From the NCBI RefSeq assembly GCF_009707365.1, contig NZ_CP046122.1, positions 1,922,001-1,986,000 of the forward strand: 64,000 bases of DNA, read 5' to 3'. Positions 1 to 64,000 of the stretch are shown here, in pieces (the first letter of the stretch is position 1; the number at the start of each line of letters is the position of its first letter). The translations under genes and the position numbers were made by a program. The notes under the pieces were generated by a model. It saw only the letters and a list, made by a program, of their open reading frames with translations, was not told the origin of the DNA and made no database searches. This stretch comes from Microlunatus sp. Gsoil 973. Lineage in GTDB: Bacteria; Actinomycetota; Actinomycetes; Propionibacteriales; Propionibacteriaceae.

Positions 1-1
1 C

Positions 2-1060
2 CTGAACACCGAGGTCCCACCGGGAGCGACGCCGCTGCTGGTGCACAGCCGGGCGTACCTGGACGTACTGCACAACTCTCGTTATCTGATCAACAACAAC
101 AACTTCCCGTTCTACTTCCGCAAGCGGCCCGGCCAGGTCTACGTGCAGACCTGGCACGGAACGCCGCTGAAGAAGATCGGCAACGATGTGCCCGGGGCGA
201 ACCTGTCGCTCTCCTATCGGGAGCTGATGAGACGCGAACCGGGATATTGGGACGTGCTGCTGGCCCAGAACGATTTCGCCGCCCGGGTGCTGCCCGAGGC
301 GTTCGGTTACCACGGACCTACGTTGAACGTCGGCTATCCCCGCAACGACGTGCTGACCGGACCGGCGTCCCACCAGCGGCGCGCCACGGTGCGGGCGAGG
401 CTGGGCCTTGCCGATGATCAACCGGTCGCGCTGTATGCACCGACCTGGCGGGACAACGTCTCGGTGGCGACCGGCTACGCGATGGTGTCGCATCTGGACT
501 TCGCCCGCGCCCGCGCCGCGCTGGGCCGCAATTCCACGATCCTGCTGCGCGGTCACGCCAACACCGCACATGACCGGATGGATTCCGAGCCGGGCGTGAT
601 CAACGTGACCGAGCATCCCGATGTCAACGACTTGATCCTGGCATCGGATCTGTTGATCACCGACTATTCGTCGATCATGTTCGACTACTGCGTCACCGGA
701 AAGCCGATCCTCTTCCTGACACCGGATCTTGATCAGTACCGCACGGTGACCCGGGGCTTCTATCTCGATCTGGAGGAGGTCGCGCCCGGGCCGGTCTGTC
801 CGGACAACGACACCCTCGCCGAGGCTCTCGGTGATCTTGCAGCCACCAAGATCAACTATGCCGATCGGTATGCGCGGTTCGTCTCGACCTATGCACCGCG
901 GGATGACGGCTCGGCCGCCGCGCGCGTGGTCGATGCGCTCTTCGGTGAAGGTCTGTCATCCGACGGGCCGGCGGACGACGCAATGCTTTCTGCTCTGGAT
1001 CAGAACGAGGATCACAGCGACTTCGGCAGCCGCCCACGAGACGGCGCGGCGCGGGATTAG
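2..1060 (+). CDS. CDP-glycerol glycerophosphotransferase family protein (TagF-like), 5' end missing
   Basis: The reading frame is open from the first bases of the window, so the true start lies upstream and 353 codons are visible. The protein has the TagF/TarF-type signature NNNNFP followed by GQVYVQTWHGTPLK near its visible N-terminus, and near the C-terminus the nucleotide-binding block ITDYSSIMFDYCVTGKPI. Enzymes of this family transfer glycerol phosphate or ribitol phosphate from CDP-activated donors to build teichoic-acid-like polymers at the inner face of the membrane. It opens a run of sugar-modifying genes, which supports a role in a phosphate-linked wall polymer. An internal GTG at 41 is not believed to be the real start because the family continues upstream. 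Family assignment is firm; the polyol transferred is not known. Confidence 0.88.
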   Translation: MNTEVPPGATPLLVHSRAYLDVLHNSRYLINNNNFPFYFRKRPGQVYVQTWHGTPLKKIGNDVPGANLSLSYRELMRREPGYWDVLLAQNDFAARVLPEAFGYHGPTLNVGYPRNDVLTGPASHQRRATVRARLGLADDQPVALYAPTWRDNVSVATGYAMVSHLDFARARAALGRNSTILLRGHANTAHDRMDSEPGVINVTEHPDVNDLILASDLLITDYSSIMFDYCVTGKPILFLTPDLDQYRTVTRGFYLDLEEVAPGPVCPDNDTLAEALGDLAATKINYADRYARFVSTYAPRDDGSAAARVVDALFGEGLSSDGPADDAMLSALDQNEDHSDFGSRPRDGAARD

Positions 1061-1061
1061 G

Positions 1062-1067
1062 TACGGT
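1062..1067 (+). promoter_or_regulatory. -10 box TACGGT for a leaderless start at 1074
   Basis: TACGGT fits the actinobacterial TANNNT -10 consensus. It ends 6 nt before the GTG at 1074, so transcription would begin at or next to the start codon. No Shine-Dalgarno sequence is present. Confidence 0.45.
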
Positions 1068-1073
1068 TGCGGC

Positions 1074-2435
1074 GTGTTGGATCCCGAAACCGCAGACGCC
1101 CTGTTGCTTCCGCCGCGGACCCGGTTGCTGCACATCGGCCCGATGAAGACCGGGACGACCTCGCTACAACTGGCGGCTCACCGACGGCGCGAGGTGTTGC
1201 TCGCGAACGGGGTCCGGTATCCCGGCACCGCGCCCAACCACCGCCGGCCACTTGGGGCCTTGATGGAGTGGAGCGTGAATACCTGGAACCGGGCGCGGCC
1301 CTTGGGACCAGATCGGCTGGACGTCGACAGAACGGGCATTCCAGCGCGGGAGGAATGGGAAAGGCTCAAGGAGGAGATCGACGCTGAGATCGAGCGTCGA
1401 ATCTTCATCACTCACGAATTCGTGAGCCAGGTCGACGACGCGACCGCCCAACGGATCATCGATGCGATCGGTGACCCGACCCATGTCTGCATCACCTTAC
1501 GGGCCCCTGGGCGGATCGTTCCGTCGCTGTGGGCGCAGAGTGTTCGGGATGATGCGCAGACAGAACCGTTCGAGAGTTGGCTTGGCCGGTACTTCGGCAA
1601 GGATTCAGAGCATCCGCTGCCCGAGCGGCATCGGCGCGCCTACGATCAGGGCCAGCTGGTCAGCCGCTGGGCCAGTCTTATCGGACCGGAGAACGTCACG
1701 GTGATCGTCGTGGACCGGTCGGACCCCGATCTGTTGGCAAGCGCCGTCGAGGCGATGCTCGGCCTACCTCACGAGACCCTTAGTTGGAAGCGCAGTAACG
1801 ATTCATTGACCGCAACTGACGCCGAATTGTTCCGCCACGTGAACGTTATCCTTCGCGATCGGAAGGCAACGTGGTCAACATTTCACAACCTCGTTTGGCA
1901 GGGAGCCATCAAGCTTGGACCAGAACAACGTTCGGTCTCGCCGAACGAGCCGCGTGTGCTTCTGCCACCCTGGGCCGCCGAGATCGCCGACCGGGACGGA
2001 GCCAGGTTTGCTGAGCACATCCGCGGGACTGCGGTTCGGGTTGTCGGCGATCTCGACAATTTGGCGGTCAAGTCACCTACTGCACCGTGGCGGTCGATCG
2101 AGGAGATCCCGGTCAACATCGCAGCCGAGGCCGTCGCCGGCGCGGTCCTCGCAGGCCAGAGGGCGCGCCGCGACGCAAGGAAGGAACTTGACAAACAGGC
2201 AGCCGAACTCGAGCAACTCCAGACAGAGTTGGCCGAGTTGACCGCCGAGCGTGATCAACTCGTCGAACGGGAGAGATCCGCGGCGTCGTCGCTAGCGCTC
2301 AGTTCGGCCGCCGCGGAGCGTGCCGAACGGCCGGCGGCGATGTTCGGCGCTCACCAGCTCGCCGCCGGACTGAAGCGTCGACTGTTGCGCCGGGTGCGTA
2401 CTCACCGTTCCCATCCGCTGGACAAGGCGCGCTGA
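1074..2435 (+). CDS. Sulfotransferase-like protein with C-terminal coiled coil
   Basis: The 453-residue protein begins with LHIGPMKTGTTSLQ at about residues 18-31, which matches the 5'-phosphosulfate-binding loop (PKTGTT) of PAPS-dependent sulfotransferases. A later segment (ITLRAPGRIVPSLWAQ) fits the 3'-phosphate-binding region. Residues about 360-410 form a charged coiled coil rich in Glu, Leu and Gln, and the extreme C-terminus is strongly basic. The likely role is sulfation, or another group transfer, on a cell-surface glycan made by the neighbouring enzymes. GTG 1074 is chosen because a TANNNT box lies 6 nt upstream and the upstream codons look non-coding; ATG 1143 would cut the nucleotide loop. 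Stf0-like or heparan-type subfamily is not resolved. Confidence 0.7.
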   Translation: MLDPETADALLLPPRTRLLHIGPMKTGTTSLQLAAHRRREVLLANGVRYPGTAPNHRRPLGALMEWSVNTWNRARPLGPDRLDVDRTGIPAREEWERLKEEIDAEIERRIFITHEFVSQVDDATAQRIIDAIGDPTHVCITLRAPGRIVPSLWAQSVRDDAQTEPFESWLGRYFGKDSEHPLPERHRRAYDQGQLVSRWASLIGPENVTVIVVDRSDPDLLASAVEAMLGLPHETLSWKRSNDSLTATDAELFRHVNVILRDRKATWSTFHNLVWQGAIKLGPEQRSVSPNEPRVLLPPWAAEIADRDGARFAEHIRGTAVRVVGDLDNLAVKSPTAPWRSIEEIPVNIAAEAVAGAVLAGQRARRDARKELDKQAAELEQLQTELAELTAERDQLVERERSAASSLALSSAAAERAERPAAMFGAHQLAAGLKRRLLRRVRTHRSHPLDKAR

Positions 2436-2445
2436 TCCAGTCAGC
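2431..2445. terminator. Short inverted repeat over two convergent stop codons
   Basis: GCTGA-TCCAG-TCAGC forms a 5-bp stem with a 5-nt loop. It contains the TGA of the sulfotransferase gene and the TGA (read as TCA) of the GT61 gene. Three of the five pairs follow automatically from two facing TGA codons, so support is weak alone. Confidence 0.25.
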
Positions 2446-4276
2446 CCCTGGTGCCGACGAGCAGTCTGTCCAGCTCTGTGCCCAGGCGCGAGAAGTCGAA
2501 CGTCCAGTTCGACTTGTACGCTTCGCGGGACCAACCTTCCTCAGGCTGCTGTATCTCCGGGACGTTCCACAGGTAGTGAATGTCGGCGCCCAGCGCGAGC
2601 GCGATCAGGTGCTCGTTCCGGGCGGTGTACGCCTCCTGGTTGAGGACGATCATCTGCTCCAGATTCTCGGCGAACAGGGTGTTGAACATGGCACTCCCGC
2701 CGAATCCCGCGACAATCCGGGCATGCTCCAGCATCCCGGCCTGGTGCCGCAACGGATAGTCCTCCGGATAGACGATCTCGAAACCTTCCGCCGCGAACCG
2801 CTCCTCCACCGCAACCCGGTTGAGACAGCGGCGGTTTCCCAACGTGTCGCGACGCGACAGGAAGACGCGGTCGAATTGTGGCGCTCCGGAGCGGTCCAAT
2901 CCGTCCCGCAGTCGGCGCCACACCGTCCGGATCTGTGGATGGACGTAATGCGGCATCGCATTGTGGAACATCGGCGTCGCACCGTAGGCGGTCTGCAGAT
3001 ACACCGGATGGTCAACCCAGACGATGTCGTCGGGTTGGATTCCGTACGCCGTGAACACAGTCTGCTCGAGTTCGGGGTTCCGTTCGTTGACGTGGCGCAA
3101 CCGGAAGATGACCTTCAGGTCCGGATTCTCCTCCTTTGCCCGCGGCCAGCCCCACAACCGGGAGATGACCTCGGTCATCAGGTGCCCGAAATGTCCGGAA
3201 TTCTCCGAATCCAGCAGGTAGAAGGCGCCGTCAATGGTCTCCTGCGGGCGAACATGCTCGTCGAGACGGGCGAAACTCTCGTCGACATTGACCATCCGCG
3301 GGTTCCGGAGGTCGCCGGCCAGATGGTGTCTGAACGAGTCTGGGAGGATCTCGTTGTCTGTGAAGACGAGGCTGTTGCTGACGAAACCGATCCGCCCGCG
3401 ATACTCGCGCAGATGCATGGGCGGATACTTGACCGCCGGGTCGAGGCCGACGAGTTCTCGGGTCGCCCCGATCGAGTCGACCTGTCCCGATGATGTCAGC
3501 TCGCCGCGGGAGAGAAGTTCGAGCTGACGGACGGCGACATTGTGATTCCGACTACCGAGCATCCGATTGGTCGATCGGTCGGACAGCTTCAGGTAGTGCC
3601 GGCCGCGCTTGCCGATCCTGATGAAGTCGCGGTCGACCGTCACCGAACTCGTCGCCCACAGCAACTCGTCGTAATCCTGGGCCGATGCTGCCTGTTTGCC
3701 GTCGGCCAGCCCGGCGAGCATCGTGGCCAGGCAGCGTCCGAGGTCACGACCCTGGGTGTACCCGGTGATCTTGGCCATGGGAATCACGTAGCTGCCGCCG
3801 GGAGCGAGATGGAACAACAGTTGCCGCAGCGCGGCCTCATGTTTCGCCGAGGTCCCACGTCGGACGTACACGATGACGTCGACCGGTCCGTGCAGCTTGA
3901 GATGCCACCTGACGTTGGAATGCTGATCGAGCTTGTGGTAGCGGCGCTGCTCTCCGTCCAAACCCCACTCGACCTGGGGCTCGGGGGCGACAACATGCAG
4001 CTCGTCGTCCCAGTACGGCTCCAGATACGGGCGAAGCGCACCGGGCGGCATCCTGTCGGCAATCACGAACACCTTCCGGCGACCCTCGCTGTCCGGGTGC
4101 CGGCCGGCCCGCGGCCCGGCAATTCGCCGAGCCAGGCCCAGGGAGCGTCGGGCAGTCGTTCCGACCGATTTCCCGACCATTCCCAGACCGGATCTCCCGC
4201 CGAGCTTCTCAACTGCCAATCGGATTGCGCGTTCGGCGCCGCCCGGCGAATTGTTCATATCCACGGTTTCCGGCAT
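2441..4276 (-). CDS. GT61 family (DUF563) glycosyltransferase with N-terminal Rossmann-like region
   Basis: The 611-residue protein has a C-terminal GT61 domain (about residues 300-590). It includes a DSENSGHFGHLMTEVISRLW block, VFLSRRDTLGNRRC, and the late FGGSAMFNTLFA and NEHLIALAL segments typical of the family. GT61 enzymes transfer sugars such as xylose or GlcNAc to glycans; bacterial members act on envelope polysaccharides. About residues 60-200 read VDVIVYVRRG...LLFHLAPGGSYVIPMA, resembling the late strands of a SAM-methyltransferase Rossmann fold but without an obvious GxGxG loop. ATG 4276 is chosen because GGAGG lies upstream (about 12 nt); ATG 4258 has no ribosome site. A paralogue lies at 17089-18867. 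The acceptor is unknown. Confidence 0.8.
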   Translation of the reverse strand: MPETVDMNNSPGGAERAIRLAVEKLGGRSGLGMVGKSVGTTARRSLGLARRIAGPRAGRHPDSEGRRKVFVIADRMPPGALRPYLEPYWDDELHVVAPEPQVEWGLDGEQRRYHKLDQHSNVRWHLKLHGPVDVIVYVRRGTSAKHEAALRQLLFHLAPGGSYVIPMAKITGYTQGRDLGRCLATMLAGLADGKQAASAQDYDELLWATSSVTVDRDFIRIGKRGRHYLKLSDRSTNRMLGSRNHNVAVRQLELLSRGELTSSGQVDSIGATRELVGLDPAVKYPPMHLREYRGRIGFVSNSLVFTDNEILPDSFRHHLAGDLRNPRMVNVDESFARLDEHVRPQETIDGAFYLLDSENSGHFGHLMTEVISRLWGWPRAKEENPDLKVIFRLRHVNERNPELEQTVFTAYGIQPDDIVWVDHPVYLQTAYGATPMFHNAMPHYVHPQIRTVWRRLRDGLDRSGAPQFDRVFLSRRDTLGNRRCLNRVAVEERFAAEGFEIVYPEDYPLRHQAGMLEHARIVAGFGGSAMFNTLFAENLEQMIVLNQEAYTARNEHLIALALGADIHYLWNVPEIQQPEEGWSREAYKSNWTFDFSRLGTELDRLLVGTRG

Positions 4277-4428
4277 GCGTACGTGGTTCCTCCGAGAACT
4301 GTCTCCCAGTAACTGTCCGACCCATGAACCCGGGCGGAAACCCATCCTGACAGATGATCTCATTCCGGCAGGGGCCCGACGCGATTGTCAATCGTGCAAG
4401 TTGCCGACCGGGACAATCATCCGGCCAA

Positions 4429-6795
4429 TCAGTCGTGCAACGCCCACGGCCAGTCATAGAACGGATCCGGCGTAGACCAGCCGTCCCCGTAGCGGTCTGC
4501 CAGGAACGCCTCCGGGTCCGCCGGGACGAGCACCTCACGACCCAGGAAGGTGAACGGTTTGGGCGGCAGGACGACGTCGGTGGCGATGTCTCGCAGCCGC
4601 ATCTTCTCCATGTGCAGGCTGGACCTCTCACCGTCGACCAACAGCGGGAAGACATCGACGTGCAGGCCGGTCTCCGGCTCGCCGAGATGGAAGTTGGTGT
4701 ACGAGTTGGGCCGGGACACCCGCCACCCCTTGGACCGGAGCTGCTCGGCGAGTGGAGCCAGGACCTTCTCCACCTCGTCCCGGTTCGCTGCCGGGATCGG
4801 GATCAACATGTCCACGTCGTCATCGTGGGCCAGGAAGTTGCCCTCCCGCACCGCGCCGAGCAGCGTGCCGTAGGCGATCATGGCCGGATACCCGCACTCG
4901 TCGAGCAGCGCCGTGGCGCGCAGGATGAGGCCGACGTAATCGTCGGCGCGTTGCTGCAGGATCCCGATGTCGGTGAACCCGTGCCGGGTGAGGACGGCGC
5001 GCGGGGAGCCGAGGACCTCGCCTGCCCGGTTCACCTCCGACTCCAGCCGGCGGAGTTTGGCGCGCGAATCCAGCACCCGATGGAAGGCGGCCATCGACGT
5101 CTTGCTCGACGGCACCCGCGCGCGTTCGGCAGCCAGCAGGTGCCCCAGCAGGGTCCACTCGTCGTCGGACAGCGACTGCCCCTCCGGCAGTCGGCGTCGT
5201 GGGATCAACGAGCTGAGCAACCGCTGCTCCTCCCTGTCGGCGGTCAGCAGTCCTGACAGGGTGCGCTCCGCCAGGTCGGCCAGCAATTCCTCCCGCAGCC
5301 GGATGGCTTCGGATTGCGAGGCCAGAACCGACAGGTCGAGATCTCGACCGGTGATCCGATGCAGCAGGTCGAGCGTGGCCTCGACGGCGCGGTCGGAGTC
5401 CACCGACCTGATGGTCTCGAAGTAGCCGTCGGGACCGGCAGCCGCCACGGTCAGCGAACTTGCCCGGACACCCCAGCCGTCGAGTCGGTTGTAGATCCGG
5501 ACCTCGTCCGCGTCGACCGGCGGGTCGAAGGTCACCGCCCACCAGGGCGCCGTCTGTTTCTCGGTCCGGATCCCGCCGAACGCGAATGGGCTGCGGCGGG
5601 CACCGGGACGGCGCGCGTCCGAGCTTTGCGCTGTCGAGATGTTCGACTCATCGACTCCAACGCGCCGTCCGTTGCGGTACATCTCGAGCCCACGCAGATC
5701 CAGCTGCGCCTCGGCCTCGGTGAGGAACAGGCGGAGCCGTGAAACCGGTCGGGGCACCTTGACCGAGAAGTAGTTCGCGGCGATCCCGCCGAAATAGCCC
5801 AGCGACGGCACCAGCACGGCGGTTCCGTCCTTGTTCCGCAGACTGTCCCCCGGTTCTCGGGTCGGTATCGAACTCGGGCCCGCTCTGTGCGCGCCCTTGC
5901 GGCGCAGGAAGGGCGCAGCGTCGAGCAGGCAGCGGTGGTCGAAGGTGATCGGTTCGTCGGTGAAGGACAACTCTGCGAGTAGGTCGACAGTCACCGGCCG
6001 GTCGGCCAGATCCAGTTTCTGTGGCTGGCGGAACTTGTTCACCGACGCGAAGTAGTCATAGAACTGGAACACCCCGCCCCGGGGAGACGACGACGCCAGC
6101 CAGGCGCTGGGGATGCCGTACGCATCCGCGAGCGTCAGAGCGCGCAGCGACGAACTGACGATCCTCCGGCAGGACAGCACGTCGTCGATCACTCCCTCCA
6201 CGTCGCCGCGGGAACAGTCGATCAGTTTGACGTCCGGACCGTAGGTCGCCTCGGCCCAGGCCCGTTCGCTCCATCGCACGACCACGCCGTACTCATCGGT
6301 GACCGGGACCTCCGGCTGATAGTAGAGCGGCACCAGCAGGGTCGGGTCGCCGTACACCTCAGGCACCGGGATGCCGAAGCCCTTGGCTGCGCTCAGTTTG
6401 GCCTGGGTGAGCGGCCCGCGGACCGCAGTGAAGCGGGCGTTCGCGGGCACCTCCCGCTTGGCCTCGGTGCCGTAGGCGCCGGTCCCCCAGAAGATCGACA
6501 GGTCGGTTCCCTGGCTGATGATCGACCCGATGGCCACGTAGTGCGGCTTGTCACGATCAGCGACGACCACCTCGCGCCCGGTCATCTTCGAAACCAGCCA
6601 CGGCGACAACAGGTCACCGAAGTTCGCCGAGAAGGTGAAGTAGTTGACCGGGACTTTGCCGTCGACCTCGAGCAGGCCGGCGACCTGATAGTCGTTGACC
6701 AGCGACCTGAGCGGGTCCTGGCCGGAATCGGAGCCGCCCGACCTCGCTCTGGCGACTCTGGCGAGCTGGCTCCGGACAACACGCCCCAACGGCAT
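4429..6795 (-). CDS. Polysaccharide pyruvyltransferase-like / beta-sandwich / LicD fusion protein
   Basis: This 788-residue protein joins three parts. Residues about 45-300 match polysaccharide pyruvyltransferases (NFGDLLSPWL at 58-67, FTAVRGPLT at 122-130, EVYGDPTLLVP) and align closely with the stand-alone enzyme at 9729-10712. Residues about 325-470 look like a discoidin-type beta-sandwich (FGGIRTEKQTAPWWAVTFDPP, then VRIYNRLDGWGVRASSL). Residues about 600-788 are a LicD/fukutin nucleotidyltransferase-fold domain with GTLLGAVREGNF and the metal-binding DDDVD at 658-662; LicD enzymes transfer phosphocholine or similar phosphodiester groups to glycans. The usual His of the pyruvyltransferase SLHG motif is Arg218 here. 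The start is fixed by GGGGGA 6 nt before ATG 6795. Domain calls 1 and 3 are firm; the middle one is inferred. Confidence 0.82.
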   Translation of the reverse strand: MPLGRVVRSQLARVARARSGGSDSGQDPLRSLVNDYQVAGLLEVDGKVPVNYFTFSANFGDLLSPWLVSKMTGREVVVADRDKPHYVAIGSIISQGTDLSIFWGTGAYGTEAKREVPANARFTAVRGPLTQAKLSAAKGFGIPVPEVYGDPTLLVPLYYQPEVPVTDEYGVVVRWSERAWAEATYGPDVKLIDCSRGDVEGVIDDVLSCRRIVSSSLRALTLADAYGIPSAWLASSSPRGGVFQFYDYFASVNKFRQPQKLDLADRPVTVDLLAELSFTDEPITFDHRCLLDAAPFLRRKGAHRAGPSSIPTREPGDSLRNKDGTAVLVPSLGYFGGIAANYFSVKVPRPVSRLRLFLTEAEAQLDLRGLEMYRNGRRVGVDESNISTAQSSDARRPGARRSPFAFGGIRTEKQTAPWWAVTFDPPVDADEVRIYNRLDGWGVRASSLTVAAAGPDGYFETIRSVDSDRAVEATLDLLHRITGRDLDLSVLASQSEAIRLREELLADLAERTLSGLLTADREEQRLLSSLIPRRRLPEGQSLSDDEWTLLGHLLAAERARVPSSKTSMAAFHRVLDSRAKLRRLESEVNRAGEVLGSPRAVLTRHGFTDIGILQQRADDYVGLILRATALLDECGYPAMIAYGTLLGAVREGNFLAHDDDVDMLIPIPAANRDEVEKVLAPLAEQLRSKGWRVSRPNSYTNFHLGEPETGLHVDVFPLLVDGERSSLHMEKMRLRDIATDVVLPPKPFTFLGREVLVPADPEAFLADRYGDGWSTPDPFYDWPWALHD

Positions 6796-6990
6796 CAGCA
6801 GTCCCCCGTCATCGGCCGGTCGCGTTCGGATGGTCTGGCAGACATGCCGCTGATTCTTCCATCACCCGGGCGGCAGCGGGGGTGAAGCCGGACCGACACC
6901 GACGCGCGGATGCTGCGGCAGTGCCGAACTCCGGCAAGCCGTCGGTAGTCTGTCCGGAACCTTGCTCACCCACCGTAGTTACGGAGAGCC

Positions 6991-8889
6991 ATGGACGACA
7001 CGGATTCGGTATCGGTGCTGATCAGATCGGGCAACCTCGGCGACCGACTCCCACGGCTCGTCGGGACGCTGGACGACCAGAGTCTGCCCTACGGCCGCTA
7101 CGAGGTGATCTTCCTTGATGCGGGTTCGTCCGACGGCACGTCCGCCCGGATCCGGCAACTGGTCGACCGGCGGCCGAATGTGCATCTGATCGAGTCGGAT
7201 GCTGACGGCTGGCGCCCTGCGCTGGAGGCGGCCGCCGGCGAGTTCGTGCTCTGCTTGGGCGACGACGACCGGTTACTCCCCGGCGGCTTGGCGAACCTGC
7301 TGGCAGCGGCTGCGGACAAGGACGTCGTGTTAGCAGGTGGTGGCGACGCCGGACCGGTGGGTTTTCTCCCCGACAGCATCGAGGCGACCGGGGTCACCTC
7401 GGCGACCGAGCCGCTATCCGGCATCAGGGCCATCACTCCCTTCGCGCTCATCCGCCGCGAACTGCTACTGGGAATGGGGTCGGACCTGCCGGCCGCGGAC
7501 GACTTCCGCCGGACCAGGGTCGGACTGTTGGCGTCATCGGCAACCATCGGCACCTGCGGCACACCAGTCGGTCTCGGCTCAGGCCCGCCCTCGGGGACGT
7601 CCGCCGAACGAATTCTCGCCGATGCCTCCGGGGCAGCGGAGTTGTTGGGTGATTCCGACAGCGCGGCCTGGCTCGTGGCCGCCCATGCCGCCGCGCTGCT
7701 CGACCAGCCGTCGACGTCACTCACTCCTGAGGTGGAAGGACAGCTCACCGAGCTGGTCCAGCGACATTGGAAGGACCGGGATCCCGCGCCGCTGCCTCCG
7801 CTGTACCGAGCCCTGGTGCAGGCAGCGGTCGACGGAATCCCGGCGTCGGCAGCAGGACTGTTGAACATCGCTGAGCTTTCTCCCGCTGTCGAATCGGCAA
7901 CGGCGGAGTGGTCGGACGGCAGGCTCAGGCTGGCGGTAACAGGGACGGTTCCTGCCCCGTCGACCAGCCCGGTGCTGGTACCGGACCACCGGCCCGTTCG
8001 GCTGACGGTGCGGAACGTGAACACCGGGATCCGCTACGACCTCGCTACCGAGGTCACGATCGAGGCGATCGAGGGATCCACCGGGTTCGTCGCGCGCGCT
8101 GTGGTGGACGTCGCGGAGGCGGCAGCCGGAGAACCGTTGACCGAAGGCGTCTGGCAGGTACTGGTTCGGCTGGTCGGAACCGGATCCCGCTCCGCGGTCA
8201 CCGTCGCTGTGCCCGCCTGCACAGTGCCGGGCGGCGTCGTCGACGGCATCCCGATCGGTGTCTTCGCCGCCGACGGTCAGCTGCGTCTGGACGTCGGGGC
8301 CCGACAACACGGCCTGTTGGGCGCGCCGTTCACCCCTGACCGGGCCACGATCACCGAATCGGCCCGGGGTGCGCTGCTCAGCATCGCCGACCCGAACCTC
8401 GTGGTCCGCGGAGACGCCGCACTTCCGGCCGCCCTGTTCCTGGGCTCCTTCCGGCTGCCTGCAGTGCTGCGTTCCGCCGAATCCGGGGTACGCCTGGAGT
8501 GTTACGTCAGCGGTCTGGCCGGCGTGTCGAAACTCCAAGCGCAGGTCGGTCGGGCCCAGCGGCAGCCCCTCGGTCTGCAGCTGCGGATCACTGCCATCGG
8601 GGAGATGTCGATCGAACCTGCCGCGCCGGATCGGCCCGCAGCAAAGCGGTCGGCTGCCAAGAGACCGGCCGGCAAGCAATCACCTGTCAAGAAGCCGGGC
8701 GCCCCGAAACCGGCTGCCCGAAAGCCAACCGCCAAGAACTCGGCCCGCCACCAGAAGAACCCAGTGAAGCAGCAGCGGAACCGCCGCATCGTGGATCGGG
8801 TTCCCGGTCCGTTGCGCCCCGTGGCCCGCTCAGCGGCGCGATCACCCGTCCTGCAACGGGCGTACCGGCAGCTCAGGCGTCTGATCTGA
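6991..8889 (+). CDS. GT2-type glycosyltransferase with beta-rich C-terminal half and lysine-rich tail
   Basis: The 632-residue protein has an N-terminal GT-A fold: FLDAGSSDG at 41-49 and the metal-binding LGDDDR at 89-94 (DxD type). The GT core is short, ending near residue 200. Residues about 300-530 are strand-rich with no recognised catalytic motif, similar in general layout to the linker and C-terminal beta domains of wall-teichoic-acid GlcNAc transferases (inference). Residues about 545-600 are a Lys/Ala/Pro repeat tail like histone H1, followed by an amphipathic basic end (LQRAYRQLRRLI). The tail probably binds membrane or polyanionic polymer. GGAG lies just before ATG 6991. The gene is divergent from the LicD fusion; the 195-bp gap between them shows no strong promoter. 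Confidence 0.7.
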   Translation: MDDTDSVSVLIRSGNLGDRLPRLVGTLDDQSLPYGRYEVIFLDAGSSDGTSARIRQLVDRRPNVHLIESDADGWRPALEAAAGEFVLCLGDDDRLLPGGLANLLAAAADKDVVLAGGGDAGPVGFLPDSIEATGVTSATEPLSGIRAITPFALIRRELLLGMGSDLPAADDFRRTRVGLLASSATIGTCGTPVGLGSGPPSGTSAERILADASGAAELLGDSDSAAWLVAAHAAALLDQPSTSLTPEVEGQLTELVQRHWKDRDPAPLPPLYRALVQAAVDGIPASAAGLLNIAELSPAVESATAEWSDGRLRLAVTGTVPAPSTSPVLVPDHRPVRLTVRNVNTGIRYDLATEVTIEAIEGSTGFVARAVVDVAEAAAGEPLTEGVWQVLVRLVGTGSRSAVTVAVPACTVPGGVVDGIPIGVFAADGQLRLDVGARQHGLLGAPFTPDRATITESARGALLSIADPNLVVRGDAALPAALFLGSFRLPAVLRSAESGVRLECYVSGLAGVSKLQAQVGRAQRQPLGLQLRITAIGEMSIEPAAPDRPAAKRSAAKRPAGKQSPVKKPGAPKPAARKPTAKNSARHQKNPVKQQRNRRIVDRVPGPLRPVARSAARSPVLQRAYRQLRRLI

Positions 8890-8933
8890 CGCCGATTTCC
8901 CACCAGTGACCTACGAGGACACCGAGGACAGCG

Positions 8934-9719
8934 ATGTACTTCTACTACCGCAGATTTCTGACCCAGGTCCACCAGCGCCTGCGTCCTCGCAACTACCTGG
9001 AGATAGGAGTCCGCAACGGCGGCAGCCTCGCGCTGTCCCGCTGCAGGTCGGTGGCGATCGATCCGGCGTACTCGATCACGGCCGAACTCAACGCACCCGT
9101 TTCGTTGTTCCGAACCTCCAGTGACGAGTACTTCGCCCGAGCGGATCCGCTTCAGCCGACCGACGGGCAGCCGTTCGATCTCACGTTCATCGACGGGCTG
9201 CACCTCTTCGAGTTCGCGCTCCGCGACTTCATCAACGCGGAACGACACTCCAGCAACCGTGGCGTGATCATCTTCGACGACGTCCTGCCCCGCACCGTCG
9301 ACGAGGCGGCCAGGGTGCGACACACCCATGCCTGGACCGGCGATGTGTATTCGGTTCTCGGCGTGATCGCCAAGTACCGCCCCGAACTGTCGGTGATCAC
9401 CATCGGAACACAGCCGACCGGCCTGTTGATGATCACCGGACTGGATCCCACCAGCACCGTGCTGACTGATCACTACCACGAGATCCTGCGCGAGTTCCGG
9501 CACGCGGACCCGCAGCCGGTTCCCGAGCACCTGCTTGATCGGCTGGCCATCGCTCCGCCGCAGAAGGTGTTGGACTCCGGACTCCTGGAATTGCTCGGCA
9601 ACGCCGATCCGGCCACGTCGTCGGCCGACCTCAGGCAACAGATCGCCGACGTCGTGTCAGCGAACGTCGGTCGGGCGTACGCACCGGGCGAGCCCGTTGG
9701 AGCTACGTTCGAAGGCTGA
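8934..9719 (+). CDS. Class I SAM-dependent methyltransferase (Methyltransf_24-like)
   Basis: The 261-residue protein has YLEIGVRNGGS at about residues 22-32 (SAM-binding motif I), AIDP for the second strand, and FDLTFIDGLHLFEFALRDF at about 81-99, typical of sugar or polysaccharide O-methyltransferases of the Methyltransf_24 group. GVIIFDDVLPR follows. It is 44 nt downstream of the GT2 gene on the same strand and probably shares its transcript, so methylation of the same glycan is the simplest role. A GAGGAC sequence precedes ATG 8934. It ends 9 nt from the convergent pyruvyltransferase gene, with CTGA and TCAG facing each other in the gap. The target hydroxyl is unknown. Confidence 0.75.
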   Translation: MYFYYRRFLTQVHQRLRPRNYLEIGVRNGGSLALSRCRSVAIDPAYSITAELNAPVSLFRTSSDEYFARADPLQPTDGQPFDLTFIDGLHLFEFALRDFINAERHSSNRGVIIFDDVLPRTVDEAARVRHTHAWTGDVYSVLGVIAKYRPELSVITIGTQPTGLLMITGLDPTSTVLTDHYHEILREFRHADPQPVPEHLLDRLAIAPPQKVLDSGLLELLGNADPATSSADLRQQIADVVSANVGRAYAPGEPVGATFEG

Positions 9720-9728
9720 TCCTCAGAG

Positions 9729-10712
9729 TCAGGAACTGGTCGCCGGCCGGGGCTCCGACCGGGAGCGCCCCTTGCGGCGCAGGAACGGCGCCGCGTCGAG
9801 CAGCGCCCGGTAGTCGAAGTCGATCGATTCTTCACTGAAGGCGAACGACGTGCGCAACCGCTCGGCGGTGACCGGTCGATCCGAGGGATCGAACCTCTGC
9901 GGCTGCCGGAACTTGTTCACCGATGCGAAGTAGTCGTAGTACTTGAAGACCCCTCCGCGCGGCGAACTCGAGGCCAGCCAGGCGTTGGGGATGCCGTAGG
10001 CATCGGCGACGATCAGCCCGTGCAGGGACGAGGTGATGATCTTCCGGCAGGAGAGCAGTTCCCGGACGACCGCTTCGACATCTGAACGGGAGAAGTCGAT
10101 CAGCTTGACACCCGGTCCGTAGGTGCCGTTCGCCCATTTCCGCTCGCTCCACCGCACCACGACGCCGTACTCGTGGGTGACCGGCACCTCGGGTCGGTAG
10201 TAGAGCGGTAGCAACAACGCGGGGTCGCCGTACACCTCGGGAACCGGAATCCCGAAACCCCGTGCCGCGCTGAGCTTGGCCCTGGTCAGCGGACCCCGGA
10301 CCGCGGTGAAGCTGGCGTTCTTGGCGACCTCGTCCTCCCTCTCGGTACCGTAGACGCCCGCTCCCCAAACGATCGACTGGTCGGTGCTCTGACTGACGAT
10401 CGATCCGATGACCAGGTAATGCGGATTCTTCCGGTTCGCGACGATCGCCGGCCTGCCGGTCATCTGCTCGATCAGCCAAGGAGACAGCAGGTCACCGAAG
10501 TTCGGTCGGTAGGTGAAGTAGTTCAGTGGGACCCAGCCCCCGACCTCGATCAGGTCGGCTACCTCGTAGTCGTCCAGGACGCTGTGGTGAACCTGCCGCC
10601 GCGGCGCCTTGGCCGGCCGCCCAACCAACCGGGCCGTCGCCAGATCGACAAGGTGGCGGCGCACGGGCCCCGGCTTCAACCGGAGGACATTCAGGTCTTC
10701 CCTATTAGTCAT
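9729..10712 (-). CDS. Polysaccharide pyruvyltransferase family protein
   Basis: The 327-residue protein is the expected length for this family, which transfers pyruvate from phosphoenolpyruvate to form ketals on sugar residues of surface polymers. Visible blocks are NFGDLLSPWL at 71-80, FTAVRGPLTRAK at about 135-146, VPEVYGDPALLLPLYY, and TSSLHGLIVADAYG with His231 in the position of the conserved family histidine. It shares nearly every block with the first domain of the 788-residue fusion at 4429-6795, so the two arose by duplication; here the catalytic-type residues are kept. The C-terminus is basic. No good ribosome site precedes ATG 10712; CATAAT lies 6 nt upstream, so leaderless expression is possible but weakly supported. 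Confidence 0.85.
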   Translation of the reverse strand: MTNREDLNVLRLKPGPVRRHLVDLATARLVGRPAKAPRRQVHHSVLDDYEVADLIEVGGWVPLNYFTYRPNFGDLLSPWLIEQMTGRPAIVANRKNPHYLVIGSIVSQSTDQSIVWGAGVYGTEREDEVAKNASFTAVRGPLTRAKLSAARGFGIPVPEVYGDPALLLPLYYRPEVPVTHEYGVVVRWSERKWANGTYGPGVKLIDFSRSDVEAVVRELLSCRKIITSSLHGLIVADAYGIPNAWLASSSPRGGVFKYYDYFASVNKFRQPQRFDPSDRPVTAERLRTSFAFSEESIDFDYRALLDAAPFLRRKGRSRSEPRPATSS

Positions 10713-10794
10713 ATCGGAATTATGTCACCAACTTCACCGCATCCCGCTGAGTCACGGCTAAGGCTCAATCAATGTGCCGGCCGACGTCGGCGAC

Positions 10795-10800
10795 TACGCT
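10795..10800 (+). promoter_or_regulatory. -10 box TACGCT for a leaderless start at 10808
   Basis: TACGCT matches TANNNT and ends 7 nt before ATG 10808. There is no Shine-Dalgarno sequence. The box supports 10808 as the start rather than the in-frame ATG at 10772. Confidence 0.4.
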
Positions 10801-10807
10801 GGCCGAC

Positions 10808-11860
10808 ATGGGGCTGAATCTGCCCGCCTGGCCCCGGTTCCCGGCGTCACTGGGGGTTCGCCGAAGGCCGCGCGTCTCGGTCGTCGTTCCCGTCTTCAAC
10901 GCGATGCCCTATCTGACCGAACTGCTCAGCTCCTTGGATGACCAGGGACTGTCACCGGCGCAACTGCAGGTCATCCTGGTCGACGACGGCTCGACCGACG
11001 GAAGTCCCGCCGTCCTCGACGATTTCGGCCGCGATCGCCCGAACGTGATCGTGCTGCATCAGGTGAATTCCGGGTGGCCGGGTCAGCCCCGCAACAAGGG
11101 TCTGGAGCATGCGACCGGGCGATGGGTCTTCTTCGCCGACGCCGACGACTACTTCGCATCAGGGGCTCTGGCCGACCTGGCCGACTACGGAGACCGGCAA
11201 CGTACTCAGATCGTGTTACCCCGGGTCAACCGGTTCGGCAACCGAAGCGCCGGCCGTCGTCTGGTCAAGACGAAGGACAGAGTCTCCAAAGAGGTCGCGT
11301 TCCGGTCGTTCACCCCGCACAAGCTCGTGCGGCGGGACCTGATCATGAAGAACGGAGTGCGTTTCCCGGAGGGGAAGGTCCGGTTGGAGGACGGCATCTT
11401 CTTCAGCCGTTGCTTCCTCCTGACGGACCGGATCTCTGCCCTTGCGGATCGGGAGTACTACATGATGCGCGGCCGTACGGACGGCGGCAACATCTCCAGA
11501 CAGCCCAAGGATCCGGCCGGCTACGTGAGTTCTGTCGAGCGGATCGTGCAGACCACCAACGAGCTCTGTGACGACCCCGGACTGCGAAGCAGACTGATCG
11601 CCATCGTGCTGCATCGCAAGTGCCTGAAACTCTATGCCGGCGGATTCGCCCGACTCTCCGATGATCTTCAGCAGCGGTGGCTCACCGAGCATCGCCAGCT
11701 CCTGACCAGGTACATGACTGCAGAGATCAGGGCCGAACTCGCACCGATCGACCAGGATCGGCTCGCTCTGGTACTCACCGGGGACCGATCCCGGATCCTG
11801 GCGCACATCCGCGACAACCGGGTACGACCGGCGGGCCGGACAACTGCTCTGGAGCTGTGA
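10808..11860 (+). CDS. GT2 family glycosyltransferase (TarS/TarP-like GT-A domain)
   Basis: The 349-residue protein has VSVVVPVFNAMPYL near residue 25, VDDGSTDGS near 60, a GWPGQPRNKGLEHATG block, and FFADADDYF near 110 (DxD metal site). A later VRLEDGIFF segment contains the probable catalytic acidic pair. The order and the GQPRNKG motif resemble glycosyltransferases that decorate wall teichoic acid with GlcNAc, but the C-terminal trimerisation part of TarS is absent. ATG 10808 is preferred over 10772 because of the TANNNT box 7 nt before it and the poor conservation expected of the first 12 codons. It points away from the pyruvyltransferase gene, and its 3' end converges on the VWA gene. 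Sugar and acceptor unknown. Confidence 0.82.
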   Translation: MGLNLPAWPRFPASLGVRRRPRVSVVVPVFNAMPYLTELLSSLDDQGLSPAQLQVILVDDGSTDGSPAVLDDFGRDRPNVIVLHQVNSGWPGQPRNKGLEHATGRWVFFADADDYFASGALADLADYGDRQRTQIVLPRVNRFGNRSAGRRLVKTKDRVSKEVAFRSFTPHKLVRRDLIMKNGVRFPEGKVRLEDGIFFSRCFLLTDRISALADREYYMMRGRTDGGNISRQPKDPAGYVSSVERIVQTTNELCDDPGLRSRLIAIVLHRKCLKLYAGGFARLSDDLQQRWLTEHRQLLTRYMTAEIRAELAPIDQDRLALVLTGDRSRILAHIRDNRVRPAGRTTALEL

Positions 11861-11909
11861 CCACACCCGACCCGCCCGATTCAGACCTGCCCGCCGGCGC
11901 TGTGGTCAC
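11857..11909. terminator. Bidirectional hairpin containing both convergent stop codons
   Basis: GTGACCACA (11857-11865) pairs perfectly with TGTGGTCAC (11901-11909): 9 bp around a 35-nt loop. The stem includes the TGA of the GT2 gene and the TGA of the VWA gene on the other strand. No U tract follows on either side, so termination is an inference from position and symmetry. Confidence 0.4.
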
Positions 11910-13939
11910 CCGCGGCTGCCGCGGCTTCGCGTTCTCAGATAGTCGGCGACGACATATTCCCCGAGCCGTCCGATGTCGGGGGTGAAGACCCGCCCGCCAC
12001 ACCGTCGGGCGATGGCATCGACGAAGCGGGCCAAACCCTCGTCCTCACCGAGCATGAACGTGTTCAGTGTCGCGCCGTACCGGGCCAGTTCGTCGACCTG
12101 GGACACCGTGGCGCGGACCGCCTCAGGCGTCGTCGGCCAATGGAAGATCGGCTCACCGGTCTCGGTCAGATGCGCCGTCGGCTCGCCGTCGGTGACCACC
12201 ATCACCACCGGCTCGGCATCGGGATGCCGGCGCAGATGCCGGGACGCCAACATCAGCGCGTGCTGCAGGTTGGTGCCCTGCACCCACTCCGGTTCGGCCT
12301 CGGCCAACTCGACCGCGGACATCCGCCGGCCGAGCAGGTTGAACCCGATGATCTCCAACGCGTCCTGCCGGAACCGGGTCTCGACCAGATGCGACAACGC
12401 CAGGGCCGTCTGTTTCATCGGCCCCCAGCGACCGTCGGCGAACATCGAGAACGACAGGTCGACACACAAGGCGACCGCCGCCGACGTCCGCCGCTCGGTC
12501 TCGGTCACCTCGAAGTCGTCGACCTCCAACATTCGTCCCGATCCTGGCCGCTCCTGAGCACGTCCTGCCGCGAGGCTCTGGCCGGAGGCGGCCCGACGTC
12601 GCAGCGCATTGCCGACCGTCCTCGGTACGTCGATCGGCAACTCGTCCCCGAAGACCCATGGCCGGGTGAGTCCGGTCGGCTCGTCTGCGGATCCGGTCCT
12701 GCGGTCCTGGTGATCACCGGTCCCCCGTGCCTCCAATTCGGCGAACACCCGGCGTAGCGCCGTTTCACCCAGCCGCCGCACCGCCTTGGGAGTCAACCGC
12801 AATCCGTCATCACCGCGACGCAGGTAGCCCTGCCGTTCCAGTTCACGTTCAAGATCACGAAGCTGTGCGAAGTCCTCCGCCGCCTCGCGGCCCAGATGCC
12901 GTTCCAGGGAATCGACATCCACATCGTCCAGCGTTGCGCCGGGATGCCGCTGTCCGAGCTGCGCCTCCAAGGCTTCGAGATCAGCAAGGTCTGCCACGGC
13001 CGACACCGCATCGCTGTAGCCGAGCCCCTCACCGTCGCCCTGGTTCGGCATTCCGGTCGGTGACTGCCGGTCAAGTCCGGGACGCAGCGCCCGCAGATTG
13101 TCCTGCAGCCTGGCCATCTCGGCCGCAAGATCCGCATCCCGCAACGCATCGCTGACCAACTGGCCGAGTTGTCGGCGTTGATCGGGACTCAGCGAGTTGA
13201 GCATCCGCTCCGCGGCGGCCTGTTGCCGAGCCAGCGAGTCGATCAACTCCTCGACGTTCTGCGGGTCGTCGGGGAAGAACTCGCCGTGCTTGTCCATGAA
13301 GTCCCGGAACTGCTCGTCGGTGTCCTCGTTCCGGGCGTGCGCGGCAAGCAGTTCGTTCAGATCGGCCATCATGTCCTTGACCCGTTGCATCGCGTCCGGG
13401 TCCGGATTGCTCAACGCCTGCTGCAATCCCTGGAACTGGGAGTCAAGAACCTGCTGCTGCAGCATCTCCTTGATCGATTCGTAGGTCTGCCGGGCTTCCG
13501 GTGATCGCCACTGGTACGACTCCAGGGCGCGGACGGCTCCGGCGACGTCGTCGGGAACGGTGTCCAATTCCATCTCGGCGAACCGGGCATCCATGCTGTC
13601 GTCGCCGGCCAGCGCCTCCTTCTCGGCGGCCATGGCCTGGTCGAGGGCGGCCCGGACCTGATCGAGGGTCCCGCCAAGATTCCCGCGCCGGCGGGCCTGC
13701 TCGCGCATCCGCCGGATCCGCTCGGCCAATCGGTCCAGCCCACCGCGACCGTCGGTTCCGCGGTGCTGCAGGTCCCGCAGGGCATCGCCGATGTTTCCGG
13801 AGTTCAGGACGTCGTGGCCAAGCTCGTCCATCGCCGAACGTACGTCGAAGGGAGCGGCCAGCGGATCCGGTCCGCCACGCCACGGCCCGTACCGGACCCG
13901 GCCATGCCGGTCGCGGTGGAATCCCAGGTTGTCAGCCAT
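11906..13939 (-). CDS. VWA domain protein, partner of MoxR-type ATPase
   Basis: The 677-residue protein has a C-terminal von Willebrand A domain with a complete MIDAS: DLSFSM near residue 492, the Thr of QGTNL, and VTDGEPT near 582. About residues 60-330 are long charged helices (ERIRRMREQARRR, LARQQAAAERMLNSL), a likely coiled-coil region. The N-terminus YGPWRGGPDPLAAPFD is a conserved-looking start. Pairs of a MoxR AAA+ ATPase and a VWA protein act as metal-chelatase-like or chaperone complexes that remodel target proteins; the substrate here is unknown. It follows the ATPase gene on the same strand after a 74-nt gap with a GATC repeat array. ATG 13939 has only a weak purine-rich site. Confidence 0.82.
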   Translation of the reverse strand: MADNLGFHRDRHGRVRYGPWRGGPDPLAAPFDVRSAMDELGHDVLNSGNIGDALRDLQHRGTDGRGGLDRLAERIRRMREQARRRGNLGGTLDQVRAALDQAMAAEKEALAGDDSMDARFAEMELDTVPDDVAGAVRALESYQWRSPEARQTYESIKEMLQQQVLDSQFQGLQQALSNPDPDAMQRVKDMMADLNELLAAHARNEDTDEQFRDFMDKHGEFFPDDPQNVEELIDSLARQQAAAERMLNSLSPDQRRQLGQLVSDALRDADLAAEMARLQDNLRALRPGLDRQSPTGMPNQGDGEGLGYSDAVSAVADLADLEALEAQLGQRHPGATLDDVDVDSLERHLGREAAEDFAQLRDLERELERQGYLRRGDDGLRLTPKAVRRLGETALRRVFAELEARGTGDHQDRRTGSADEPTGLTRPWVFGDELPIDVPRTVGNALRRRAASGQSLAAGRAQERPGSGRMLEVDDFEVTETERRTSAAVALCVDLSFSMFADGRWGPMKQTALALSHLVETRFRQDALEIIGFNLLGRRMSAVELAEAEPEWVQGTNLQHALMLASRHLRRHPDAEPVVMVVTDGEPTAHLTETGEPIFHWPTTPEAVRATVSQVDELARYGATLNTFMLGEDEGLARFVDAIARRCGGRVFTPDIGRLGEYVVADYLRTRSRGSRG

Positions 13940-13951
13940 GTGCTCTGTCCA

Positions 13952-14011
13952 TGATCGTCACACTGATCACATTCATGATCACTCTGATGATCCAGTCATG
14001 ATCATCATTCC
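13952..14011. repeat. Array of five TGATC motifs at 11-12 bp spacing
   Basis: TGATC occurs at 13952, 13964, 13976, 13988 and 13999, giving steps of 12, 12, 12 and 11 bp. Three copies are the palindrome TGATCA. The array fills the gap between the MoxR gene and the VWA gene, upstream of the VWA start. The spacing is close to one helical turn, as in cooperative protein-binding arrays. Function is unknown. Confidence 0.6.
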
Positions 14012-14013
14012 GG

Positions 14014-15426
14014 TCAACCGCCGTAGACCGTTCGTCCGTCGACCACGTCCTTCTCGATCCGACGAGTCAGGTAGAGGCCTTCCAGCACGAACTCCACGGC
14101 GGCGGCCACCTCACCGCGGTTGGCGTCGTCACCGTAACCGAGCCGGTCCAGCACCCGGGACAATCCGGACAGGGTGCCGAACTGGCGAAGCAGCTCGTCC
14201 GCCGCGACCAGATCACCGGTCTCCACCACCGAGCCCTCGGCAAAGATCTTGGTGAACCCGGAGAGATCGACACCGCTGAGCCGCTCCCGGAAGGTCTCGG
14301 CGACAGCCAGTTTCAGCAGATGATCAAGGACTGCGGCCTCCCTGCCCTCCTCGCCCATCTCGAATTCGATCTTGCCCAGCAGGGTCGGCAAGATCTGCGG
14401 AAGATCACCGATCCTGGCCACTGCCTCCGGTTCGCCGGTGCGGGCAGCACGGCGCAATGCCGACGCAGCGACTGCCTCGGTCGCCGCGATCGAGAACCGG
14501 GCCGACACCCCGGAGCGCTGGTCGACCGACGGTGATTCGCGCAACCCGCGGCTCAGCCTGGCGATCGCCTCGAGGAGATGATCACCTACATCGGCGACCA
14601 GGTGGGTCTCCTGGCGGAGCAGTTCCGCCTCGTCGGAGATGTCGGTCAGATAGTGGGTCCGGATCTCGCCGCCGAAGCGGTCCTTGAGCGGGGTGATGAT
14701 CCGGCCGCGGTTGGTGTAGTCCTCGGGGTTGGCGGTCGCGATGACCAGCACATCAAGTGGCAGCCGGATCGAGTAGCCGCGGACCTGGATGTCGCGTTCT
14801 TCGAGCACGTTGAACAGGGCCACCTGGATCCGCTCGGCCAGGTCGGGCAGTTCGTTGAGGCCGAAGACGCCCCGGTGGGTGCGCGGCACCAGTCCGTAGT
14901 GGATGGTCTCCGGATCGCCGAGGGTGCGGCCCTCGGCCACCTTGACCGGGTCGACGTCGCCGATCAGGTCACCGACCGACGTGTCGGGCGTGGCGAGCTT
15001 CTCGGTGTAGCGGTCGTCGCGGTGCAGCCAGCCGATCGGCAGATCGTCGCCGGTCTCCACGGCGAGGGCCTGGCAGCGTACGCAGAGCGGATCGTAGGGA
15101 TCGTCGTTGATCTCACAGCCGTCGACGACCGGGATCCATTCGTCCAGCAGTTGTCCCACGGTGCGCATCAGCCGGGTCTTGCCCTGGCCGCGCTCGCCGA
15201 GCAGGACGAAGTCGTGGCCGGCGAGGAGGGCGGCTTCGAGTTCGGGAAGCACCGTGTCCTCGAATCCGACGATGCCAGGAAACGCCCGCTCCCCCGATCG
15301 CAGCCGGTGCAGCAGGTTTGCGCGGATCTCCTCCTTGACGCCGCGGGTGCGATATCCGGAGGCCTTCAGTTGGCCGAGCGTGCGGGGCCGTTCGGACGAA
15401 GGGGTGTGGGTTGATGCCTGACTCAT
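14014..15426 (-). CDS. MoxR/ChlI-type AAA+ ATPase
   Basis: The 470-residue protein has Walker A GERGQGKT at 77-84, a Walker B-like GVFGLNELPDL, sensor 1 VIATANPEDY and an arginine-finger-like LKDRFG. It resembles the magnesium-chelatase ChlI/MoxR branch of AAA+ proteins. An insert just after Walker A carries Cys104, Cys115 and Cys118 (the latter two as CVRC), a possible metal or redox site. Paired with the VWA protein downstream it should form an ATP-driven remodelling complex. ATG 15426 is chosen because AGGAG lies 8 nt upstream and homology starts soon after; the frame stays open to 16191 on this strand but that part only shadows sepH. Confidence 0.87.
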   Translation of the reverse strand: MSQASTHTPSSERPRTLGQLKASGYRTRGVKEEIRANLLHRLRSGERAFPGIVGFEDTVLPELEAALLAGHDFVLLGERGQGKTRLMRTVGQLLDEWIPVVDGCEINDDPYDPLCVRCQALAVETGDDLPIGWLHRDDRYTEKLATPDTSVGDLIGDVDPVKVAEGRTLGDPETIHYGLVPRTHRGVFGLNELPDLAERIQVALFNVLEERDIQVRGYSIRLPLDVLVIATANPEDYTNRGRIITPLKDRFGGEIRTHYLTDISDEAELLRQETHLVADVGDHLLEAIARLSRGLRESPSVDQRSGVSARFSIAATEAVAASALRRAARTGEPEAVARIGDLPQILPTLLGKIEFEMGEEGREAAVLDHLLKLAVAETFRERLSGVDLSGFTKIFAEGSVVETGDLVAADELLRQFGTLSGLSRVLDRLGYGDDANRGEVAAAVEFVLEGLYLTRRIEKDVVDGRTVYGG

Positions 15427-15469
15427 GGGCGAGACTCCTGTAAGACGGACAGGAAGGGACTCAGCAAAG

Positions 15470-15497
15470 ACGCTACTCACGCTAGTCCTGCGCACAA
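15470..15497 (-). promoter_or_regulatory. Possible sigma-A-type promoter for the MoxR/VWA pair
   Basis: On the minus strand TTGTGC (15492-15497) and TAGCGT (15470-15475) are separated by 16 nt, placing a start site about 35 nt before ATG 15426. The -35 is a partial match only. The rest of the 298-bp divergent gap up to sepH holds TAGGTT at 15692-15697, a possible -10 for sepH, and nothing else I can name. Confidence 0.3.
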
Positions 15498-15724
15498 CCC
15501 GACCAGCCACCGGCCGGGGCTCATCCACTCCGGGCAGGCGAACAGCAGACGGGCGTACTGCCGATGCGAAGCCCCGTTTGATCACCGCACGCTGCTGATC
15601 CTCACCATCATGTGGAGGTTGAGGGCGGCTCCGGCGGGTACGATCCGCTGCCACCCCGAACCGCCTCCCTCCCAGGGGCGCGCCGGCGCGGTAGGTTGAT
15701 TCCCCAAGACGCGAGGATGAGAGA

Positions 15725-17089
15725 GTGAGGCACGACCCATCGATGCGGACCGCACGACCGGTGGGACTGACCGACGACGGCCGGTTCGTCATCGTGGAGA
15801 CCGCCGACGGTGAGTCCATCTCCGTACCCGCCGACGAGTTGCGCCCCGCCTTGCGGAACCGGCCACGACGACACCTGGAGACCGAGTTGGAGCAATCAAT
15901 GACACCTCGTGAGATCCAGATGAAGATCCGCGCCGGGGCATCGGTCGAGGAGATCGTCGAGGCGTCCGGGATGCCGGTAGCCAGGGTCGAGGCGTTCGCC
16001 GCACCGGTCCTTGCCGAGCGCAACCACATCGCAGGTCTGGCCCAGACCGGTTCGGTCCGGCGTACCGGTGAATCGACCGGGCATCGGACGTTGCGGGCGG
16101 CGCTCGCGGAGCGGCTCAAGGCGCGAGGCGTCAACCCCGACACCGTCGAGTGGGACTCGTTCAAGATGGACGACGGCCGGTGGTCGGTCAATGCCTCGTA
16201 TCGGATCGAGCAGGCAGAACGGTGCGCCGTCTTCTACTTCGACCAGCGCGGCCGCTTCTCGGTGCCCGGGAACGACGAGGGCCGGTGGGCGATCGGCGAG
16301 CCCACCGAGGCCGACGCGCCGACAACCCCGTCGGTCGGCGAGGACGTGGACACCGAGCCGACCCTCAAGCTGGCCGGCCCGGCCGACGAACTCGCCCTGC
16401 TCCGGGCAGTCGAGATCGACGAGGCTGCACCCGAGCCCGACGCCGAGGAGCCGGCGACAGCACCCGAGGGAACCGCGGAAGACGGGCCGTCCTCCGCGGT
16501 GGAGATCCGGACCGAGGAAGAGTTCCGGGCCGAGATCGAGATGGTGGCCGTACCGGACGACGCCCCGGACGCGGAGGCCGAGGTGCCGGCGGAACCGTCG
16601 CAACTGGATCTGCTGTACGACCTGCTGGGCAGTGACGGTTATGCCGAGGATTCGATCCGGGTGTTCGAGGGTCTCAGCGATGCCGCCGCCGTGCCCGACG
16701 TTGCCGACACCGCGTGGCAGGAGCCGGAACCCGAACCTGAAGACGAACCGGCGGCCGAGTCCGGGCAGCCGAGGATCTTCGCCGACGGAGCCACACAGGA
16801 GACCCTCCCGGGCGCCGAACACGGCACAGCGCCGGAATCAATTGCGGAATCAGCGCCGGAAACACTTCCCGAGACAGAGCAGGAATCAGTTCCCGAGACA
16901 GAACCGGAGTCTGAATCCCAGGACAGCACGGACCTGCGTAGCGAGCCGATGTCCGAGCCGGATTCGGTACCCCGGCCGGAATCAGAGCCGGAGCCGAAGC
17001 CCGCGGCCAAGGCGAAGAGGCGCAAGCGTGCGTCGGTGCCGAGCTGGGACGAGATCATGTTCGGCAGCCCGGGTCCCAAGGGGAAGTGA
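15725..17089 (+). CDS. sepH: Septation protein SepH (DUF3071)
   Basis: SepH is an actinobacterial cytoplasmic protein that binds FtsZ and promotes its assembly at division sites. The 454-residue protein has the family layout: an N-terminal region (VGLTDDGRFVIVETADG), a helix-turn-helix-like core at about residues 58-110 (MTPREIQMKIRAGASVEEI, then VARVEAFAAPVLAERNHIA), a long acidic, Glu/Pro-rich disordered middle and tail, and the conserved basic end with ASVPSWDEIMFG. GTG 15725 follows GAGG by about 8 nt. Its stop codon overlaps the start of a GT61 gene, an unusual partner for a division gene. The acidic stretch 840-960 bases into the gene is repetitive (Glu-Pro, Glu-Ser) and probably variable. 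Confidence 0.92.
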   Translation: MRHDPSMRTARPVGLTDDGRFVIVETADGESISVPADELRPALRNRPRRHLETELEQSMTPREIQMKIRAGASVEEIVEASGMPVARVEAFAAPVLAERNHIAGLAQTGSVRRTGESTGHRTLRAALAERLKARGVNPDTVEWDSFKMDDGRWSVNASYRIEQAERCAVFYFDQRGRFSVPGNDEGRWAIGEPTEADAPTTPSVGEDVDTEPTLKLAGPADELALLRAVEIDEAAPEPDAEEPATAPEGTAEDGPSSAVEIRTEEEFRAEIEMVAVPDDAPDAEAEVPAEPSQLDLLYDLLGSDGYAEDSIRVFEGLSDAAAVPDVADTAWQEPEPEPEDEPAAESGQPRIFADGATQETLPGAEHGTAPESIAESAPETLPETEQESVPETEPESESQDSTDLRSEPMSEPDSVPRPESEPEPKPAAKAKRRKRASVPSWDEIMFGSPGPKGK

Positions 17090-18867
17090 TGCCGGGCCGA
17101 ACCGGAACGGGGCGCCGTACCCGGGCCGGTCGGGCGTGGCGACGCACGCTTCGCAAGGTTCGCAGAACCGTGGCCCGAAACAGCAAGGTGAGGAAGCCGG
17201 CGGCGAGCCGTCGATCGGGATCCCTGGCCAGCCACTTTCCGGACTCGGCCCTTGAGCCCTTGGACCGCGTCGTTGTCGTGGCAATCCACGCCGGCAGAAA
17301 CGTCGGCCGGGACATCGTCGCCCAGTTCGGCGATTCCACGGTGACGGTGCTCTCCGCGAGACCTCGTGCTACCTGGACCCTGGCGGACTACGGCGCACGC
17401 CACATGGTGACGAAGTCGATGGGCGACTTGAACTGGCATCTCCGCAAGATCGGGCCGGTCGACGCAATCATCGACGTCAGCAAGGACCCTGCCTATCCCG
17501 CCGCCTCGGTCTGGGATTCGCTCTTCCTGCACCTGCGTAACGGCGGGGTCTATGCAGTGCGTCAGCCGGACCGACCGGCACGGGCGGACGTCGAGTTCGC
17601 CCAGCGACTCGCCCGGGCGGCGATCGCTGCCAATGACGCCCCGGCAGCGTTCAACTCGGCAGTGAGCGGCGTCAACTTCGTCGACGGCTGGACAGTGATC
17701 ACCAAACGCGGCAACCACTACCTGCGGATGCGCGACGCACATGTCGACCGGATGCTCCCGACCCGACGTTCGAATGCGACCGTCGAACTGCTCCGACGGA
17801 TGCCCGCCGGCGAGCTGGTCAGTCGGGCTACCGTGACGTCGCACCGCTCGGGAGTACCGATAGGGCACCTGGATCTCGTTCTTCCCTACCCGGCCATGAA
17901 TCTGCGTCACTACACCGGCAAGGTCGCAGTCGCCGGCCACAGCCTGCTGTACGCCGACGGGGTCATCCTTCCCGAGTCGTTCCGGCACCATCTCGCCCGT
18001 GGCGGGCTGCGCAACTCAAAGCTCGTCCGAGTGGACCGCCAGTTCTCGATCGTGCCGGACCGACTGCGACCCACCCGGACGCTCCCCGGTGACTACTACT
18101 TCTTGGACTGCCCGTTCCCCGGCCACTTCGGCCACATGACCACCGAGGCCCTGTCCAGGCTGTGGGGTTGGCGAGAGGCCAAGGAGCGCTTCCCCGATCT
18201 CAAGGCCATCTTCCATATCCGCTGGCCGAACGAGCGACCGCCAACCATGGAGAAAGCCCTCTTCCGGGCGTACGGCATCCTGGATGAGGACATCGTCTGT
18301 CTGGATCAACCGGTCTTCGTCGAATCGATCGTCGGCGTCACGCCGATGTTCCACAACCAGGTGCCGCACTACGTCCATCCACAGTTGCGTGGCGTCTGGC
18401 AGACGATCTCGGACAACCTGGCCAAACCGCCCGCCAAGCCGACTCCGCGGTTGTTCGTCTCGCGCAGGCCCAGTCGGAATCGCAGCTGCCGCAACGCGCC
18501 CCAGGTCGAGGCGTTGTTCGCCGAATACGGCTTCACGATCGTCTATCCCGAGGACTGGTCGATGCCCGAGCAGGCGGGCCTGTTCCGGGATGCCGAGGTG
18601 GTCGCCGGATTCGTCGGCTCGGGCATGTTCAACATCCTGTACGCGACGAAGCTGCGCCAGTTGATCTTGCTCGGACATGAGGCGTACACCGCCCGCAACG
18701 AGTACCTTTTCGCTGCCGTGCTCGGCGGTGCTGTCGACTACTTCTGGTCAACTCCGGACAAACACCATCCGCCTGGCAGGTGGTCCAACGAGGCGTTCGT
18801 CTCGGACTGGGAGTTCGACTTCGAACGCAACGAGGCAGAGCTGCGGAGCCTGTTGGATCGCCTCTAG
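17089..18867 (+). CDS. GT61 family glycosyltransferase, paralogue of 2441-4276
   Basis: The 592-residue protein mirrors the first GT61 protein along its length: a basic N-terminal leader, a Rossmann-like stretch (VDAIIDVSKDP...LFLHLRNGGVYAV), a linker ending in NHYLRMRDAHVDRMLP, then the GT61 domain with YFLDCPFPGHFGHMTTEALS, RLFVSRRPSRNRSC and FVGSGMFNILYA. It should transfer a sugar to an envelope glycan. ATG 17089 overlaps the sepH stop (TGATG); a GTG at 17086 would add one residue. The overlap makes translational coupling to sepH likely. The 3' end shares CTAG with the convergent ndh gene (both stops overlap), giving a 4-nt tail-to-tail overlap inside CGCCT-CT-AGGCG. Confidence 0.8.
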   Translation: MPGRTGTGRRTRAGRAWRRTLRKVRRTVARNSKVRKPAASRRSGSLASHFPDSALEPLDRVVVVAIHAGRNVGRDIVAQFGDSTVTVLSARPRATWTLADYGARHMVTKSMGDLNWHLRKIGPVDAIIDVSKDPAYPAASVWDSLFLHLRNGGVYAVRQPDRPARADVEFAQRLARAAIAANDAPAAFNSAVSGVNFVDGWTVITKRGNHYLRMRDAHVDRMLPTRRSNATVELLRRMPAGELVSRATVTSHRSGVPIGHLDLVLPYPAMNLRHYTGKVAVAGHSLLYADGVILPESFRHHLARGGLRNSKLVRVDRQFSIVPDRLRPTRTLPGDYYFLDCPFPGHFGHMTTEALSRLWGWREAKERFPDLKAIFHIRWPNERPPTMEKALFRAYGILDEDIVCLDQPVFVESIVGVTPMFHNQVPHYVHPQLRGVWQTISDNLAKPPAKPTPRLFVSRRPSRNRSCRNAPQVEALFAEYGFTIVYPEDWSMPEQAGLFRDAEVVAGFVGSGMFNILYATKLRQLILLGHEAYTARNEYLFAAVLGGAVDYFWSTPDKHHPPGRWSNEAFVSDWEFDFERNEAELRSLLDRL

Positions 18868-20201
18868 GCGGCTGGGCGGACGTGATCATCGTCCGCGGCG
18901 GCGTCGACGAACGCCTGACGCGGATGCTGAACCGGTTCCAGGGAGACCAGGTCGCGGCCGAAGACCGCCTGGGTCACCCAGCCCGCGGCCACCCGGACCT
19001 TGCGTTCCCACATCGGCACGGCCAACACGTGGTAACCACGATGGATGAGCCAGGCCGGCGGCCCCGTGATTACCAACCGGTGGTACTGGAAGATCCCCCG
19101 GCCGATGCCGAGGGTGGCGACCACGCCGATGCTGTGGTGGACGTACGGCCTCAGCTTCCCGCCGTGCAGTTGTGCGGCGATGTTGCGGCCGACGCGCTTG
19201 CCCTGCCGTACGGCATGCTGAGCGTTCGGCACGGTCCGCGCTCCGGGGACGTCCGAGGCCAGGTCGGGGATCAGTGCGTCGTCGCCGGCGGCCCAGGCAT
19301 CGACGATCGGCAGGTCGTCGCTGCCGACCCGCAGATCCGGGCGGACGATCAGCAGACCGGAGCGGTCGGTCGGGAGATCGGTGTGTCTGCTGATCACCTC
19401 GGTCGCCGCGTTGCCGGCGGTCCAGATGATCAGGTCACTGTCGAACTCCTCGCCGTCGGACAGCACCAGGTGGCCGTTCTCGGCGGAGATCAGACTGGTG
19501 CGCAGATGGACGCGCGCCCCGCGGTCCCGCAGCGAGCGGACCACCCATCGGGCGGGTTCGGTGCCGACCTCGGGCAACACCCGCTCCTTGGCCTCGACCA
19601 GGTGGAACGTGAGGTCGTCGGGTCCCAGTTCCGGATACCGTTTGATCATCGCCGAGGCCAGCGACAACAACTCGCCCAAGACCTCGATGCCGGTGAAACC
19701 TCCTCCGACGACGGTGAAGGTCAGCAGCCGGGTGCGCTGCCGGCCCGCCGGTAGCACGGCCGCCCGGTCCAGCGCGGTCAGCACCCTGTCCCGCACCGCC
19801 ACTGCTTCTTCGACGTGCTTGAAGCCGATCGCGTGCTCCCGCAGCCCCGGAACCGGAAAGGTTCGGGTGACCGCTCCCGCCGTGACAAGGATGATGTCGT
19901 AGTCGATCGTCATCGTCCCGCCGTCCACGGGCTGTACGGTCACCGCCCTGTGCTCATGATCGACAGCCGTCACCCGACCCGAGATCAGGCGCGTCCGTTT
20001 CAGGTGCCGTCGGTGCGAAACCGCGGCATGACGCGGCTCGATCGATCCCGCCGCGACCTCCGGCAGGAACGGCTGATAGGTCATGTACGGACGCGGGTCG
20101 ATCATCATCAACTCCGCCTCTTTGCGGGACAGCCGCCGTTCCAGTGTCCGGGCGGCGTAGAAACCTGCATAGCCCCCACCCACGATGAGGATGCGTCGCA
20201 T
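18864..20201 (-). CDS. ndh: Type II NADH dehydrogenase (NDH-2), FAD-dependent
   Basis: NDH-2 oxidises NADH and passes electrons to quinone at the membrane without pumping protons. The 445-residue protein has the FAD-binding GGGYAGFYAA at 8-17, the ATYQPFLPEVAAG-like quinone-reductase segment (MTYQPFLPEVAAGSI), the NAD-binding VVGGGFTGIEVLGEL near 165, and AWAAGDDA near the second FAD contact. The C-terminal third (GIGRGIFQYHRLVITGPPAWLIHRGYHVLAVPMWERKV) is the usual membrane-contact region. AAGGGAG precedes ATG 20201. An ECF41-type promoter sequence lies at 20229-20255, placing it next to and possibly under the sigma factor encoded divergently. Length is normal for the family. Confidence 0.9.
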   Translation of the reverse strand: MRRILIVGGGYAGFYAARTLERRLSRKEAELMMIDPRPYMTYQPFLPEVAAGSIEPRHAAVSHRRHLKRTRLISGRVTAVDHEHRAVTVQPVDGGTMTIDYDIILVTAGAVTRTFPVPGLREHAIGFKHVEEAVAVRDRVLTALDRAAVLPAGRQRTRLLTFTVVGGGFTGIEVLGELLSLASAMIKRYPELGPDDLTFHLVEAKERVLPEVGTEPARWVVRSLRDRGARVHLRTSLISAENGHLVLSDGEEFDSDLIIWTAGNAATEVISRHTDLPTDRSGLLIVRPDLRVGSDDLPIVDAWAAGDDALIPDLASDVPGARTVPNAQHAVRQGKRVGRNIAAQLHGGKLRPYVHHSIGVVATLGIGRGIFQYHRLVITGPPAWLIHRGYHVLAVPMWERKVRVAAGWVTQAVFGRDLVSLEPVQHPRQAFVDAAADDDHVRPAA

Positions 20202-20228
20202 TGTTGCTCCCTTTCTCTCACCAATGAA

Positions 20229-20255
20229 GACCGTGCAGCCGGCCCGAATGTGACA
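20229..20255 (-). promoter_or_regulatory. ECF41-type promoter sequence before ndh
   Basis: Read on the minus strand, TGTCACA is followed after exactly 16 nt by GGTC. The known ECF41 promoter consensus is TGTCACA, 16 nt, CGTC, so only one base differs. The predicted start site is about 20 nt before ATG 20201. The same pair with the same spacing and the same GGTC occurs at 21210-21236. Confidence 0.6.
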
Positions 20256-20299
20256 GCCGGCCCGGATGAGAGACTGTCACCCATCGAAGGGGTGATCGG

Positions 20300-21183
20300 G
20301 TGACGACGCGGACGGCGGAATATCAGCAGGACTACCAGCGGCTGCGCCCGCGGCTCTTCGGCATCGCCTACCGGATGTTGGGCAGCGTCGCCGACGCGGG
20401 AGGACATCCTCCAGGAGGTCTGGATCCGATGGCAGGACTACCCCCACGAGAACGTCGACAACGTCGACGCGTTCCCTCACCTCGATCACCACCCGGTTGG
20501 CGATCAACCTCAGCCAATCCGCCCGCAAACGGCGTGAGACGTACGTCGGTCCGTGGCTGCCGGAGCCGATCGACACCAGCGCCGACCCGGCACTCGGCGC
20601 CGAGCGATCGGAGGCGCTCTCCCTCGGCATCCTGGTGCTGCTGGAGAAGCTGACGCCGACCCAGCGGGCCGCCTACGTGCTGCGGGAGGCGTTCGACTAC
20701 CCGTACGACCAGATCGGCGCGATCATCGGCCAAACACCGGAAAGCAGCCGGCAGTTGGTCAGCCGGGCACGCCGTCTGGTCAACAACGGGAAACGGAACC
20801 GGATCGGCGCCGACCGACACCGGCAGCTCGTCGACACCTTCGTCGCCGCCGCGAAGACCGGCGACATCGACGAGCTGGAAGCACTCTTCGCCCAGGACGT
20901 CGTGTCCTATTCCGACGGCGGCGGCAAGCCGGGCACCAAGGCCGCCAGAAACCCGGTGGCCGGTCGCGAACGGGTGGCCCGGTTCATCGCGTCCTTCGCC
21001 GGACACTTCTGGACCGATGCGCTCATCGAACCGATCGAGATCAACGGCGATGCTGCGATCCGGCTGTCCCGGGAGGGACGGACCTACACGATCGTCACGA
21101 TCACGGCGGGTCCCGACGGCATCGATCAGATCCTCTGGATGATGAATCCGGACAAGATCACCTCGTTCAGCACGGGTGGCTGA
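20300..21183 (+). pseudogene. ECF41-family sigma factor with two +1 frameshifts
   Basis: The pieces together make a full ECF41 sigma factor: sigma-2 start YQRLRPRLFGIAYRMLGSVADA in frame one; EDILQEVWIRWQDYPHEN in the next frame after one extra G in the GGG at 20398-20400; then LTSITTRLAINLSQ in the third frame after one extra C in the CCC at 20474-20476. From there the rest is intact: the WLPEP linker motif, sigma-4 (LTPTQRAAYVLREAF, SSRQLVSRARRLV), and the C-terminal SnoaL-like domain with the DGGGK motif. WLPEP and DGGGK are diagnostic for ECF41. GTG 20300 follows AAGGGG. If the frameshifts are real the protein is dead; if they are sequencing errors this is a normal gene of about 294 codons. 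Confidence 0.85.
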
Positions 21184-21209
21184 CCTGTCCAGGCGTGTCG
21201 CCGATCCAC

Positions 21210-21236
21210 TGTCACAGCAGCGCCCGGTGTCCGGTC
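21210..21236 (+). promoter_or_regulatory. ECF41-type promoter sequence before the SDR gene
   Basis: TGTCACA (21210-21216), 16 nt, GGTC (21233-21236). It matches the ECF41 consensus except for one base and is identical in both boxes and spacing to the site in front of ndh. It starts 70 nt before ATG 21280, a normal distance for a transcript with a ribosome site. Confidence 0.6.
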
Positions 21237-21279
21237 GATCAGGGTGGAACATCCGATCGAACACCAAGGAGAACCCATG

Positions 21280-22053
21280 CGCATCGCTGTTGTCGGAGCC
21301 ACCGGACTCGTCGGCTCAGCCCTGGTTGCGGCAGCCCGGGAAGCCGGTCACGACGTCATCGCGCTGTCCCGGGAGACGGGCACCGACGTACTGAACCCTG
21401 CCGGCCTCGATCAGCAACTCGGCGGAGCCGCGGCACTGATCAACGTCGTCCAGAGCCCGAGCCTGGAGGAAGAGGACTCGAAGGCATTCTTCATCACCGC
21501 AGCGAACAATCTGGCCGCGGCGGCAAAGGCCGCCGGCGTCCAGCGGACCGTCGTGCTGTCCATCGTCGGCGTCGACCAGGTCGCTTCCGGCGAAGACGCC
21601 GGCACCGGTTTCGACGGCTACTACCGAGCCAAGTACGCCCAGGAGCTGGCCACGACGAAGGCAGCGCCCGGTGCCCGGATCGTTCGCTCCACCCAGTTCC
21701 ACGACATCGCCCGCCAGGCGATCGGCTGGGGGCTGGACGGCGACCGGACCGTCATCCCCGACCTTCGCATCCAGCCGGTCGCCGTGCCCGCCATGGTCGA
21801 GGTCCTGATCGGTGCCGCAACCGGCGAGATCGCCGGTGAGGTCATCGAGGTCGGCGGGCCCGGTGAGGAACAGGTCGCCGAACTGTCCGCGCGGTATGCC
21901 GCACATGTCGGCGATCCGGTCACCGTCGTTCCCGGCCCGGTCGGCAAGCCGGTCGCCGACGGCATCCTGTTGCCGCATCCCGGCGCTCGGCTGGTCGGTC
22001 CGTCCTGGTCCGAATGGCTGGAAACGGTGCCTGTCCCCCAGCGGACGGCCTGA
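21280..22053 (+). CDS. NAD(P)-binding SDR/NmrA-like protein, ECF41 partner
   Basis: The 257-residue protein starts with the nucleotide-binding motif VVGATGLVGSALV at about residues 5-17 and has the atypical extended-SDR layout (VQRTVVLSIVGVD, then YYRAKYAQEL for the Tyr-x-x-x-Lys pair, RSTQFHDIARQAI). ECF41 sigma factors are commonly encoded beside a carboxymuconolactone decarboxylase, oxidoreductase or epimerase (COE protein); this gene fits that partner role. AAGGAGAACCC precedes ATG 21280, fixing the start. It lies 96 nt after the sigma-factor gene and carries its own ECF41-type promoter. The substrate is unknown. It ends 18 nt before the convergent nuclease gene. Confidence 0.82.
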   Translation, partial: RIAVVGATGLVGSALVAAAREAGHDVIALSRETGTDVLNPAGLDQQLGGAAALINVVQSPSLEEEDSKAFFITAANNLAAAAKAAGVQRTVVLSIVGVDQVASGEDAGTGFDGYYRAKYAQELATTKAAPGARIVRSTQFHDIARQAIGWGLDGDRTVIPDLRIQPVAVPAMVEVLIGAATGEIAGEVIEVGGPGEEQVAELSARYAAHVGDPVTVVPGPVGKPVADGILLPHPGARLVGPSWSEWLETVPVPQRTA

Positions 22054-22071
22054 GCAGCGACGCCCGGCCGG

Positions 22072-22995
22072 TCATGTCCTCAGCGACGCGGCCAGCCGGG
22101 CGTTGACTTCGGTGAAGGCCCGCCACTCCTGGGGAGTTTCGGCCACCCGCCGCCGACCCAGATCCTCGGCACACTCCCGGATCCGCCAACCGCGCATCCG
22201 GCCGTCCTGCCAACAGAACTGCACCAGAACCCCGTCGTGCCAGCCGTACAGGTCACAGCGGGTCCCGGATCGACCCACCGGGCCGACGGCCAGGCGCTGC
22301 GCCGCCAGCAGCCATTGGGCAGCCTCCAACTCGCTGTGGATCCGACCGGCCGTCTCATACGAATGCAATCGTGACGCGGTGTCGCGGCGATCCTCCAGTT
22401 CTGCCAGGAACTCCGCCACCGCTGCAGGTTCCCGGGAGAGCACCGCGATCACCGAAGTGATCATCCGGTCCCGGTCCGCCGCCGTGACGCCACGGATCCG
22501 ACCAAGATCACGTTCGGCACCGGTGAGCCGGTCACTGGCGTATCCCATCGGGTGGAGCCTCATGATCGCCGCGGCCAGCAGGCGTACCTTCACCCCACCG
22601 AGGAACGGGCCGAACATCAGTTCCTCATCCGGCGGGATTCCGGTCTCATGCAGCAGGCGCAGCCGCGCCGGATGCTGATCGAGGATGATCATCAGTGGCA
22701 CCTCCGCACCACCGATCACCCGGTTCCAGCGCGGCCGGGATTCCTCGAGCAGGTTGCGTTCCAGCCAACTCGCCTCGTGCGCCGACACGCACACCGCCGC
22801 TTCGATCCGGGCGATCCGCGGCACCATCCGACAAAGGTGTCGCCTTCCCCGAAGATCACCCCAATAGGAACGCACCCGGCGTCGCAGTCGGACCGCCCGG
22901 CCGATGTAGAGCGTCCGGCCCTCACTGTCCCGGAAGCGGTAGACACCCGGTTCCTCGGGCAGCCTGCTGATCACCTGCGGCGGGCCCGTCACCAT
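22072..22995 (-). CDS. GIY-YIG endonuclease, UvrC N-terminal-like (Cho-like)
   Basis: The 307-residue protein contains the UvrC-type nuclease domain: EEPGVYRFRDSEG and LYIGRAVRLRRRVRSYW (GIY and YIG strands, catalytic Arg) at about residues 13-45, then SAHEASWLERNLLEESRPRWN with the metal-binding Glu. The rest lacks the UvrC RNase H-like and helix-hairpin-helix regions, so it resembles the E. coli Cho nuclease, which makes an extra 3' incision in UvrAB-dependent repair. ATG 22995 is one base from the stop of the upstream rhodanese gene (TGAGATG), so the two are co-translated. A longer N-terminal reading up to 23103 would overlap the rhodanese gene and is not supported. Confidence 0.8.
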   Translation of the reverse strand: MVTGPPQVISRLPEEPGVYRFRDSEGRTLYIGRAVRLRRRVRSYWGDLRGRRHLCRMVPRIARIEAAVCVSAHEASWLERNLLEESRPRWNRVIGGAEVPLMIILDQHPARLRLLHETGIPPDEELMFGPFLGGVKVRLLAAAIMRLHPMGYASDRLTGAERDLGRIRGVTAADRDRMITSVIAVLSREPAAVAEFLAELEDRRDTASRLHSYETAGRIHSELEAAQWLLAAQRLAVGPVGRSGTRCDLYGWHDGVLVQFCWQDGRMRGWRIRECAEDLGRRRVAETPQEWRAFTEVNARLAASLRT

Positions 22996-22996
22996 C

Positions 22997-23830
22997 TCAC
23001 GGACGGTCACCGGTCGCGACCGGGCGAGCGGGGTCGGTGATCCAGTCGCTCCACGAACCCGGGTAGATGGTCGGCAACGGCAGTCCAGCGACGACCCGGG
23101 CAAGTGCGGTGTGTGCAGCGGTGATCCCCGATCCGCAATAGACGACCGTGGTCTGATCGGCGTCGGGGAAGTTGGCGAGGATCTCCGAGGGTCTCCGGAA
23201 CCGTCCGGAGTCGTCGACGTTGATCATGGACGGTACGTTGACCGCCCCCGGTATGTGACCAGCGACCGGGTCGATCGGCTCGGATTCTCCGGAATAGCGC
23301 TCCGCGCCGCGGACGTCGATGATCACCGGAGCTCGTCCGGCGGCGATCAATTCCGCGAGCTGATCACCGTCAACGCTCGGCAGCTGTCCCGGCCGGGCGA
23401 CGAAGTCGCCGGTTCCGGCCGGCTCGGGATCCCCACCCTCGGTCGGCAGCCCGGCCGCCGTCCAGGCCGCGTAGCCGCCGTTGAGCACTCGGACATCGCG
23501 ATGGCCGGCATCGGTCAGCATCCACCACAACCGAGCAGCGGCGAGCGCATTGTCCGCGTCGTAGACGACCACCGGTCGGTCCTCGTCGACCCCCACGCGC
23601 CGCATCGCCGCTTCGAACGCGGCTCGCTCAGGCAGCGGATGGCGGCCGCGGTTGCGCCGATGGTCGGACAGGTCGGCCTCCAGGTCCACCCAGCGGGCGC
23701 CCGGCAGGTGCGCCGCCAGGTAGTCCGGCCGGCAGGACGGGCCGCCGAGCCTCCAGCGGACGTCGAGCACGCTGGGTGGTCGGCCCTGATGGATCAATGC
23801 GGCCAGTTCCTCAACCTCGATCAGCGCCAT
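22997..23830 (-). CDS. Thiosulfate/3-mercaptopyruvate-type sulfurtransferase, tandem rhodanese
   Basis: The 277-residue protein has two rhodanese domains, the usual length for SseA-type enzymes. The first (about 1-140) lacks a catalytic cysteine; the second ends with VVYCGSGITAAHTALA, giving the active-site loop CGSGITA around Cys in the six-residue pattern of mercaptopyruvate/thiosulfate sulfurtransferases. The enzymes move sulfane sulfur to cyanide, thiols or other acceptors in the cytoplasm. ATG 23830 is chosen because AAGG lies a few bases upstream; an in-frame start at 23866 has no ribosome site. The gene is followed after one base by the GIY-YIG nuclease gene. Confidence 0.88.
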   Translation of the reverse strand: MALIEVEELAALIHQGRPPSVLDVRWRLGGPSCRPDYLAAHLPGARWVDLEADLSDHRRNRGRHPLPERAAFEAAMRRVGVDEDRPVVVYDADNALAAARLWWMLTDAGHRDVRVLNGGYAAWTAAGLPTEGGDPEPAGTGDFVARPGQLPSVDGDQLAELIAAGRAPVIIDVRGAERYSGESEPIDPVAGHIPGAVNVPSMINVDDSGRFRRPSEILANFPDADQTTVVYCGSGITAAHTALARVVAGLPLPTIYPGSWSDWITDPARPVATGDRP

Positions 23831-23899
23831 GCACCCATCCTTCTGGCCACCCGGTCCGCAGTGCAAGACCGCGCCGGACCCCTCGGAAAGGTCGGTGGT

Positions 23900-23905
23900 T
23901 AGGCT
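23900..23905 (+). promoter_or_regulatory. -10 box TAGGCT for a leaderless start at 23912
   Basis: TAGGCT ends 6 nt before GTG 23912. No ribosome-binding sequence is seen, consistent with a leaderless transcript. Confidence 0.5.
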
Positions 23906-23911
23906 GTTGCC

Positions 23912-25411
23912 GTGTCGACCACGTCCGCGACGTCACCGTCGCCATCAGCCCCACGTCTGGATCGTGCCACCCCGGAGAACCAGGGCGTTAGCTCCGCAGC
24001 CGTCAGCGCCTTCATCGACGCGATTGAGCAGGCCGCCCAGATCGAACTGCACAGCTTGATGATCTTGCGCCACGACCGGGTGATCGCCGAGGGCTGGTGG
24101 GCGCCGTACCGGCCGGAGCAGCTGCATCTGTTGTATTCGCTCAGCAAGAGCTTCACCTCGACGGCCGCCGGGCTAGCCGAGGCCGAGGGACTGCTGTCCC
24201 TGGATGACAAGGTCATCGACGTCTTCGGTGAGCACGCCGACGCCGTCGTCGACGAGCGCTCCCGCCGGCTGACGCTGCGGCACCTGGTACGGATGGCGTC
24301 CGGCCATCGCGAGGACGCGCTGCCGCGGGCCTACCAGAACTCCCCCGATGATCTTGTCCGCGGATTCCTCTCGGTACCGCTCGACGAGGAGCCCGGATCG
24401 ATCTTCTGCTACAACAACGCGGCGACCTTCGTCGTCGGCGCCGCCGTGCAGAAGCGGTCCGGACAGGATCTGGTCGACTTCCTGACCCCGCGGCTGTTCC
24501 GGCCGCTGGGCATCGACAACTGCTGGTGGCAGCGGGACACGCAGGGTCGCAATCTCGGCTTCTCCGGCCTGCACCTGACCAGCGAGTCGATCGCCCGCTT
24601 CGGACGACTGCTCATCGACGGCGGGCGGATCGGCGACCGGCAGCTCCTCGACCCGGAATGGCTCGCGACCGCCACCTCAGCCCAGACCGACAACAGCAGC
24701 CAGGAGAACCCGGACTGGCGGCGCGGCTACGGCTACCAGTTCTGGATGGGCCGGTACGGCTACCGCGGCGACGGTGCGTACGGGCAGCTCTGCGTCGTCC
24801 TCCCCGAGCACGACGCGGTCGTGGTCGCCACCGGCGCGTCGCCCGACATCCAGGGCATCATGAACCGGATCTGGGACATTCTGGTGCCGGCGTTCGGTGA
24901 TCAGGTGCTGCCGGCCGACGCGGCGGCGGCCGGTGCGTTGGCCGACCGGCTGGCCGGTCTGACGCTGACCCCGGTCGGGTCCGCGGCGTGGCAGCCACAG
25001 CCGGTTCCGGAGCCGACGATCAGCCCCGAGCAGAACCGCGACCCGGTCCAGGTGATCAAGGTCGAACCGGGTGACGGCACGGTGGTGCTCACCCTCGACC
25101 ATGGCGATCGGGGCGTCGGTGCTCCGCTGCGGCCGACGACCGATCAAGCAGTGGCGCTGCAGATCACCTGCGGGCTCGGTCATTGGACAGACAACACGAT
25201 CGCGATCGGCGATCACACGCTGTCCTGTGCCGGAAGTGCTGCGATCGGCGCCGACGGTGTCGTGGAGGCCGAACTCAGTTTCACCAACACGCCGCACCGG
25301 TTGCGGCTGCGGCACACCGCCGACGCGCCAACCCGGTCGGGCTGGATCACCGAACCGCTCGGCGAGCCGTATCCGGAGAACCTGGCGATCAAGGCCGTAC
25401 GGCTGGATTGA
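23912..25411 (+). CDS. Serine hydrolase of the beta-lactamase / PBP4* family
   Basis: The 499-residue protein has the class C-type active site: SLSK at 76-79 (nucleophile Ser76 and Lys79), YNN near residue 167, and a late GDGAYGQ in the place of the KTG box. There is no signal peptide, so a cytoplasmic esterase or peptidase is more likely than a resistance enzyme. The last 160 residues (after about 340) form an extra beta-rich domain, TVVLTLDHGDRG...LTLRHTAD, seen in several lipocalin-like C-terminal additions to such esterases (inference). GTG 23912 fits the leaderless box. It converges on the TPP-enzyme gene with a hairpin over both stops. Confidence 0.8.
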   Translation: MSTTSATSPSPSAPRLDRATPENQGVSSAAVSAFIDAIEQAAQIELHSLMILRHDRVIAEGWWAPYRPEQLHLLYSLSKSFTSTAAGLAEAEGLLSLDDKVIDVFGEHADAVVDERSRRLTLRHLVRMASGHREDALPRAYQNSPDDLVRGFLSVPLDEEPGSIFCYNNAATFVVGAAVQKRSGQDLVDFLTPRLFRPLGIDNCWWQRDTQGRNLGFSGLHLTSESIARFGRLLIDGGRIGDRQLLDPEWLATATSAQTDNSSQENPDWRRGYGYQFWMGRYGYRGDGAYGQLCVVLPEHDAVVVATGASPDIQGIMNRIWDILVPAFGDQVLPADAAAAGALADRLAGLTLTPVGSAAWQPQPVPEPTISPEQNRDPVQVIKVEPGDGTVVLTLDHGDRGVGAPLRPTTDQAVALQITCGLGHWTDNTIAIGDHTLSCAGSAAIGADGVVEAELSFTNTPHRLRLRHTADAPTRSGWITEPLGEPYPENLAIKAVRLD

Positions 25412-25438
25412 TCAGCTGCGTCCCGGCGCTGCGTCAAT
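25407..25438. terminator. Convergent hairpin over two stop codons
   Basis: ATTGA (25407-25411) pairs with TCAAT (25434-25438), and inside it CAGC pairs with GCTG, giving an interrupted 9-bp stem. Both TGA codons, one on each strand, lie in the outer stem. Confidence 0.35.
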
Positions 25439-27068
25439 GACCGCGGAAGGCCTCCGCGAGCCACCACGATCCGCCGTCACTGACGATCTTGGCGTCGATC
25501 ACCAGCACACCGTCGGGGTGCTCGGTCCAGCGACCGATCGGTGACAGATCATCCGGTCGACGTACGGTGGTGCCGGTTGCGCCGAAGCCGCGGGCGACCG
25601 CGGCGATGTCAGTGTCGGGGAACGTCACCGCCGCAAGATCGGCGGCTTCACCGAAGTGGTGCACCTCGGCGCCGTAGGCGGCGTCGTTGTAGACCGCGAT
25701 CAGCATCGGACGGCCCAGCCTCACCGCGGTCTCCAGTTCCGAGACGGCCATGTGGAATCCGCCGTCACCGGTGGCGATCACGGGCAGCCGGTCCGGTTGG
25801 GACAGCGCCGCACCGATCCCGCTGCCCAGTCCGAGTCCGACGGACTGGAAGGCCTGGGTGAAGCAGAAGCCGCGCTCGTCCGGCACCCGCAGGTAGGCGC
25901 TCGGGTAGCCCATGAAGTTGCCGGAGTCGACCGCGACCACCCGCTCGGCCGGGAGGATCCGTTCCAGCGCCGCGGAGAACTGCCGCGGATCGATCCGATC
26001 GGCTGTGCCGAGATCGTCGGTCGATGTGTCGTTCCACCAGCGGCGCTCGGCCAGCCGCCGGGACACGGCAGCAGTGCGATAGCCCTCCCGGTGGTCCGGG
26101 AGCGCGGCGAGCAGATCGGCCGCCGTCGCCCGGCAGTCACCGACCACACCGTGGTCGACGGATCGGTGGCGTCCTATCGCAGCAGGATCGTCATCGATCT
26201 GGACGACGGTGGTGGCCGGGCCGATCAGTGCACCGTGTCGCATCGTCCACATGTTCAGGGCGCAGCCCCAGCCGATGATCAGATCGGCGTCGGTGATCAA
26301 CTCTGCGACGAGCGGGGAGGCGAAGCCGCCGGAGATCCCGCAGTCGAACTCGTCGCCGGCGAACAGCCCGTTGGCCACCGCCGACGTAGCCAGCAGGGCT
26401 CCGCACCGCCGGGCGACCGCTGCGATCTCCGGGCCGGCGTGGCGGGCTCCGCGGCCGGCAACGAAGACCGGGCGGCGGGCGGCGGTGAGCACGCCGGCCA
26501 ACTCCTCGACCGCCTCGCCGGCAGGTCGAACCGCCGTCGGCGTCAGCAGACTCGGAGCCGAAGGATCGGCCGCCATCTGCTCGGTTTGCACGTCAAGCGG
26601 CAGGTTGAGCACCACCGTCCGGTGACCGTGCACCGCGGTCCGGTACGCCCGGATCACGTCGTCGGCCAGCGAAGCCGCGCCGTGCACCCGCTCGGGAACC
26701 GCCCCGACGCTGGCCACCAGGCCGTCCTGGTCGATCCGGAAGTTCGAGTTGACCGCAGAACCCGCCGTGTCCGCGGCCAGCACCAGCATCGGCGTACGGC
26801 TCTTGGCGGCCTCGGCGATCCCGGTCATCGCGTTGGTCAGGCCGCAGCCCTGGTGAACGGTGAGAACGCCGGGCAGGTCGGCGAGCCTGCTCCAGCCGTC
26901 GGCCATCGCAGCCGCACCGCCCTCGTGCCGCGCGGCGAGGAAAGGGACTCCGTGACGTCGCAACGCGTTGGTGACCACGAAGTTGCCGCTGCCGACGACG
27001 CCGAACGCATGGCCGACACCAAGATCGGCAAGTAGCGATCCGACGGCCTCGGCGACAGAGCTGCCCAT
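25434..27068 (-). CDS. Thiamine-pyrophosphate-dependent enzyme, acetolactate synthase/benzoylformate decarboxylase-like
   Basis: The 544-residue protein has the three-domain layout of the family. Near the N-terminus AARHEGGAAAMADGWSRL carries the conserved Glu that activates TPP; in the C-terminal domain GDGGFHMAVSELETAVRLGR through AVYND is the GDG...N metal/TPP-binding motif. Catalysis would be decarboxylation or carboligation of a 2-oxo acid. The middle domain (VFVAGRGARHAG, IGWGCALNMWTM) is ordinary. It follows the cyclase gene after 2 nt and is probably co-translated, so the two may act on the same aromatic or 2-oxo-acid substrate. The sequence alone does not separate benzoylformate decarboxylase, oxalyl-CoA decarboxylase-like and other branches. 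Confidence 0.8.
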   Translation of the reverse strand: MGSSVAEAVGSLLADLGVGHAFGVVGSGNFVVTNALRRHGVPFLAARHEGGAAAMADGWSRLADLPGVLTVHQGCGLTNAMTGIAEAAKSRTPMLVLAADTAGSAVNSNFRIDQDGLVASVGAVPERVHGAASLADDVIRAYRTAVHGHRTVVLNLPLDVQTEQMAADPSAPSLLTPTAVRPAGEAVEELAGVLTAARRPVFVAGRGARHAGPEIAAVARRCGALLATSAVANGLFAGDEFDCGISGGFASPLVAELITDADLIIGWGCALNMWTMRHGALIGPATTVVQIDDDPAAIGRHRSVDHGVVGDCRATAADLLAALPDHREGYRTAAVSRRLAERRWWNDTSTDDLGTADRIDPRQFSAALERILPAERVVAVDSGNFMGYPSAYLRVPDERGFCFTQAFQSVGLGLGSGIGAALSQPDRLPVIATGDGGFHMAVSELETAVRLGRPMLIAVYNDAAYGAEVHHFGEAADLAAVTFPDTDIAAVARGFGATGTTVRRPDDLSPIGRWTEHPDGVLVIDAKIVSDGGSWWLAEAFRGH

Positions 27069-27070
27069 GG

Positions 27071-27856
27071 CTAGGACGGCCCGTCGCCGTCCGGAACGAT
27101 CGCGAACGCCCGTGCCGGCGATCCGGTGCCGCCGACGATCGGCAGCGGGGCAGCGATGATCAAAGCACCGGTCACCGGAAGTTGATCAACGTTCTGCAGC
27201 TGGGTCAGCCCGTACTTGTCTGCACCGAGCAGCTGGTGATGGGCGGGGAACGGCGGTTCGAAACCGCCCGCCTGTCCGGCATCGATGCCCACCGTCTCGA
27301 CCGCGAAGCCGGTGATCGGTGACCCGGCCAGCCATTTCGCCCCGGCCACCGAGACCCCCGGGGTGTGCGGCCCGTTCTCGTCGGTGTTGAGGAAGGCGAC
27401 GGCATCGCGGTTGTATCTGCTCCAGCCGGTCCGGAGGACCAGCCAGGCGCCGTCGGGCAGCGGTCCGTTGGCGGCGACGAAAGCCTCGAGGTGTTCGGGT
27501 TCCAGCAGGAAGTCGGGGTTACCCGCGACTTCGGTGGTGTAGTCGAGGACGACCGCCGGGCCGATCAAACGCGACGGTGGAATCGTGTCGACAGAGTTGC
27601 CGTTGCGGCCCGTCGCCCAATGGCTCGGCGCGTCCACGTGGGTGCCGGTGTGTTCCCCGGTGTGGATGTTGTTCCAGCTCCAGAACGGGCCGTCCTCGTC
27701 GAAGTCGCTGACCTTCTCCAAAGAGAGCGGGATCGTGTTGGCGAACGGTGCGGGAAGTTGCAGCACCGGCGTCGTCGGGGACAGCGGTGCAGTGAGATCG
27801 ACGATCCTGGCCTCACCCGATCCGAGCGCGCCGAGCAGGGTGTCGATGGCGGTCAT
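27071..27856 (-). CDS. Cyclase family protein (kynurenine formamidase-like metal hydrolase)
   Basis: The 261-residue protein has the signature HTGTHVDAPSHW at about residues 69-80, the His-x-Gly-Thr-His-x-Asp-x-Pro-x-His metal site of the Cyclase family (PF04199), which includes bacterial kynurenine formamidases and isatin hydrolases. Supporting blocks are IVDLTAPLSP at the N-terminus and FAVETVGIDAGQA. The family hydrolyses amide or lactam bonds using zinc or manganese. AGAGAGG precedes ATG 27856. It is the first gene of a two-gene unit with the TPP enzyme. No kynurenine-pathway gene is nearby, so the substrate is left open. Confidence 0.85.
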   Translation of the reverse strand: MTAIDTLLGALGSGEARIVDLTAPLSPTTPVLQLPAPFANTIPLSLEKVSDFDEDGPFWSWNNIHTGEHTGTHVDAPSHWATGRNGNSVDTIPPSRLIGPAVVLDYTTEVAGNPDFLLEPEHLEAFVAANGPLPDGAWLVLRTGWSRYNRDAVAFLNTDENGPHTPGVSVAGAKWLAGSPITGFAVETVGIDAGQAGGFEPPFPAHHQLLGADKYGLTQLQNVDQLPVTGALIIAAPLPIVGGTGSPARAFAIVPDGDGPS

Positions 27857-27936
27857 CGGAGCCTCTCTTCATTGCTGCCTGCTGGACTGCCGCCAGGGTA
27901 TCGGTCGGCATGCCGGGTCGGTGTGCAGCCGGCGAG

Positions 27937-28638
27937 TCAGTTCGCGGAGCGGCCCCATAGTCGCTGGCTGCCGTCGTCCTGGTCACCCGGCTCCTCACCG
28001 AACGGCAGCGGATCGGACAGGGTCGCCCGGGCGACGGCCCGGGTCACTCCTCGCCGATGATGTCGTCGACACAGCACCTCGTAGGAATAGCGCCGATCAT
28101 GATCATCGGTCAGTGTGTCGCCGACAACCACCTGATCGCCCTCGGTGACCATCTCGCCGTCCACCGTCCGAGCATTGTGGGTGGCGCGGGCACCGCACCA
28201 GCACAACGCCTGTACCTGCAGGGTTTCGATCCGATCGGCCAGCTCCACCATCCGTCGCGAACCCGGAAAGATCTTGGTCTGGAAGTCGGTCAGGATGCCG
28301 AACGCGAACACGTCCAGTTGCAACTCGTCGGCGATCCGGGCCAGCTGGTCGACCTGCACTGGTTGATAGAACTGCGCCTCGTCGCAGATCAGGTAGTCGA
28401 CCCGCTTCCCGCTGGTCAACTCGGCGACCACGTACGCCCAGAAGTCGATGTCCTGGGTGACCTCGATGGCCGGGCGGCGCAGACCCAGCCGGGACGAGAT
28501 GATCGATTCCCCCGCACGATCCTGGCTGGTGAACAGCCGGCCGAGCCGGCCCGTGGTGCTGTGGGTGTAGTCGATCTGGAGTGCCAGCGTCGACTTGCCG
28601 CAATCCATCGGTCCGGTGAAGAAAACCAATTCCGCCAC
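27937..28638 (-). CDS. tdk: Thymidine kinase (type II)
   Basis: The 233-residue protein has the P-loop GPMDCGKST at 9-17, the LGRLFTSQDR segment, ICDEAQF near residue 84 (catalytic Glu and Asp), and the zinc site formed by CWC near 148 and CRRHH near 190. It phosphorylates thymidine to dTMP in the salvage pathway. The extra C-terminal tail after residue 200 is acidic and probably disordered. GTG 28638 is used as start; it lacks a clear ribosome site. It lies 53 nt downstream of the phosphodiesterase gene, an order seen in other actinobacteria. Confidence 0.93.
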   Translation of the reverse strand: MAELVFFTGPMDCGKSTLALQIDYTHSTTGRLGRLFTSQDRAGESIISSRLGLRRPAIEVTQDIDFWAYVVAELTSGKRVDYLICDEAQFYQPVQVDQLARIADELQLDVFAFGILTDFQTKIFPGSRRMVELADRIETLQVQALCWCGARATHNARTVDGEMVTEGDQVVVGDTLTDDHDRRYSYEVLCRRHHRRGVTRAVARATLSDPLPFGEEPGDQDDGSQRLWGRSAN

Positions 28639-28691
28639 GGGCGTCTATCCTGCCAGCCGCCGGACCGAGTCCCCCAACCGCAGCGGCGGGA

Positions 28692-29873
28692 TCAGCCGAT
28701 CAGCAGCGGCACGGTCATCTCGGCAGGGGTGAGCGACCCGTGCATGCCGACCAGCCCGTGCTCCCGCGGCTGGGTCTGGGTCATGATCGCCCAATCGTCG
28801 CGCATCGCCACGAGGACGTGGCCGAAGCGTTCGAGAACACGATCGTCGACCGCCCCGAACCAGCCGTCGTCGATGGCGTCGTCCCGGGTACGCACCCAGG
28901 CGCGGTCGCCGAGCAGGTCGGCCCAGCGGGCGGCCACCAGATGCGGGTTGTCCCGGTCGACGTACAGCTGCCGGAATCGTGCCTCGCCGGCGATGGCGTC
29001 CACGCCGACCAACAGTTGTGGCTCGTCCTCGGCGACCAACCGGTGACCGGGCAGGATGTCGACCATTCCATGATCACCGGTGACGATCATGGTCACCTCG
29101 TCCGGCAGCAGCTGTCTGATCAGGGAAAGCCGGCGATCGATCTGGGTGAGCGCATCCAGCCATTCGCCCGACTCGCAACCGAAGGCGTGACCGGCATGAT
29201 CAAGATCGCGTTCGTAGGCGTACACCAGGCTGGCTCTCGCACGGACCGCTGCGTCAGTGATCATCGCCGCCCGCTGATGATCATCCGCGCCGTTGGTGAA
29301 ACCGACGAACTCGGCGCCGCGCTGGGCGGCGATGGTCAATCCGCTGGAGGCGAAGTGCGCGGGCGACACCGACGTCGCGGCGACACCGGCTGCGTATGCC
29401 CGTTCGAAGATCGTCTGTCGCGGCTGGTAGTCACGCGGGTCGACCGGGGCGTCCCAGTAGAGCGCGTTGAGCACCTGACCCAGACCGGGCACCCGGGAGG
29501 TGTAGCCGACCATGCCGTGCTCCCCCGGCATCAGGCCGGTGCCGAGACTGGTCAGACTGGTCACTGTCGTACTCGGCACTCCGGCGGTGATCGGTCGTGC
29601 GTCGCCGAGCAGGCTGGTCAGGAATTCGGCGTTGCGCACGGCCCGGCGCAACAGGTGCCAGCCGAGTCCGTCGACGAGCACGATCACATAGCGCTGCGAT
29701 GCCGGCAGCCCGAGGATGTCCTCGCACTGCGGGACGCCGAGATGGGCGCAGGCCGACGGCAACAGGTCGGCGAGGGTGGAGCGCTGATAGGCGGGCCGGA
29801 TCATCTCCGGCAGCCGACGGGAACTGCCGACGGCACCGAGCGATCGGGACGTTCGGCCGCTGGTGATCGTCAC
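28692..29873 (-). CDS. Type I phosphodiesterase/nucleotide pyrophosphatase (alkaline phosphatase superfamily)
   Basis: The 393-residue protein has VIVLVDGLGWHLL near residue 62 (first metal Asp), GVPSTTVTSLTSLGTG near 100 with Thr as the likely nucleophile, ERDLDHAGHAFG near 218, and VTGDHGMVDI near 263 for the second metal site. These are the metal ligands of the alkaline phosphatase superfamily. There is no signal peptide, pointing to a cytoplasmic enzyme. GTG 29873 overlaps the stop of the DUF5998 gene in GTGA, so translation is coupled. In several actinobacteria this gene, DUF5998 and tdk stay together. Substrate unknown. Confidence 0.85.
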   Translation of the reverse strand: MTITSGRTSRSLGAVGSSRRLPEMIRPAYQRSTLADLLPSACAHLGVPQCEDILGLPASQRYVIVLVDGLGWHLLRRAVRNAEFLTSLLGDARPITAGVPSTTVTSLTSLGTGLMPGEHGMVGYTSRVPGLGQVLNALYWDAPVDPRDYQPRQTIFERAYAAGVAATSVSPAHFASSGLTIAAQRGAEFVGFTNGADDHQRAAMITDAAVRARASLVYAYERDLDHAGHAFGCESGEWLDALTQIDRRLSLIRQLLPDEVTMIVTGDHGMVDILPGHRLVAEDEPQLLVGVDAIAGEARFRQLYVDRDNPHLVAARWADLLGDRAWVRTRDDAIDDGWFGAVDDRVLERFGHVLVAMRDDWAIMTQTQPREHGLVGMHGSLTPAEMTVPLLIG

Positions 29874-30454
29874 AGGGCTGCCGCCCGTTGCAGATCACTG
29901 GCGAACCGCACCAACCGGGCGACCCGTTCGGCGCCGTTGGCGGCCGGGCTCATCCGGATCGTCAGATCGTCGGCCACCAGGTTGCCGGTGTATCCGTGAT
30001 CTGCCTCGCATTCGGGATCGGAGCAACTGGCCGGTTCGAGGTCCATCCGCCGCATCGCGCCCCATCCGATCGACAGCCAGGTCTCCTCAACCGGCGACTC
30101 CGCAGGACGGAAATGCTCCGGATCGGAGACCACCCGGGTCAGCACGACGGTGTTGATGTTGCGGATCGCGATGGATTCGGTGGACGACGACGCGTAGGTG
30201 CGGTTGTCACGACCCTCGACGGCGTGATCGTCGGTGTGGCCGACCAGCAGCCGGGTCTGGGTCAGCGCGAGGACGGTCAGATGCCGGTGGAACTCGTCCC
30301 GGTCGAAGGTCGGCTCGTAGTGCACCAGGAAACCGAGGACCGGTTCGTCGGCGGCCGCCAGCAGGATCCCGTCCTCGACGAGATCGGGGAAGAAGCCGCA
30401 CGACTCGATATCGGCACGGAGTTCCTGCCGGACGCTGACAGCCGCCTGGGTCAT
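29870..30454 (-). CDS. DUF5998 family protein
   Basis: The 194-residue protein has no assigned function. It matches the conserved actinobacterial DUF5998 type by its features: an N-terminal ADIESCGFFPDLVEDGILLA, EPVLGFLVHYEPTFDRDEFHRHLTVLALT, a central TRLLVGHTDDHA, and the acidic CSDPECEADHGYTG loop with two cysteines. No catalytic motif or membrane segment is seen. AAGGA precedes ATG 30454. It is the first gene of a unit with the phosphodiesterase (4-nt overlap) and tdk. The 187-bp upstream gap carries the 39-bp repeat described at 30518-30556. Confidence 0.75.
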   Translation of the reverse strand: MTQAAVSVRQELRADIESCGFFPDLVEDGILLAAADEPVLGFLVHYEPTFDRDEFHRHLTVLALTQTRLLVGHTDDHAVEGRDNRTYASSSTESIAIRNINTVVLTRVVSDPEHFRPAESPVEETWLSIGWGAMRRMDLEPASCSDPECEADHGYTGNLVADDLTIRMSPAANGAERVARLVRFASDLQRAAAL

Positions 30455-30517
30455 AGGGTCATCCTTGCACGCACCGCGCGGAACGCCGTTATCAGATCCA
30501 CAGTCACCCCCACCCCG

Positions 30518-30556
30518 CCGAGGGGTCACATATTCCCTCATATTTCCGGTGTGTCG
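30518..30556. repeat. Copy 1 of a 39-bp dispersed intergenic element
   Basis: It starts CCGAGGGGTCA, has TTCCCTCAT in the middle and ends CGGTGTGTCG; GAGGG and CCCTC form a 5-bp inverted repeat 10 nt apart. It matches 33 of 39 positions of 42955-42993. It lies between the GNAT-fusion gene and DUF5998. Confidence 0.65.
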
Positions 30557-30641
30557 TCGCCCTTGGACCCGCCACGGATCCGGATGGGTTGACCAGCCTG
30601 CTGTCGTCGGCGATCCGACCCGGTCCGGCTGCCGCCGCGGC

Positions 30642-33290
30642 CTAGAGACCCCTGGCGAGGGGATCGCGCTGGTCGTGGGCCGGAGCGACCTCGACCCGGG
30701 CGCCGAGCACCGAAAGCCCGTTCCGGTTGGCGATGCAGGGTGTGAGCAGCAGCCAGGACAGCTGCGGCAGTTCGTCGGCCAGCTGGGACACCCGGTGCAG
30801 TAGGTCCTCGACCCTGCCGACGTCGACCCCGGGCGCACCGTGGAGTCCGAACAAGGTCGGCGCAGCCCGCAGATCCCGTACCATCGCGGCCGCATCCACC
30901 GTGGTCAGCGGCGGCACCCGGAAGGCCTGGTCGCCGAGCAGATCGCTGGCGATTCCGGCCAACCCCAACTCGACGATCGGACCGAACGCGACGTCCTCGT
31001 GACTGGCCACCCGCAGCGGGACGCCGGCAGCCACCATCGGTTGCACCACCGGCGCCGCAGCAGCCAGTCCGGGATCGGTCTCCAACCCGAGTTCCCGACA
31101 CAATACGGTGAGGTCCCGCCAGGCCCGCTTCATCGCACCCGGGCCGTCCAGACTGCGGAAGACGCTGGCCAGGTCGGGCCGGCCACGGACCCGCTCCGCT
31201 GTCGCCTTCAGTACCACGTTCCAGCCGTAGGACTCCGCCGCGTCCAGAGCAGCGTCCAGGGTGTCGACCCGGCGCTGCCGGACAAGATCGATACCGTACG
31301 CCGCCAGCAGCTCGGCTGCCTCGTCATCAGACACCCGACCGCCGTGCGGATTCCTCGCCAGGGCGTGATTGATCACGCGGTGGGCAGCTGCCGGGTCGAT
31401 GTCGTCCAGTAGCGGGACGGCACCAGGATCCCGTGATCGCCAGTGGGCGTAGGCAGCCACGGCCGCCAACGCATGGATGGCCTCCGACCCGCCTTCGAAG
31501 ATCGGCAACGACTGTCCTTCGTCGGGTCCTTCCTCCGGCTCGTCGAAGTCCTCGAAGTCGAGGAACGCCGCCAGCAACGGCTTGCCCGAGGTTGTGGCCA
31601 ACTCCTCCAGCCGCCACTTCGCCTCCTGCGGGTCGGAGCCGAAGACGCCGACCACCGCACAGATCACGGCGTCGCAGCTGTCGTCCTTCAACGCGCGGGC
31701 GGCGAGCCCGGCCAGTTGCTCCGGCGGCTGCGCCGGCGCGAGCACCTGCGGTTCGCCGGCCAGGATCAACCCGGCCGACACCAGGGTCTGCGCCAATTGA
31801 TGTGCCAGCGTCTCGGAGTTGGTGATCAACGTCGTCCGAGGCCCGGCCGGCAACGGCTGCCGGGCGGCGACCTGGGCAATGCCGAACATCGCGTCGCGGC
31901 GGTTGGTGACGATCACCCCGGACTGCCGGAACAGTGCGTCCACCGCCTCCTTCGGCGCCTTGGATCGTCCATGATCATCTGCGCTGGTCGTCCGCCGCGT
32001 CTGGCCCGGTGAGAAGACCACCACGGGCTTGCGCCGGGCCAGCCGGCGGACGATCCGGGTGAACTTGCGCGGATTGCCCAGACTGTCCAGCGACAGCAGA
32101 CAGACCCGGGTCTGATCATCGTCCTCCCAGTACTGCATCACGTCGTTGGCGGTGACGTCGGCGTACTCACCGGTCGAGATGAAGGAGGAGATGCCGATCT
32201 GTTGCCGCAGCGCAGGGGTGAGCAGGGCCACGCCGACAGCCGCCGACTGGCAGAACAGCCCGACTCCGCCGGCTCGCGGCATCGGGCCGGGGCTGGCGTT
32301 CAGGGCAACATCGGGACTGGTGTTGATCAAGCCGAGCGCGTCCGGTCCGAGGGCACGGATCCCGTACGACCTGGCCAGGCTGACCACCCGCGGACTGTCG
32401 CTGATGCCGATGTCGGCACCGGTCAGCACCACGATCGCGTGGGCGCCCTTGTGTGCCGCGTCGATCACCACCCCGCCAAGATCATCGCGCGGGATCGACG
32501 CCACCACAAGATCGATCCTCCCGTCCACCGTGGCCAGTGATCGACTGGTCGGGACTCCCGAGACCGCGCGACCGTCGGTGCTGATCGCGATCACCTCGCC
32601 CCGGAAACCGCCGGACAGCATCGAGGTGACGATGGCCTGCACCCGCGTCCCGTCGCCGAGCACGACCACCCGCTCCGGGGTCAGCATCCGCCGCATCGAC
32701 GCACCCTCCGCCCGGTGTTCCCGGCGTTCCATCACGCCGACGGACGTGTCGGAGGGCAGGATCGGGAACTCCACCACCAGCAGCCCGTCCTCGTACTGCC
32801 GGCTGAGCTTGTAGCCGGCATCGGCGAAGACCTGAGCCATCCGGTTGTTCTCCGGCAACACCTCGGCGACGAATCCGGTGATGCCCCGCTCTCGTGCCGC
32901 CTCGGCCAGATGTTCCAGCAGCAACTGGCCAACGCCGCGACCCTGGTGGGCGTCCTCGACCAGGAACGCGACCTCGGCGCGGTCGTCCTCCAGTCGCTCG
33001 TAGCGCCCGACGCCGATCATCTTGTCGGCGACAGTCAGGATGAGCGCGACCCGGTCGACGTAGTCCACCGTGGTGAAGTGCTCGACGTCCCGGGCACTCA
33101 GCCGCGGATAGGGCGCGAAGAACCGCAGATACTTCGACTCATCGGAGACCCGGGAGTAGAAGTCGACCAGCAGTTGGGCGTCGTCGGGCCGGATCGGCCG
33201 CAGGCGTGCCAGGCCGCCGTCACTGAGCACCACGTCGGCTTCCCAACCTGCCGGGTAGCCGGGCGGGTTGTCGGGGGACGTCTGAGGCAC
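30642..33290 (-). CDS. GNAT acetyltransferase fused to ADP-forming acyl-CoA synthetase (PatA-like)
   Basis: The 882-residue protein has an N-terminal GNAT domain (about 1-170, AFLVEDAHQGRGVGQLLLEHLAEAA as acetyl-CoA loop), a CoA-binding domain from about 205 (VVLGDGTRVQAIVTSML), succinyl-CoA-synthetase-like domains to about 600, and an ATP-grasp domain to the end (NVVLKATAERVRGRPD, QPMVAAGVPLRV). This GNAT-first order is that of the Streptomyces PatA protein lysine acetyltransferases, which acetylate acyl-CoA synthetases. The segment that should hold the phosphohistidine of active ADP-forming synthetases reads DDHGRSKAPKEAVDALF, so synthetase activity is doubtful. GTG 33290 has a leaderless box. 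Confidence 0.85.
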   Translation of the reverse strand: MPQTSPDNPPGYPAGWEADVVLSDGGLARLRPIRPDDAQLLVDFYSRVSDESKYLRFFAPYPRLSARDVEHFTTVDYVDRVALILTVADKMIGVGRYERLEDDRAEVAFLVEDAHQGRGVGQLLLEHLAEAARERGITGFVAEVLPENNRMAQVFADAGYKLSRQYEDGLLVVEFPILPSDTSVGVMERREHRAEGASMRRMLTPERVVVLGDGTRVQAIVTSMLSGGFRGEVIAISTDGRAVSGVPTSRSLATVDGRIDLVVASIPRDDLGGVVIDAAHKGAHAIVVLTGADIGISDSPRVVSLARSYGIRALGPDALGLINTSPDVALNASPGPMPRAGGVGLFCQSAAVGVALLTPALRQQIGISSFISTGEYADVTANDVMQYWEDDDQTRVCLLSLDSLGNPRKFTRIVRRLARRKPVVVFSPGQTRRTTSADDHGRSKAPKEAVDALFRQSGVIVTNRRDAMFGIAQVAARQPLPAGPRTTLITNSETLAHQLAQTLVSAGLILAGEPQVLAPAQPPEQLAGLAARALKDDSCDAVICAVVGVFGSDPQEAKWRLEELATTSGKPLLAAFLDFEDFDEPEEGPDEGQSLPIFEGGSEAIHALAAVAAYAHWRSRDPGAVPLLDDIDPAAAHRVINHALARNPHGGRVSDDEAAELLAAYGIDLVRQRRVDTLDAALDAAESYGWNVVLKATAERVRGRPDLASVFRSLDGPGAMKRAWRDLTVLCRELGLETDPGLAAAAPVVQPMVAAGVPLRVASHEDVAFGPIVELGLAGIASDLLGDQAFRVPPLTTVDAAAMVRDLRAAPTLFGLHGAPGVDVGRVEDLLHRVSQLADELPQLSWLLLTPCIANRNGLSVLGARVEVAPAHDQRDPLARGL

Positions 33291-33296
33291 GGGCCC

Positions 33297-33302
33297 ATGG
33301 TA
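33297..33302 (-). promoter_or_regulatory. -10 box TACCAT for a leaderless start at 33290
   Basis: On the minus strand TACCAT ends 6 nt before GTG 33290; no ribosome site is present. Confidence 0.4.
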
Positions 33303-33328
33303 CGAGTCGACCCGGGCAGCCTCCCGCG

Positions 33329-35605
33329 CTATTTCGCCGCGTAGAACCGTACGTAGTCGAACCGCGCGTCGGTGGCCGGGCTGCTGCCACCCTGGGAAAC
33401 CAACCCGATCCGCGGTACCTCGCCGGCGGCGAAGGTCCAGACCGCACCCCAGATCCAGTGCCTGCCGTCCCGGCTGACCGCGGCACGGAACCGGTGCTCA
33501 CCGTCGGCCGTGCGGTGGTAGGCCAGCCGGAGCCAGGTCGGACCGTCCGCGGGTCGGGCCTGGATCGATCCACCCCAGGCCGTGCGTCCATCGGCGGTGG
33601 CAACCAGTTGCCTGCCGAACTCCACCTGCCGGGTGTTCCAGATCGCGACCTTGTCCAGCCTGGCGAAGTCGTCGTCGTTGCGGTACGCCACCAACCCGGC
33701 CTGCTGGTAGTTACGTACCTCGTCGATGCCCAGATCAAGATCAAGTTTGGTCTCGACGATCCAGTCACCCTTGGTGGTGGGCGGATCGTGCAGCAGCACC
33801 GAGGCATGCGCATCGTCTCCGGCCAGATCGCCGGATTGGACCGGGAAGACGAACTGCCCACCGGTCACCGAGGCGTCGGCATCCGGACGGACCCAGGTCC
33901 AGCCGGCAAGATCGGGATCGGAGAACTCCTCGTCGGACAACAACCTCCCTGCGGTCGGGGTGGCGACCAGTCGCGTCGCCTGGCGGGCCACCGGGCGTAC
34001 CGTCAGGTTGTCCAGCAACCCGTGGCCGCGCAGCCGCACGGGTGCCGACGGCAGTCCAAGATCATCGCTGATCCGGACCTCGGCTGCGGGATCGGCGAGA
34101 TCGGATTCGCCGGCCCAGGCCTGGACGGTGTGCCGATCGACCTGCACCGTGACTGTGTGCCAGCCGGAGTTCCAGTCGAGGGCGGTGCTGGCGGCCCGCC
34201 GGTGTCGGTGACCGGCGGTCGTCACGCTGAGCCGTCCGGCGGCCGGGTCGACGGTCGTCGTGACCTTATCGCTCGGGTTGCCCAGTTGCACGGTCACCGG
34301 CTGATCGGTTTTCAGGTCGAAGCGGACCCGCACCGATCCGGCCGGCGCCGACCTGTCGGTCCTGGCCGTGCCGGTCAGCGCAGCGGTGTGTCCGGCTTGA
34401 TCGTCATCCGGGCCGGCGGTCAGACCGCGTACGCCGCCCGCCGCCGGGTCGTCGGCGGTGATGCCGAGACCGGACGTGGTCACCGGCGGCACCTGCGGGG
34501 TGTCCGAGGGGCCGGCTCCGGCCCGGGTCCTCGGCCAGCCGTCGATCCAGTCGATCCGGTCGATCAACATCGGCCTGCGGTTGATGCCGAACGCAGCGTT
34601 GAGCCAGGGATTGTTGCGGTCGATCGCGTGGTAGACGATCCAGGTGCGACCCTCGGCGTCGGTGGCGATCGCGTTGTGACCGGGACCGATGTAGGTGTTG
34701 CCGTTCTGCATGATCACGTTGGTCCCGCCGACGTACGGGTCCATCAGGCTCTGCCCGTCCTGATCGACGAACGGCCCGAGCGGCGACCGGGAACGCCCGG
34801 CGTAGACCGAGTAGCCGGTGGTCGGTCCGGCACAACAGTTGGCGACCGAACCCATGAAGTAGTACCAACCGTCGTGGCGGATCAGGTAGCCGCCCTCGTA
34901 CCGGTTGTCGATGGTGACCTGGGTGTAGTCGGAGTCCGCGGTCAACCCGTCGGCGCTCACCTTGGCCGCCCAGATGCCGCCGTTGTAGCCGCCGAAGTAG
35001 AGATAATGCTGCCCGCCGACATCGGTGAAGCCGGAGGGGTCGATGGTGCCGAGGTAGTCCGAGGTGCCCGCCCTCAGCCGTGGCTCGATGATCGGCTGGT
35101 CGGCCGCGGTCCACGGGCCGTCAGGTCGTGGTGCGGTCGCCACGCCGATGGCGTTGTCCAAGTCGCCGGCATTCAGGGTGGTGTCGGTGACGGCGAAGTA
35201 GAGCACGTACCTGCCGTCGATGTAGCGGATGTCCGGCGCCCACAGGCCCGCGCCGGCGGTGGCATAGTCCGGTCGGTTGCTGCTGGAGAACACCGTCCCG
35301 CGGTACTCCCAGTTGACGAAGTCCTTGGTGCGGGCGATGTGGATCAGTCCCGGTTGATCACCGGCCTTGAGTGGATCGGCGGTGGCGTAGGCGTACCACC
35401 AGCCGTCCTTGGCCTGGATGATCGACGGATCGGCGAACGTGTCGGAGAACGAATCGCTGACCGCGTTGGTATAGGTCGCCGGCGCCGGGCGGCCGGGCTG
35501 GGCTGTCGCGGCCGTCCGCCCGCCGGCCGACCATCCTGCGATCAACAGCAGGACTCCGCAGACCATGATCAGGAACTTGGCGGCAACCCCGCGGTTGGTG
35601 ATCAT
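33329..35605 (-). CDS. Secreted GH43-type glycosidase with two C-terminal jelly-roll domains
   Basis: The 758-residue protein starts with a secretion signal (hydrophobic FLIMVCGVLLLIAGWSAGG at about 10-28). Residues about 45-380 are a five-bladed propeller of glycoside hydrolase family 43: DTFADPSIIQAKDGWWYAYATAD with the catalytic base Asp, LWAPDIRYIDGRYVLYFA, and SFTDVGG-like acid region GTIDPSGFTDVGGQHYLYFGG. Then come a concanavalin-like domain (about 440-570) and a C-terminal domain (about 590-755) like those at the end of GH43 xylosidases. It probably cuts arabinan or arabinoxylan outside the cell. AGAGGA precedes ATG 35605. It lies 34 nt after the GH51 gene, so the two form an arabinan-use unit. 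Confidence 0.83.
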   Translation of the reverse strand: MITNRGVAAKFLIMVCGVLLLIAGWSAGGRTAATAQPGRPAPATYTNAVSDSFSDTFADPSIIQAKDGWWYAYATADPLKAGDQPGLIHIARTKDFVNWEYRGTVFSSSNRPDYATAGAGLWAPDIRYIDGRYVLYFAVTDTTLNAGDLDNAIGVATAPRPDGPWTAADQPIIEPRLRAGTSDYLGTIDPSGFTDVGGQHYLYFGGYNGGIWAAKVSADGLTADSDYTQVTIDNRYEGGYLIRHDGWYYFMGSVANCCAGPTTGYSVYAGRSRSPLGPFVDQDGQSLMDPYVGGTNVIMQNGNTYIGPGHNAIATDAEGRTWIVYHAIDRNNPWLNAAFGINRRPMLIDRIDWIDGWPRTRAGAGPSDTPQVPPVTTSGLGITADDPAAGGVRGLTAGPDDDQAGHTAALTGTARTDRSAPAGSVRVRFDLKTDQPVTVQLGNPSDKVTTTVDPAAGRLSVTTAGHRHRRAASTALDWNSGWHTVTVQVDRHTVQAWAGESDLADPAAEVRISDDLGLPSAPVRLRGHGLLDNLTVRPVARQATRLVATPTAGRLLSDEEFSDPDLAGWTWVRPDADASVTGGQFVFPVQSGDLAGDDAHASVLLHDPPTTKGDWIVETKLDLDLGIDEVRNYQQAGLVAYRNDDDFARLDKVAIWNTRQVEFGRQLVATADGRTAWGGSIQARPADGPTWLRLAYHRTADGEHRFRAAVSRDGRHWIWGAVWTFAAGEVPRIGLVSQGGSSPATDARFDYVRFYAAK

Positions 35606-35639
35606 CGTTGATCCTCTTCTCGTCGTCGATCGGTGGTTC

Positions 35640-37148
35640 TCATCGGGTCGCGAGGCGCAGGCAGTGCCAGGAGACGGGTGGCAGCACGGCGGTCGGTCGG
35701 CCGTTGTCGAGTCGTGTGGTGCCCGGCAGCGGCACGATCCGCGCCGGTGTCTCCTCGGTGTTGTGGGCATGAGGGTCGGCGTCGTTGATCACCAGGTGTT
35801 CGGTGACAGTGAGCTGTGACCCGAAGCCCAGCGCATCGATGGTCAACTCCAGCGGGTCGGCGCGGCTGCGGTTGGCTGCGAAGATCACCAGTTCGCCGGT
35901 CTGCTCGTCGTAGGTGGCGACGCTGTGCAGCTGATCGACCGCACCGTACCGGTCGGTGGTGATCATCGGACCCTTGGCGGCGACATCGAGGACCATGGGC
36001 TTGGCATGCCGCGCGGTCAGGGCGAACGGGTGGAAGATCGTCTGGCGCCACGCTCCCCCACCGGGTCGGGTCATGATCGGCGCGATGACGTTGACCAGTT
36101 GTGCCTGGCAGGCCACCGCGACGCGGTCGGTGCTGCGCAGCAGTTCGATCAGCAGGCTGCCGACGACCACAGCGTCCTGTACGTCATAGCTGTCCTCGAT
36201 CAGATCCCGGGCTGCCTTGACTCGCTCCACATCGTGCGCGGCGAAGCGTTGCCGGAACCAGACGTTCCACTCGTCGAAGCTGATCATGATCTGCTTGTCC
36301 GACTTGTGAACGGCGGCGACATGGTCGGCGGTGGCCACGACCGAGGCGATGAAGCGGCGCAGATCCTCCGCGCTGGCCAGGAAGGACTGATGATCACCGT
36401 CGACCGGTTCGTAATAGGCGTGGGCTGAGATCAGATCGACCTGATCGAAGCAGCGTTCGAGCACCTCGCGTTCCCAGGTTCCGAAGGTCGGCATGCCGCG
36501 GCTGCTCGACCCGCAGGCGACCAACTGCAGGGATCGGTCGAACATCTTCATCACCCGGCCGGTCTCCGCCGCGAGCCGGCCGTACTCCTGCGGAGTCTTG
36601 GAGCCGATCTGCCAGGGTCCGTCCATCTCGTTGCCCAGGCACCAGAACCGCACGCCGTACGGCTCGCGGTGGCCGTTGCGAACCCGTTCGTCGGCGATCG
36701 TCGTGCCCGGCCGGCCGTTCACGTACTGCAGGAGTTCCATCGCCTCGCGGACGCCGGCGGTGCCGAGGTTGACCGCAAGCATCGGCTCCAGGTGCAGCCG
36801 GCCGCACCACTGCAGGAACTCGTCGGTGCCGACCGCGTTGGGTTCGACCGCGTTCCAGGCGAAGTCCAGCCGGGTCGGACGGTCGTCGACCGGTCCGACG
36901 CCGTCCCGCCAGTCGTAACCGGAGACGAAGTTCCCGCCCGGGTAGCGAATGATCGTCGGGCCGAGTTCGGTGATCAACTCCGCCACGTCCCGCCGGAAGC
37001 CGTGCTCGTCGGCGGTCGGATGGTCCGGCTCGTAGATGCCGGTGTAGACGCAGCGCCGCAGGTGCTCGACGAACGAGCCGAACAGCCGGCGCCGCAACGG
37101 GCCGATGGTGAACTCGGGATCCAGTCTGATCGTCGCCGCAGCGGCCAC
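35640..37148 (-). CDS. Alpha-L-arabinofuranosidase, GH51
   Basis: The 502-residue protein has the family length and motifs: FGSFVEHLRRCVYTGIYEPDHP at the N-terminus, RYPGGNFVSGYDW, WCLGNEMDGPWQ with the acid/base Glu, and MISFDEWNVWF with the nucleophile Glu. It removes arabinofuranose from short arabino-oligosaccharides in the cytoplasm (no signal peptide). GTG 37148 is chosen because GAGGA lies just upstream and homology begins within ten residues. It precedes the GH43 gene by 34 nt and follows the FGE gene by 94 nt on the same strand. A candidate operator lies in that gap. Confidence 0.92.
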   Translation of the reverse strand: MAAAATIRLDPEFTIGPLRRRLFGSFVEHLRRCVYTGIYEPDHPTADEHGFRRDVAELITELGPTIIRYPGGNFVSGYDWRDGVGPVDDRPTRLDFAWNAVEPNAVGTDEFLQWCGRLHLEPMLAVNLGTAGVREAMELLQYVNGRPGTTIADERVRNGHREPYGVRFWCLGNEMDGPWQIGSKTPQEYGRLAAETGRVMKMFDRSLQLVACGSSSRGMPTFGTWEREVLERCFDQVDLISAHAYYEPVDGDHQSFLASAEDLRRFIASVVATADHVAAVHKSDKQIMISFDEWNVWFRQRFAAHDVERVKAARDLIEDSYDVQDAVVVGSLLIELLRSTDRVAVACQAQLVNVIAPIMTRPGGGAWRQTIFHPFALTARHAKPMVLDVAAKGPMITTDRYGAVDQLHSVATYDEQTGELVIFAANRSRADPLELTIDALGFGSQLTVTEHLVINDADPHAHNTEETPARIVPLPGTTRLDNGRPTAVLPPVSWHCLRLATR

Positions 37149-37203
37149 AGACGTCCTCTCTGCATCGTTGGACGGGTGCCTCCGAGTGACCCTGCCATGC
37201 CAC

Positions 37204-37216
37204 TTACCCGGTGTAA
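37204..37216. promoter_or_regulatory. Candidate operator TTAC-N5-GTAA before the arabinofuranosidase gene
   Basis: TTACCCGGTGTAA is a near-palindrome with CCGGT in the middle, 56 nt before GTG 37148. It overlaps a possible -35 (TTTACA on the minus strand, 17 nt before CAGGGT). LacI-type repressors of sugar genes often use such sites; none is encoded here. Confidence 0.25.
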
Positions 37217-37242
37217 AGACCTGCGGGCTCGGCTGACCCGGC

Positions 37243-38223
37243 TCAGAAGACGACGCGGAATCCGTTGTTGCCGCCACCGCTGTTCGGATCGTTGCGGCTG
37301 CGGGCAGCGACCCGGTAGCGGTTGCAGTAGGACCTGTGGCACAGGTAGGAGCCGCCGCGCATCACCCGTTGCGCACCGTGGTCGGGGCCGACCGGGTCGC
37401 GGACCGGCGAGCCGTCAGAGTTGAGGTGGTGCTCGGTGCCCCAGCGGTCGGCGGTCCACTCCCAGACGTTGCCGACCACTTCGTACAGGCCGAACCCGTT
37501 GGGCGGAAAGCTGCGCACCGGGGCCGTACCCCGGTAGCCGTCCTCGGCGTCGTTGCGCACCGGGAACCGACCCTGCCAGATGTTGCACAGGTGCCTTCCG
37601 TCCGGTGTGAGTTCGTCGCCCCACGGGTAGCGCGCCTGATCCAGACCACCGCGGGCAGCGTATTCCCATTCCGCCTCGGTGGGCAGCCGGCCGCCGATCC
37701 AGTCGGCGTAGGCGAGGGCGTCGTTCCAGGACACGTGGACCACCGGATGATCACCGCGACCGTCGAGTCCGGATCCCGGACCTTCGGGATGCTCCCAGGT
37801 GGCACCCTCGACGCCACACCACCACGGAGTCGCTTCGGGGCGCGGGCTGATCTTGCGGATGGCTGCCGGCAGGAATCCGGCGAACACGAAGCTCCAGCCG
37901 AAGCTCTCCGCCTCGGTGCGACGCCCGGTCGCCGTGACGAACCGGGCGAACTGGTCGTTGGTGACGGCGGTCGCGCCGATCGCGAAACCGTCGAGCCGCA
38001 CCCGCCGGACCGGCCCCTCGGCGTCCTCGGGGAACCCGTCCGCGTCCTCGGTACCCATCCAGAACTCGCCGCCCGGCAGCTCGATCACCTCGCCGCGATC
38101 CGGCGACCGGTCGAGCCGGCCCGGCGACTGCGGAGCGTGTTCGTGGCGTGTCCCGGATGATGTCGTGGCCGACGGGCCCCCGGCGCGACCACCCGGGGCA
38201 CAACAGGACGCGTGATCATGCAC
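37243..38223 (-). CDS. Formylglycine-generating enzyme (FGE/SUMF1 family)
   Basis: FGE oxidises a cysteine of sulfatases to formylglycine using copper and oxygen. The 326-residue protein has the full family pattern: ELPGGEFWMGTEDADGFPEDAEGP, AVTNDQFARFVTATG, HPVVHVSWNDALAYADW, RLPTEAEWEYAARGG, NVWEWTADRW, and the active site GGSYLCHRSYCNRYR with Cys295 and Cys300. Both catalytic cysteines are present, so it should be active. The N-terminus has a Cys-Cys-Ala-Pro cluster of unknown meaning. No sulfatase with CxPxR is visible in this window, so its substrate lies elsewhere. GTG 38223 is supported by a TANNNT box 6 nt upstream. Confidence 0.92.
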   Translation of the reverse strand: MHDHASCCAPGGRAGGPSATTSSGTRHEHAPQSPGRLDRSPDRGEVIELPGGEFWMGTEDADGFPEDAEGPVRRVRLDGFAIGATAVTNDQFARFVTATGRRTEAESFGWSFVFAGFLPAAIRKISPRPEATPWWCGVEGATWEHPEGPGSGLDGRGDHPVVHVSWNDALAYADWIGGRLPTEAEWEYAARGGLDQARYPWGDELTPDGRHLCNIWQGRFPVRNDAEDGYRGTAPVRSFPPNGFGLYEVVGNVWEWTADRWGTEHHLNSDGSPVRDPVGPDHGAQRVMRGGSYLCHRSYCNRYRVAARSRNDPNSGGGNNGFRVVF

Positions 38224-38229
38224 GGGTCA

Positions 38230-38235
38230 ACGGTA
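38230..38235 (-). promoter_or_regulatory. -10 box TACCGT for a leaderless start at 38223
   Basis: On the minus strand TACCGT ends 6 nt before GTG 38223; no ribosome site precedes the start. Confidence 0.45.
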
Positions 38236-38319
38236 TAGCCCGACGCCCGGCGTGAACTTCGGTCGTCCAGCTGCCCGACGAGTGTCCTTGGGCCGCTCAT
38301 CCGGTCGTTGGGACGGCCG

Positions 38320-38670
38320 ATGTGCACGTCGTCCACAGGTGAACGGCTGTTGCACCGGTTGCTGCGTGCCAACCACCTGACCGGGTGGACGATCAACCAC
38401 TGGGTGAAGCTGCCCAACCCTCCTTCCCGGGCACGGCGCGTGTGTCGACATGTTTTCCGGAAACAGAAGGTCGCGATCGAGGTCGACGGCTACCGGTTCC
38501 ACTCCGATCGAAGCGGCGTTCGAAGCGGGCCGTCGGCGACGTAACGAGCTTGTTCTCGCCGGTTATCTCGTGCTCAACGTCACCTGGCAGCAGCTGGTCG
38601 ACGATCCGCGGTGGGTGATCGGCTGCATCCGACGGGCTCGCGCCGGGCGACGCGTGAACATCGGCCGTCC
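38320..38670 (+). pseudogene. Remnant of a DUF559 (Vsr-like endonuclease fold) gene, frameshifted
   Basis: From ATG 38320 the frame encodes TGERLLHRLLRANHLTGW and KQKVAIEVDGYRFHSDRS, the C-terminal nuclease-like domain of DUF559 proteins. One extra G at 38515-38516 then shifts the frame; the next frame continues FEAGRRRRNELVLAGYLVL and LNVTWQQLVDDPRWV. The N-terminal half usual for the family is absent, so the gene is both truncated and frameshifted. The second frame stays open to 38782, running into glpK, but similarity ends near 38660. DUF559 proteins are accessory genes of unknown role. Confidence 0.65.
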
Positions 38671-38743
38671 AGAAGCACACATCAGGTGTCCACGCCGTTT
38701 GCCGAGCACTTCAGGCGCAGGGATACTCACCGACCCCAGCTGG

Positions 38744-38749
38744 CATGAT
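38744..38749 (+). promoter_or_regulatory. Possible -10 box CATGAT before glpK
   Basis: CATGAT ends 7 nt before ATG 38757. It misses the first T of TANNNT, so this is weaker than the other leaderless-type boxes. Confidence 0.25.
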
Positions 38750-38756
38750 CGGGCCC

Positions 38757-40280
38757 ATGGGCGACTTTGTGGCAGCCATTGATCACGGGACCACCAGCAC
38801 GCGGTTCATGGTGTTCGACCACGCCGGCAAGGAAATCGGCAAGCACCAGCTCGAACACGCCCAGATCATGCCGCGGTCCGGTTGGGTCGAGCATGATCCG
38901 GTGGAGATCATCGACCGGACCTCGGAGGTGATCGGGTCCACGGTGGAGCAGCTCCGCCTGGACCCCTCGGAGCTGACCGCTCTCGGCATCACCAACCAGC
39001 GGGAGACGGCCGTCGTCTGGAACCGGCGGACGGGCCGTCCGTACTACAACGCGATCGTCTGGCAGGACACCCGGACCGACCGGCTCGCCGCCGCCCTGGA
39101 CCGGGATGGTCGTGGTGACGTGATCCGGCGCAAGGCAGGCATCCCGCCGGCGACCTACTTCTCCGCCGGCAAGGTGCAGTGGATCCTCGACAACGTCGAC
39201 GGTGTACGCCAGGACGCCGAGAAGGGCGAGGCGATCTTCGGCACCACCGACAGCTGGCTGTTGTGGAATCTCACCGGCGGCCCGGACGGCGGCATCCACG
39301 TCACCGATGTCACCAACGCCTCGCGGACCATGTTGATGGACCTGGAGACCCTCGACTGGGACGACGAGTTGCTGGGATTCTTCTCCATCCCGCGGCAGAT
39401 GCTGCCCGAGATCCGCTGCTCCTCGAATCCGAACTTCTTCGGCCACACGCGTGCCGACGGCCCCCTCGGGCGGGAGGTGCCGTTGGCCGGAGTGCTCGGT
39501 GATCAACAAGCGGCGATGGTGGGGCAGGTCTGCCTGGAAGCCGGAGAGGCCAAGAACACCTACGGCACCGGCAACTTCCTGCTGATGAACACCGGCACCC
39601 AACTGGTCCGATCCACCAACGGCCTGTTGACCACCGTCTGCTACCAGTTCGGCGACGCGGCCCCCGTGTACGCGTTGGAGGGCTCCATCGCCGTGACCGG
39701 TTCGGCGGTGCAGTGGCTGCGGGACCAGCTCAAGATCATCTCCTCCGCAGAGGACAGCGAGTCGCTGGCCCGGACCGTCAGCGACAACGGCGGCGTCTAC
39801 TTCGTTCCGGCGTTCTCCGGCCTGTTCGCGCCGTACTGGCGCTCGGACGCCCGCGGCGCGATCGTCGGCCTGTCCCGGTTCAACACCGGCGGGCACATCG
39901 CCCGCGCCACGCTCGAGGCGATCTGCTATCAGAGCAAGGATGTCGCCGACGCGATGGAGAAGGATTCGGGTGTCCACCTCGACGTCCTGAAGGTCGACGG
40001 CGGCATCACCGGCAACGAGTTGTGCATGCAGATCCAGGCCGACGTCCTGGGTGTCGAGGTGAGTCGGCCGGAGGTGGCCGAGACGACCGCCCTCGGCGCC
40101 GCGTACGCCGCAGGCCTGGCCACCGGCTTCTGGAAGGATGCCGCCGAACTCCGGGAGAACTGGCACGAGGGCCGGCGGTGGAGCCCGCACTCCAACCAGG
40201 CCGATCGCGCCGCCGGCTACGCCGGCTGGCGGAAAGCTGTCGATCGCACCTTGGATTGGGTTGATGTGGATTCGCGATAG
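38757..40280 (+). CDS. glpK: Glycerol kinase
   Basis: The 507-residue protein is a full FGGY-family kinase. It has [15 protein letters not shown] at the N-terminus (phosphate-1 loop), [17 protein letters not shown], the substrate segment [11 protein letters not shown], and the late [12 protein letters not shown] and [19 protein letters not shown] (adenosine site). It phosphorylates glycerol to glycerol 3-phosphate. ATG 38757 is chosen because family homology starts at once ([10 protein letters not shown]); the upstream ATG at 38745 adds only four residues. No glycerol facilitator or glpD is adjacent; the next gene is an acyl-CoA synthetase, which may reflect shared lipid metabolism. Confidence 0.96.
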
Positions 40281-40283
40281 CGT
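40278..40283 (+). promoter_or_regulatory. -10 box TAGCGT for a leaderless start at 40290
   Basis: TAGCGT ends 6 nt before ATG 40290 and overlaps the glpK stop (TAG at 40278-40280). There is no ribosome site, so the acyl-CoA synthetase may have its own leaderless transcript despite the 9-nt gap to glpK. Confidence 0.45.
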
Positions 40284-40289
40284 CGGTTC

Positions 40290-42020
40290 ATGGCGACTCA
40301 TCCGCAGGTCCGCGCGGCGCGGGATTTCCTGCTCCTGCACCGCAGTGACTACGAGACCGCGTACGCCGGTTTCCGGTGGCCGGAACTGCCGCTGTTCAAC
40401 TTCGCCACCGACTGGTTCGACGGCCTCGCCGAGGAAACCCCGGACCAGCTTGCCCTGCGGGTGATCGATGCCGCCGACGACGGTGGCATCGGCCGGGACC
40501 GGTCGCTGACCTTTGCCCAGTTGCGGGACCGTTCCGTTGCGGTCGCCCATTGGCTGACGAATCTCGGAGTACGTCGTGGCGACCGGGTCCTGCTGGTGCT
40601 CGGCAACTGCGTCCCGCTGTGGGAGATCATGCTCGCCGCGATCCGGATCGGCGCGGTGATCATCCCGGCGACCCCGCAGCTGTCGGCGAACGATCTTGCC
40701 GACCGGGTGGAACGCGGCGCAGCGAGGATCCTGATCGCCGACACCGACGATCATGAGAAGTTCAGCGCTCTGCAGGTCGCCTACGGCAAGGTCGCGGTCG
40801 ACGGTTCCGGCTCGGGCGCGCCGGTGCCGGCCGGCTGGCACGACTACGCAACCGTCATCGTCGACAGCGCCGCCGACCGGAACTTCCCCGGCGCCAGCAA
40901 GGCCGACGACCCGCTGCTGCTCTATTTCACCTCGGGGACCACGGCGCTGCCGAAGCTGGTCGAGCACACCCAGGTCTCCTACCCCATCGGTCACCTGAGC
41001 ACGATGTTCTGGATGGGCCTGCAGCCCGGGGACGTCCACCTCAACATCAGCTCACCGGGCTGGGCGAAGCACGCCTGGAGCAGCTTCTTCGCGCCGTCGC
41101 TCGCCGGGGCGTCGGTGCTGGTCTACAACTACCAGCGGTTCAACCCCGCCGGACTGCTGCAGGTCCTGGAACAGACCGGTGTGACCACCTTCTGTGCGCC
41201 GCCCACGGTCTGGCGGATGCTCATCCAGACCGATCTCGGGGCGGCTCACACCTCGATCCGGGAAGTGTTCTCCGCCGGCGAACCGCTGAATCCCGAGGTG
41301 ATCGAGCAGGTCCGTACCGCCTGGAAGCTGACGATTCGCGACGGCTACGGGCAGACCGAGACGTCCGCCCAGGTCGGCAATCCTCCGGACGTCCCGCTCA
41401 AGCTCGGGTCGATGGGCCGCCCGCTCCCGGGATACTCGGTCAGGTTGGTCGATCCGGCCACCGGCGAGACCAGGACCGACGAGGGCGAACTGTGTCTGGA
41501 GCTCCAGCCGCGTCCGTTACCGCTGATGACCGGCTACAAGGAGCGGGCCGAGGTGTTCGACGACGCCAAGAACCAGCAGGCCTTCCACGGCGGCGTCTAC
41601 CACACCGGCGACGTCGTCAGCATTGATCAGGACAACTACCTCACCTACATCGGCCGGGCCGACGACGTGTTCAAGGCCAGTGATTACCGGATCAGCCCGT
41701 TCGAACTGGAGTCGGTGCTGATCGAGCATCCGGCGGTGGCGGAGGCCGCGGTCGTCCCCCACCCGGATCCGGTACGGCTGGCCGTTCCGAAGGCCTACAT
41801 CGTGCTGGCTGCGGACCGGCAACCGGATGCCCAGACCGCCCGGGACATCTTCGCCTTCGTCAGGAACCAGTTGGCGCCCTACAAGCGGATCAGGATCCTG
41901 GAGTTCGCAGAGCTGCCCAAGACGATCAGCGGAGAGATCCGCAGGGTGGAGTTGCGACGGACCGAGGAGTCGCGGTCCGGGCGGGCAGAGTTCGAGTTCT
42001 ACGCCGCGGACTTCGACTGA
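40290..42020 (+). CDS. Acyl-CoA synthetase-like protein of the ANL superfamily (MACS-like)
   Basis: The 576-residue protein has the family order: LLLYFTSGTTALPKLVEH near residue 212 (ATP loop), SSPGWAKHAWSSFFAP, FSAGEPLNPEV, DGYGQTET near 352, YHTGD near 436, and the hinge YIGRADDVFKASDYRISPFE. It most resembles medium-chain acyl-CoA synthetases, which form acyl-AMP then acyl-CoA. The A10 motif, normally PKTxSGK, reads PKTISGE: the catalytic lysine is replaced by Glu549 (GAG). Adenylation would be expected to suffer, while thioesterification might not. ATG 40290 has a leaderless box. Confidence 0.85.
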   Translation: MATHPQVRAARDFLLLHRSDYETAYAGFRWPELPLFNFATDWFDGLAEETPDQLALRVIDAADDGGIGRDRSLTFAQLRDRSVAVAHWLTNLGVRRGDRVLLVLGNCVPLWEIMLAAIRIGAVIIPATPQLSANDLADRVERGAARILIADTDDHEKFSALQVAYGKVAVDGSGSGAPVPAGWHDYATVIVDSAADRNFPGASKADDPLLLYFTSGTTALPKLVEHTQVSYPIGHLSTMFWMGLQPGDVHLNISSPGWAKHAWSSFFAPSLAGASVLVYNYQRFNPAGLLQVLEQTGVTTFCAPPTVWRMLIQTDLGAAHTSIREVFSAGEPLNPEVIEQVRTAWKLTIRDGYGQTETSAQVGNPPDVPLKLGSMGRPLPGYSVRLVDPATGETRTDEGELCLELQPRPLPLMTGYKERAEVFDDAKNQQAFHGGVYHTGDVVSIDQDNYLTYIGRADDVFKASDYRISPFELESVLIEHPAVAEAAVVPHPDPVRLAVPKAYIVLAADRQPDAQTARDIFAFVRNQLAPYKRIRILEFAELPKTISGEIRRVELRRTEESRSGRAEFEFYAADFD

Positions 42021-42037
42021 CGACGAAGGGGAAACCG

Positions 42038-42931
42038 GTGAGCAAGGTCGACGTTGAGACCACCATCGCTGACGTCCTGGGCAGCTATCTGGCGGTGCAG
42101 TGCGAAGTGCTGTTGTCGATCAACTGCGAACTACGGACCGCGCTGGCCGGCGAGTCGCCCCGGATCGACGAGGACCAGATCCACGACGCCCGCGTGGCCT
42201 GCCGCCGGCTGCGCAGCCTCATCCGGATCTTCGCCGATGTCTTCTCCGAGCCGGAGGCCGACCGGTTCGCCGAGGACACGCAGTGGTACGGCCTGACGCT
42301 CGGCGCGATTCGTGATCTCGACGTGCTGCGGGTCCGGCTGGAGTCTGCCGTTGACCAACTCGACGAGCGGCTGGTGCTGAACGACGCGCGAGGTGAGCTG
42401 AGGCGACAACTCGACAGTCGTCGCGGGCTCGCCCTGGACGGTCTGCGTGATGTGATGCACGGCGAGCGCTACGCCGACCTCACCGAGCAGCTGCGTCGCT
42501 GGAAACCCAGCCCGCCCTGGACGCCGGAGGCGGACCGGCCGGCGAACAGGATCAAGAAGTACGTCAGGAAGGCCGACCGGCGCCTGGCCCGAAGGCTGGA
42601 ACGCGCCGTCACCGCGATCGCCGCCGATGACCCCGAGGCCGACGAGCTGATCCACTCCGCGCGCAAGGCCGGCAAACGTGCCCGGTACGCGACCGAGGCA
42701 TCGCTGGAGGTTCTCGGCCCGGCGGCGGAGGCGGTCGTCGCCGACCGGAAGGAATTGCAGGACCTGCTCGGCGACTACCAGGACAGCAGACTCGCCTCGG
42801 TGTTCCTGCGCGACCTGGGCGGCATCCCCGGCCGCAACGGCTTCACCTTCGGTGTGCTCTTCGCCGGCGAGGCCGAGCACCGCCGCCGGCTGCGGAAGCA
42901 GATCGTCAAGCGGACCAAGCGACTGCGCTGA
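42038..42931 (+). CDS. CHAD domain protein (polyphosphate-binding type)
   Basis: The 297-residue protein is almost entirely a CHAD domain, a helical bundle with conserved His, Lys and Arg lining a cationic pore. Visible halves are IHDARVACRRLRSLIRIF near residue 48 and IHSARKAGKRARYATEAS near 207, the duplicated HxxR motif, plus LGAIRDLDVLRVRL. CHAD proteins bind inorganic polyphosphate and often sit in polyphosphate granules. There is no triphosphate tunnel (CYTH) domain attached. GTG 42038 follows AAGGGGA. It lies 17 nt after the acyl-CoA synthetase gene. Polyphosphate binding is family knowledge, not shown here. Confidence 0.88.
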   Translation: MSKVDVETTIADVLGSYLAVQCEVLLSINCELRTALAGESPRIDEDQIHDARVACRRLRSLIRIFADVFSEPEADRFAEDTQWYGLTLGAIRDLDVLRVRLESAVDQLDERLVLNDARGELRRQLDSRRGLALDGLRDVMHGERYADLTEQLRRWKPSPPWTPEADRPANRIKKYVRKADRRLARRLERAVTAIAADDPEADELIHSARKAGKRARYATEASLEVLGPAAEAVVADRKELQDLLGDYQDSRLASVFLRDLGGIPGRNGFTFGVLFAGEAEHRRRLRKQIVKRTKRLR

Positions 42932-42954
42932 CCCGTGTCGGCCGCCCCCCAATG

Positions 42955-42993
42955 CCGAGGGGTCAATAATTCCCTCATCTGTGCGGTGTGTCG
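42955..42993. repeat. Copy 2 of the 39-bp dispersed intergenic element
   Basis: It matches copy 1 (30518-30556) at 33 of 39 positions, with differences grouped in the loop and next to the TTCCCTCAT block; the GAGGG...CCCTC arms are unchanged. It lies in the 158-bp gap between the CHAD gene and parC. The rest of the gap holds no feature I can name except a GAGGAG about 13 nt before the parC start. Confidence 0.65.
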
Positions 42994-43089
42994 GCCTACT
43001 CCGGGCCGCCCGGCGAGCCATTTCCCGGATTCTCCCGCGTCTGAGAGACAATCGCCCAAGCTTCGAACCTGAGGAGTTAACGACCCACG

Positions 43090-45546
43090 ATGGCTGCTCG
43101 CAAGACCCAGACGCCACCCCCGGACGACGCCGCGGAGAGGATCGTCGACATCGACGTCCGCTCCGAGATGGAGACCAGTTACCTGGAGTACGCCTACTCG
43201 GTGATCTACACCCGGGCACTCCCGGACGCCCGGGACGGGCTGAAACCCGTTCAGCGCCGGATCCTCTACTCGATGCGCGACATGCGGGTCTACCCCGATC
43301 GGCCGCACGTGAAGTGCGCACGGGTGGTCGGTCAGGTGATGGGTGTGTTGCACCCGCACGGCGACGGTGCGATCTACGACGCCCTGGTCCGGATGGCCCA
43401 GCCCTGGGTGATGCGGCTGCCGATGGTCGACGGGCACGGCAACTTCGGGTCGCTGGACGCCGGTCCGGCGGCGATGCGATACACCGAGTGCCGGATGGCG
43501 CCACCCGCGATGGTGATGACCGACGGGCTGGACAAGGACACCGTCGACTTCAAGAACAACTACGACGGCAAGGAGACCGAGCCGGTCGTCCTGCCGGCGG
43601 CCTACCCCAACCTGCTGGTCAACGGCGCCAACGGGATCGCGGTCGGCATGGCCACGAACTGCGCGCCACACAACCTGGTCGAGGTGGTCCAGGCGCTGCG
43701 GCATCTGCTCAAACATCCCAACGCCACACTCGATACGCTGATGCGCTTCATCCCGGGCCCGGATCTGCCCACCGGCGGCAAGATCATCGGCCTGGACGGC
43801 GTACGGGAAGCGTACGAGACCGGCAGGGGATCCTTCAAGATCAGGGCAACGGCCCGAGTCGAGCAGGTCACCCCGCGGCGCAAGGGAATCGTGATCACCG
43901 AGCTGCCCTACAACGTCGGGCCGGAGAAGATCATCGAGCAGGTCAAGTCGCTGGTCGGGTCGAAGAAACTGCAGGGCATCGCGGATCTGAAGGACCTCAC
44001 CGACCTGGCCAACGGCACCCGGTTGGTGATCGAGGTTAAGAACGGGTTCAATCCTGACGCCCTGCTCGAGCAGCTCTACCGGCTGACCAAACTCGAGGAC
44101 TCGTTCGCGATCAATGCGGTTGCCCTGGTCGACGAACAGCCCAGAACCCTTCCACTGAAGGATCTGCTGGAGGTCTACCTCAGCCATCGGCTCGAGGTCG
44201 TCCTGCGCCGCACGACCTTCGACCGCGACAAGGCGGTCGAGCGACTGCATCTGGTCGAAGGGCTGTTGATCGCGATCGTCGACATCGACGACGTGATCGC
44301 GATCATCCGCGGTTCGGACGATGCCGCGGCCGCCCGGGCACGGTTGATCGAGGTCTTCGAACTCACCGAGACCCAGGCCAACTACATCCTGGACATGCAG
44401 CTGCGGCGGCTGACCAAGTACTCCAAGATCGAACTGGAGCAGGAACGCGACCAGCTGCAGAACACCATCGCGGAGCTGACCGAGATCATCGACAACGATG
44501 ATCAGCTCCGCACCCTGGTCGGCAACGAGCTGGCCGAGGTGGCCAAACAGTTCGGCACCCCGCGCCGTACCATCCTGTTGTCCTCCAGCGGCGTCACCGC
44601 GACGGCCACCGCGACTCCGCTCGAGGTGCCCGACGACCCGTGTTGGGTGCTGCTCTCCTCCGCCGGTCTGCTCGCCCGCACCGAGAACGCCGAGCCGCTG
44701 CCGACCGAGGGCGGGCGGAGCAACCACGATGTGATCGTTTCCGCGGTCCGCACCACCGCCCGCGGGGAGTACGGCCTGATCACCAGCGCCGGTCGGATGA
44801 TCCGCGGCAATGCCCTCGACCTGCCGACGGTGCCGGTGACCGCCAACGCGCCGAACCTGCAGGGCGGTGCCCATGTCACCGAACTGACCGCCGCCGCCGA
44901 ACCCGGTGAAAGGATCCTGGCCCTGGCGAGGCTGGACGAGGATGCATCAACGATCGCACTGGGCACCCGCCGCGGTGTGGTGAAGCGGGTCAATCCCGAG
45001 GTACTCGGCCGGGACGCGTGGGACATCGTCCGGCTCGACGACGGCGACGAAGTCGTCGGCGCGGTGGAGCTGGCCGACGACTCGACGGAGTTGATCTTCA
45101 TCTCCGACGACGCCCAACTTCTGCACTTCCCGGCCTCGGCGGTACGACCGCAGGGGCGTTCCGGCGGCGGCATCGCCGGGATCAAACTGGGCGCCGGTCG
45201 GTCGGTGGTCTCCTTCGGCGCCGTACCGTCCGGTGCCGACGCGATCGTCGTGACGGTCGCGGGTAGCAGTGATGCGCTACCCGGCACCGACGCGGGAACG
45301 ATCAAGGTCACCCCGTTCGCGGAGTATCCCGGCAAGGGCCGGGCTACCGGAGGCGTACGGTGTCACCGCTTCCTGAAGGGCGAGGACACCCTGCACTTCG
45401 CCTGGGCCGGTCAGATCCCTGCCGTGGCTGCGGCCGACAGTGGTGCTCCGATCGATCTGCCGGCGGCCGACGGTCGCCGCGACGGCTCCGGCTCGCCGGC
45501 GGCGCAGCCGGTCGCTGCCGCGGCGACCCGGGTCATCGGTCGGTAG
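43090..45546 (+). CDS. parC: ParC/GyrA-type topoisomerase subunit A
   Basis: Type IIA topoisomerase A subunits cut and religate DNA with an active-site tyrosine. The 818-residue protein has YLEYAYSVIYTRALPDARDGLKPVQRRILYSM, the quinolone-pocket HPHGDGAIYDALV near 88-100, and MRYTECRM with Tyr131. A long coiled coil (LEQERDQLQNTIAELTEII) and six-bladed beta-pinwheel C-terminal repeats (TATPLEVPDDPCW, GRMIRG, RRGVVKRVNPE) follow. It is the shorter, GyrA-box-poor kind, fitting the second topoisomerase of actinobacteria. Gly93 takes the place of the serine that binds quinolones. No parE is adjacent; it stands alone here. Confidence 0.88.
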   Translation: MAARKTQTPPPDDAAERIVDIDVRSEMETSYLEYAYSVIYTRALPDARDGLKPVQRRILYSMRDMRVYPDRPHVKCARVVGQVMGVLHPHGDGAIYDALVRMAQPWVMRLPMVDGHGNFGSLDAGPAAMRYTECRMAPPAMVMTDGLDKDTVDFKNNYDGKETEPVVLPAAYPNLLVNGANGIAVGMATNCAPHNLVEVVQALRHLLKHPNATLDTLMRFIPGPDLPTGGKIIGLDGVREAYETGRGSFKIRATARVEQVTPRRKGIVITELPYNVGPEKIIEQVKSLVGSKKLQGIADLKDLTDLANGTRLVIEVKNGFNPDALLEQLYRLTKLEDSFAINAVALVDEQPRTLPLKDLLEVYLSHRLEVVLRRTTFDRDKAVERLHLVEGLLIAIVDIDDVIAIIRGSDDAAAARARLIEVFELTETQANYILDMQLRRLTKYSKIELEQERDQLQNTIAELTEIIDNDDQLRTLVGNELAEVAKQFGTPRRTILLSSSGVTATATATPLEVPDDPCWVLLSSAGLLARTENAEPLPTEGGRSNHDVIVSAVRTTARGEYGLITSAGRMIRGNALDLPTVPVTANAPNLQGGAHVTELTAAAEPGERILALARLDEDASTIALGTRRGVVKRVNPEVLGRDAWDIVRLDDGDEVVGAVELADDSTELIFISDDAQLLHFPASAVRPQGRSGGGIAGIKLGAGRSVVSFGAVPSGADAIVVTVAGSSDALPGTDAGTIKVTPFAEYPGKGRATGGVRCHRFLKGEDTLHFAWAGQIPAVAAADSGAPIDLPAADGRRDGSGSPAAQPVAAAATRVIGR

Positions 45547-45575
45547 CCGGCGATCACGGCCCTGTTTCCGGCTAC
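45543..45575. terminator. Hairpin over both convergent stop codons (parC / binding protein)
   Basis: GTAGCCGG (45543-45550) pairs perfectly with CCGGCTAC (45568-45575), an 8-bp stem with a 17-nt loop. The parC TAG and the binding-protein TAG (read as CTA) lie in the two arms. The loop has a CTGTTT run. Confidence 0.45.
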
Positions 45576-47416
45576 TTGGCGACCGGCTCCAGCTCCCCGC
45601 TCAACATCGCCAGGATCACCAGGTTGTCGGCGTAGAGCGAGTTGGTGATCAACGGATCGTCGTTGGTCGGGAAGTTCTTCACCCGGACCCCGTTCAGCGC
45701 CGGTGAGTTCCCGAGCCGTTCGAAGAGCGGAATGATCGGCAACTCGGCGTTGAAGATGCGCGCCAGCTTGGTGGTGTTGGCGATGAGGGTGTCCTGGTCG
45801 GTCCCGCTGCCCGTCGCCTCGATCAGCTTCTGGATGTCGACCTTGCCGAAGCCGGCGACGTTGCGTTTCAGCGCGTAGTCGATCCCCCGGCCCCCGTTGT
45901 TCTTCGCCAGCGGATAGTTGTAGTTGAGGAAGGCGGCGACGAAGGAGAAGTACGGGTACGGCTGGGCGGAGTTGCCCCAGGCTTGGATCGCCAACTGGAA
46001 GTCGCTCTTGTAGACGTTGATCGGCTGCTGGGTGGAAACCACGCCACGCAGCTTGATCGGGATGCCGAACTTGGTCAGTTGCTCGCCCAGGTCCTTGGCC
46101 GCCCCGCTCCAGTCCGCGTAGTCCGACGGGAAGAGCAGCTCGTAGGCGGCGGCCTTCCCGTTCGGCAGCCGCCAGGAGTTGCCGGAACGCTTCCAACCGG
46201 CTGCCTCCAGCAGTGAAGCGGCCTTGTCCTGGTCGTAGCCGTAGTCGTTCAGCGCCGACTTCTGATCCGGGCTGACCCAGGCGTCGACCAGGAAGTCGGA
46301 GAATCCGCTGTAGTACTTGGTCGGTTTGCCGGACGATCCCAATGCGGTGGAGCCGTTGCGGGCATGGTCGATCGCGTGGTTCAACGCCTGCCGGACCCTG
46401 ACGTCGGTGAACTCCGGCTGCTTGTCGAAGCTCATGTAGAGCGCCGGCCCGGAGTAGGTCGGCGGACGGAGGATCTCATAGCCGAGGCTTTCGAACTGCT
46501 TGGCCGAGGCCACCGGGAAGCCGTTGGTGGCGTAGTCGATGTCCTTGCTGAGCACCAGCGGCGAGATCTCCGGCGTCTCGCCGTTGTAGATCACGATCCG
46601 GTCGAACTTCACCCGGTCCGCTGCATACCCGTGGGTGTTCTTGATCAACGTCAGCTGGCTGTTGCTCATCGACTTGTAGTCGATGGTGAACGGTCCGCTG
46701 GCGATGTAGTTCTCCGGCTGATACTTCACCAGCTTGGTGTTCAACGCGGCCGCCGGCTCTGACGATGCGGACCCGCCGCCCTCAGCGATCTTGCGTGCCT
46801 GCTCGGCGATGTCGCCGTACTGCTGGGTCGGAATGATGTTGCTGTGCAGCAGATAGCGCTCCACCACCGGGGCCGGCTGGTTCATCTTCATCGTGAACGT
46901 GTGATCGTCAGGTGCGGCGATCTTGTCGATGTAGTCCCACAACGGGGAACCGAGCACCCACTGGCACCAGAACGTGGTCAGATAATCCTGGGCGGTGATC
47001 GGCTTCCCGTCACTCCAGGTCAGATCGGATTTGATCTTGACGGTGTAGGTGTTGCTCGCCTGGTCCAGTGCGAAGGAGTCGACCAGATACAGATCCCAGG
47101 TCTGCTCCTTCCAGTGGTAGAAGGCGCTCGGCAGCATCACCAGATCTCCGTAGTTGCCGGAGAACAGGATCGCGTTCGGGATCTTGACGAAGGGCTGCCC
47201 GGCGCAGTTGTAGTTGCCCTGGGGGACGGGCAGGTAGAGCGTGCCGGCATGGAACTCGCCACCGGTGCTCGATCCTCCCGTGCCGCCGTCGGCGCCGGCC
47301 TTCGGCTTGGCCGGCGCACATCCGGCTCCGACGGCTCCCACGCCGACGGCTCCGAGGGACGACAGCCCGACCAGTCCGAACAGGTCGCGGCGGGAAATGC
47401 CGTTCGGTTCACTCAT
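45572..47416 (-). CDS. Family 5 ABC substrate-binding lipoprotein, paralogue of 51476-53320
   Basis: The 614-residue protein has a Tat-type signal (SRRDLFGLVGLSSLG) ending in a lipobox GAGC at about residue 33, so it is probably an exported lipoprotein anchored to the membrane. The body is SBP family 5 (DppA/OppA): TYTVKIKSDLTWSDGKPITAQDYLTTF and VRQALNHAIDHARNG are its usual blocks. It is close to the dppA-like gene at 51476-53320 in length and order. TAGGAG precedes ATG 47416. It follows nagA by 57 nt. Family 5 proteins include chito-oligosaccharide binders as well as peptide binders; the amino-sugar context favours the former (inference). Confidence 0.88.
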   Translation of the reverse strand: MSEPNGISRRDLFGLVGLSSLGAVGVGAVGAGCAPAKPKAGADGGTGGSSTGGEFHAGTLYLPVPQGNYNCAGQPFVKIPNAILFSGNYGDLVMLPSAFYHWKEQTWDLYLVDSFALDQASNTYTVKIKSDLTWSDGKPITAQDYLTTFWCQWVLGSPLWDYIDKIAAPDDHTFTMKMNQPAPVVERYLLHSNIIPTQQYGDIAEQARKIAEGGGSASSEPAAALNTKLVKYQPENYIASGPFTIDYKSMSNSQLTLIKNTHGYAADRVKFDRIVIYNGETPEISPLVLSKDIDYATNGFPVASAKQFESLGYEILRPPTYSGPALYMSFDKQPEFTDVRVRQALNHAIDHARNGSTALGSSGKPTKYYSGFSDFLVDAWVSPDQKSALNDYGYDQDKAASLLEAAGWKRSGNSWRLPNGKAAAYELLFPSDYADWSGAAKDLGEQLTKFGIPIKLRGVVSTQQPINVYKSDFQLAIQAWGNSAQPYPYFSFVAAFLNYNYPLAKNNGGRGIDYALKRNVAGFGKVDIQKLIEATGSGTDQDTLIANTTKLARIFNAELPIIPLFERLGNSPALNGVRVKNFPTNDDPLITNSLYADNLVILAMLSGELEPVAK

Positions 47417-47473
47417 CGCACTCCTAGCTGGTTCGTAGGTCCGGCGCGTCGGCCGGTTTCCGTTCGGGGGTGG

Positions 47474-48624
47474 CTACAGCGCCACCCGGCTACCCCCGCA
47501 GTAGACGTCAAGCAGGTCGAGATCAGCTGCCAGGACCAACAGATCCCGCGCGGTTGCCGGGCCGCAGCGCGCCCCGGCCTTCCAGTCCCGCCGCTGCGGC
47601 CGGCGTCTCGCTGGCCATCCGGACCGCATCCACGACGCCGATCCCGACCTCGTTGATCATGGTCCGGACGCAGTCCAGCAGGAAGGCCGTCGAGCCGGCC
47701 AGTCGTCCGGTGCCGGCACGGCGCACGACGCCGTCGACAACGTCGACCTCGCGTCCGGCGAAGCGGTAGTGACCGTCGCCGAGTCCGGCGGCGATCGACG
47801 CGTCGGTGACCAGGACCGTCCGGCGCCCTTGATCGACTTCAGCCGCCATTGCCAGCACCGGGGTCAGGGATGTGATGCCCATCGGCGATCAGTTCGTAGC
47901 TGACCCGCCGGTCGGTCAGGGCCGCGGCGATCGGTCCTGGGTTGCGATGTTCCAGCGGAGCCATTCCGTTGAACAGGTGGGTGACGTGCCGCGCACCGGC
48001 ATCGATCGCCGCGATCACCTGCCTGTAGCTGGCGTCGGTGTGTCCGATCGCAAAGCGGCAGCGGCCGGCGAAATCCTCGATCAGCGAGATCGCACCGTCC
48101 AGCTCGGGCGCGATCGTCATCATGATCGGGATGTCGCCCGCGGCGTCCAGCAGCCGGCCGGTCAGCGCCGGATCCGGAGCGAGCAGCGCCGTTTCCAGTT
48201 GCGCACCACGCCGCACCTGGGACAGGAACGGACCCTCCAGGTGCAACCCGGCGAGGTTGGCTGCCGCGGTCTGCCGCACAGCGTGACCGATCACCTCGGC
48301 GGCCCTGATCATCACGTCCGAGGGCAGCGTCGCAACCGAGGCGAGCATCGACGTCGTGCCGTGCTGCAGATGTGCGCCGGCGACCTGCTCCAGATCATCG
48401 GCCGAACCGGTGTAGACGACGGAGCCGGCAGCGCCGTGGCAGTGCACATCGACCAGTCCCGGAGCGAGGTACCGGCCGCCAAGATCAACTGAGCGGGCTG
48501 CCCCGGCCGGTGGCCCACCCGGTCCCAGGCTGCTGATCCGACCATCGTCGATTTCCAGCCAGCCGTGCAGCACCCGGTCGGGCAGCACCATCCTGGCATC
48601 GGTGAACACCGTCGGCGTGCTCAT
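47474..48624 (-). pseudogene. nagA: N-acetylglucosamine-6-phosphate deacetylase with two +1 frameshifts
   Basis: The pieces cover all of NagA, which removes acetate from GlcNAc-6-P. From ATG 48624 the first frame has VDVHCHGAAG (metal site), LHLEGPFLS, IGHTDASYRQV and THLFNGMAPLEHRNPG. One extra C in the CCCC at about 47858-47862 then breaks the frame at SYELIADGHHIPDP; the next frame continues VLAMAAEV and VLVTDASIAAG. One extra G in the GGG near 47547-47550 (after RPGNRA) breaks it again; the third frame ends DLLDVYCGGSRVAL-stop at 47474. ATG 48624 overlaps the nagZ stop (ATGA). If the shifts are real NagA is inactive; sequencing error is equally possible. Confidence 0.88.
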
Positions 48625-50096
48625 CGCCACTGCTCCGGCCTGAGCAGGTCAGCCGCCGCGGTGGCGCAGGCGGACGATCCGCCGAAGGTCCTGATCCACG
48701 CCCTGGTCGCGGAGAAGTCGCGATCCACCAGCCCCATGTCCAGGACGATCACATCCTTGGTGGTCTGGAGGATCTCGTCCAGCAGCCGCTGCTGCCACTG
48801 GTAGCGATGCGGGCTGCGGACCAGCACGATGACCTCGCCGTCACTGCCGTACTCCGACCGGAATTCGGAGATACCGGCGCGCACCATGCCCTCGCCGTTG
48901 TACGTCTCCCCCGCGACAGCGATCCGCTCGACGATGAGCCCCCTGGACTCCAGCAGCCCCTCGACATCACCGTGCCCGCGTCCGGCGGCCGGCGAGATCC
49001 CCGGCTCCAGGCGTACGACCAGCACCGCCGCGCCCCGCAGTTCCGGCTGTCCGTCGACTTCGATCGCCTGTCGCGCAAGACGGAATCCAAGCTGGTGATC
49101 AGGTTCGCCGGTCACCGTCGGTTCCCGTGAGCCGATCTGCTCCAGCCGTTCCACGGAGCGCTCCAGCTGTTTGCGATCGAGGTCACCGGAGGCTACTGCG
49201 GCGGTGATCGCCGCGACACAGGTCTCCACGTCGTCGCCGAAGGACCAGGAGCCGAGGCAGAGTGCGTCGGCCCCGGCCTGCAGGGCGAGGACCGCGGCTC
49301 GCGGCAGGTCCGCGACGAGGGCGACTCCCTGCATCTCCAGGGCGTCCGTGATCACCACACCGTCGTAGCCGAGTTCGTCCCGGAGCAGCCCGGTGATCAC
49401 CGGCTTGCTGATGGAGGCCGGATAGTCGTCGAGGGCTGGTACCCGCGGGTGGGAGACCATGATCGAATCCACCCCGGCGGCGATCACCGTACGGAACGGA
49501 TCGAGGTAGGCGTCGACCAGTTCGGCCCTGGAGAGCTCGAGATCGGGTGTGCCCAGGTGCGCGTCGGTGCCGCTGAGACCGTGACCCGGGAAGTGCTTGG
49601 CGCAGGCGCTGACTCCGGTGGACTGCAGCCCGTCGACCCATGCCGCCGCGTGTTCGCCGACCCGGGCGCGATCATTGCCGAAGCACCGGACGCCGTTGGG
49701 GGTCAACGGGTTGACAGCCACGTCAACAGCCGGGGCGAAGTTCCAGTCCACTCCGACACTGCGCAGGGCAAGGCCGAGCTGGACCGCGCACTCCCGCGTG
49801 ACCTCGAGATCATCGATACGACCCAGCGCGAGGTTGCCCGGCGTGCTGATCATCCCGGTGGCCTCCAGGCGGCTGACGTCACCACCCTCCTCGTCGACAG
49901 CGATGTGGGTTCCAGGGGCAAGGCTGCGCAACTCGCCGGTCAACCGACGAAGTTGATCACCGGAGGTGGCCTCCCGGCCGAAGAGCACGAAGCCGCCCAG
50001 TCCGGCGGCAACCGGCTGGTGGATCCAGTTCGCCACGGTCGGCCGGCCCAGGGAGGGGAACAGCACGGCGTCGGCAAGGTGTTCGACGCTCGCCAT
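48621..50096 (-). CDS. nagZ: Beta-N-acetylglucosaminidase, GH3 NagZ type
   Basis: The 491-residue protein has THIAVDEEGGDVSRL near the N-terminus, the NagZ active site KHFPGHGLSGTDAHLGTP (the catalytic His acid/base in the flexible loop), SIMVSHPRVPALDDYPAS, and VVITDALEMQG with the nucleophile Asp. NagZ releases GlcNAc from muropeptides or short chito-oligosaccharides. There is no signal peptide, so it acts in the cytoplasm. A C-terminal extension of about 150 residues beyond the barrel is present. ATG 50096 is placed 5 nt after AAGGAG; an ATG at 50099 is too close. It overlaps the ROK stop and shares ATGA with nagA. Confidence 0.87.
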   Translation of the reverse strand: MASVEHLADAVLFPSLGRPTVANWIHQPVAAGLGGFVLFGREATSGDQLRRLTGELRSLAPGTHIAVDEEGGDVSRLEATGMISTPGNLALGRIDDLEVTRECAVQLGLALRSVGVDWNFAPAVDVAVNPLTPNGVRCFGNDRARVGEHAAAWVDGLQSTGVSACAKHFPGHGLSGTDAHLGTPDLELSRAELVDAYLDPFRTVIAAGVDSIMVSHPRVPALDDYPASISKPVITGLLRDELGYDGVVITDALEMQGVALVADLPRAAVLALQAGADALCLGSWSFGDDVETCVAAITAAVASGDLDRKQLERSVERLEQIGSREPTVTGEPDHQLGFRLARQAIEVDGQPELRGAAVLVVRLEPGISPAAGRGHGDVEGLLESRGLIVERIAVAGETYNGEGMVRAGISEFRSEYGSDGEVIVLVRSPHRYQWQQRLLDEILQTTKDVIVLDMGLVDRDFSATRAWIRTFGGSSACATAAADLLRPEQWR

Positions 50097-51301
50097 CATG
50101 ACTCCTTTCGTTCGTCAGCGGCTGCGTGGTCGAAGAGATCGGTAACCAGTGCCCGGTCGACCTCGATCGAATCCAGATGGTCCGGCAGGACGCCCAGCGC
50201 CCGGTACAACCCGTCGAGCGCCGAGGCCAGCGCCCCGTACAGTCCGGCATGATCCCCAAGGGAGGTGCGGCGCAGACTGACCGGGACGCCGACGATGCCG
50301 GTCACCTCGGCGCTGACCCGCTGCAGCAGTGTTTCGTCCAGGCCGTGGGAGAAGCCCCCGGTCAGCAGCACCGCCCGCGGCTCGTACGCCAGGGCGACGA
50401 TCGCCACCAGATGCACCAGCGCCTCGGTGACCTGCCGGTGCAGTCCGCTGTAGCGGACGGTGTCGACCAGCACCTCGCGCGCATCGCTGATGTCGAAGCC
50501 GCACTCCTGGGCGTAGCCGACCAGTCCGGCTCCGGACACGAGGTCCCGGATCCGGACCTTGGAGCCCGGCAGGTTCAACCGACCGAACTCCCCCAGCCGA
50601 CCGTCGCGGCTGCGCAGGACGTGTCCGTCGATCGCGGTCGCCGATCCCAGTCCGGTGCCGATCGCCAACAGGCTCACCGTTTCGTCGGGCGCCAGCGTGC
50701 CGTACCGCAGTTCGCCGAGCAGCGCCAGGTTGGAGTCGTTCTCGACGGTCACCGGCACCCCGATCGCCCGGTGCAGGGCCTTGATGAAGCCGGCTCCGCG
50801 GATCGGTGGCAGGTTCTGTGAGGCGACCACCGTGCTGCTGTCACCCGAGATCGCACCCGGCAGGCCGATCGCCACCGCACCCAGCGGCCCGGCCTGCACC
50901 GACTCGGCACCCAGATCGGCGACCCGGGCCGCGATCCACGCGGCCAGACCGGCACCGTCAAGATCACCAGGAGTCCGATGCTCTGACCGCGCGATCGTCC
51001 GGCCGAGCAGGTCCGACAGCACCAGCCGGCATCGGGTCCCGCCAAGATCAACACCGCAGACCCGGCGCGCACCGGCCACCAGCTGGATACCGATCGGCGG
51101 TCGGCCCGGGCCCGGCGGCGGTTTCAGCTCGTGCTCGGTCACCAGACCGGATCCCCGCAGGTCGTCGACGATCCGGAATACGGTGGCGCGGCTGAGCTGC
51201 GAGCTGTCGATGATCTGATTGCGATCCAGCAGACGGCCGGACAGCAGCACTGACAACACCGCACTGCGATTGGCGGAGCGCATCGGACCGGCAGCAGCCA
51301 T
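50096..51301 (-). CDS. ROK family transcriptional regulator (NagC-like)
   Basis: The 401-residue protein has an N-terminal winged helix-turn-helix (LSRATVFRIVDDLRGSGLV near residues 36-54) and an ROK domain with VCGVDLGGTRCRLVLSD near 83, GAVAIGLPGAISG, VENDSNLALLGE and LAIGTGLGSATAIDG. The ROK zinc motif with three cysteines is missing, as in many regulatory members. It probably senses GlcNAc or GlcNAc-6-P and represses the nagZ-nagA genes it is joined to by overlapping codons. ATG 51301 lies directly after a palindrome (51302-51326), probably its own operator. An in-frame ATG at 51283 is a possible alternative start. Confidence 0.87.
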   Translation of the reverse strand: MAAAGPMRSANRSAVLSVLLSGRLLDRNQIIDSSQLSRATVFRIVDDLRGSGLVTEHELKPPPGPGRPPIGIQLVAGARRVCGVDLGGTRCRLVLSDLLGRTIARSEHRTPGDLDGAGLAAWIAARVADLGAESVQAGPLGAVAIGLPGAISGDSSTVVASQNLPPIRGAGFIKALHRAIGVPVTVENDSNLALLGELRYGTLAPDETVSLLAIGTGLGSATAIDGHVLRSRDGRLGEFGRLNLPGSKVRIRDLVSGAGLVGYAQECGFDISDAREVLVDTVRYSGLHRQVTEALVHLVAIVALAYEPRAVLLTGGFSHGLDETLLQRVSAEVTGIVGVPVSLRRTSLGDHAGLYGALASALDGLYRALGVLPDHLDSIEVDRALVTDLFDHAAADERKES

Positions 51302-51326
51302 AATTTCTCTCAGAGTGAACGAAATT
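51302..51326. promoter_or_regulatory. Palindromic operator at the ROK gene start
   Basis: AATTTC and GAAATT, perfect 6-bp arms separated by 13 nt, end at the base before ATG 51301. A -10-like TAATTT on the minus strand (51322-51327) overlaps one arm, so a bound repressor would block its own transcription. It is AT-rich against a GC-rich background. Confidence 0.5.
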
Positions 51327-51411
51327 AGGTCACAAGCTAGCGATGCGGTGGTTCGGCTGTCAAGACCCCAAGATCAACATCTCGGGATCAGCATGCCTGC
51401 GGGAAAACGGA

Positions 51412-51463
51412 CGAGGGGCCACCCCGCCCACATCGCACGGATGCGGGTCGGAGGGGCCCCTCG
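51412..51463 (-). terminator. Intrinsic terminator after the dppA-like gene
   Basis: CGAGGGGCC (51412-51420) pairs perfectly with GGCCCCTCG (51455-51463), a 9-bp G/C stem, and on the minus strand it is followed by GTCCGTTTT. It lies 12 nt beyond the binding-protein stop at 51476 and would separate the ABC operon from the ROK unit. Confidence 0.65.
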
Positions 51464-51475
51464 ACAGGTGGCTGA

Positions 51476-53320
51476 TCAGGCCTTCGGCTCGATGGAACCG
51501 GTCAACATGCCGTAGATGACCGGGTTGTCGGCATACAGCGAGTTCTGGACGATCGGGTCATCCGGATCCGGGAACTTCGCCACCCGCACTCCGTCGAGCG
51601 CCGGAGCATTCGCGTGGCGTTCGAAGAGTGGCAGGATCGGCAGCAGGGTGTTGAAGACGATCGCCAGAGTCGTGGCGTTCTTCTGCACCTCCGCCTCGTC
51701 GATACCCTCACCGGACTTGTTGATCAACTCCTGGATGTCGACCGTTCCCATCCCCGGCACGCTCGTCTTGAGCGGGAAGTTCATGCCCTTCCCACCGACG
51801 TTCTTGGTGATCGGGTAGTTCATGTTGAGGAAGTTGGTGACGAAGGAGAAGTACGGGTACGGGTGGGTCGAGCTGCCCCAGGCGTTGATCGCGAGCTGGA
51901 AGTTGCTCTTCTGTTCCTGCGGCGTGATCTGGGTCGACTCGATGCCGTGCAAGGTGATCTTGACACCGAACTTGGTCAGCTGCTCGGCCAGGTCCTTGGC
52001 CGCGCCGCTCCAGTCCGCGAAGTCGGACGGGTAGATCAACTCATAAGCCGCGGCCTTGCCGCTGGGCAGCTTCCAAGCATTGCCCTGACGCTTCCAGCCG
52101 GCCGATTCCAGACCCTTGGCCGCGGCATCCTGGTCGAACTGGTACTGCTTCAACTTGCCCTTGCCGTCGGCGGTGATCCACTGATCCACCAGGTTGTCGG
52201 AGAAGCCCGTGTAGTAGGTGATCGGTGCACCCGACTCACCCAACGCGACGGTGCCGTTCTGCTTGTGGTCGAAGGCCTGGATCAGTGCCTGCCGGACCTT
52301 GTAGTCCTTGAATTCCGGCACCTTGTCATAGGAGAAGTAGAGGGCGGGGCCCGAGTAGACAGGCGAGCGCAGGATCTTGTAACCCAGCGACTCGAACTGC
52401 TTCTCCGATGCCACCGGGAAACCGTGGGTGGCATAGTCCACGTCCTTGCTCAGCACGAGCGGCGTGACGGTCGGGGTCTCGCCGTTGTAGATCAGCAGCT
52501 TGTCGAACCTGACCGTGTCGGCCAGCGTCCCGTCCTTGACCTTGACCAGGTTGAGCTGGGTGGCGTTGATCGTCGCGAAGTCGTAGTTGAACGGACCGTT
52601 GGAGATCAGCTTGTCCGGCTTGAAGTTCACCAGATCCTGGTTGAGCTTGGAGAACTCGTCAGAGCTGGTGTCGGCACCGGCCTCGACGATCGCCTTGGCA
52701 CGATCGGCGAACTTGCCGAAGGTCGCGGTGGAGATGATGTTGCTGCGCAGCAAGTAGCGCTCCACCACCATCGCCGGCTTGTCCATCACCACGGTCACGG
52801 TGTTGTCGTCCGGCGCGTCGATCTTGCTGATCTGCTGCCAGAGCTGGCCGTTGAGGGCGAACTGGCAGTAGAAGGTGGTCAGGTAGTCCTGGGAGGTCAA
52901 CGGCGAACCGTCGCTCCACTTCAAGCCCGACTTGATCTTCAACGTGTAGGTGTTGGAAGCCTTGTCGAGGCTGTAGGAGTCGAGCAGGAACAGCTGCCAG
53001 GTCTGGTCCTTCCACCGGTAGTAGCCGCTGGGCAGGTTGACCAGGTCGCTGTACGGACCGATGAAGATGGCGTTCGGCACGCCGACGTACGGCTGCCCGG
53101 CCAGGTTGAAATGACCCTGCGGTGGCTGGGTGTACGGGTAGGCGCCGTGGTACTCGCCGCCGGACGCCTGGTTGCCGGAGCCGCCAGGTTTGTTGTTTCC
53201 CCCAGTGTTGGTATTGGCCGGGGCGCACGCCGCGGCAGCACCGAGACCTGCGACGCCAACGGTCGACAAGCCCATAATCTGCAACAGATTCCGTCGGGAC
53301 ACGCCCGTTGGTTCAGTCAC
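51476..53320 (-). CDS. Family 5 ABC substrate-binding lipoprotein of the Dpp-type operon
   Basis: The 614-residue protein starts VSRRNLLQIMGLSTVG with twin arginines and a lipobox AAAC near residue 32. SBP family 5 blocks are LKIKSGLKWSDGSPLTSQDYLTTF, YNGETPTVTPLVLSKDVDYATHG and VRQALIQAFDHKQNG. Its length equals that of the paralogue at 45572-47416. GTG 53320 follows AAGGAGG by 4 nt and overlaps the small membrane-protein stop (GTGA). As the last gene of the operon it should deliver its ligand to the permeases encoded at 55662-57657. Ligand class (peptide or GlcNAc oligomer) is inferred only from neighbours. Confidence 0.9.
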   Translation of the reverse strand: MTEPTGVSRRNLLQIMGLSTVGVAGLGAAAACAPANTNTGGNNKPGGSGNQASGGEYHGAYPYTQPPQGHFNLAGQPYVGVPNAIFIGPYSDLVNLPSGYYRWKDQTWQLFLLDSYSLDKASNTYTLKIKSGLKWSDGSPLTSQDYLTTFYCQFALNGQLWQQISKIDAPDDNTVTVVMDKPAMVVERYLLRSNIISTATFGKFADRAKAIVEAGADTSSDEFSKLNQDLVNFKPDKLISNGPFNYDFATINATQLNLVKVKDGTLADTVRFDKLLIYNGETPTVTPLVLSKDVDYATHGFPVASEKQFESLGYKILRSPVYSGPALYFSYDKVPEFKDYKVRQALIQAFDHKQNGTVALGESGAPITYYTGFSDNLVDQWITADGKGKLKQYQFDQDAAAKGLESAGWKRQGNAWKLPSGKAAAYELIYPSDFADWSGAAKDLAEQLTKFGVKITLHGIESTQITPQEQKSNFQLAINAWGSSTHPYPYFSFVTNFLNMNYPITKNVGGKGMNFPLKTSVPGMGTVDIQELINKSGEGIDEAEVQKNATTLAIVFNTLLPILPLFERHANAPALDGVRVAKFPDPDDPIVQNSLYADNPVIYGMLTGSIEPKA

Positions 53321-53523
53321 AAGTCCTCCTTGTAGGAAGTCAGGCGGGTGTTGCAACGGGCACCTACGATGCCCGCCCCGACGAGGGCCCCGCCCATCAT
53401 CAGATTGATAATGGTTATCACAAACTCGTCAGTACCGGGCCTGACGAGGAACAACATAAGCACTGATCCCGCCAGCAGGAAGGATCCGAGCATGATCGCG
53501 GCCTTGGCCGCCAAGGCGAGCAC
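53317..53523 (-). CDS. Small two-helix membrane protein in the ABC operon
   Basis: The 68-residue protein has two hydrophobic segments, about residues 9-26 (IMLGSFLLAGSVLMLFLV) and 35-54 (FVITIINLMMGGALVGAGIVGA), joined by a charged turn PGTDE, with a short basic tail. I recognise no family. Its GTG start is 2 nt after the ATPase stop and its stop overlaps the binding-protein start (GTGA), so it is tightly built into the operon. It could stabilise or regulate the transporter, but nothing in the sequence shows how. Confidence 0.65.
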   Translation of the reverse strand: MLALAAKAAIMLGSFLLAGSVLMLFLVRPGTDEFVITIINLMMGGALVGAGIVGARCNTRLTSYKEDL

Positions 53524-53525
53524 GG

Positions 53526-54587
53526 TTAGCTGCTGACTCCCGCCGGCATATCGGAAGCCGCCCGACGCGATTCCCTGGCCACTACGTGACAGGCGACTTC
53601 GCGCCGGGAGTCGATCAAGCTGAGCTCAGGTGAGATTACGTCGCAGACGCCCTCCTCGAACAACGGGCAGCGTGGATGGAAGGTGCAGCCGCTGGGCAGC
53701 GCAGCAAGGCTCGGAATGTCCGCACTGCGCAGCCCGCCGCCCGGAAGCTTCTGCGCGGCGACATCAGGATCCGGTTCCGGCACGGCGTTCAGCAGTGCGC
53801 GGGTGTAGGGATGTTCCGGATCGTTGATCACCTTCTGGGTCGGGCCGTACTCGACCACCCGTCCGAGGTACATCACCGCCGTCCGGCCCTCCCACCCGAA
53901 GTACTTGGCGATCGCCAGGTCGTGGGTGATGAAGATGAAGCCGACGCCGAGTTCGTCGCGAAGCCTGCCGAGCATGTTCAACATGCCGACCCGGATCGAC
54001 ACGTCGAGCATCGAGGTGGACTCGTCGGCGATGATCAACTTGGGGTTCAAGGACAGCGCCCGGGCAACCGAGACGCGCTGCCGCTGACCACCGGAGAGCT
54101 GATGCGGGAATTTGCCCAGGTAACTCTCCGGCGGCGTCAGGTCGACCCGCCGGAGCAACTCCGCGGACTGGTCCCACGCCTGGCGATTGTTCTTGGCCAG
54201 GCCGTGTTTGCGTAGCGGCGCGGACACCGACTTGAAGACACTGCGAATCGGGTTCAGCGAGGCGTACGGGTCCTGGTGCACGTACTGCACCGCGGTGCGG
54301 AAATCGGCGAAGCGGTCCTTGTCCATCGACCAGATGTCCTCGCCGTTGTAGGCGACGGTGCCACCGGTCGGCTTGGCCAGGCCCGCGGCCATCCGCGCCG
54401 TGGTGGTCTTGCCACAGCCGGACTCGCCGACCAGGCACAGCACCTCACCGGCGTTCACGGTCAACGTCACATCCCGGACCGCGGGCCGCTCGCCCTTCTT
54501 GGTCTGGAAGATCTGCGACACACCGCTGAGTTCCATCAACGGAGCACCGAACTTTGGACCGGTCGAGGCTGACACGGAATCAGGCAT
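53526..54587 (-). CDS. ABC transporter ATP-binding protein, DppF/OppF type
   Basis: The 353-residue protein has Walker A GESGCGKT, signature LSGGQRQRVSVARAL, Walker B LIIADES (with Ser after DE instead of the usual Pro), H-loop FITHDLAIAKYF, and the oligopeptide-transporter C-terminal cysteine motif CTFHPRCPLFEEGVC. It supplies ATP energy with its DppD-type partner upstream. ATG 54587 is preferred; it overlaps the upstream stop by 8 nt, while a TTG at 54596 lacks support. The Ser in Walker B is unusual but outside the catalytic pair. Confidence 0.93.
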   Translation of the reverse strand: MPDSVSASTGPKFGAPLMELSGVSQIFQTKKGERPAVRDVTLTVNAGEVLCLVGESGCGKTTTARMAAGLAKPTGGTVAYNGEDIWSMDKDRFADFRTAVQYVHQDPYASLNPIRSVFKSVSAPLRKHGLAKNNRQAWDQSAELLRRVDLTPPESYLGKFPHQLSGGQRQRVSVARALSLNPKLIIADESTSMLDVSIRVGMLNMLGRLRDELGVGFIFITHDLAIAKYFGWEGRTAVMYLGRVVEYGPTQKVINDPEHPYTRALLNAVPEPDPDVAAQKLPGGGLRSADIPSLAALPSGCTFHPRCPLFEEGVCDVISPELSLIDSRREVACHVVARESRRAASDMPAGVSS

Positions 54588-55632
54588 CGGCGGCAACCAC
54601 CTCTCGTGGGCTCTTGACGTCCTTCCAGTTCAGGCACGCCGCGGCGTGACTGAGACCGTTCAGCCGTTCCTCGATCATGTCCAGGCCGGGATCGGTCGTC
54701 GCGCACCGATCATCGGAGTAGGAGCACCGGTCGCGGAAGGCACAGCCGGCCGGCAGGGTGGCCAGCGACGGCGGGGATCCGGGGATCGACGCCAGGGTGG
54801 GAAGATCACGGGTGACCGGCGGGACCGCGTTGATCAGACCTGCGGTGTACGGGTGGCGGGAATGGGAGAAGATGTCCCGCACGCTTCCGGTCTCGATGAT
54901 CCGTCCGGCGTACATGGTGGCCACCCTGTCCGCCAGCTCGGCGGCCAGCGCCAGGTCGTGGGTGATGAAGATCATCGTGAAGCCGAGACGTTCCCGCAGC
55001 TCGGCGAGCACATCGACGATCGCCCGCTGGGTCAGGATGTCCAGCGCGGTGGTCGGTTCGTCGAGGATCAGCAGTCGCGGTTCCAGCAGCAGGCTCATCG
55101 CGATCAGTACCCGTTGCCGCATGCCGCCGGACAGTTCGTGCGGGTAGCTCGGCAGCACCTGGTTCGGTTCCAGCCGGACCGCGCGCAGCATCTCCGCGCT
55201 CTTGTCCAGGATCTCCGCCTTGCGCGGCCGATGTCCGTCGACCAGATGCGATTTCATCGTGTCGGCCATCTGGTCGCCGATCCGCAGCACCGGGTTGAAG
55301 GAGTTCATCGCACCCTGGAAGACGATCGCCGCCTCTTGCCAGCGCCAGCGCCGCAGCGCAGCATTGCCCAGCTTCAGGACGTCGATCGTCTTGCCGTTCT
55401 TGCCGACATAGGTCAGGCTCCCGCTGGGCACCGAACCCAGCCGCGGCAGCAGTCTCAGCAGGCCGAGGCCGAGGGTGGTTTTGCCGCAACCGGACTCTCC
55501 CACCAGGGCGAGGGATTGGCCACGGTAGAGATCGAAGCTGACACCGCGTACGGCATCGACATGGGCCTTCGAGCCCATCGTGTAGCGGACCACCAGGTCC
55601 TTGACGGACAGGATCGGGGTCTCGTCGCTCAT
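54580..55632 (-). CDS. ABC transporter ATP-binding protein, DppD/OppD type
   Basis: The 350-residue protein has Walker A GESGCGKT near residue 44, signature LSGGMRQRVLIAMSLL, Walker B LLILDEPTTALD and the H-loop FITHDLALAAEL, plus the C-terminal CAFRDRCSYSDDRC cysteine motif of oligopeptide transporters, often linked to an iron-sulfur cluster. It forms the ATPase pair with the protein at 53526-54587. ATG 55632 is used because the first family residues (SDETPILSVKDLVV) follow; an ATG at 55665 would overlap the permease stop. It lies 29 nt after the permease gene. Confidence 0.93.
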   Translation of the reverse strand: MSDETPILSVKDLVVRYTMGSKAHVDAVRGVSFDLYRGQSLALVGESGCGKTTLGLGLLRLLPRLGSVPSGSLTYVGKNGKTIDVLKLGNAALRRWRWQEAAIVFQGAMNSFNPVLRIGDQMADTMKSHLVDGHRPRKAEILDKSAEMLRAVRLEPNQVLPSYPHELSGGMRQRVLIAMSLLLEPRLLILDEPTTALDILTQRAIVDVLAELRERLGFTMIFITHDLALAAELADRVATMYAGRIIETGSVRDIFSHSRHPYTAGLINAVPPVTRDLPTLASIPGSPPSLATLPAGCAFRDRCSYSDDRCATTDPGLDMIEERLNGLSHAAACLNWKDVKSPREVVAADA

Positions 55633-55661
55633 CTGTGTCTCGCCTTCTCGTCGCCTGCCGG

Positions 55662-56570
55662 TCACCGGTCCCGCAACCGCGGGTTGAGGATCTCTTCCAG
55701 AGATCGGCTGAGCATGACCAATCCCAACTGCAGGATGATGATCATGGCCACCGGCGAGAAGATGTAGCTCATCGCGTTCGGGTTGAACATGGCACCGGAG
55801 ATCCAGGCATCGTTGATCATGATGCCCCAGTTGTTCCCCGACATCGGGGCCAGGCCGAGGACGTACATGCCGACCAGAGCGTAGATGGCATTGGTGATCG
55901 CGATGATGAAATTGATCATGATGAAGCTGGCCATGTTCGGCACGATCTCCACGAACACGATGCGCAACGTGCCGAGGTCGAGCAACCGGGCCGCTTCGAC
56001 GAATTCGCGCTCCTTCAGCGACAACACCTGCGCGCGGACCGACCGCATCAGGATCGGCCAGCTGAGCACCCCGATCAGAGCCGCGAGCGCAAACGGAGAA
56101 TTGAGCTCGAAGAACGCACCCATGACCGCCAGTAGGACGATCTGCGGGATGGTCATCACGATGTCGGTGATCTGCAACATGATCGCGTCGAACCGACCGC
56201 GGAAGTAGGCTGCCAGCGATCCGACCACGACCGCGATCGCCGTCGTCAGCAGGGCGGCACCGAAACCGACGAAGATCACCGTACGGCCGCCGCGGAGGAT
56301 CAGCTTGAGGATGTCCTGACCCGAGCCGTTGGTGCCCAGCAGGTGCGCCGAACTCGGCGCCTGCCAGATCAGTTGGACGTTGGACGGTGGCGCGGTGACC
56401 ACCAGCGGCGCGACCAGGGAGACCGCGACGATGATCACAACGATGATCAGTCCGGCGAAGCCGGAGGCACTGCGGGTCAGCTGGGACAGCAGGCCGGCGC
56501 CGCGGACGCTGCGGACGCTCGGTCCGACGCTGGTCTCCAGCTGGGCGCTCTCGACGGTTGCTTGAGCCAT
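55662..56570 (-). CDS. ABC transporter permease, DppC/OppC type
   Basis: The 302-residue protein has about six membrane helices and the EAA loop VEAARLLDLGTLRIVFVEIVPN of binding-protein-dependent permeases. Early residues form the first helix (GFAGLIIVVIIVAVSLVAPLVV), followed by HLLGTNGSGQDILKLI, the conserved DppC motif. ATG 56570 follows GAGGA by a few bases and starts 1 nt after the upstream permease stop. Confidence 0.92.
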   Translation of the reverse strand: MAQATVESAQLETSVGPSVRSVRGAGLLSQLTRSASGFAGLIIVVIIVAVSLVAPLVVTAPPSNVQLIWQAPSSAHLLGTNGSGQDILKLILRGGRTVIFVGFGAALLTTAIAVVVGSLAAYFRGRFDAIMLQITDIVMTIPQIVLLAVMGAFFELNSPFALAALIGVLSWPILMRSVRAQVLSLKEREFVEAARLLDLGTLRIVFVEIVPNMASFIMINFIIAITNAIYALVGMYVLGLAPMSGNNWGIMINDAWISGAMFNPNAMSYIFSPVAMIIILQLGLVMLSRSLEEILNPRLRDR

Positions 56571-56571
56571 C

Positions 56572-57657
56572 TCAGTCCTCGCCTTCGCCGGTACGGATCC
56601 GGGGATCGAGCACGCTGTAGACCAGATCGGCGATCAGGTTGGCGAACACGACGGTCGCGGTCAGGACCAGCAGGATCCCTTCCAGCACGGTGTAGTCGCG
56701 GCTGCCCAGCGACTTGTAGAGGAGCGTGCCGATGCCGTCGTACTTGAAGGTCTGCTCGACGAAGATCGCACCACCGACAACGAAGCCCGCCGTGGTGGCG
56801 ATCTGCGCGACCAGCGGGAGGATCGCGTTCCGACCGACGTAGTTGGTGCGGATCCGAAGGTCCGACAGACCTCGGGCCCGCGCAACCGTGACGTAATCCT
56901 CACCGAGGATCTGGGTGGTCGAGGACTTCATCACCAGCGCCCAGGTGCCCACCGTGGTCAGCGTGTAGGTCAGGATCGGCAACGACGCGTGGTAGAAGAT
57001 GTCGGAGACCCAGGCCAGGCCGTAGGTGCTGAACGTCACCCCCGGAGAGGCAGTACCGCGCATCGAGGCGATGTCGAACAGTCCGAGCCAGGCCCCGCCG
57101 ATCACCACGATGATGATCGCCAGCAGATAGTTCGGGATGGCGTGCAGGAAACTGCCGATCGCGGTCACCGAATGATCGATCACACCGCCGCGCCGATACG
57201 CCATCACCATGCCCAACCCCAGGCCGATGACGATCGCGATCCCGATCCCGATCCCGACGCTGAACAGCGTCCACGGCAGATACTGCGCGATCAGGGTCGC
57301 CACCGGCATACCGCGGTTGCCGATCGACATGCCGAGGTCGAGGCGGCACAAACCCCACAGGTACTCGAAGTACTGCTGGGCCAGCGGCGTGCCGGGATCG
57401 AAGCTGAAGTATGCTGCGGCGCTCTTCTGCGCATCGGCGTAGGTCGCGCCGTACTGGGTCACCTGTTGGTTGATGTAGGACGTCACCGGGTTGCCGGGCA
57501 ACAGCCGCACCAGGAAGAAGACCGCGGTCGCAACGACCCAGATCACGAAGATGGCCCGCAGGATGCGCCTCAACACATAGCTGCGCCAGATCTTCCTCAC
57601 GACCGGGACCGCACCCGTCGCCGGGCGTCTTTGAACGCCGGCTTCGATGGCCGCCAT
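56572..57657 (-). CDS. ABC transporter permease, DppB/OppB type
   Basis: The 361-residue protein has a first helix FVIWVVATAVFFLVRLLPGNPV, the classic DppB start, then five further helices and the EAA loop VARARGLSDLRIRTNYVGRNA. It forms the membrane channel with the DppC-type permease. ATG 57657 is chosen: GGGGAGGG lies 2 nt upstream, and a GTG at 57669 falls inside this ribosome site. It is the first gene of the operon; the 200-bp upstream gap carries an inverted repeat but no clear promoter. Confidence 0.93.
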   Translation of the reverse strand: MAAIEAGVQRRPATGAVPVVRKIWRSYVLRRILRAIFVIWVVATAVFFLVRLLPGNPVTSYINQQVTQYGATYADAQKSAAAYFSFDPGTPLAQQYFEYLWGLCRLDLGMSIGNRGMPVATLIAQYLPWTLFSVGIGIGIAIVIGLGLGMVMAYRRGGVIDHSVTAIGSFLHAIPNYLLAIIIVVIGGAWLGLFDIASMRGTASPGVTFSTYGLAWVSDIFYHASLPILTYTLTTVGTWALVMKSSTTQILGEDYVTVARARGLSDLRIRTNYVGRNAILPLVAQIATTAGFVVGGAIFVEQTFKYDGIGTLLYKSLGSRDYTVLEGILLVLTATVVFANLIADLVYSVLDPRIRTGEGED

Positions 57658-57777
57658 AGCCCTCCCCACTATCGCCGTTTCTCAGTGCATTCCTCGGCCT
57701 GCCGCCCGAGGTCCCTCGGAGCGTAACCAGGATCATCGTTGCACGCTAGTGCTTCCTTTGAACTGTTATCTCTCACG

Positions 57778-57801
57778 TTCGTGCATTAGCTGTAACACGA
57801 A
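57778..57801. promoter_or_regulatory. Inverted repeat upstream of the Dpp-type operon
   Basis: TTCGTG and CACGAA, perfect 6-bp arms 12 nt apart, lie 121 nt before ATG 57657. This is a likely binding site for a repressor of the operon; it does not match the ROK palindrome at 51302. The rest of the gap between 57658 and 57857 shows AT-rich stretches but no clean -10/-35 pair. Confidence 0.35.
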
Positions 57802-57857
57802 TGGCGATCTTGGCGAGTTATGAATCGTTTCAGAAAGAGATGAGATGGTGAAAACGC

Positions 57858-58646
57858 TCAGCTTTCCTGCAGGGCAGCGGAAATCTCGGCGACCGCCAGA
57901 CGGTTACCGGCGACATGCCATCGCTGTCCACCGTGTTCGATGACCCGTGTCGCACCGCCGGCAGCCTCGACCAGAGCCGCCCCCGGGACCCAGTCCCAGG
58001 GCAGCGTCCCGCCATGTAAGGATGCGCCGATCCGTCCGCCGGACACTGACGCCAGCTCGATCGAACCGGAGCCGATGACCCGGACGGTCGCGGCCCGCGA
58101 GATCGCATTCAACAGAGGCCGCAACGTACCGATGTCGTCCGGCGCCAGTTTCGCCGGCGGCAGATAGCTGCCGATCGAGATCTCCGCCAACGGGGCGTCG
58201 ACGAGCGGCTCGACCGGGACACCGTTGCAGGTGGTGCGAACGCCACGGCCACCGACCCAGAGCTCGTCGGCCACCGGATGGTAGACCGCGCCGAGCACCA
58301 GCCCGTCGGCATCGGTGAGTCCGACCGCCGAGCACCAGATCGGCAACTTGGACAGGAAGTTGTAGGTCCCGTCGACCGGATCGATGTACCAGGTGCGTTC
58401 GGCGTTCTCGGCAGACGGTGCCCGGCGGGCACCCTCCTCACCGACCAGCCCGTCGTCCGGGCGCTCGGTGATCAGCTGCTTGGTGATCAACTCCTCGGCC
58501 GCGTGATCGGCATCGGAGACGACATCGGAGATCGACGTCTTGTGCCGGGTCTCCAGACCGTCGGCAAGCATCGTGCCGGCCAACTCCCCGGCCTGCCGGA
58601 CCAGCCCGGCCGCCAGTTCCAGATCCTCTGCCATGGTCCCAGTCAC
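57858..58646 (-). CDS. Inositol monophosphatase family phosphatase
   Basis: The 262-residue protein has the metal sites of the family: VSDADHAAEELI, DDGLVGEEG near residue 68, WYIDPVDGTYNFLS near 85 (DPxDGTxN), and late LPWDWVPGAALVEAAGG near 220. It hydrolyses phosphate monoesters such as inositol-1-phosphate or histidinol phosphate; the subfamily cannot be settled by eye. GTG 58646 is chosen because TACGCT lies 6 nt upstream; an ATG at 58634 would be four codons later. It lies alone between two transporter operons. Confidence 0.87.
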   Translation of the reverse strand: MTGTMAEDLELAAGLVRQAGELAGTMLADGLETRHKTSISDVVSDADHAAEELITKQLITERPDDGLVGEEGARRAPSAENAERTWYIDPVDGTYNFLSKLPIWCSAVGLTDADGLVLGAVYHPVADELWVGGRGVRTTCNGVPVEPLVDAPLAEISIGSYLPPAKLAPDDIGTLRPLLNAISRAATVRVIGSGSIELASVSGGRIGASLHGGTLPWDWVPGAALVEAAGGATRVIEHGGQRWHVAGNRLAVAEISAALQES

Positions 58647-58652
58647 GCGGCC

Positions 58653-58658
58653 AGCGTA
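58653..58658 (-). promoter_or_regulatory. -10 box TACGCT for a leaderless start at 58646
   Basis: On the minus strand TACGCT ends 6 nt before GTG 58646 and no ribosome site is present. This is the same box and nearly the same spacing as at 10795-10800. Confidence 0.45.
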
Positions 58659-58703
58659 TCGACCACTCCGCCAGGACAGCCGAGCAGCACCGCGGTGGAT
58701 CTC

Positions 58704-58733
58704 TTGACCTGGCCTAGACCAGCACCCTAGGAT
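58704..58733 (+). promoter_or_regulatory. Sigma-A-type promoter of the second Opp operon
   Basis: TTGACC (58704-58709) and TAGGAT (58728-58733) are 18 nt apart, a good match to the housekeeping consensus. The predicted start near 58740 gives a leader of about 135 nt before the permease gene, which contains the small ORF at 58762. Confidence 0.55.
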
Positions 58734-58761
58734 CCCGACGGTCGAGGAACTCAACGGGAGC

Positions 58762-58875
58762 ATGATCATGATCATCATGAGGCGGCCGCGATCACTGCCG
58801 ATCGGGCTCGGGTCTGCCGAACCCCGCGATCATCGACCGCGCCACCCCTTCTCGCCGAGCGGCCGAGTCGGCTGA
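58762..58875 (+). CDS. Possible 37-residue leader ORF coupled to the Opp permease
   Basis: An ORF starts ATG ATC ATG ATC ATC ATG and encodes a short protein with an Ile/Met-rich N-terminus and a basic, Pro-rich rest (about RRPRSLPIGLGS). GGGAG lies 1 nt before the first ATG and 7 nt before the ATG at 58768, which is better spaced. Its TGA overlaps the permease ATG as TGATG at 58873-58877, and the permease has no good ribosome site of its own. Translation of the leader would then drive that of the permease. It may be chance in a high-GC gap; no homologue is known to me. Confidence 0.35.
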   Translation: MIMIIMRRPRSLPIGLGSAEPRDHRPRHPFSPSGRVG

Positions 58876-59885
58876 TGTTGGGCTACCTGGCCGGCCGCCT
58901 GGTCCGGTTGATCGTGTCGTTGATCGCCGTGTCGATCATCACCTTCATCCTGATGGAGTTGGTTCCCGGCTCCTACAGCGATCTTCAAGGCACGGACGTG
59001 GGATCCGGCCTCGGCGGCTCGTCGGTTCAAGGCGGTGGAACGGTCGGGTCCGGCGGCCATGACGACCAGCCTGCGTGGCAGACCTACCTCGACTTCATGA
59101 AGGGCGCGGCGACCTGGAACATGCCCGCCAGCTACAAGTACCCCCAGCTGACGGTCAACGAGATCATCGAACAGGGCTTCCCGGTCTCCTTGACCATCGC
59201 CTTCCTGGCGATGATCATCACCGTAGCGATCGCCATCCCGACCGGCCTCATCGCCGCGGTCAAGCAGAACCACGCCCTCGACTACGTCCCGATGTTCCTC
59301 TTCACCGTGCTGACGGCATTGCCCGGCTACCTGTTCGCACTCGTGCTGATCCTGGTCTTCGCCTCCTGGCTGAGATGGCTGCCGACGGGCGGCTGGAACG
59401 GGCCGCAGTACGCGGTGATCCCGGTATTGGCGCTCGGACTGGAACACGTCGCCCGGATGGCTCGCTTCGTCAGATCCTCGGTGCTGGAGTCCCTCGGCGA
59501 GGAGTACGTGGTGGCCGCGTACGCGAAGGGCGCGACGAAGCAGACGGTGTGGATCGGCCACGTGCTCCGCAACTCCCTGATCCCAGTGGTGACCGTTGCC
59601 GGGCCGATGTTCGCGGCGATGGCAACCGGCACAGTCTTCATCGAGGCGCTGATGGGGATCCCAGGTCTCGGACTGTTCTTCTCGGTCGCGGCGCGGACTC
59701 GTGACCTTCCCCTGATGATGGGTGCGACGTTGTTCTTCGCAGCACTGCTGATGGTCGTGAATCTGCTGGTGGACCTGAGTTACCGGCTGCTGGATCCCCG
59801 CATCCGGTATCGGACTCCGAGCGCATCATTCCGCCTGCGGAGACGGGCCCGGGCCCGGCTGGAAGAGGCCGCCGATCATGGCTGA
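58875..59885 (+). CDS. ABC transporter permease, OppB/DppB type (second operon)
   Basis: The 336-residue protein starts MLGYLAGRLVRLIVSLIAVSIITFILMELVPG, the usual DppB/OppB first helix, and ends with the EAA loop VVAAYAKGATKQTVWIGHVLRN and a basic tail. An insert between helices 1 and 2 (about residues 38-62) is Gly/Ser-rich. ATG 58875 has no strong ribosome site and overlaps the stop of a leader ORF. It is the first structural gene of the plus-strand operon B-C-DF-A. Confidence 0.92.
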   Translation: MLGYLAGRLVRLIVSLIAVSIITFILMELVPGSYSDLQGTDVGSGLGGSSVQGGGTVGSGGHDDQPAWQTYLDFMKGAATWNMPASYKYPQLTVNEIIEQGFPVSLTIAFLAMIITVAIAIPTGLIAAVKQNHALDYVPMFLFTVLTALPGYLFALVLILVFASWLRWLPTGGWNGPQYAVIPVLALGLEHVARMARFVRSSVLESLGEEYVVAAYAKGATKQTVWIGHVLRNSLIPVVTVAGPMFAAMATGTVFIEALMGIPGLGLFFSVAARTRDLPLMMGATLFFAALLMVVNLLVDLSYRLLDPRIRYRTPSASFRLRRRARARLEEAADHG

Positions 59886-60795
59886 GAGCGACGCCACCGC
59901 ACTGCTGGACGGCCCGGCAGGCGTACCGACCGCACAGAGCCGGCCACGCAGCGAGCTGGCCCGCCGATGGACCAGGTTCGCCCGGAACAGGATTGCGCTG
60001 GCCAGCCTGATCTTCGTCATGGTCCTGGTCCTGGCCGCCGTCCTGGCGCCGGTCCTGGCTCCCTACGATCCGACCGACCAGGACCTGTTGCACAGGTTCG
60101 AGCCGAGCTTCGCCGACCCCCGTCACCCGCTGGGGACCGACATGTTGGGCCGCGATGTCCTGTCGCGTCTGATCGTGAGCCTGCGCACCGCGCTGACCGT
60201 CGGATTCGGTGCAGAACTCATCGCTCTGGTGCTCGCGATCGTCGTCGGGATGACGGCCGGTTACCTCGGTGGCAGGGTCGACGAGTTGCTGATGGCGTTC
60301 ACCGACGTCATGTACGCCTTCCCCAGTTACCTGCTCACGGTGATCCTGGTCGTGGTGATGGGCCGGTCGACCGGCGCCGTGATCATCGCCATTGCGATCG
60401 GGTCCTGGGTCGGTCAGGCGCGCTTGGCCAGAGCGCAGACTCTCAAGATCAAGAACCTGCCCTATGTCGAAGCCGGCAGATCGATGGGTGCAGGCGGACT
60501 GACGATCACCCTGCGTTACATCCTTCCCAACGCCCTGGGTCCGTTGCTGGTCGCGACCAGTTTCGGTATCCCTGCTGCGGTCGCCGCCGAGGCGGGACTT
60601 TCGATTCTCGGACTCGGTGTCGCCCCGCCGACGCCGTCCTGGGGCGGCATGATCATCGACGGCTACCACTACGTGCTGGGCAAGCCCTACCTCATCGTCT
60701 GGCCGCTGCTGCTGTTCGGCCTCACGCTGTTGGCGTTCACCTTCGTCGGTGACGGCCTGCGCGATGCCTTCGACACCCGGGAGGCCAACCGATGA
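59878..60795 (+). CDS. ABC transporter permease, OppC/DppC type (second operon)
   Basis: The 305-residue protein has the N-terminal RRWTRFARNRIALASLIFVMVLVLAAVLAPVLAP helix, HPLGTDMLGRDVLSRLI, and the EAA loop VEAGRSMGAGGLTITLRYILPN. It overlaps the upstream gene by 8 nt and the ATPase gene by 4 nt, so the three are co-translated. Its partner is the permease at 58875-59885. Confidence 0.93.
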   Translation: MAESDATALLDGPAGVPTAQSRPRSELARRWTRFARNRIALASLIFVMVLVLAAVLAPVLAPYDPTDQDLLHRFEPSFADPRHPLGTDMLGRDVLSRLIVSLRTALTVGFGAELIALVLAIVVGMTAGYLGGRVDELLMAFTDVMYAFPSYLLTVILVVVMGRSTGAVIIAIAIGSWVGQARLARAQTLKIKNLPYVEAGRSMGAGGLTITLRYILPNALGPLLVATSFGIPAAVAAEAGLSILGLGVAPPTPSWGGMIIDGYHYVLGKPYLIVWPLLLFGLTLLAFTFVGDGLRDAFDTREANR

Positions 60796-62612
60796 CCGCC
60801 CCGGTCCCACGCCTCGACGACCGGGCAGACCTCGACCCGCGCCAACCACTGCTCTCGATCCGCGATCTGCGGGTCAGCTTCGCCGCCGGTCGTTTCGATG
60901 ATCTGCCCGCGGTGGACGGGCTGAGTCTTGACCTGCCGCGCGCCGGGGCGCTGGCGCTGGTCGGCGAGTCGGGTTCGGGCAAGACAGTCGGGACCCGGGG
61001 CGCGATCGGCCTGCTGCCGCCCAGCGCCCGGGTCGCCGGCGAAGCCCTCTTCGACGGCCGCGACCTGATCTCGATGCCCGAGGAACAGCTGCGGTCGCTT
61101 CGTGGCCGACGGATCGGAATGGTCTTCCAGAACGCCATGGAGGCCTTCAATCCGACCTTGACGCTGAAACGACAACTCACCGAGCATCTTCTCTGGCACA
61201 AGCTCTGCCGGCGGAAGGACGCGCTCCGGTGGGCCGTTGAGGCGATGGATCGGGTCGGCATCCCTGAGCCCGACAAACGCATCCGGATGTACCCGTTCCA
61301 GTTCTCCGGCGGCATGCTGCAACGAGCCATGATCGCGATGGCCATCGTCACCCGACCCGCGCTCCTGATTGCCGACGAACCCACCACGGCCCTTGACGTG
61401 ACGGTTCAGCGCCAGGTGCTCGACCTGCTCAAGGATCTGCGGCGCGACGGACTGGCGATGCTCATGATCACCCACGATCTCGGGGTCGCCCGGTACACCT
61501 GCGACGACATCGTCGTGCTGCGGCACGGTCGGGTCGTCGAAACCGGGCGGATGGCCACCTTCGGCGAAGAGGCGACCGAGCCGTACTCACGCCACCTGAT
61601 CGCGTCGGCCATCGACCTCGACACCCGTGCCGGGTCCGGTGTCGAGACGGTGCCCCCGGTGACCGACGGAGCGGATTCCCCGGCCGCACCAACCCGGCTG
61701 ATCGCTGCTTCGAGGCTGAACAAGATCTTCCCGACCTCCGGCGGCGACGTTCCTGCCGTCATCGACGTCGATCTGGAGATCGGCCAGGATGAAGCGGTCG
61801 CCGTCGTCGGCCAGTCCGGCAGCGGTAAGTCGACCCTGGCGCGCTTGTTGATGGGTCTGATCGACGCGACGTCGGGAACCGTCAGCTACCGAGGTCGCGA
61901 CCTGCACTCGGCCGGCAGTTCGACGATGCGGCAGTTCCGTCGATCGGTCCAGATGGTCTTCCAGAATCCCTACGGGTCACTGCTGCCCCATCTTTCGGTG
62001 GTCGCCAATGTCGCCGAGCCACTCCGCCTGCATCGGGTCGCCGGTTCCCGCGGACGGACCGAACGGGCCCGCGAACTGCTGGATCTGGTCGGCATCCCCG
62101 CGGATCTCCAGGAGCACTACCCACGGCAACTCTCCGGTGGCCAGCAGCAGCGGGTGGCCATCGCTCGCGCGCTGGCACTCGACCCGGCTGTACTGGTCTG
62201 TGACGAGCCGACCTCGGCTCTGGACGTGTCGATCCAGGCAGAGATTCTCGACCTGCTGTCCGGCCTGCGAGAGCGTCTGGGGTTGTCGCTGCTGTTCGTC
62301 ACCCACAACCTGGCCGTCGCCCAGCGGCTCTGTGACCGGATCGTGGTGATGGCCGACGGCCTGATCGTCGAGATGGCACCGACCGAGGAACTGTTCACCC
62401 GGCCCGGCCATCCCTACACCAAGGCGCTGCTTTCGGCGGTGATGCCGACGCACGGTGACCCACTTCCGCTTGTGCGTCGACCGGCCACGATCGGCCGCGG
62501 CGCACTGATCGAGATCAACTCCGACCACTGGGTCCGTCAGGACCTCGAAGATCGCCACCAACCAACCGCCGGTCGCGACCCCGCGCGCTCGGCGAGAGTT
62601 CAGGAGGACTGA
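60792..62612 (+). CDS. Fused double ATPase of oligopeptide ABC transporter (DppD-DppF type)
   Basis: The 606-residue protein joins both ATPases in one chain, as in GsiA-type proteins. The first half has GESGSGKT near 58, signature FSGGMLQRAMIAMAI and LLIADEPTTALD; the second has GQSGSGKST near 340, LSGGQQQRVAIARAL, VLVCDEPTSALDVS and the H-loop FVTHNLAVAQRL. The cysteine motif found at the C-terminus of split DppD/F proteins is absent. ATG 60792 overlaps the upstream stop (ATGA). Its stop overlaps the next ATG (TGATG). Confidence 0.94.
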   Translation: MTAPVPRLDDRADLDPRQPLLSIRDLRVSFAAGRFDDLPAVDGLSLDLPRAGALALVGESGSGKTVGTRGAIGLLPPSARVAGEALFDGRDLISMPEEQLRSLRGRRIGMVFQNAMEAFNPTLTLKRQLTEHLLWHKLCRRKDALRWAVEAMDRVGIPEPDKRIRMYPFQFSGGMLQRAMIAMAIVTRPALLIADEPTTALDVTVQRQVLDLLKDLRRDGLAMLMITHDLGVARYTCDDIVVLRHGRVVETGRMATFGEEATEPYSRHLIASAIDLDTRAGSGVETVPPVTDGADSPAAPTRLIAASRLNKIFPTSGGDVPAVIDVDLEIGQDEAVAVVGQSGSGKSTLARLLMGLIDATSGTVSYRGRDLHSAGSSTMRQFRRSVQMVFQNPYGSLLPHLSVVANVAEPLRLHRVAGSRGRTERARELLDLVGIPADLQEHYPRQLSGGQQQRVAIARALALDPAVLVCDEPTSALDVSIQAEILDLLSGLRERLGLSLLFVTHNLAVAQRLCDRIVVMADGLIVEMAPTEELFTRPGHPYTKALLSAVMPTHGDPLPLVRRPATIGRGALIEINSDHWVRQDLEDRHQPTAGRDPARSARVQED

Positions 62613-64000
62613 TGACCGCACCACGCACGCTCTCGCGTCGGCTGTTTCTCGGAGGCACACTTGCGGCGAGCGCCGTCGGCTTCGCGTCGTGCACCTTCAG
62701 CAGCGACGGGCCGGGCACAGCCGGCGCGAACACCGACGACGCCGGAACCTCGGCTCAGATGACCTTCACCCAGATGATGCGACCGATCGACCATCTGGAT
62801 CCGGCCTTCATCGGTTCGACCGTCCCGGACACGGCATGGTTGGCCGCCGGTCTGATGGAAGGACTACTCCTGCTGGATCCCGACAACGGGAACAACCTGC
62901 TGCCGGGAGTGGCCCAGAAGTGGCTGATGTCCGACGACGGGCTGACCTATACGTTCACGCTCCGCGCCGACGCGAAGTGGTCCAACGGCGATCCCGTGAC
63001 CGCGGACGACTTCGTCTGGAACTGGCAACGCAGTCTGTCACCGGCCACCGCGAAACAGCAGGAGAACGACCTGGCGTTCGGCGGGGACGTCTATCAGAAC
63101 GTCGTCGGCGCGGCCGACTTCTTCGCCGGGAAGACCACCGATTTCTCCACTGTCGGAGTGAAGGCCAAGGATGATCACACGCTGCAGTTCACCCTGGTCG
63201 AGCCGGATCCCCTGTTCCTGCCGGTGCTGGCCGGTCAGACAACCCGCCCGCTGCACCCGCAGACCGTCGAGGATCACCCCGACGACTGGTTCGCGCCGCA
63301 GAACTGGGTCAGTAACGGTCCCTACGTGCTCAAGAAGTGGCGCGCCAACGCCGGCTTCACCGCCGACCGGAACAGCAGCTACTGGGACAAGGACAACTAC
63401 CCGATCGCGAGCTGGCGGGGTGTCTTCAACGACGGTGGCGACCCGGCCGGGATGGTCCAGTACAACGCCGATGAAATCGACCTGTTCCGCGTCAACGGTG
63501 ATCCGGATTCGATCCTGTCCGATGACAGTCTCGCCGATCAGTTCCACCTGGCGACGCTCACCCAGTTCAATTCGCTGGAGATGCTCAACAGTGAGAATCC
63601 GGTTCTCGAGGAGGACGTACGTGTCCGGCTGGCGCTTTCGATGGCCATCGATCGCGAAGCCGTGGCCAAGATCGCCAAGCCGCTCAAGCCGGCCACGACA
63701 CTGTGCCCCAGCGGCATTCCCGGCTATGACGAGGTTCGACCGGCAACCAAGTTCGATCCGGCGGGCGCCAAGAAGCTTCTCGCCGAGGCCGGCTACGCCA
63801 ACGGCAAGGGCATGCCGACGATCAACATCATGATCTACGACAGCCTCCCCTGGATCGAGGCCGTCGGCGAGATGTGGACCCAGCACCTTGGCATCAAGTA
63901 CAAGATCGACCAGGTCGATGTCGGCGTGCTCACCGAGAAGACCGATCAGGTACACCCGGCCGACTACGTCGGTTTCCGCTACTACCATTACGGGATCAGG
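62612..64000 (+). CDS. Family 5 substrate-binding lipoprotein, 3' end missing
   Basis: The gene runs open to the end of the window, showing 463 codons without a stop. It starts LSRRLFLGG with twin arginines and a weak lipobox FASC near residue 29, so it is probably exported. SBP family 5 blocks are LTYTFTLRADAKWSNGDPVTADDFVWNWQR and VRVRLALSMAIDREAVAK. CAGGAGG precedes ATG 62612, which overlaps the ATPase stop. It completes the second Opp operon. It is clearly distinct from the two closely related binding proteins at 45572 and 51476, so the ligand may differ. Confidence 0.9.
   Translation, partial: MTAPRTLSRRLFLGGTLAASAVGFASCTFSSDGPGTAGANTDDAGTSAQMTFTQMMRPIDHLDPAFIGSTVPDTAWLAAGLMEGLLLLDPDNGNNLLPGVAQKWLMSDDGLTYTFTLRADAKWSNGDPVTADDFVWNWQRSLSPATAKQQENDLAFGGDVYQNVVGAADFFAGKTTDFSTVGVKAKDDHTLQFTLVEPDPLFLPVLAGQTTRPLHPQTVEDHPDDWFAPQNWVSNGPYVLKKWRANAGFTADRNSSYWDKDNYPIASWRGVFNDGGDPAGMVQYNADEIDLFRVNGDPDSILSDDSLADQFHLATLTQFNSLEMLNSENPVLEEDVRVRLALSMAIDREAVAKIAKPLKPATTLCPSGIPGYDEVRPATKFDPAGAKKLLAEAGYANGKGMPTINIMIYDSLPWIEAVGEMWTQHLGIKYKIDQVDVGVLTEKTDQVHPADYVGFRYYHYGIR

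Follow-up and report, generated by a model that had tools for sequence, protein, structure and literature searches.

A pyruvyltransferase-like, lectin-like and LicD fusion protein of Microlunatus: a rare architecture in a teichoic-acid-type gene setting

The ketal-pyruvyltransferases CsaB and Pvg1p are enzymes which we take to belong to the polysaccharide pyruvyltransferase family, PF04230. CsaB has a PEP-binding histidine; the PF04230-like N-terminal domain described here has arginine instead and is fused to two other domains. Pyruvate ketals of actinobacterial wall polymers are presented in a review mainly as chemotaxonomic markers with no known functions (PMC6801904).

LicD1 and LicD2 of pneumococcus are reported to transfer phosphocholine (PMC13385700). 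Cps7C (CpsC) of Actinobacillus pleuropneumoniae is described as a LicD glycerol-phosphate polymerase with an FKRP-like domain; its C-terminal LicD/FKRP-type domain lies behind another module, as in the present fusion, and its partners are a polymerase of two domains and a small transferase of family PF04464, a likeness to the locus described here (PMC11666461). The N-terminal module differs, being TPR in Cps7C and pyruvyltransferase-like plus lectin-like in the fusion. The partner polymerase differs as well: Cps7D consists of TPR, glycerol-phosphate transferase and GT-B, whereas the polymerase at this locus is GT2 followed by TagF. Human FKRP, a ribitol-phosphate transferase, shares its catalytic fold with the LicD part of the fusion; its N-terminal part differs.

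F-type lectins are reported to bind fucose via His52, Arg79 and Arg86, with the motif HX24RXDX4(R/K) (PMC5712786). The middle domain of the fusion has in common with F-type lectins (FBP32, eel agglutinin AAA) and F5/8C domains the RxDx4R element and a profile match. In contrast to the lectins, it has arginine in place of the histidine of the fucose motif and lies inside a presumed intracellular enzyme.

Architecture and distribution of the fusion

The window is the whole stretch analysed, 64,000 nucleotides of Microlunatus sp. Gsoil 973. A single protein of 788 residues had been predicted at 4429..6795, with pyruvyltransferase-like, discoidin-type and LicD domains in that order. The reading frame is present, on the minus strand (the prediction gave no strand), and the domain order is correct according to Pfam, homology and three full-length relatives. 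The features are as follows.

4429..6795, minus strand: 788-aa fusion of pyruvyltransferase-like domain, F-type-lectin/F5-8C-like domain, helical linker and LicD domain (ORF, Pfam, full-length relatives)
5881..6795, minus strand: PF04230-like domain, aa 1-305, probably catalytically dead in this protein (Pfam, alignment)
5356..5808, minus strand: F-type lectin / F5-8C-like domain, beta-rich, aa 330-480 (Pfam, AlphaFold, profiles)
5011..5397, minus strand: helical linker, aa 467-595 (AlphaFold)
4432..5010, minus strand: LicD nucleotidyltransferase-fold domain, aa 596-788 (Pfam, AlphaFold, Foldseek, profile)
9729..10712, minus strand: stand-alone pyruvyltransferase paralogue, 327 aa, SLHG intact (ORF, Pfam, alignment)

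The same order occurs in full-length proteins of three other genomes: 793 aa (counted, as for the others, from the aligned Met) and 64% identity to the window's protein in Krasilnikoviella flava (locus L019), 794 aa and 66% in Isoptericola sp. 4D.3 (L020), and about 808 aa and 63% in genome G540. Because the order recurs in three other genomes, the fusion is not a product of chance or assembly; the agreement of the full-length relatives confirms its start and its three-part order. An AlphaFold model of the full protein (7 sequences, mean pLDDT 56.9) is usable in the middle and LicD parts and not in the N-domain. NCBIfam has no name above cut-off for the fusion or for the paralogue at 9729-10712.

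The three-domain architecture is real and rare. Counted as a P0001 match with E no higher than 1e-30 (for the genus, 1e-3) in which a single frame holds both halves, it is found in 1/20 genomes of the genus, 1/391 of the order and 1/394 of the class, and in 3/221 genomes of the family of Isoptericola sp. 4D.3 and 2/396 of its order. These genome sets overlap; four genomes in total carry the fusion. The many matches in Propionibacteriales that the original prediction had looked for are not there, as this order has the single find among 391 genomes. The prediction had also held that no protein with this domain order had been described, and the literature searched does not contradict this: the order was not found described among the matches listed. 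The architecture thus appears to be undescribed so far; it is built from known parts, in a teichoic-acid-type setting.

M. endophyticus, a Nocardioides MAG and genomes G528, G530, G535, G474, G426 and G455 carry the lectin-LicD half as a separate gene, with more distant forms in G1008, G1302, G1182 and G1263; G552 has it split across two ORFs. The LicD half is found without such an N-domain in other species, a point against the preferred reading set out below. Counts of separate halves are lower bounds, as the large searches scored the best 2 to 4 candidates per genome. In G1263, a pyruvyltransferase gene immediately precedes the lectin-LicD gene, with the same orientation and a gap of 260 nt; in G1182 the two genes are adjacent on opposite strands. 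That the parts are fused in some genomes and adjacent in others is good evidence that both serve one pathway. Fusion in four genomes and adjacency in two tie the pyruvyltransferase family to one LicD enzyme; the neighbourhood further ties it to a GT2-TagF polymerase, giving a concrete, testable polymer system.

The preferred reading, to which we give a probability of about 0.55, is a LicD wall-polymer enzyme with an attached pseudo-pyruvyltransferase. The fusion would be a cytoplasmic enzyme that helps to assemble a teichoic-acid-like wall polymer. Using a CDP donor, its LicD domain would add an alditol-phosphate (most likely glycerol-phosphate) to the growing polymer or linker; the F-type-lectin-like domain would grip the acceptor in a pocket lined with basic residues. 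The N-domain may descend from a pyruvyltransferase that ketalised the same polymer in ancestors. With its PEP-binding histidine lost, it would be a pseudoenzyme kept as a fold, for docking or acceptor binding, and the stand-alone paralogue would perform any pyruvylation.

The LicD domain and its gene neighbourhood

The LicD identity is secure. The Pfam match to PF04991 (aa 637-722) scores 38.9 bits, against a cut-off of 22.6, and the predicted DDDVD is present at residues 658-662. All 13 Foldseek matches of the LicD part at E 0.001 or better are FKRP (best 5.1e-7; TM-score about 0.3, normalised to target), and a profile search also finds FKRP (E 2.7e-8). Both acidic motifs, DDDxD and hxDxF, are kept in 12/12 rows of the relatives' alignment (A3); in four distant lectin-LicD genes, the pattern DDD[VI]D matches two.

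4810..4824, minus strand: DDDVD, aa 658-662 (alignment)
4648..4662, minus strand: HVDVF, aa 712-716 (alignment)
1..1060, plus strand: C-terminal end of a GT2-TagF polymerase of 1225 aa that starts left of the window (Pfam)
831..2435, plus strand: 534-aa protein with no Pfam family above cut-off (Pfam, locus comparison)
2441..4363, minus strand: GT61 glycosyltransferase; Krasilnikoviella and G540 have relatives of it close to their fusions (Pfam, locus comparison)
6991..8889, plus strand: GT2 glycosyltransferase with a lysine/proline-rich tail (Pfam)
8934..9719, plus strand: methyltransferase, PF13578 (Pfam)
10772..11860, plus strand: GT2 glycosyltransferase with a TarS linker domain (Pfam)

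A frame for a GT2-TagF teichoic-acid-type polymerase (1155-1380 aa) lies near 8/9 lectin-LicD loci examined with flanks, a count that leaves out L041, L048, L049, L045 and the distant members. It immediately precedes the lectin-LicD gene in L019, L020, G540, G528, G530 and G535, and convergent within a few kb in the window and M. endophyticus. These calls were made by Pfam for L019 and partly for the window, and by BLAST likeness for the others. The ninth locus, L022, on a short contig of the Nocardioides MAG, has no GT2-TagF in the 11.7 kb covered; its neighbours are a protein of the poly-A polymerase type and one that ends in a helix-turn-helix. Among the neighbours of the M. endophyticus lectin-LicD gene is a 485-aa one with which the protein at 831..2435 shares 66% identity over 378 aa. 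To the left of the window there is a small PF04464 gene, which has relatives in M. endophyticus and G528; there is another in the wider G392 locus.

Transfer of phosphocholine or phosphoethanolamine in place of alditol phosphate is one alternative, and we consider it rather unlikely. The activity of pneumococcal LicD1 and LicD2 speaks for it, as does the sole NCBIfam match, the Mf1 cholinephosphotransferase, which lies far below cut-off (38.9 of 225 bits); the GT2-TagF neighbours speak against it.

Under the preferred reading of alditol-phosphate transfer, species may differ in the activated donor, with CDP-glycerol in some of them and another compound in the rest. A TagD-like gene is present elsewhere on the chromosome of the window's genome and scores 124.7 bits, below the equivalog cut-off of 165.4. 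In G528, G530 and G535 TagD exceeds the cut-off, the G528 match lying about 9 kb from the lectin-LicD gene; in G004 it falls below. The search gave no match in G392 and G540 and a weak one in G393, which is why the donor may differ between species. The same search matches 12/14 control genomes, two of them over the cut-off, so that matches below the cut-off are only suggestive. A MobA/GlmU-like nucleotidyltransferase is common to G392, G393 and G540, the fusion genomes without a strong TagD match, and is absent from the other five genomes at E 1e-5.

IspD-like matches 25-29 kb from the lectin-LicD genes of G392, G393, G540, G530 and G535 were considered as TarI and dropped; both ORFs scanned (G392 and G540) are a CMP-nonulosonate-type synthetase fused to NeuB.

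The pyruvyltransferase-like domain

The N-domain scores 21.7 bits against PS_pyruv_trans (aa 101-237; cut-off 25.3) when the protein is searched with Pfam. In the PF04230 genome search it scores 23.7 bits, or 25.3 with neighbouring stretches in frame included, which was counted as over the cut-off. The weak Pfam scores of this part and of the middle domain are backed by homology: the N-part is 66% identical to the stand-alone paralogue, which scores 56.4 bits, and the fused N-part reaches 43.6 bits in Krasilnikoviella and 39.7 bits in Isoptericola. AlphaFold pLDDT is mostly below 50 in the N-domain. When the PDB was searched with a sequence profile of the pyruvyltransferase alignment (A2), the sole match was to a ribosomal protein, at E 0.27, and no pyruvyltransferase appeared.

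6139..6150, minus strand: SLRA, aa 216-219 (H218R, G219A); SLHG in close relatives (alignment)
6064..6066, minus strand: Gln 244; Lys in all 20 other full-length close relatives compared (alignment)

Compared with these 20 relatives, the fused copy carries R131Q, A152T, H218R, G219A and K244Q; the relatives' residue is kept in 19/20 at Arg 131 and in 20/20 at the other four sites. At the site of the PEP-binding histidine, the window's fused copy has Arg 218 and 50/50 other aligned PF04230 sequences have histidine, as do 3/3 further stand-alone copies; the glycine after it varies (27/50). These 50 sequences are 21 close and 29 distant ones, the 29 being all loci fetched bar the window's own paralogue, with locus-less matches outside; they lean to intact members because they were collected by profile or similarity search. 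The arginine of AVRG, R126 in the window's copy, is Arg in 49/50 of the others (one gap) and is likely R148 of CsaB.

Arg 218 would occupy the site of H308 of CsaB, an equivalence based on the alignment within PF04230, the CsaB R-x-H at 306/308 and the family xLH motif, not on an alignment to CsaB. In CsaB, H308R and H308A are reported to be inactive, and H308K and H308S to retain some activity (PMC10435577). Loss of activity is consequently likely, not certain, and the pyruvyl part of the window's copy is probably a pseudoenzyme.

The two codons read CGC GCT in the fused copy and CAC GGG in the paralogue. Since more than one base differs and other changes are present, a sequencing error is an unlikely cause. 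As a side observation, the natural His-to-Arg exchange repeats one that, made in the laboratory, abolishes CsaB activity; the intact paralogue serves as a built-in control. In a leave-one-out comparison of 21 rows, the fused copy breaks 4/37 otherwise invariant columns and the stand-alone copy 0/33; among the other rows the highest count is 6/39, for a distant C-terminal domain. In 19 rows (two distant domains out), the fused copy breaks 5/65 and the long-branched G311 7/67, none at His-Gly. As other rows break as many columns or more, it is the place of the changes and not their number that is unique to the fused copy.

The fused domain might instead be decaying after duplication, without a role, with its absence in M. 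endophyticus as the next step; this reading is possible, on the unlikely side. His-Gly is lost here, the domain is absent in M. endophyticus, and both genomes have a stand-alone copy. The fused copy also breaks 25/168 columns conserved in the 7-member clade, against 14/157 in the stand-alone copy (13/156 in the M. endophyticus copy). However, Tajima tests give no significant rate increase: chi-square is 0.02 to 1.81 for fused against stand-alone copy (7/7 outgroups) and 1.53 to 3.76 against the fused copies of G540 and Krasilnikoviella (six tests, none above 3.84, the window copy on the faster side in all six). There are no stops, and dN/dS, computed for 15 pairs, is well below 1, at 0.25 to 0.38 in five fused-copy pairs, values which are rough because dS is 0.7 to 0.9. 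All these tests are weak at such distance. The clade column counts and the Tajima direction against the fused copies are a hint of relaxed constraint. The pyruvyltransferase tree, built from 21 chosen rows without the incomplete row of G521, groups four fused copies and three stand-alone ones into one clade (100/99), inside which the branching is not resolved.

In the lectin-LicD tree (15 chosen rows, more distant LicD ORFs left out), the proteins of the window and of M. endophyticus are sisters (97/99). The M. endophyticus protein has no pyruvyl domain, and a stand-alone pyruvyltransferase is present in the genome. The protein's N-terminus contains DVSPFLRRLMGRRAG (about 15 aa), which can be aligned with the last part of the pyruvyl domain fused in the window's protein, with 4/2000 shuffles as good; for three other pyruvyl tails the counts are 16, 5 and 6/2000, and three control lectin-LicD proteins without a pyruvyl domain give 637, 31 and 103 of 1000. 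The segment is a possible relic of a pyruvyl domain, which M. endophyticus would have lost rather than never had. A stand-alone copy with His-Gly is present in each of the two Microlunatus genomes; Krasilnikoviella has both copies with the histidine kept, and Isoptericola and G540 have only the fused copy, again with the histidine. This fits loss of the fused pyruvyl function where a spare copy exists, in five genomes, which are few.

A true bifunctional enzyme, in which pyruvyl and phosphodiester transfer are both active here and arginine substitutes for histidine, is improbable. Bifunctional members probably do exist, as His-Gly is intact in the other three fusions; the activity of CsaB H308K and the constraint on the reading frame also favour this reading. 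Against it stand the dead H308R enzyme, the three further otherwise invariant residues that are changed and the intact paralogue 2.9 kb away.

The middle domain and its ligand

The discoidin-type fold predicted for the middle region stands in part: the region is beta-rich and matches F-type lectins by profile, but the F5/8C match is below cut-off and Foldseek, with a model of the isolated domain, gave no match at E 0.001 or better. The fold is thus backed by sequence and not by structure comparison. F5_F8_type_C_2 scores 17.4-18.8 bits (17.4 at aa 411-485) against a cut-off of 27.8; in the five-sequence alignment A4, 5/5 members match F5/8C Pfam families at E up to 1 (best 4.8e-5). The 12-row profile A3 matches FBP32 at E 3.9e-9 over the whole sequence (best stretch 6.9e-5) and eel agglutinin 1k12 at E 1.2e-4; for A4, the best match is FBP32, at E 1e-5 (best stretch only 0.092). 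Disorder, which would have spoken against the predicted fold, is not seen, since AlphaFold places beta strands at aa 342-465, where most blocks have a pLDDT of 62-89 and one has 51. The isolated domain has a mean pLDDT of 73.6.

5464..5487, minus strand: RLDGWGVR, aa 437-444, the RxDx4R of the F-type lectin motif (alignment)

The full fucose motif is not present. R410, not histidine, stands 27 residues before the first arginine, the distance from His52 to Arg79 in eel agglutinin, and Glu stands at 25.

That the lectin domain recognises a pyruvylated sugar to which LicD then adds a phosphodiester group, as originally proposed, is very doubtful: the Arg-Arg-Arg pocket triad of 8/12 aligned relatives would suit an acid group, and the two genes are adjacent in G1263 (in the same order) and G1182, but the triad also occurs in G528, G530, G535 and the Nocardioides MAG, which, like G552, have lectin-LicD and no pyruvyltransferase match at E 1e-4 (query the stand-alone pyruvyltransferase, not other PF04230 families; the MAG may be incomplete), and the fused pyruvyl domain bears a His-to-Arg change of an inactivating type.

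In the preferred reading, the basic pocket would serve to grip the polymer acceptor. The ligand is probably not fucose, as the usual histidine is mostly replaced; that it is anionic is a guess. A tentative extension, well short of an even chance, is that the former pyruvyltransferase, as a non-catalytic reading or docking module, and the three-arginine lectin pocket together steer phosphodiester transfer to an anionic polymer end. RxDx4R itself is kept in 12/12 aligned relatives (A3), and the residue 27 positions before it is Arg in eight, Thr or Ser in two, His in one and Cys in one.

Further pyruvyltransferase and lectin-LicD genes

PF04230 domains are also found at the C-termini of long open frames in two other genomes:
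L006:1-2301, G016; PF04230 domain, Pfam match
L029:1-2298, G136; PF04230 domain, by alignment only
Both frames are possible further pyruvyltransferase fusions.

M. endophyticus has two lectin-LicD genes in tandem, of which the second is a distant one:
L021:7587-9089, + strand; second lectin-LicD gene
The F-type-lectin position is His in this gene, which is the same gene as alignment row L017.

NeuB frames in genomes sharing the fusion

G392 and G540, which carry the same three-part fusion, each contain one frame in which NeuB is joined to a phosphatase and to a domain resembling CMP-sugar synthetases:
L067:2490-4646, G392
L068:3453-5939, G540
The distance between this frame and the fusion gene is approximately 25 kb in both genomes; the phosphatase in G392 is KdsC-like (NCBIfam). 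Pyruvate-bearing Kdn polymers are known in Promicromonospora (PMC6801904).

Genes in and left of the window

One glycosyltransferase in the window has a histone-like tail (aa 540-605) rich in lysine, proline and alanine:
window 6991-8889, + strand; GT2 glycosyltransferase
The tail matches HC2 at 19.1 bits, under the cut-off of 40.

Locus L002 contains, to the left of the wall-polymer genes, glycoside hydrolases of two families, and, to the left of the window, a kinase of the aminoglycoside/hydroxyurea phosphotransferase family:
L002:6313-13142, + strand; GH38 and GH95 glycoside hydrolases
L002:13197-14135, + strand; kinase (APH_6_hur)
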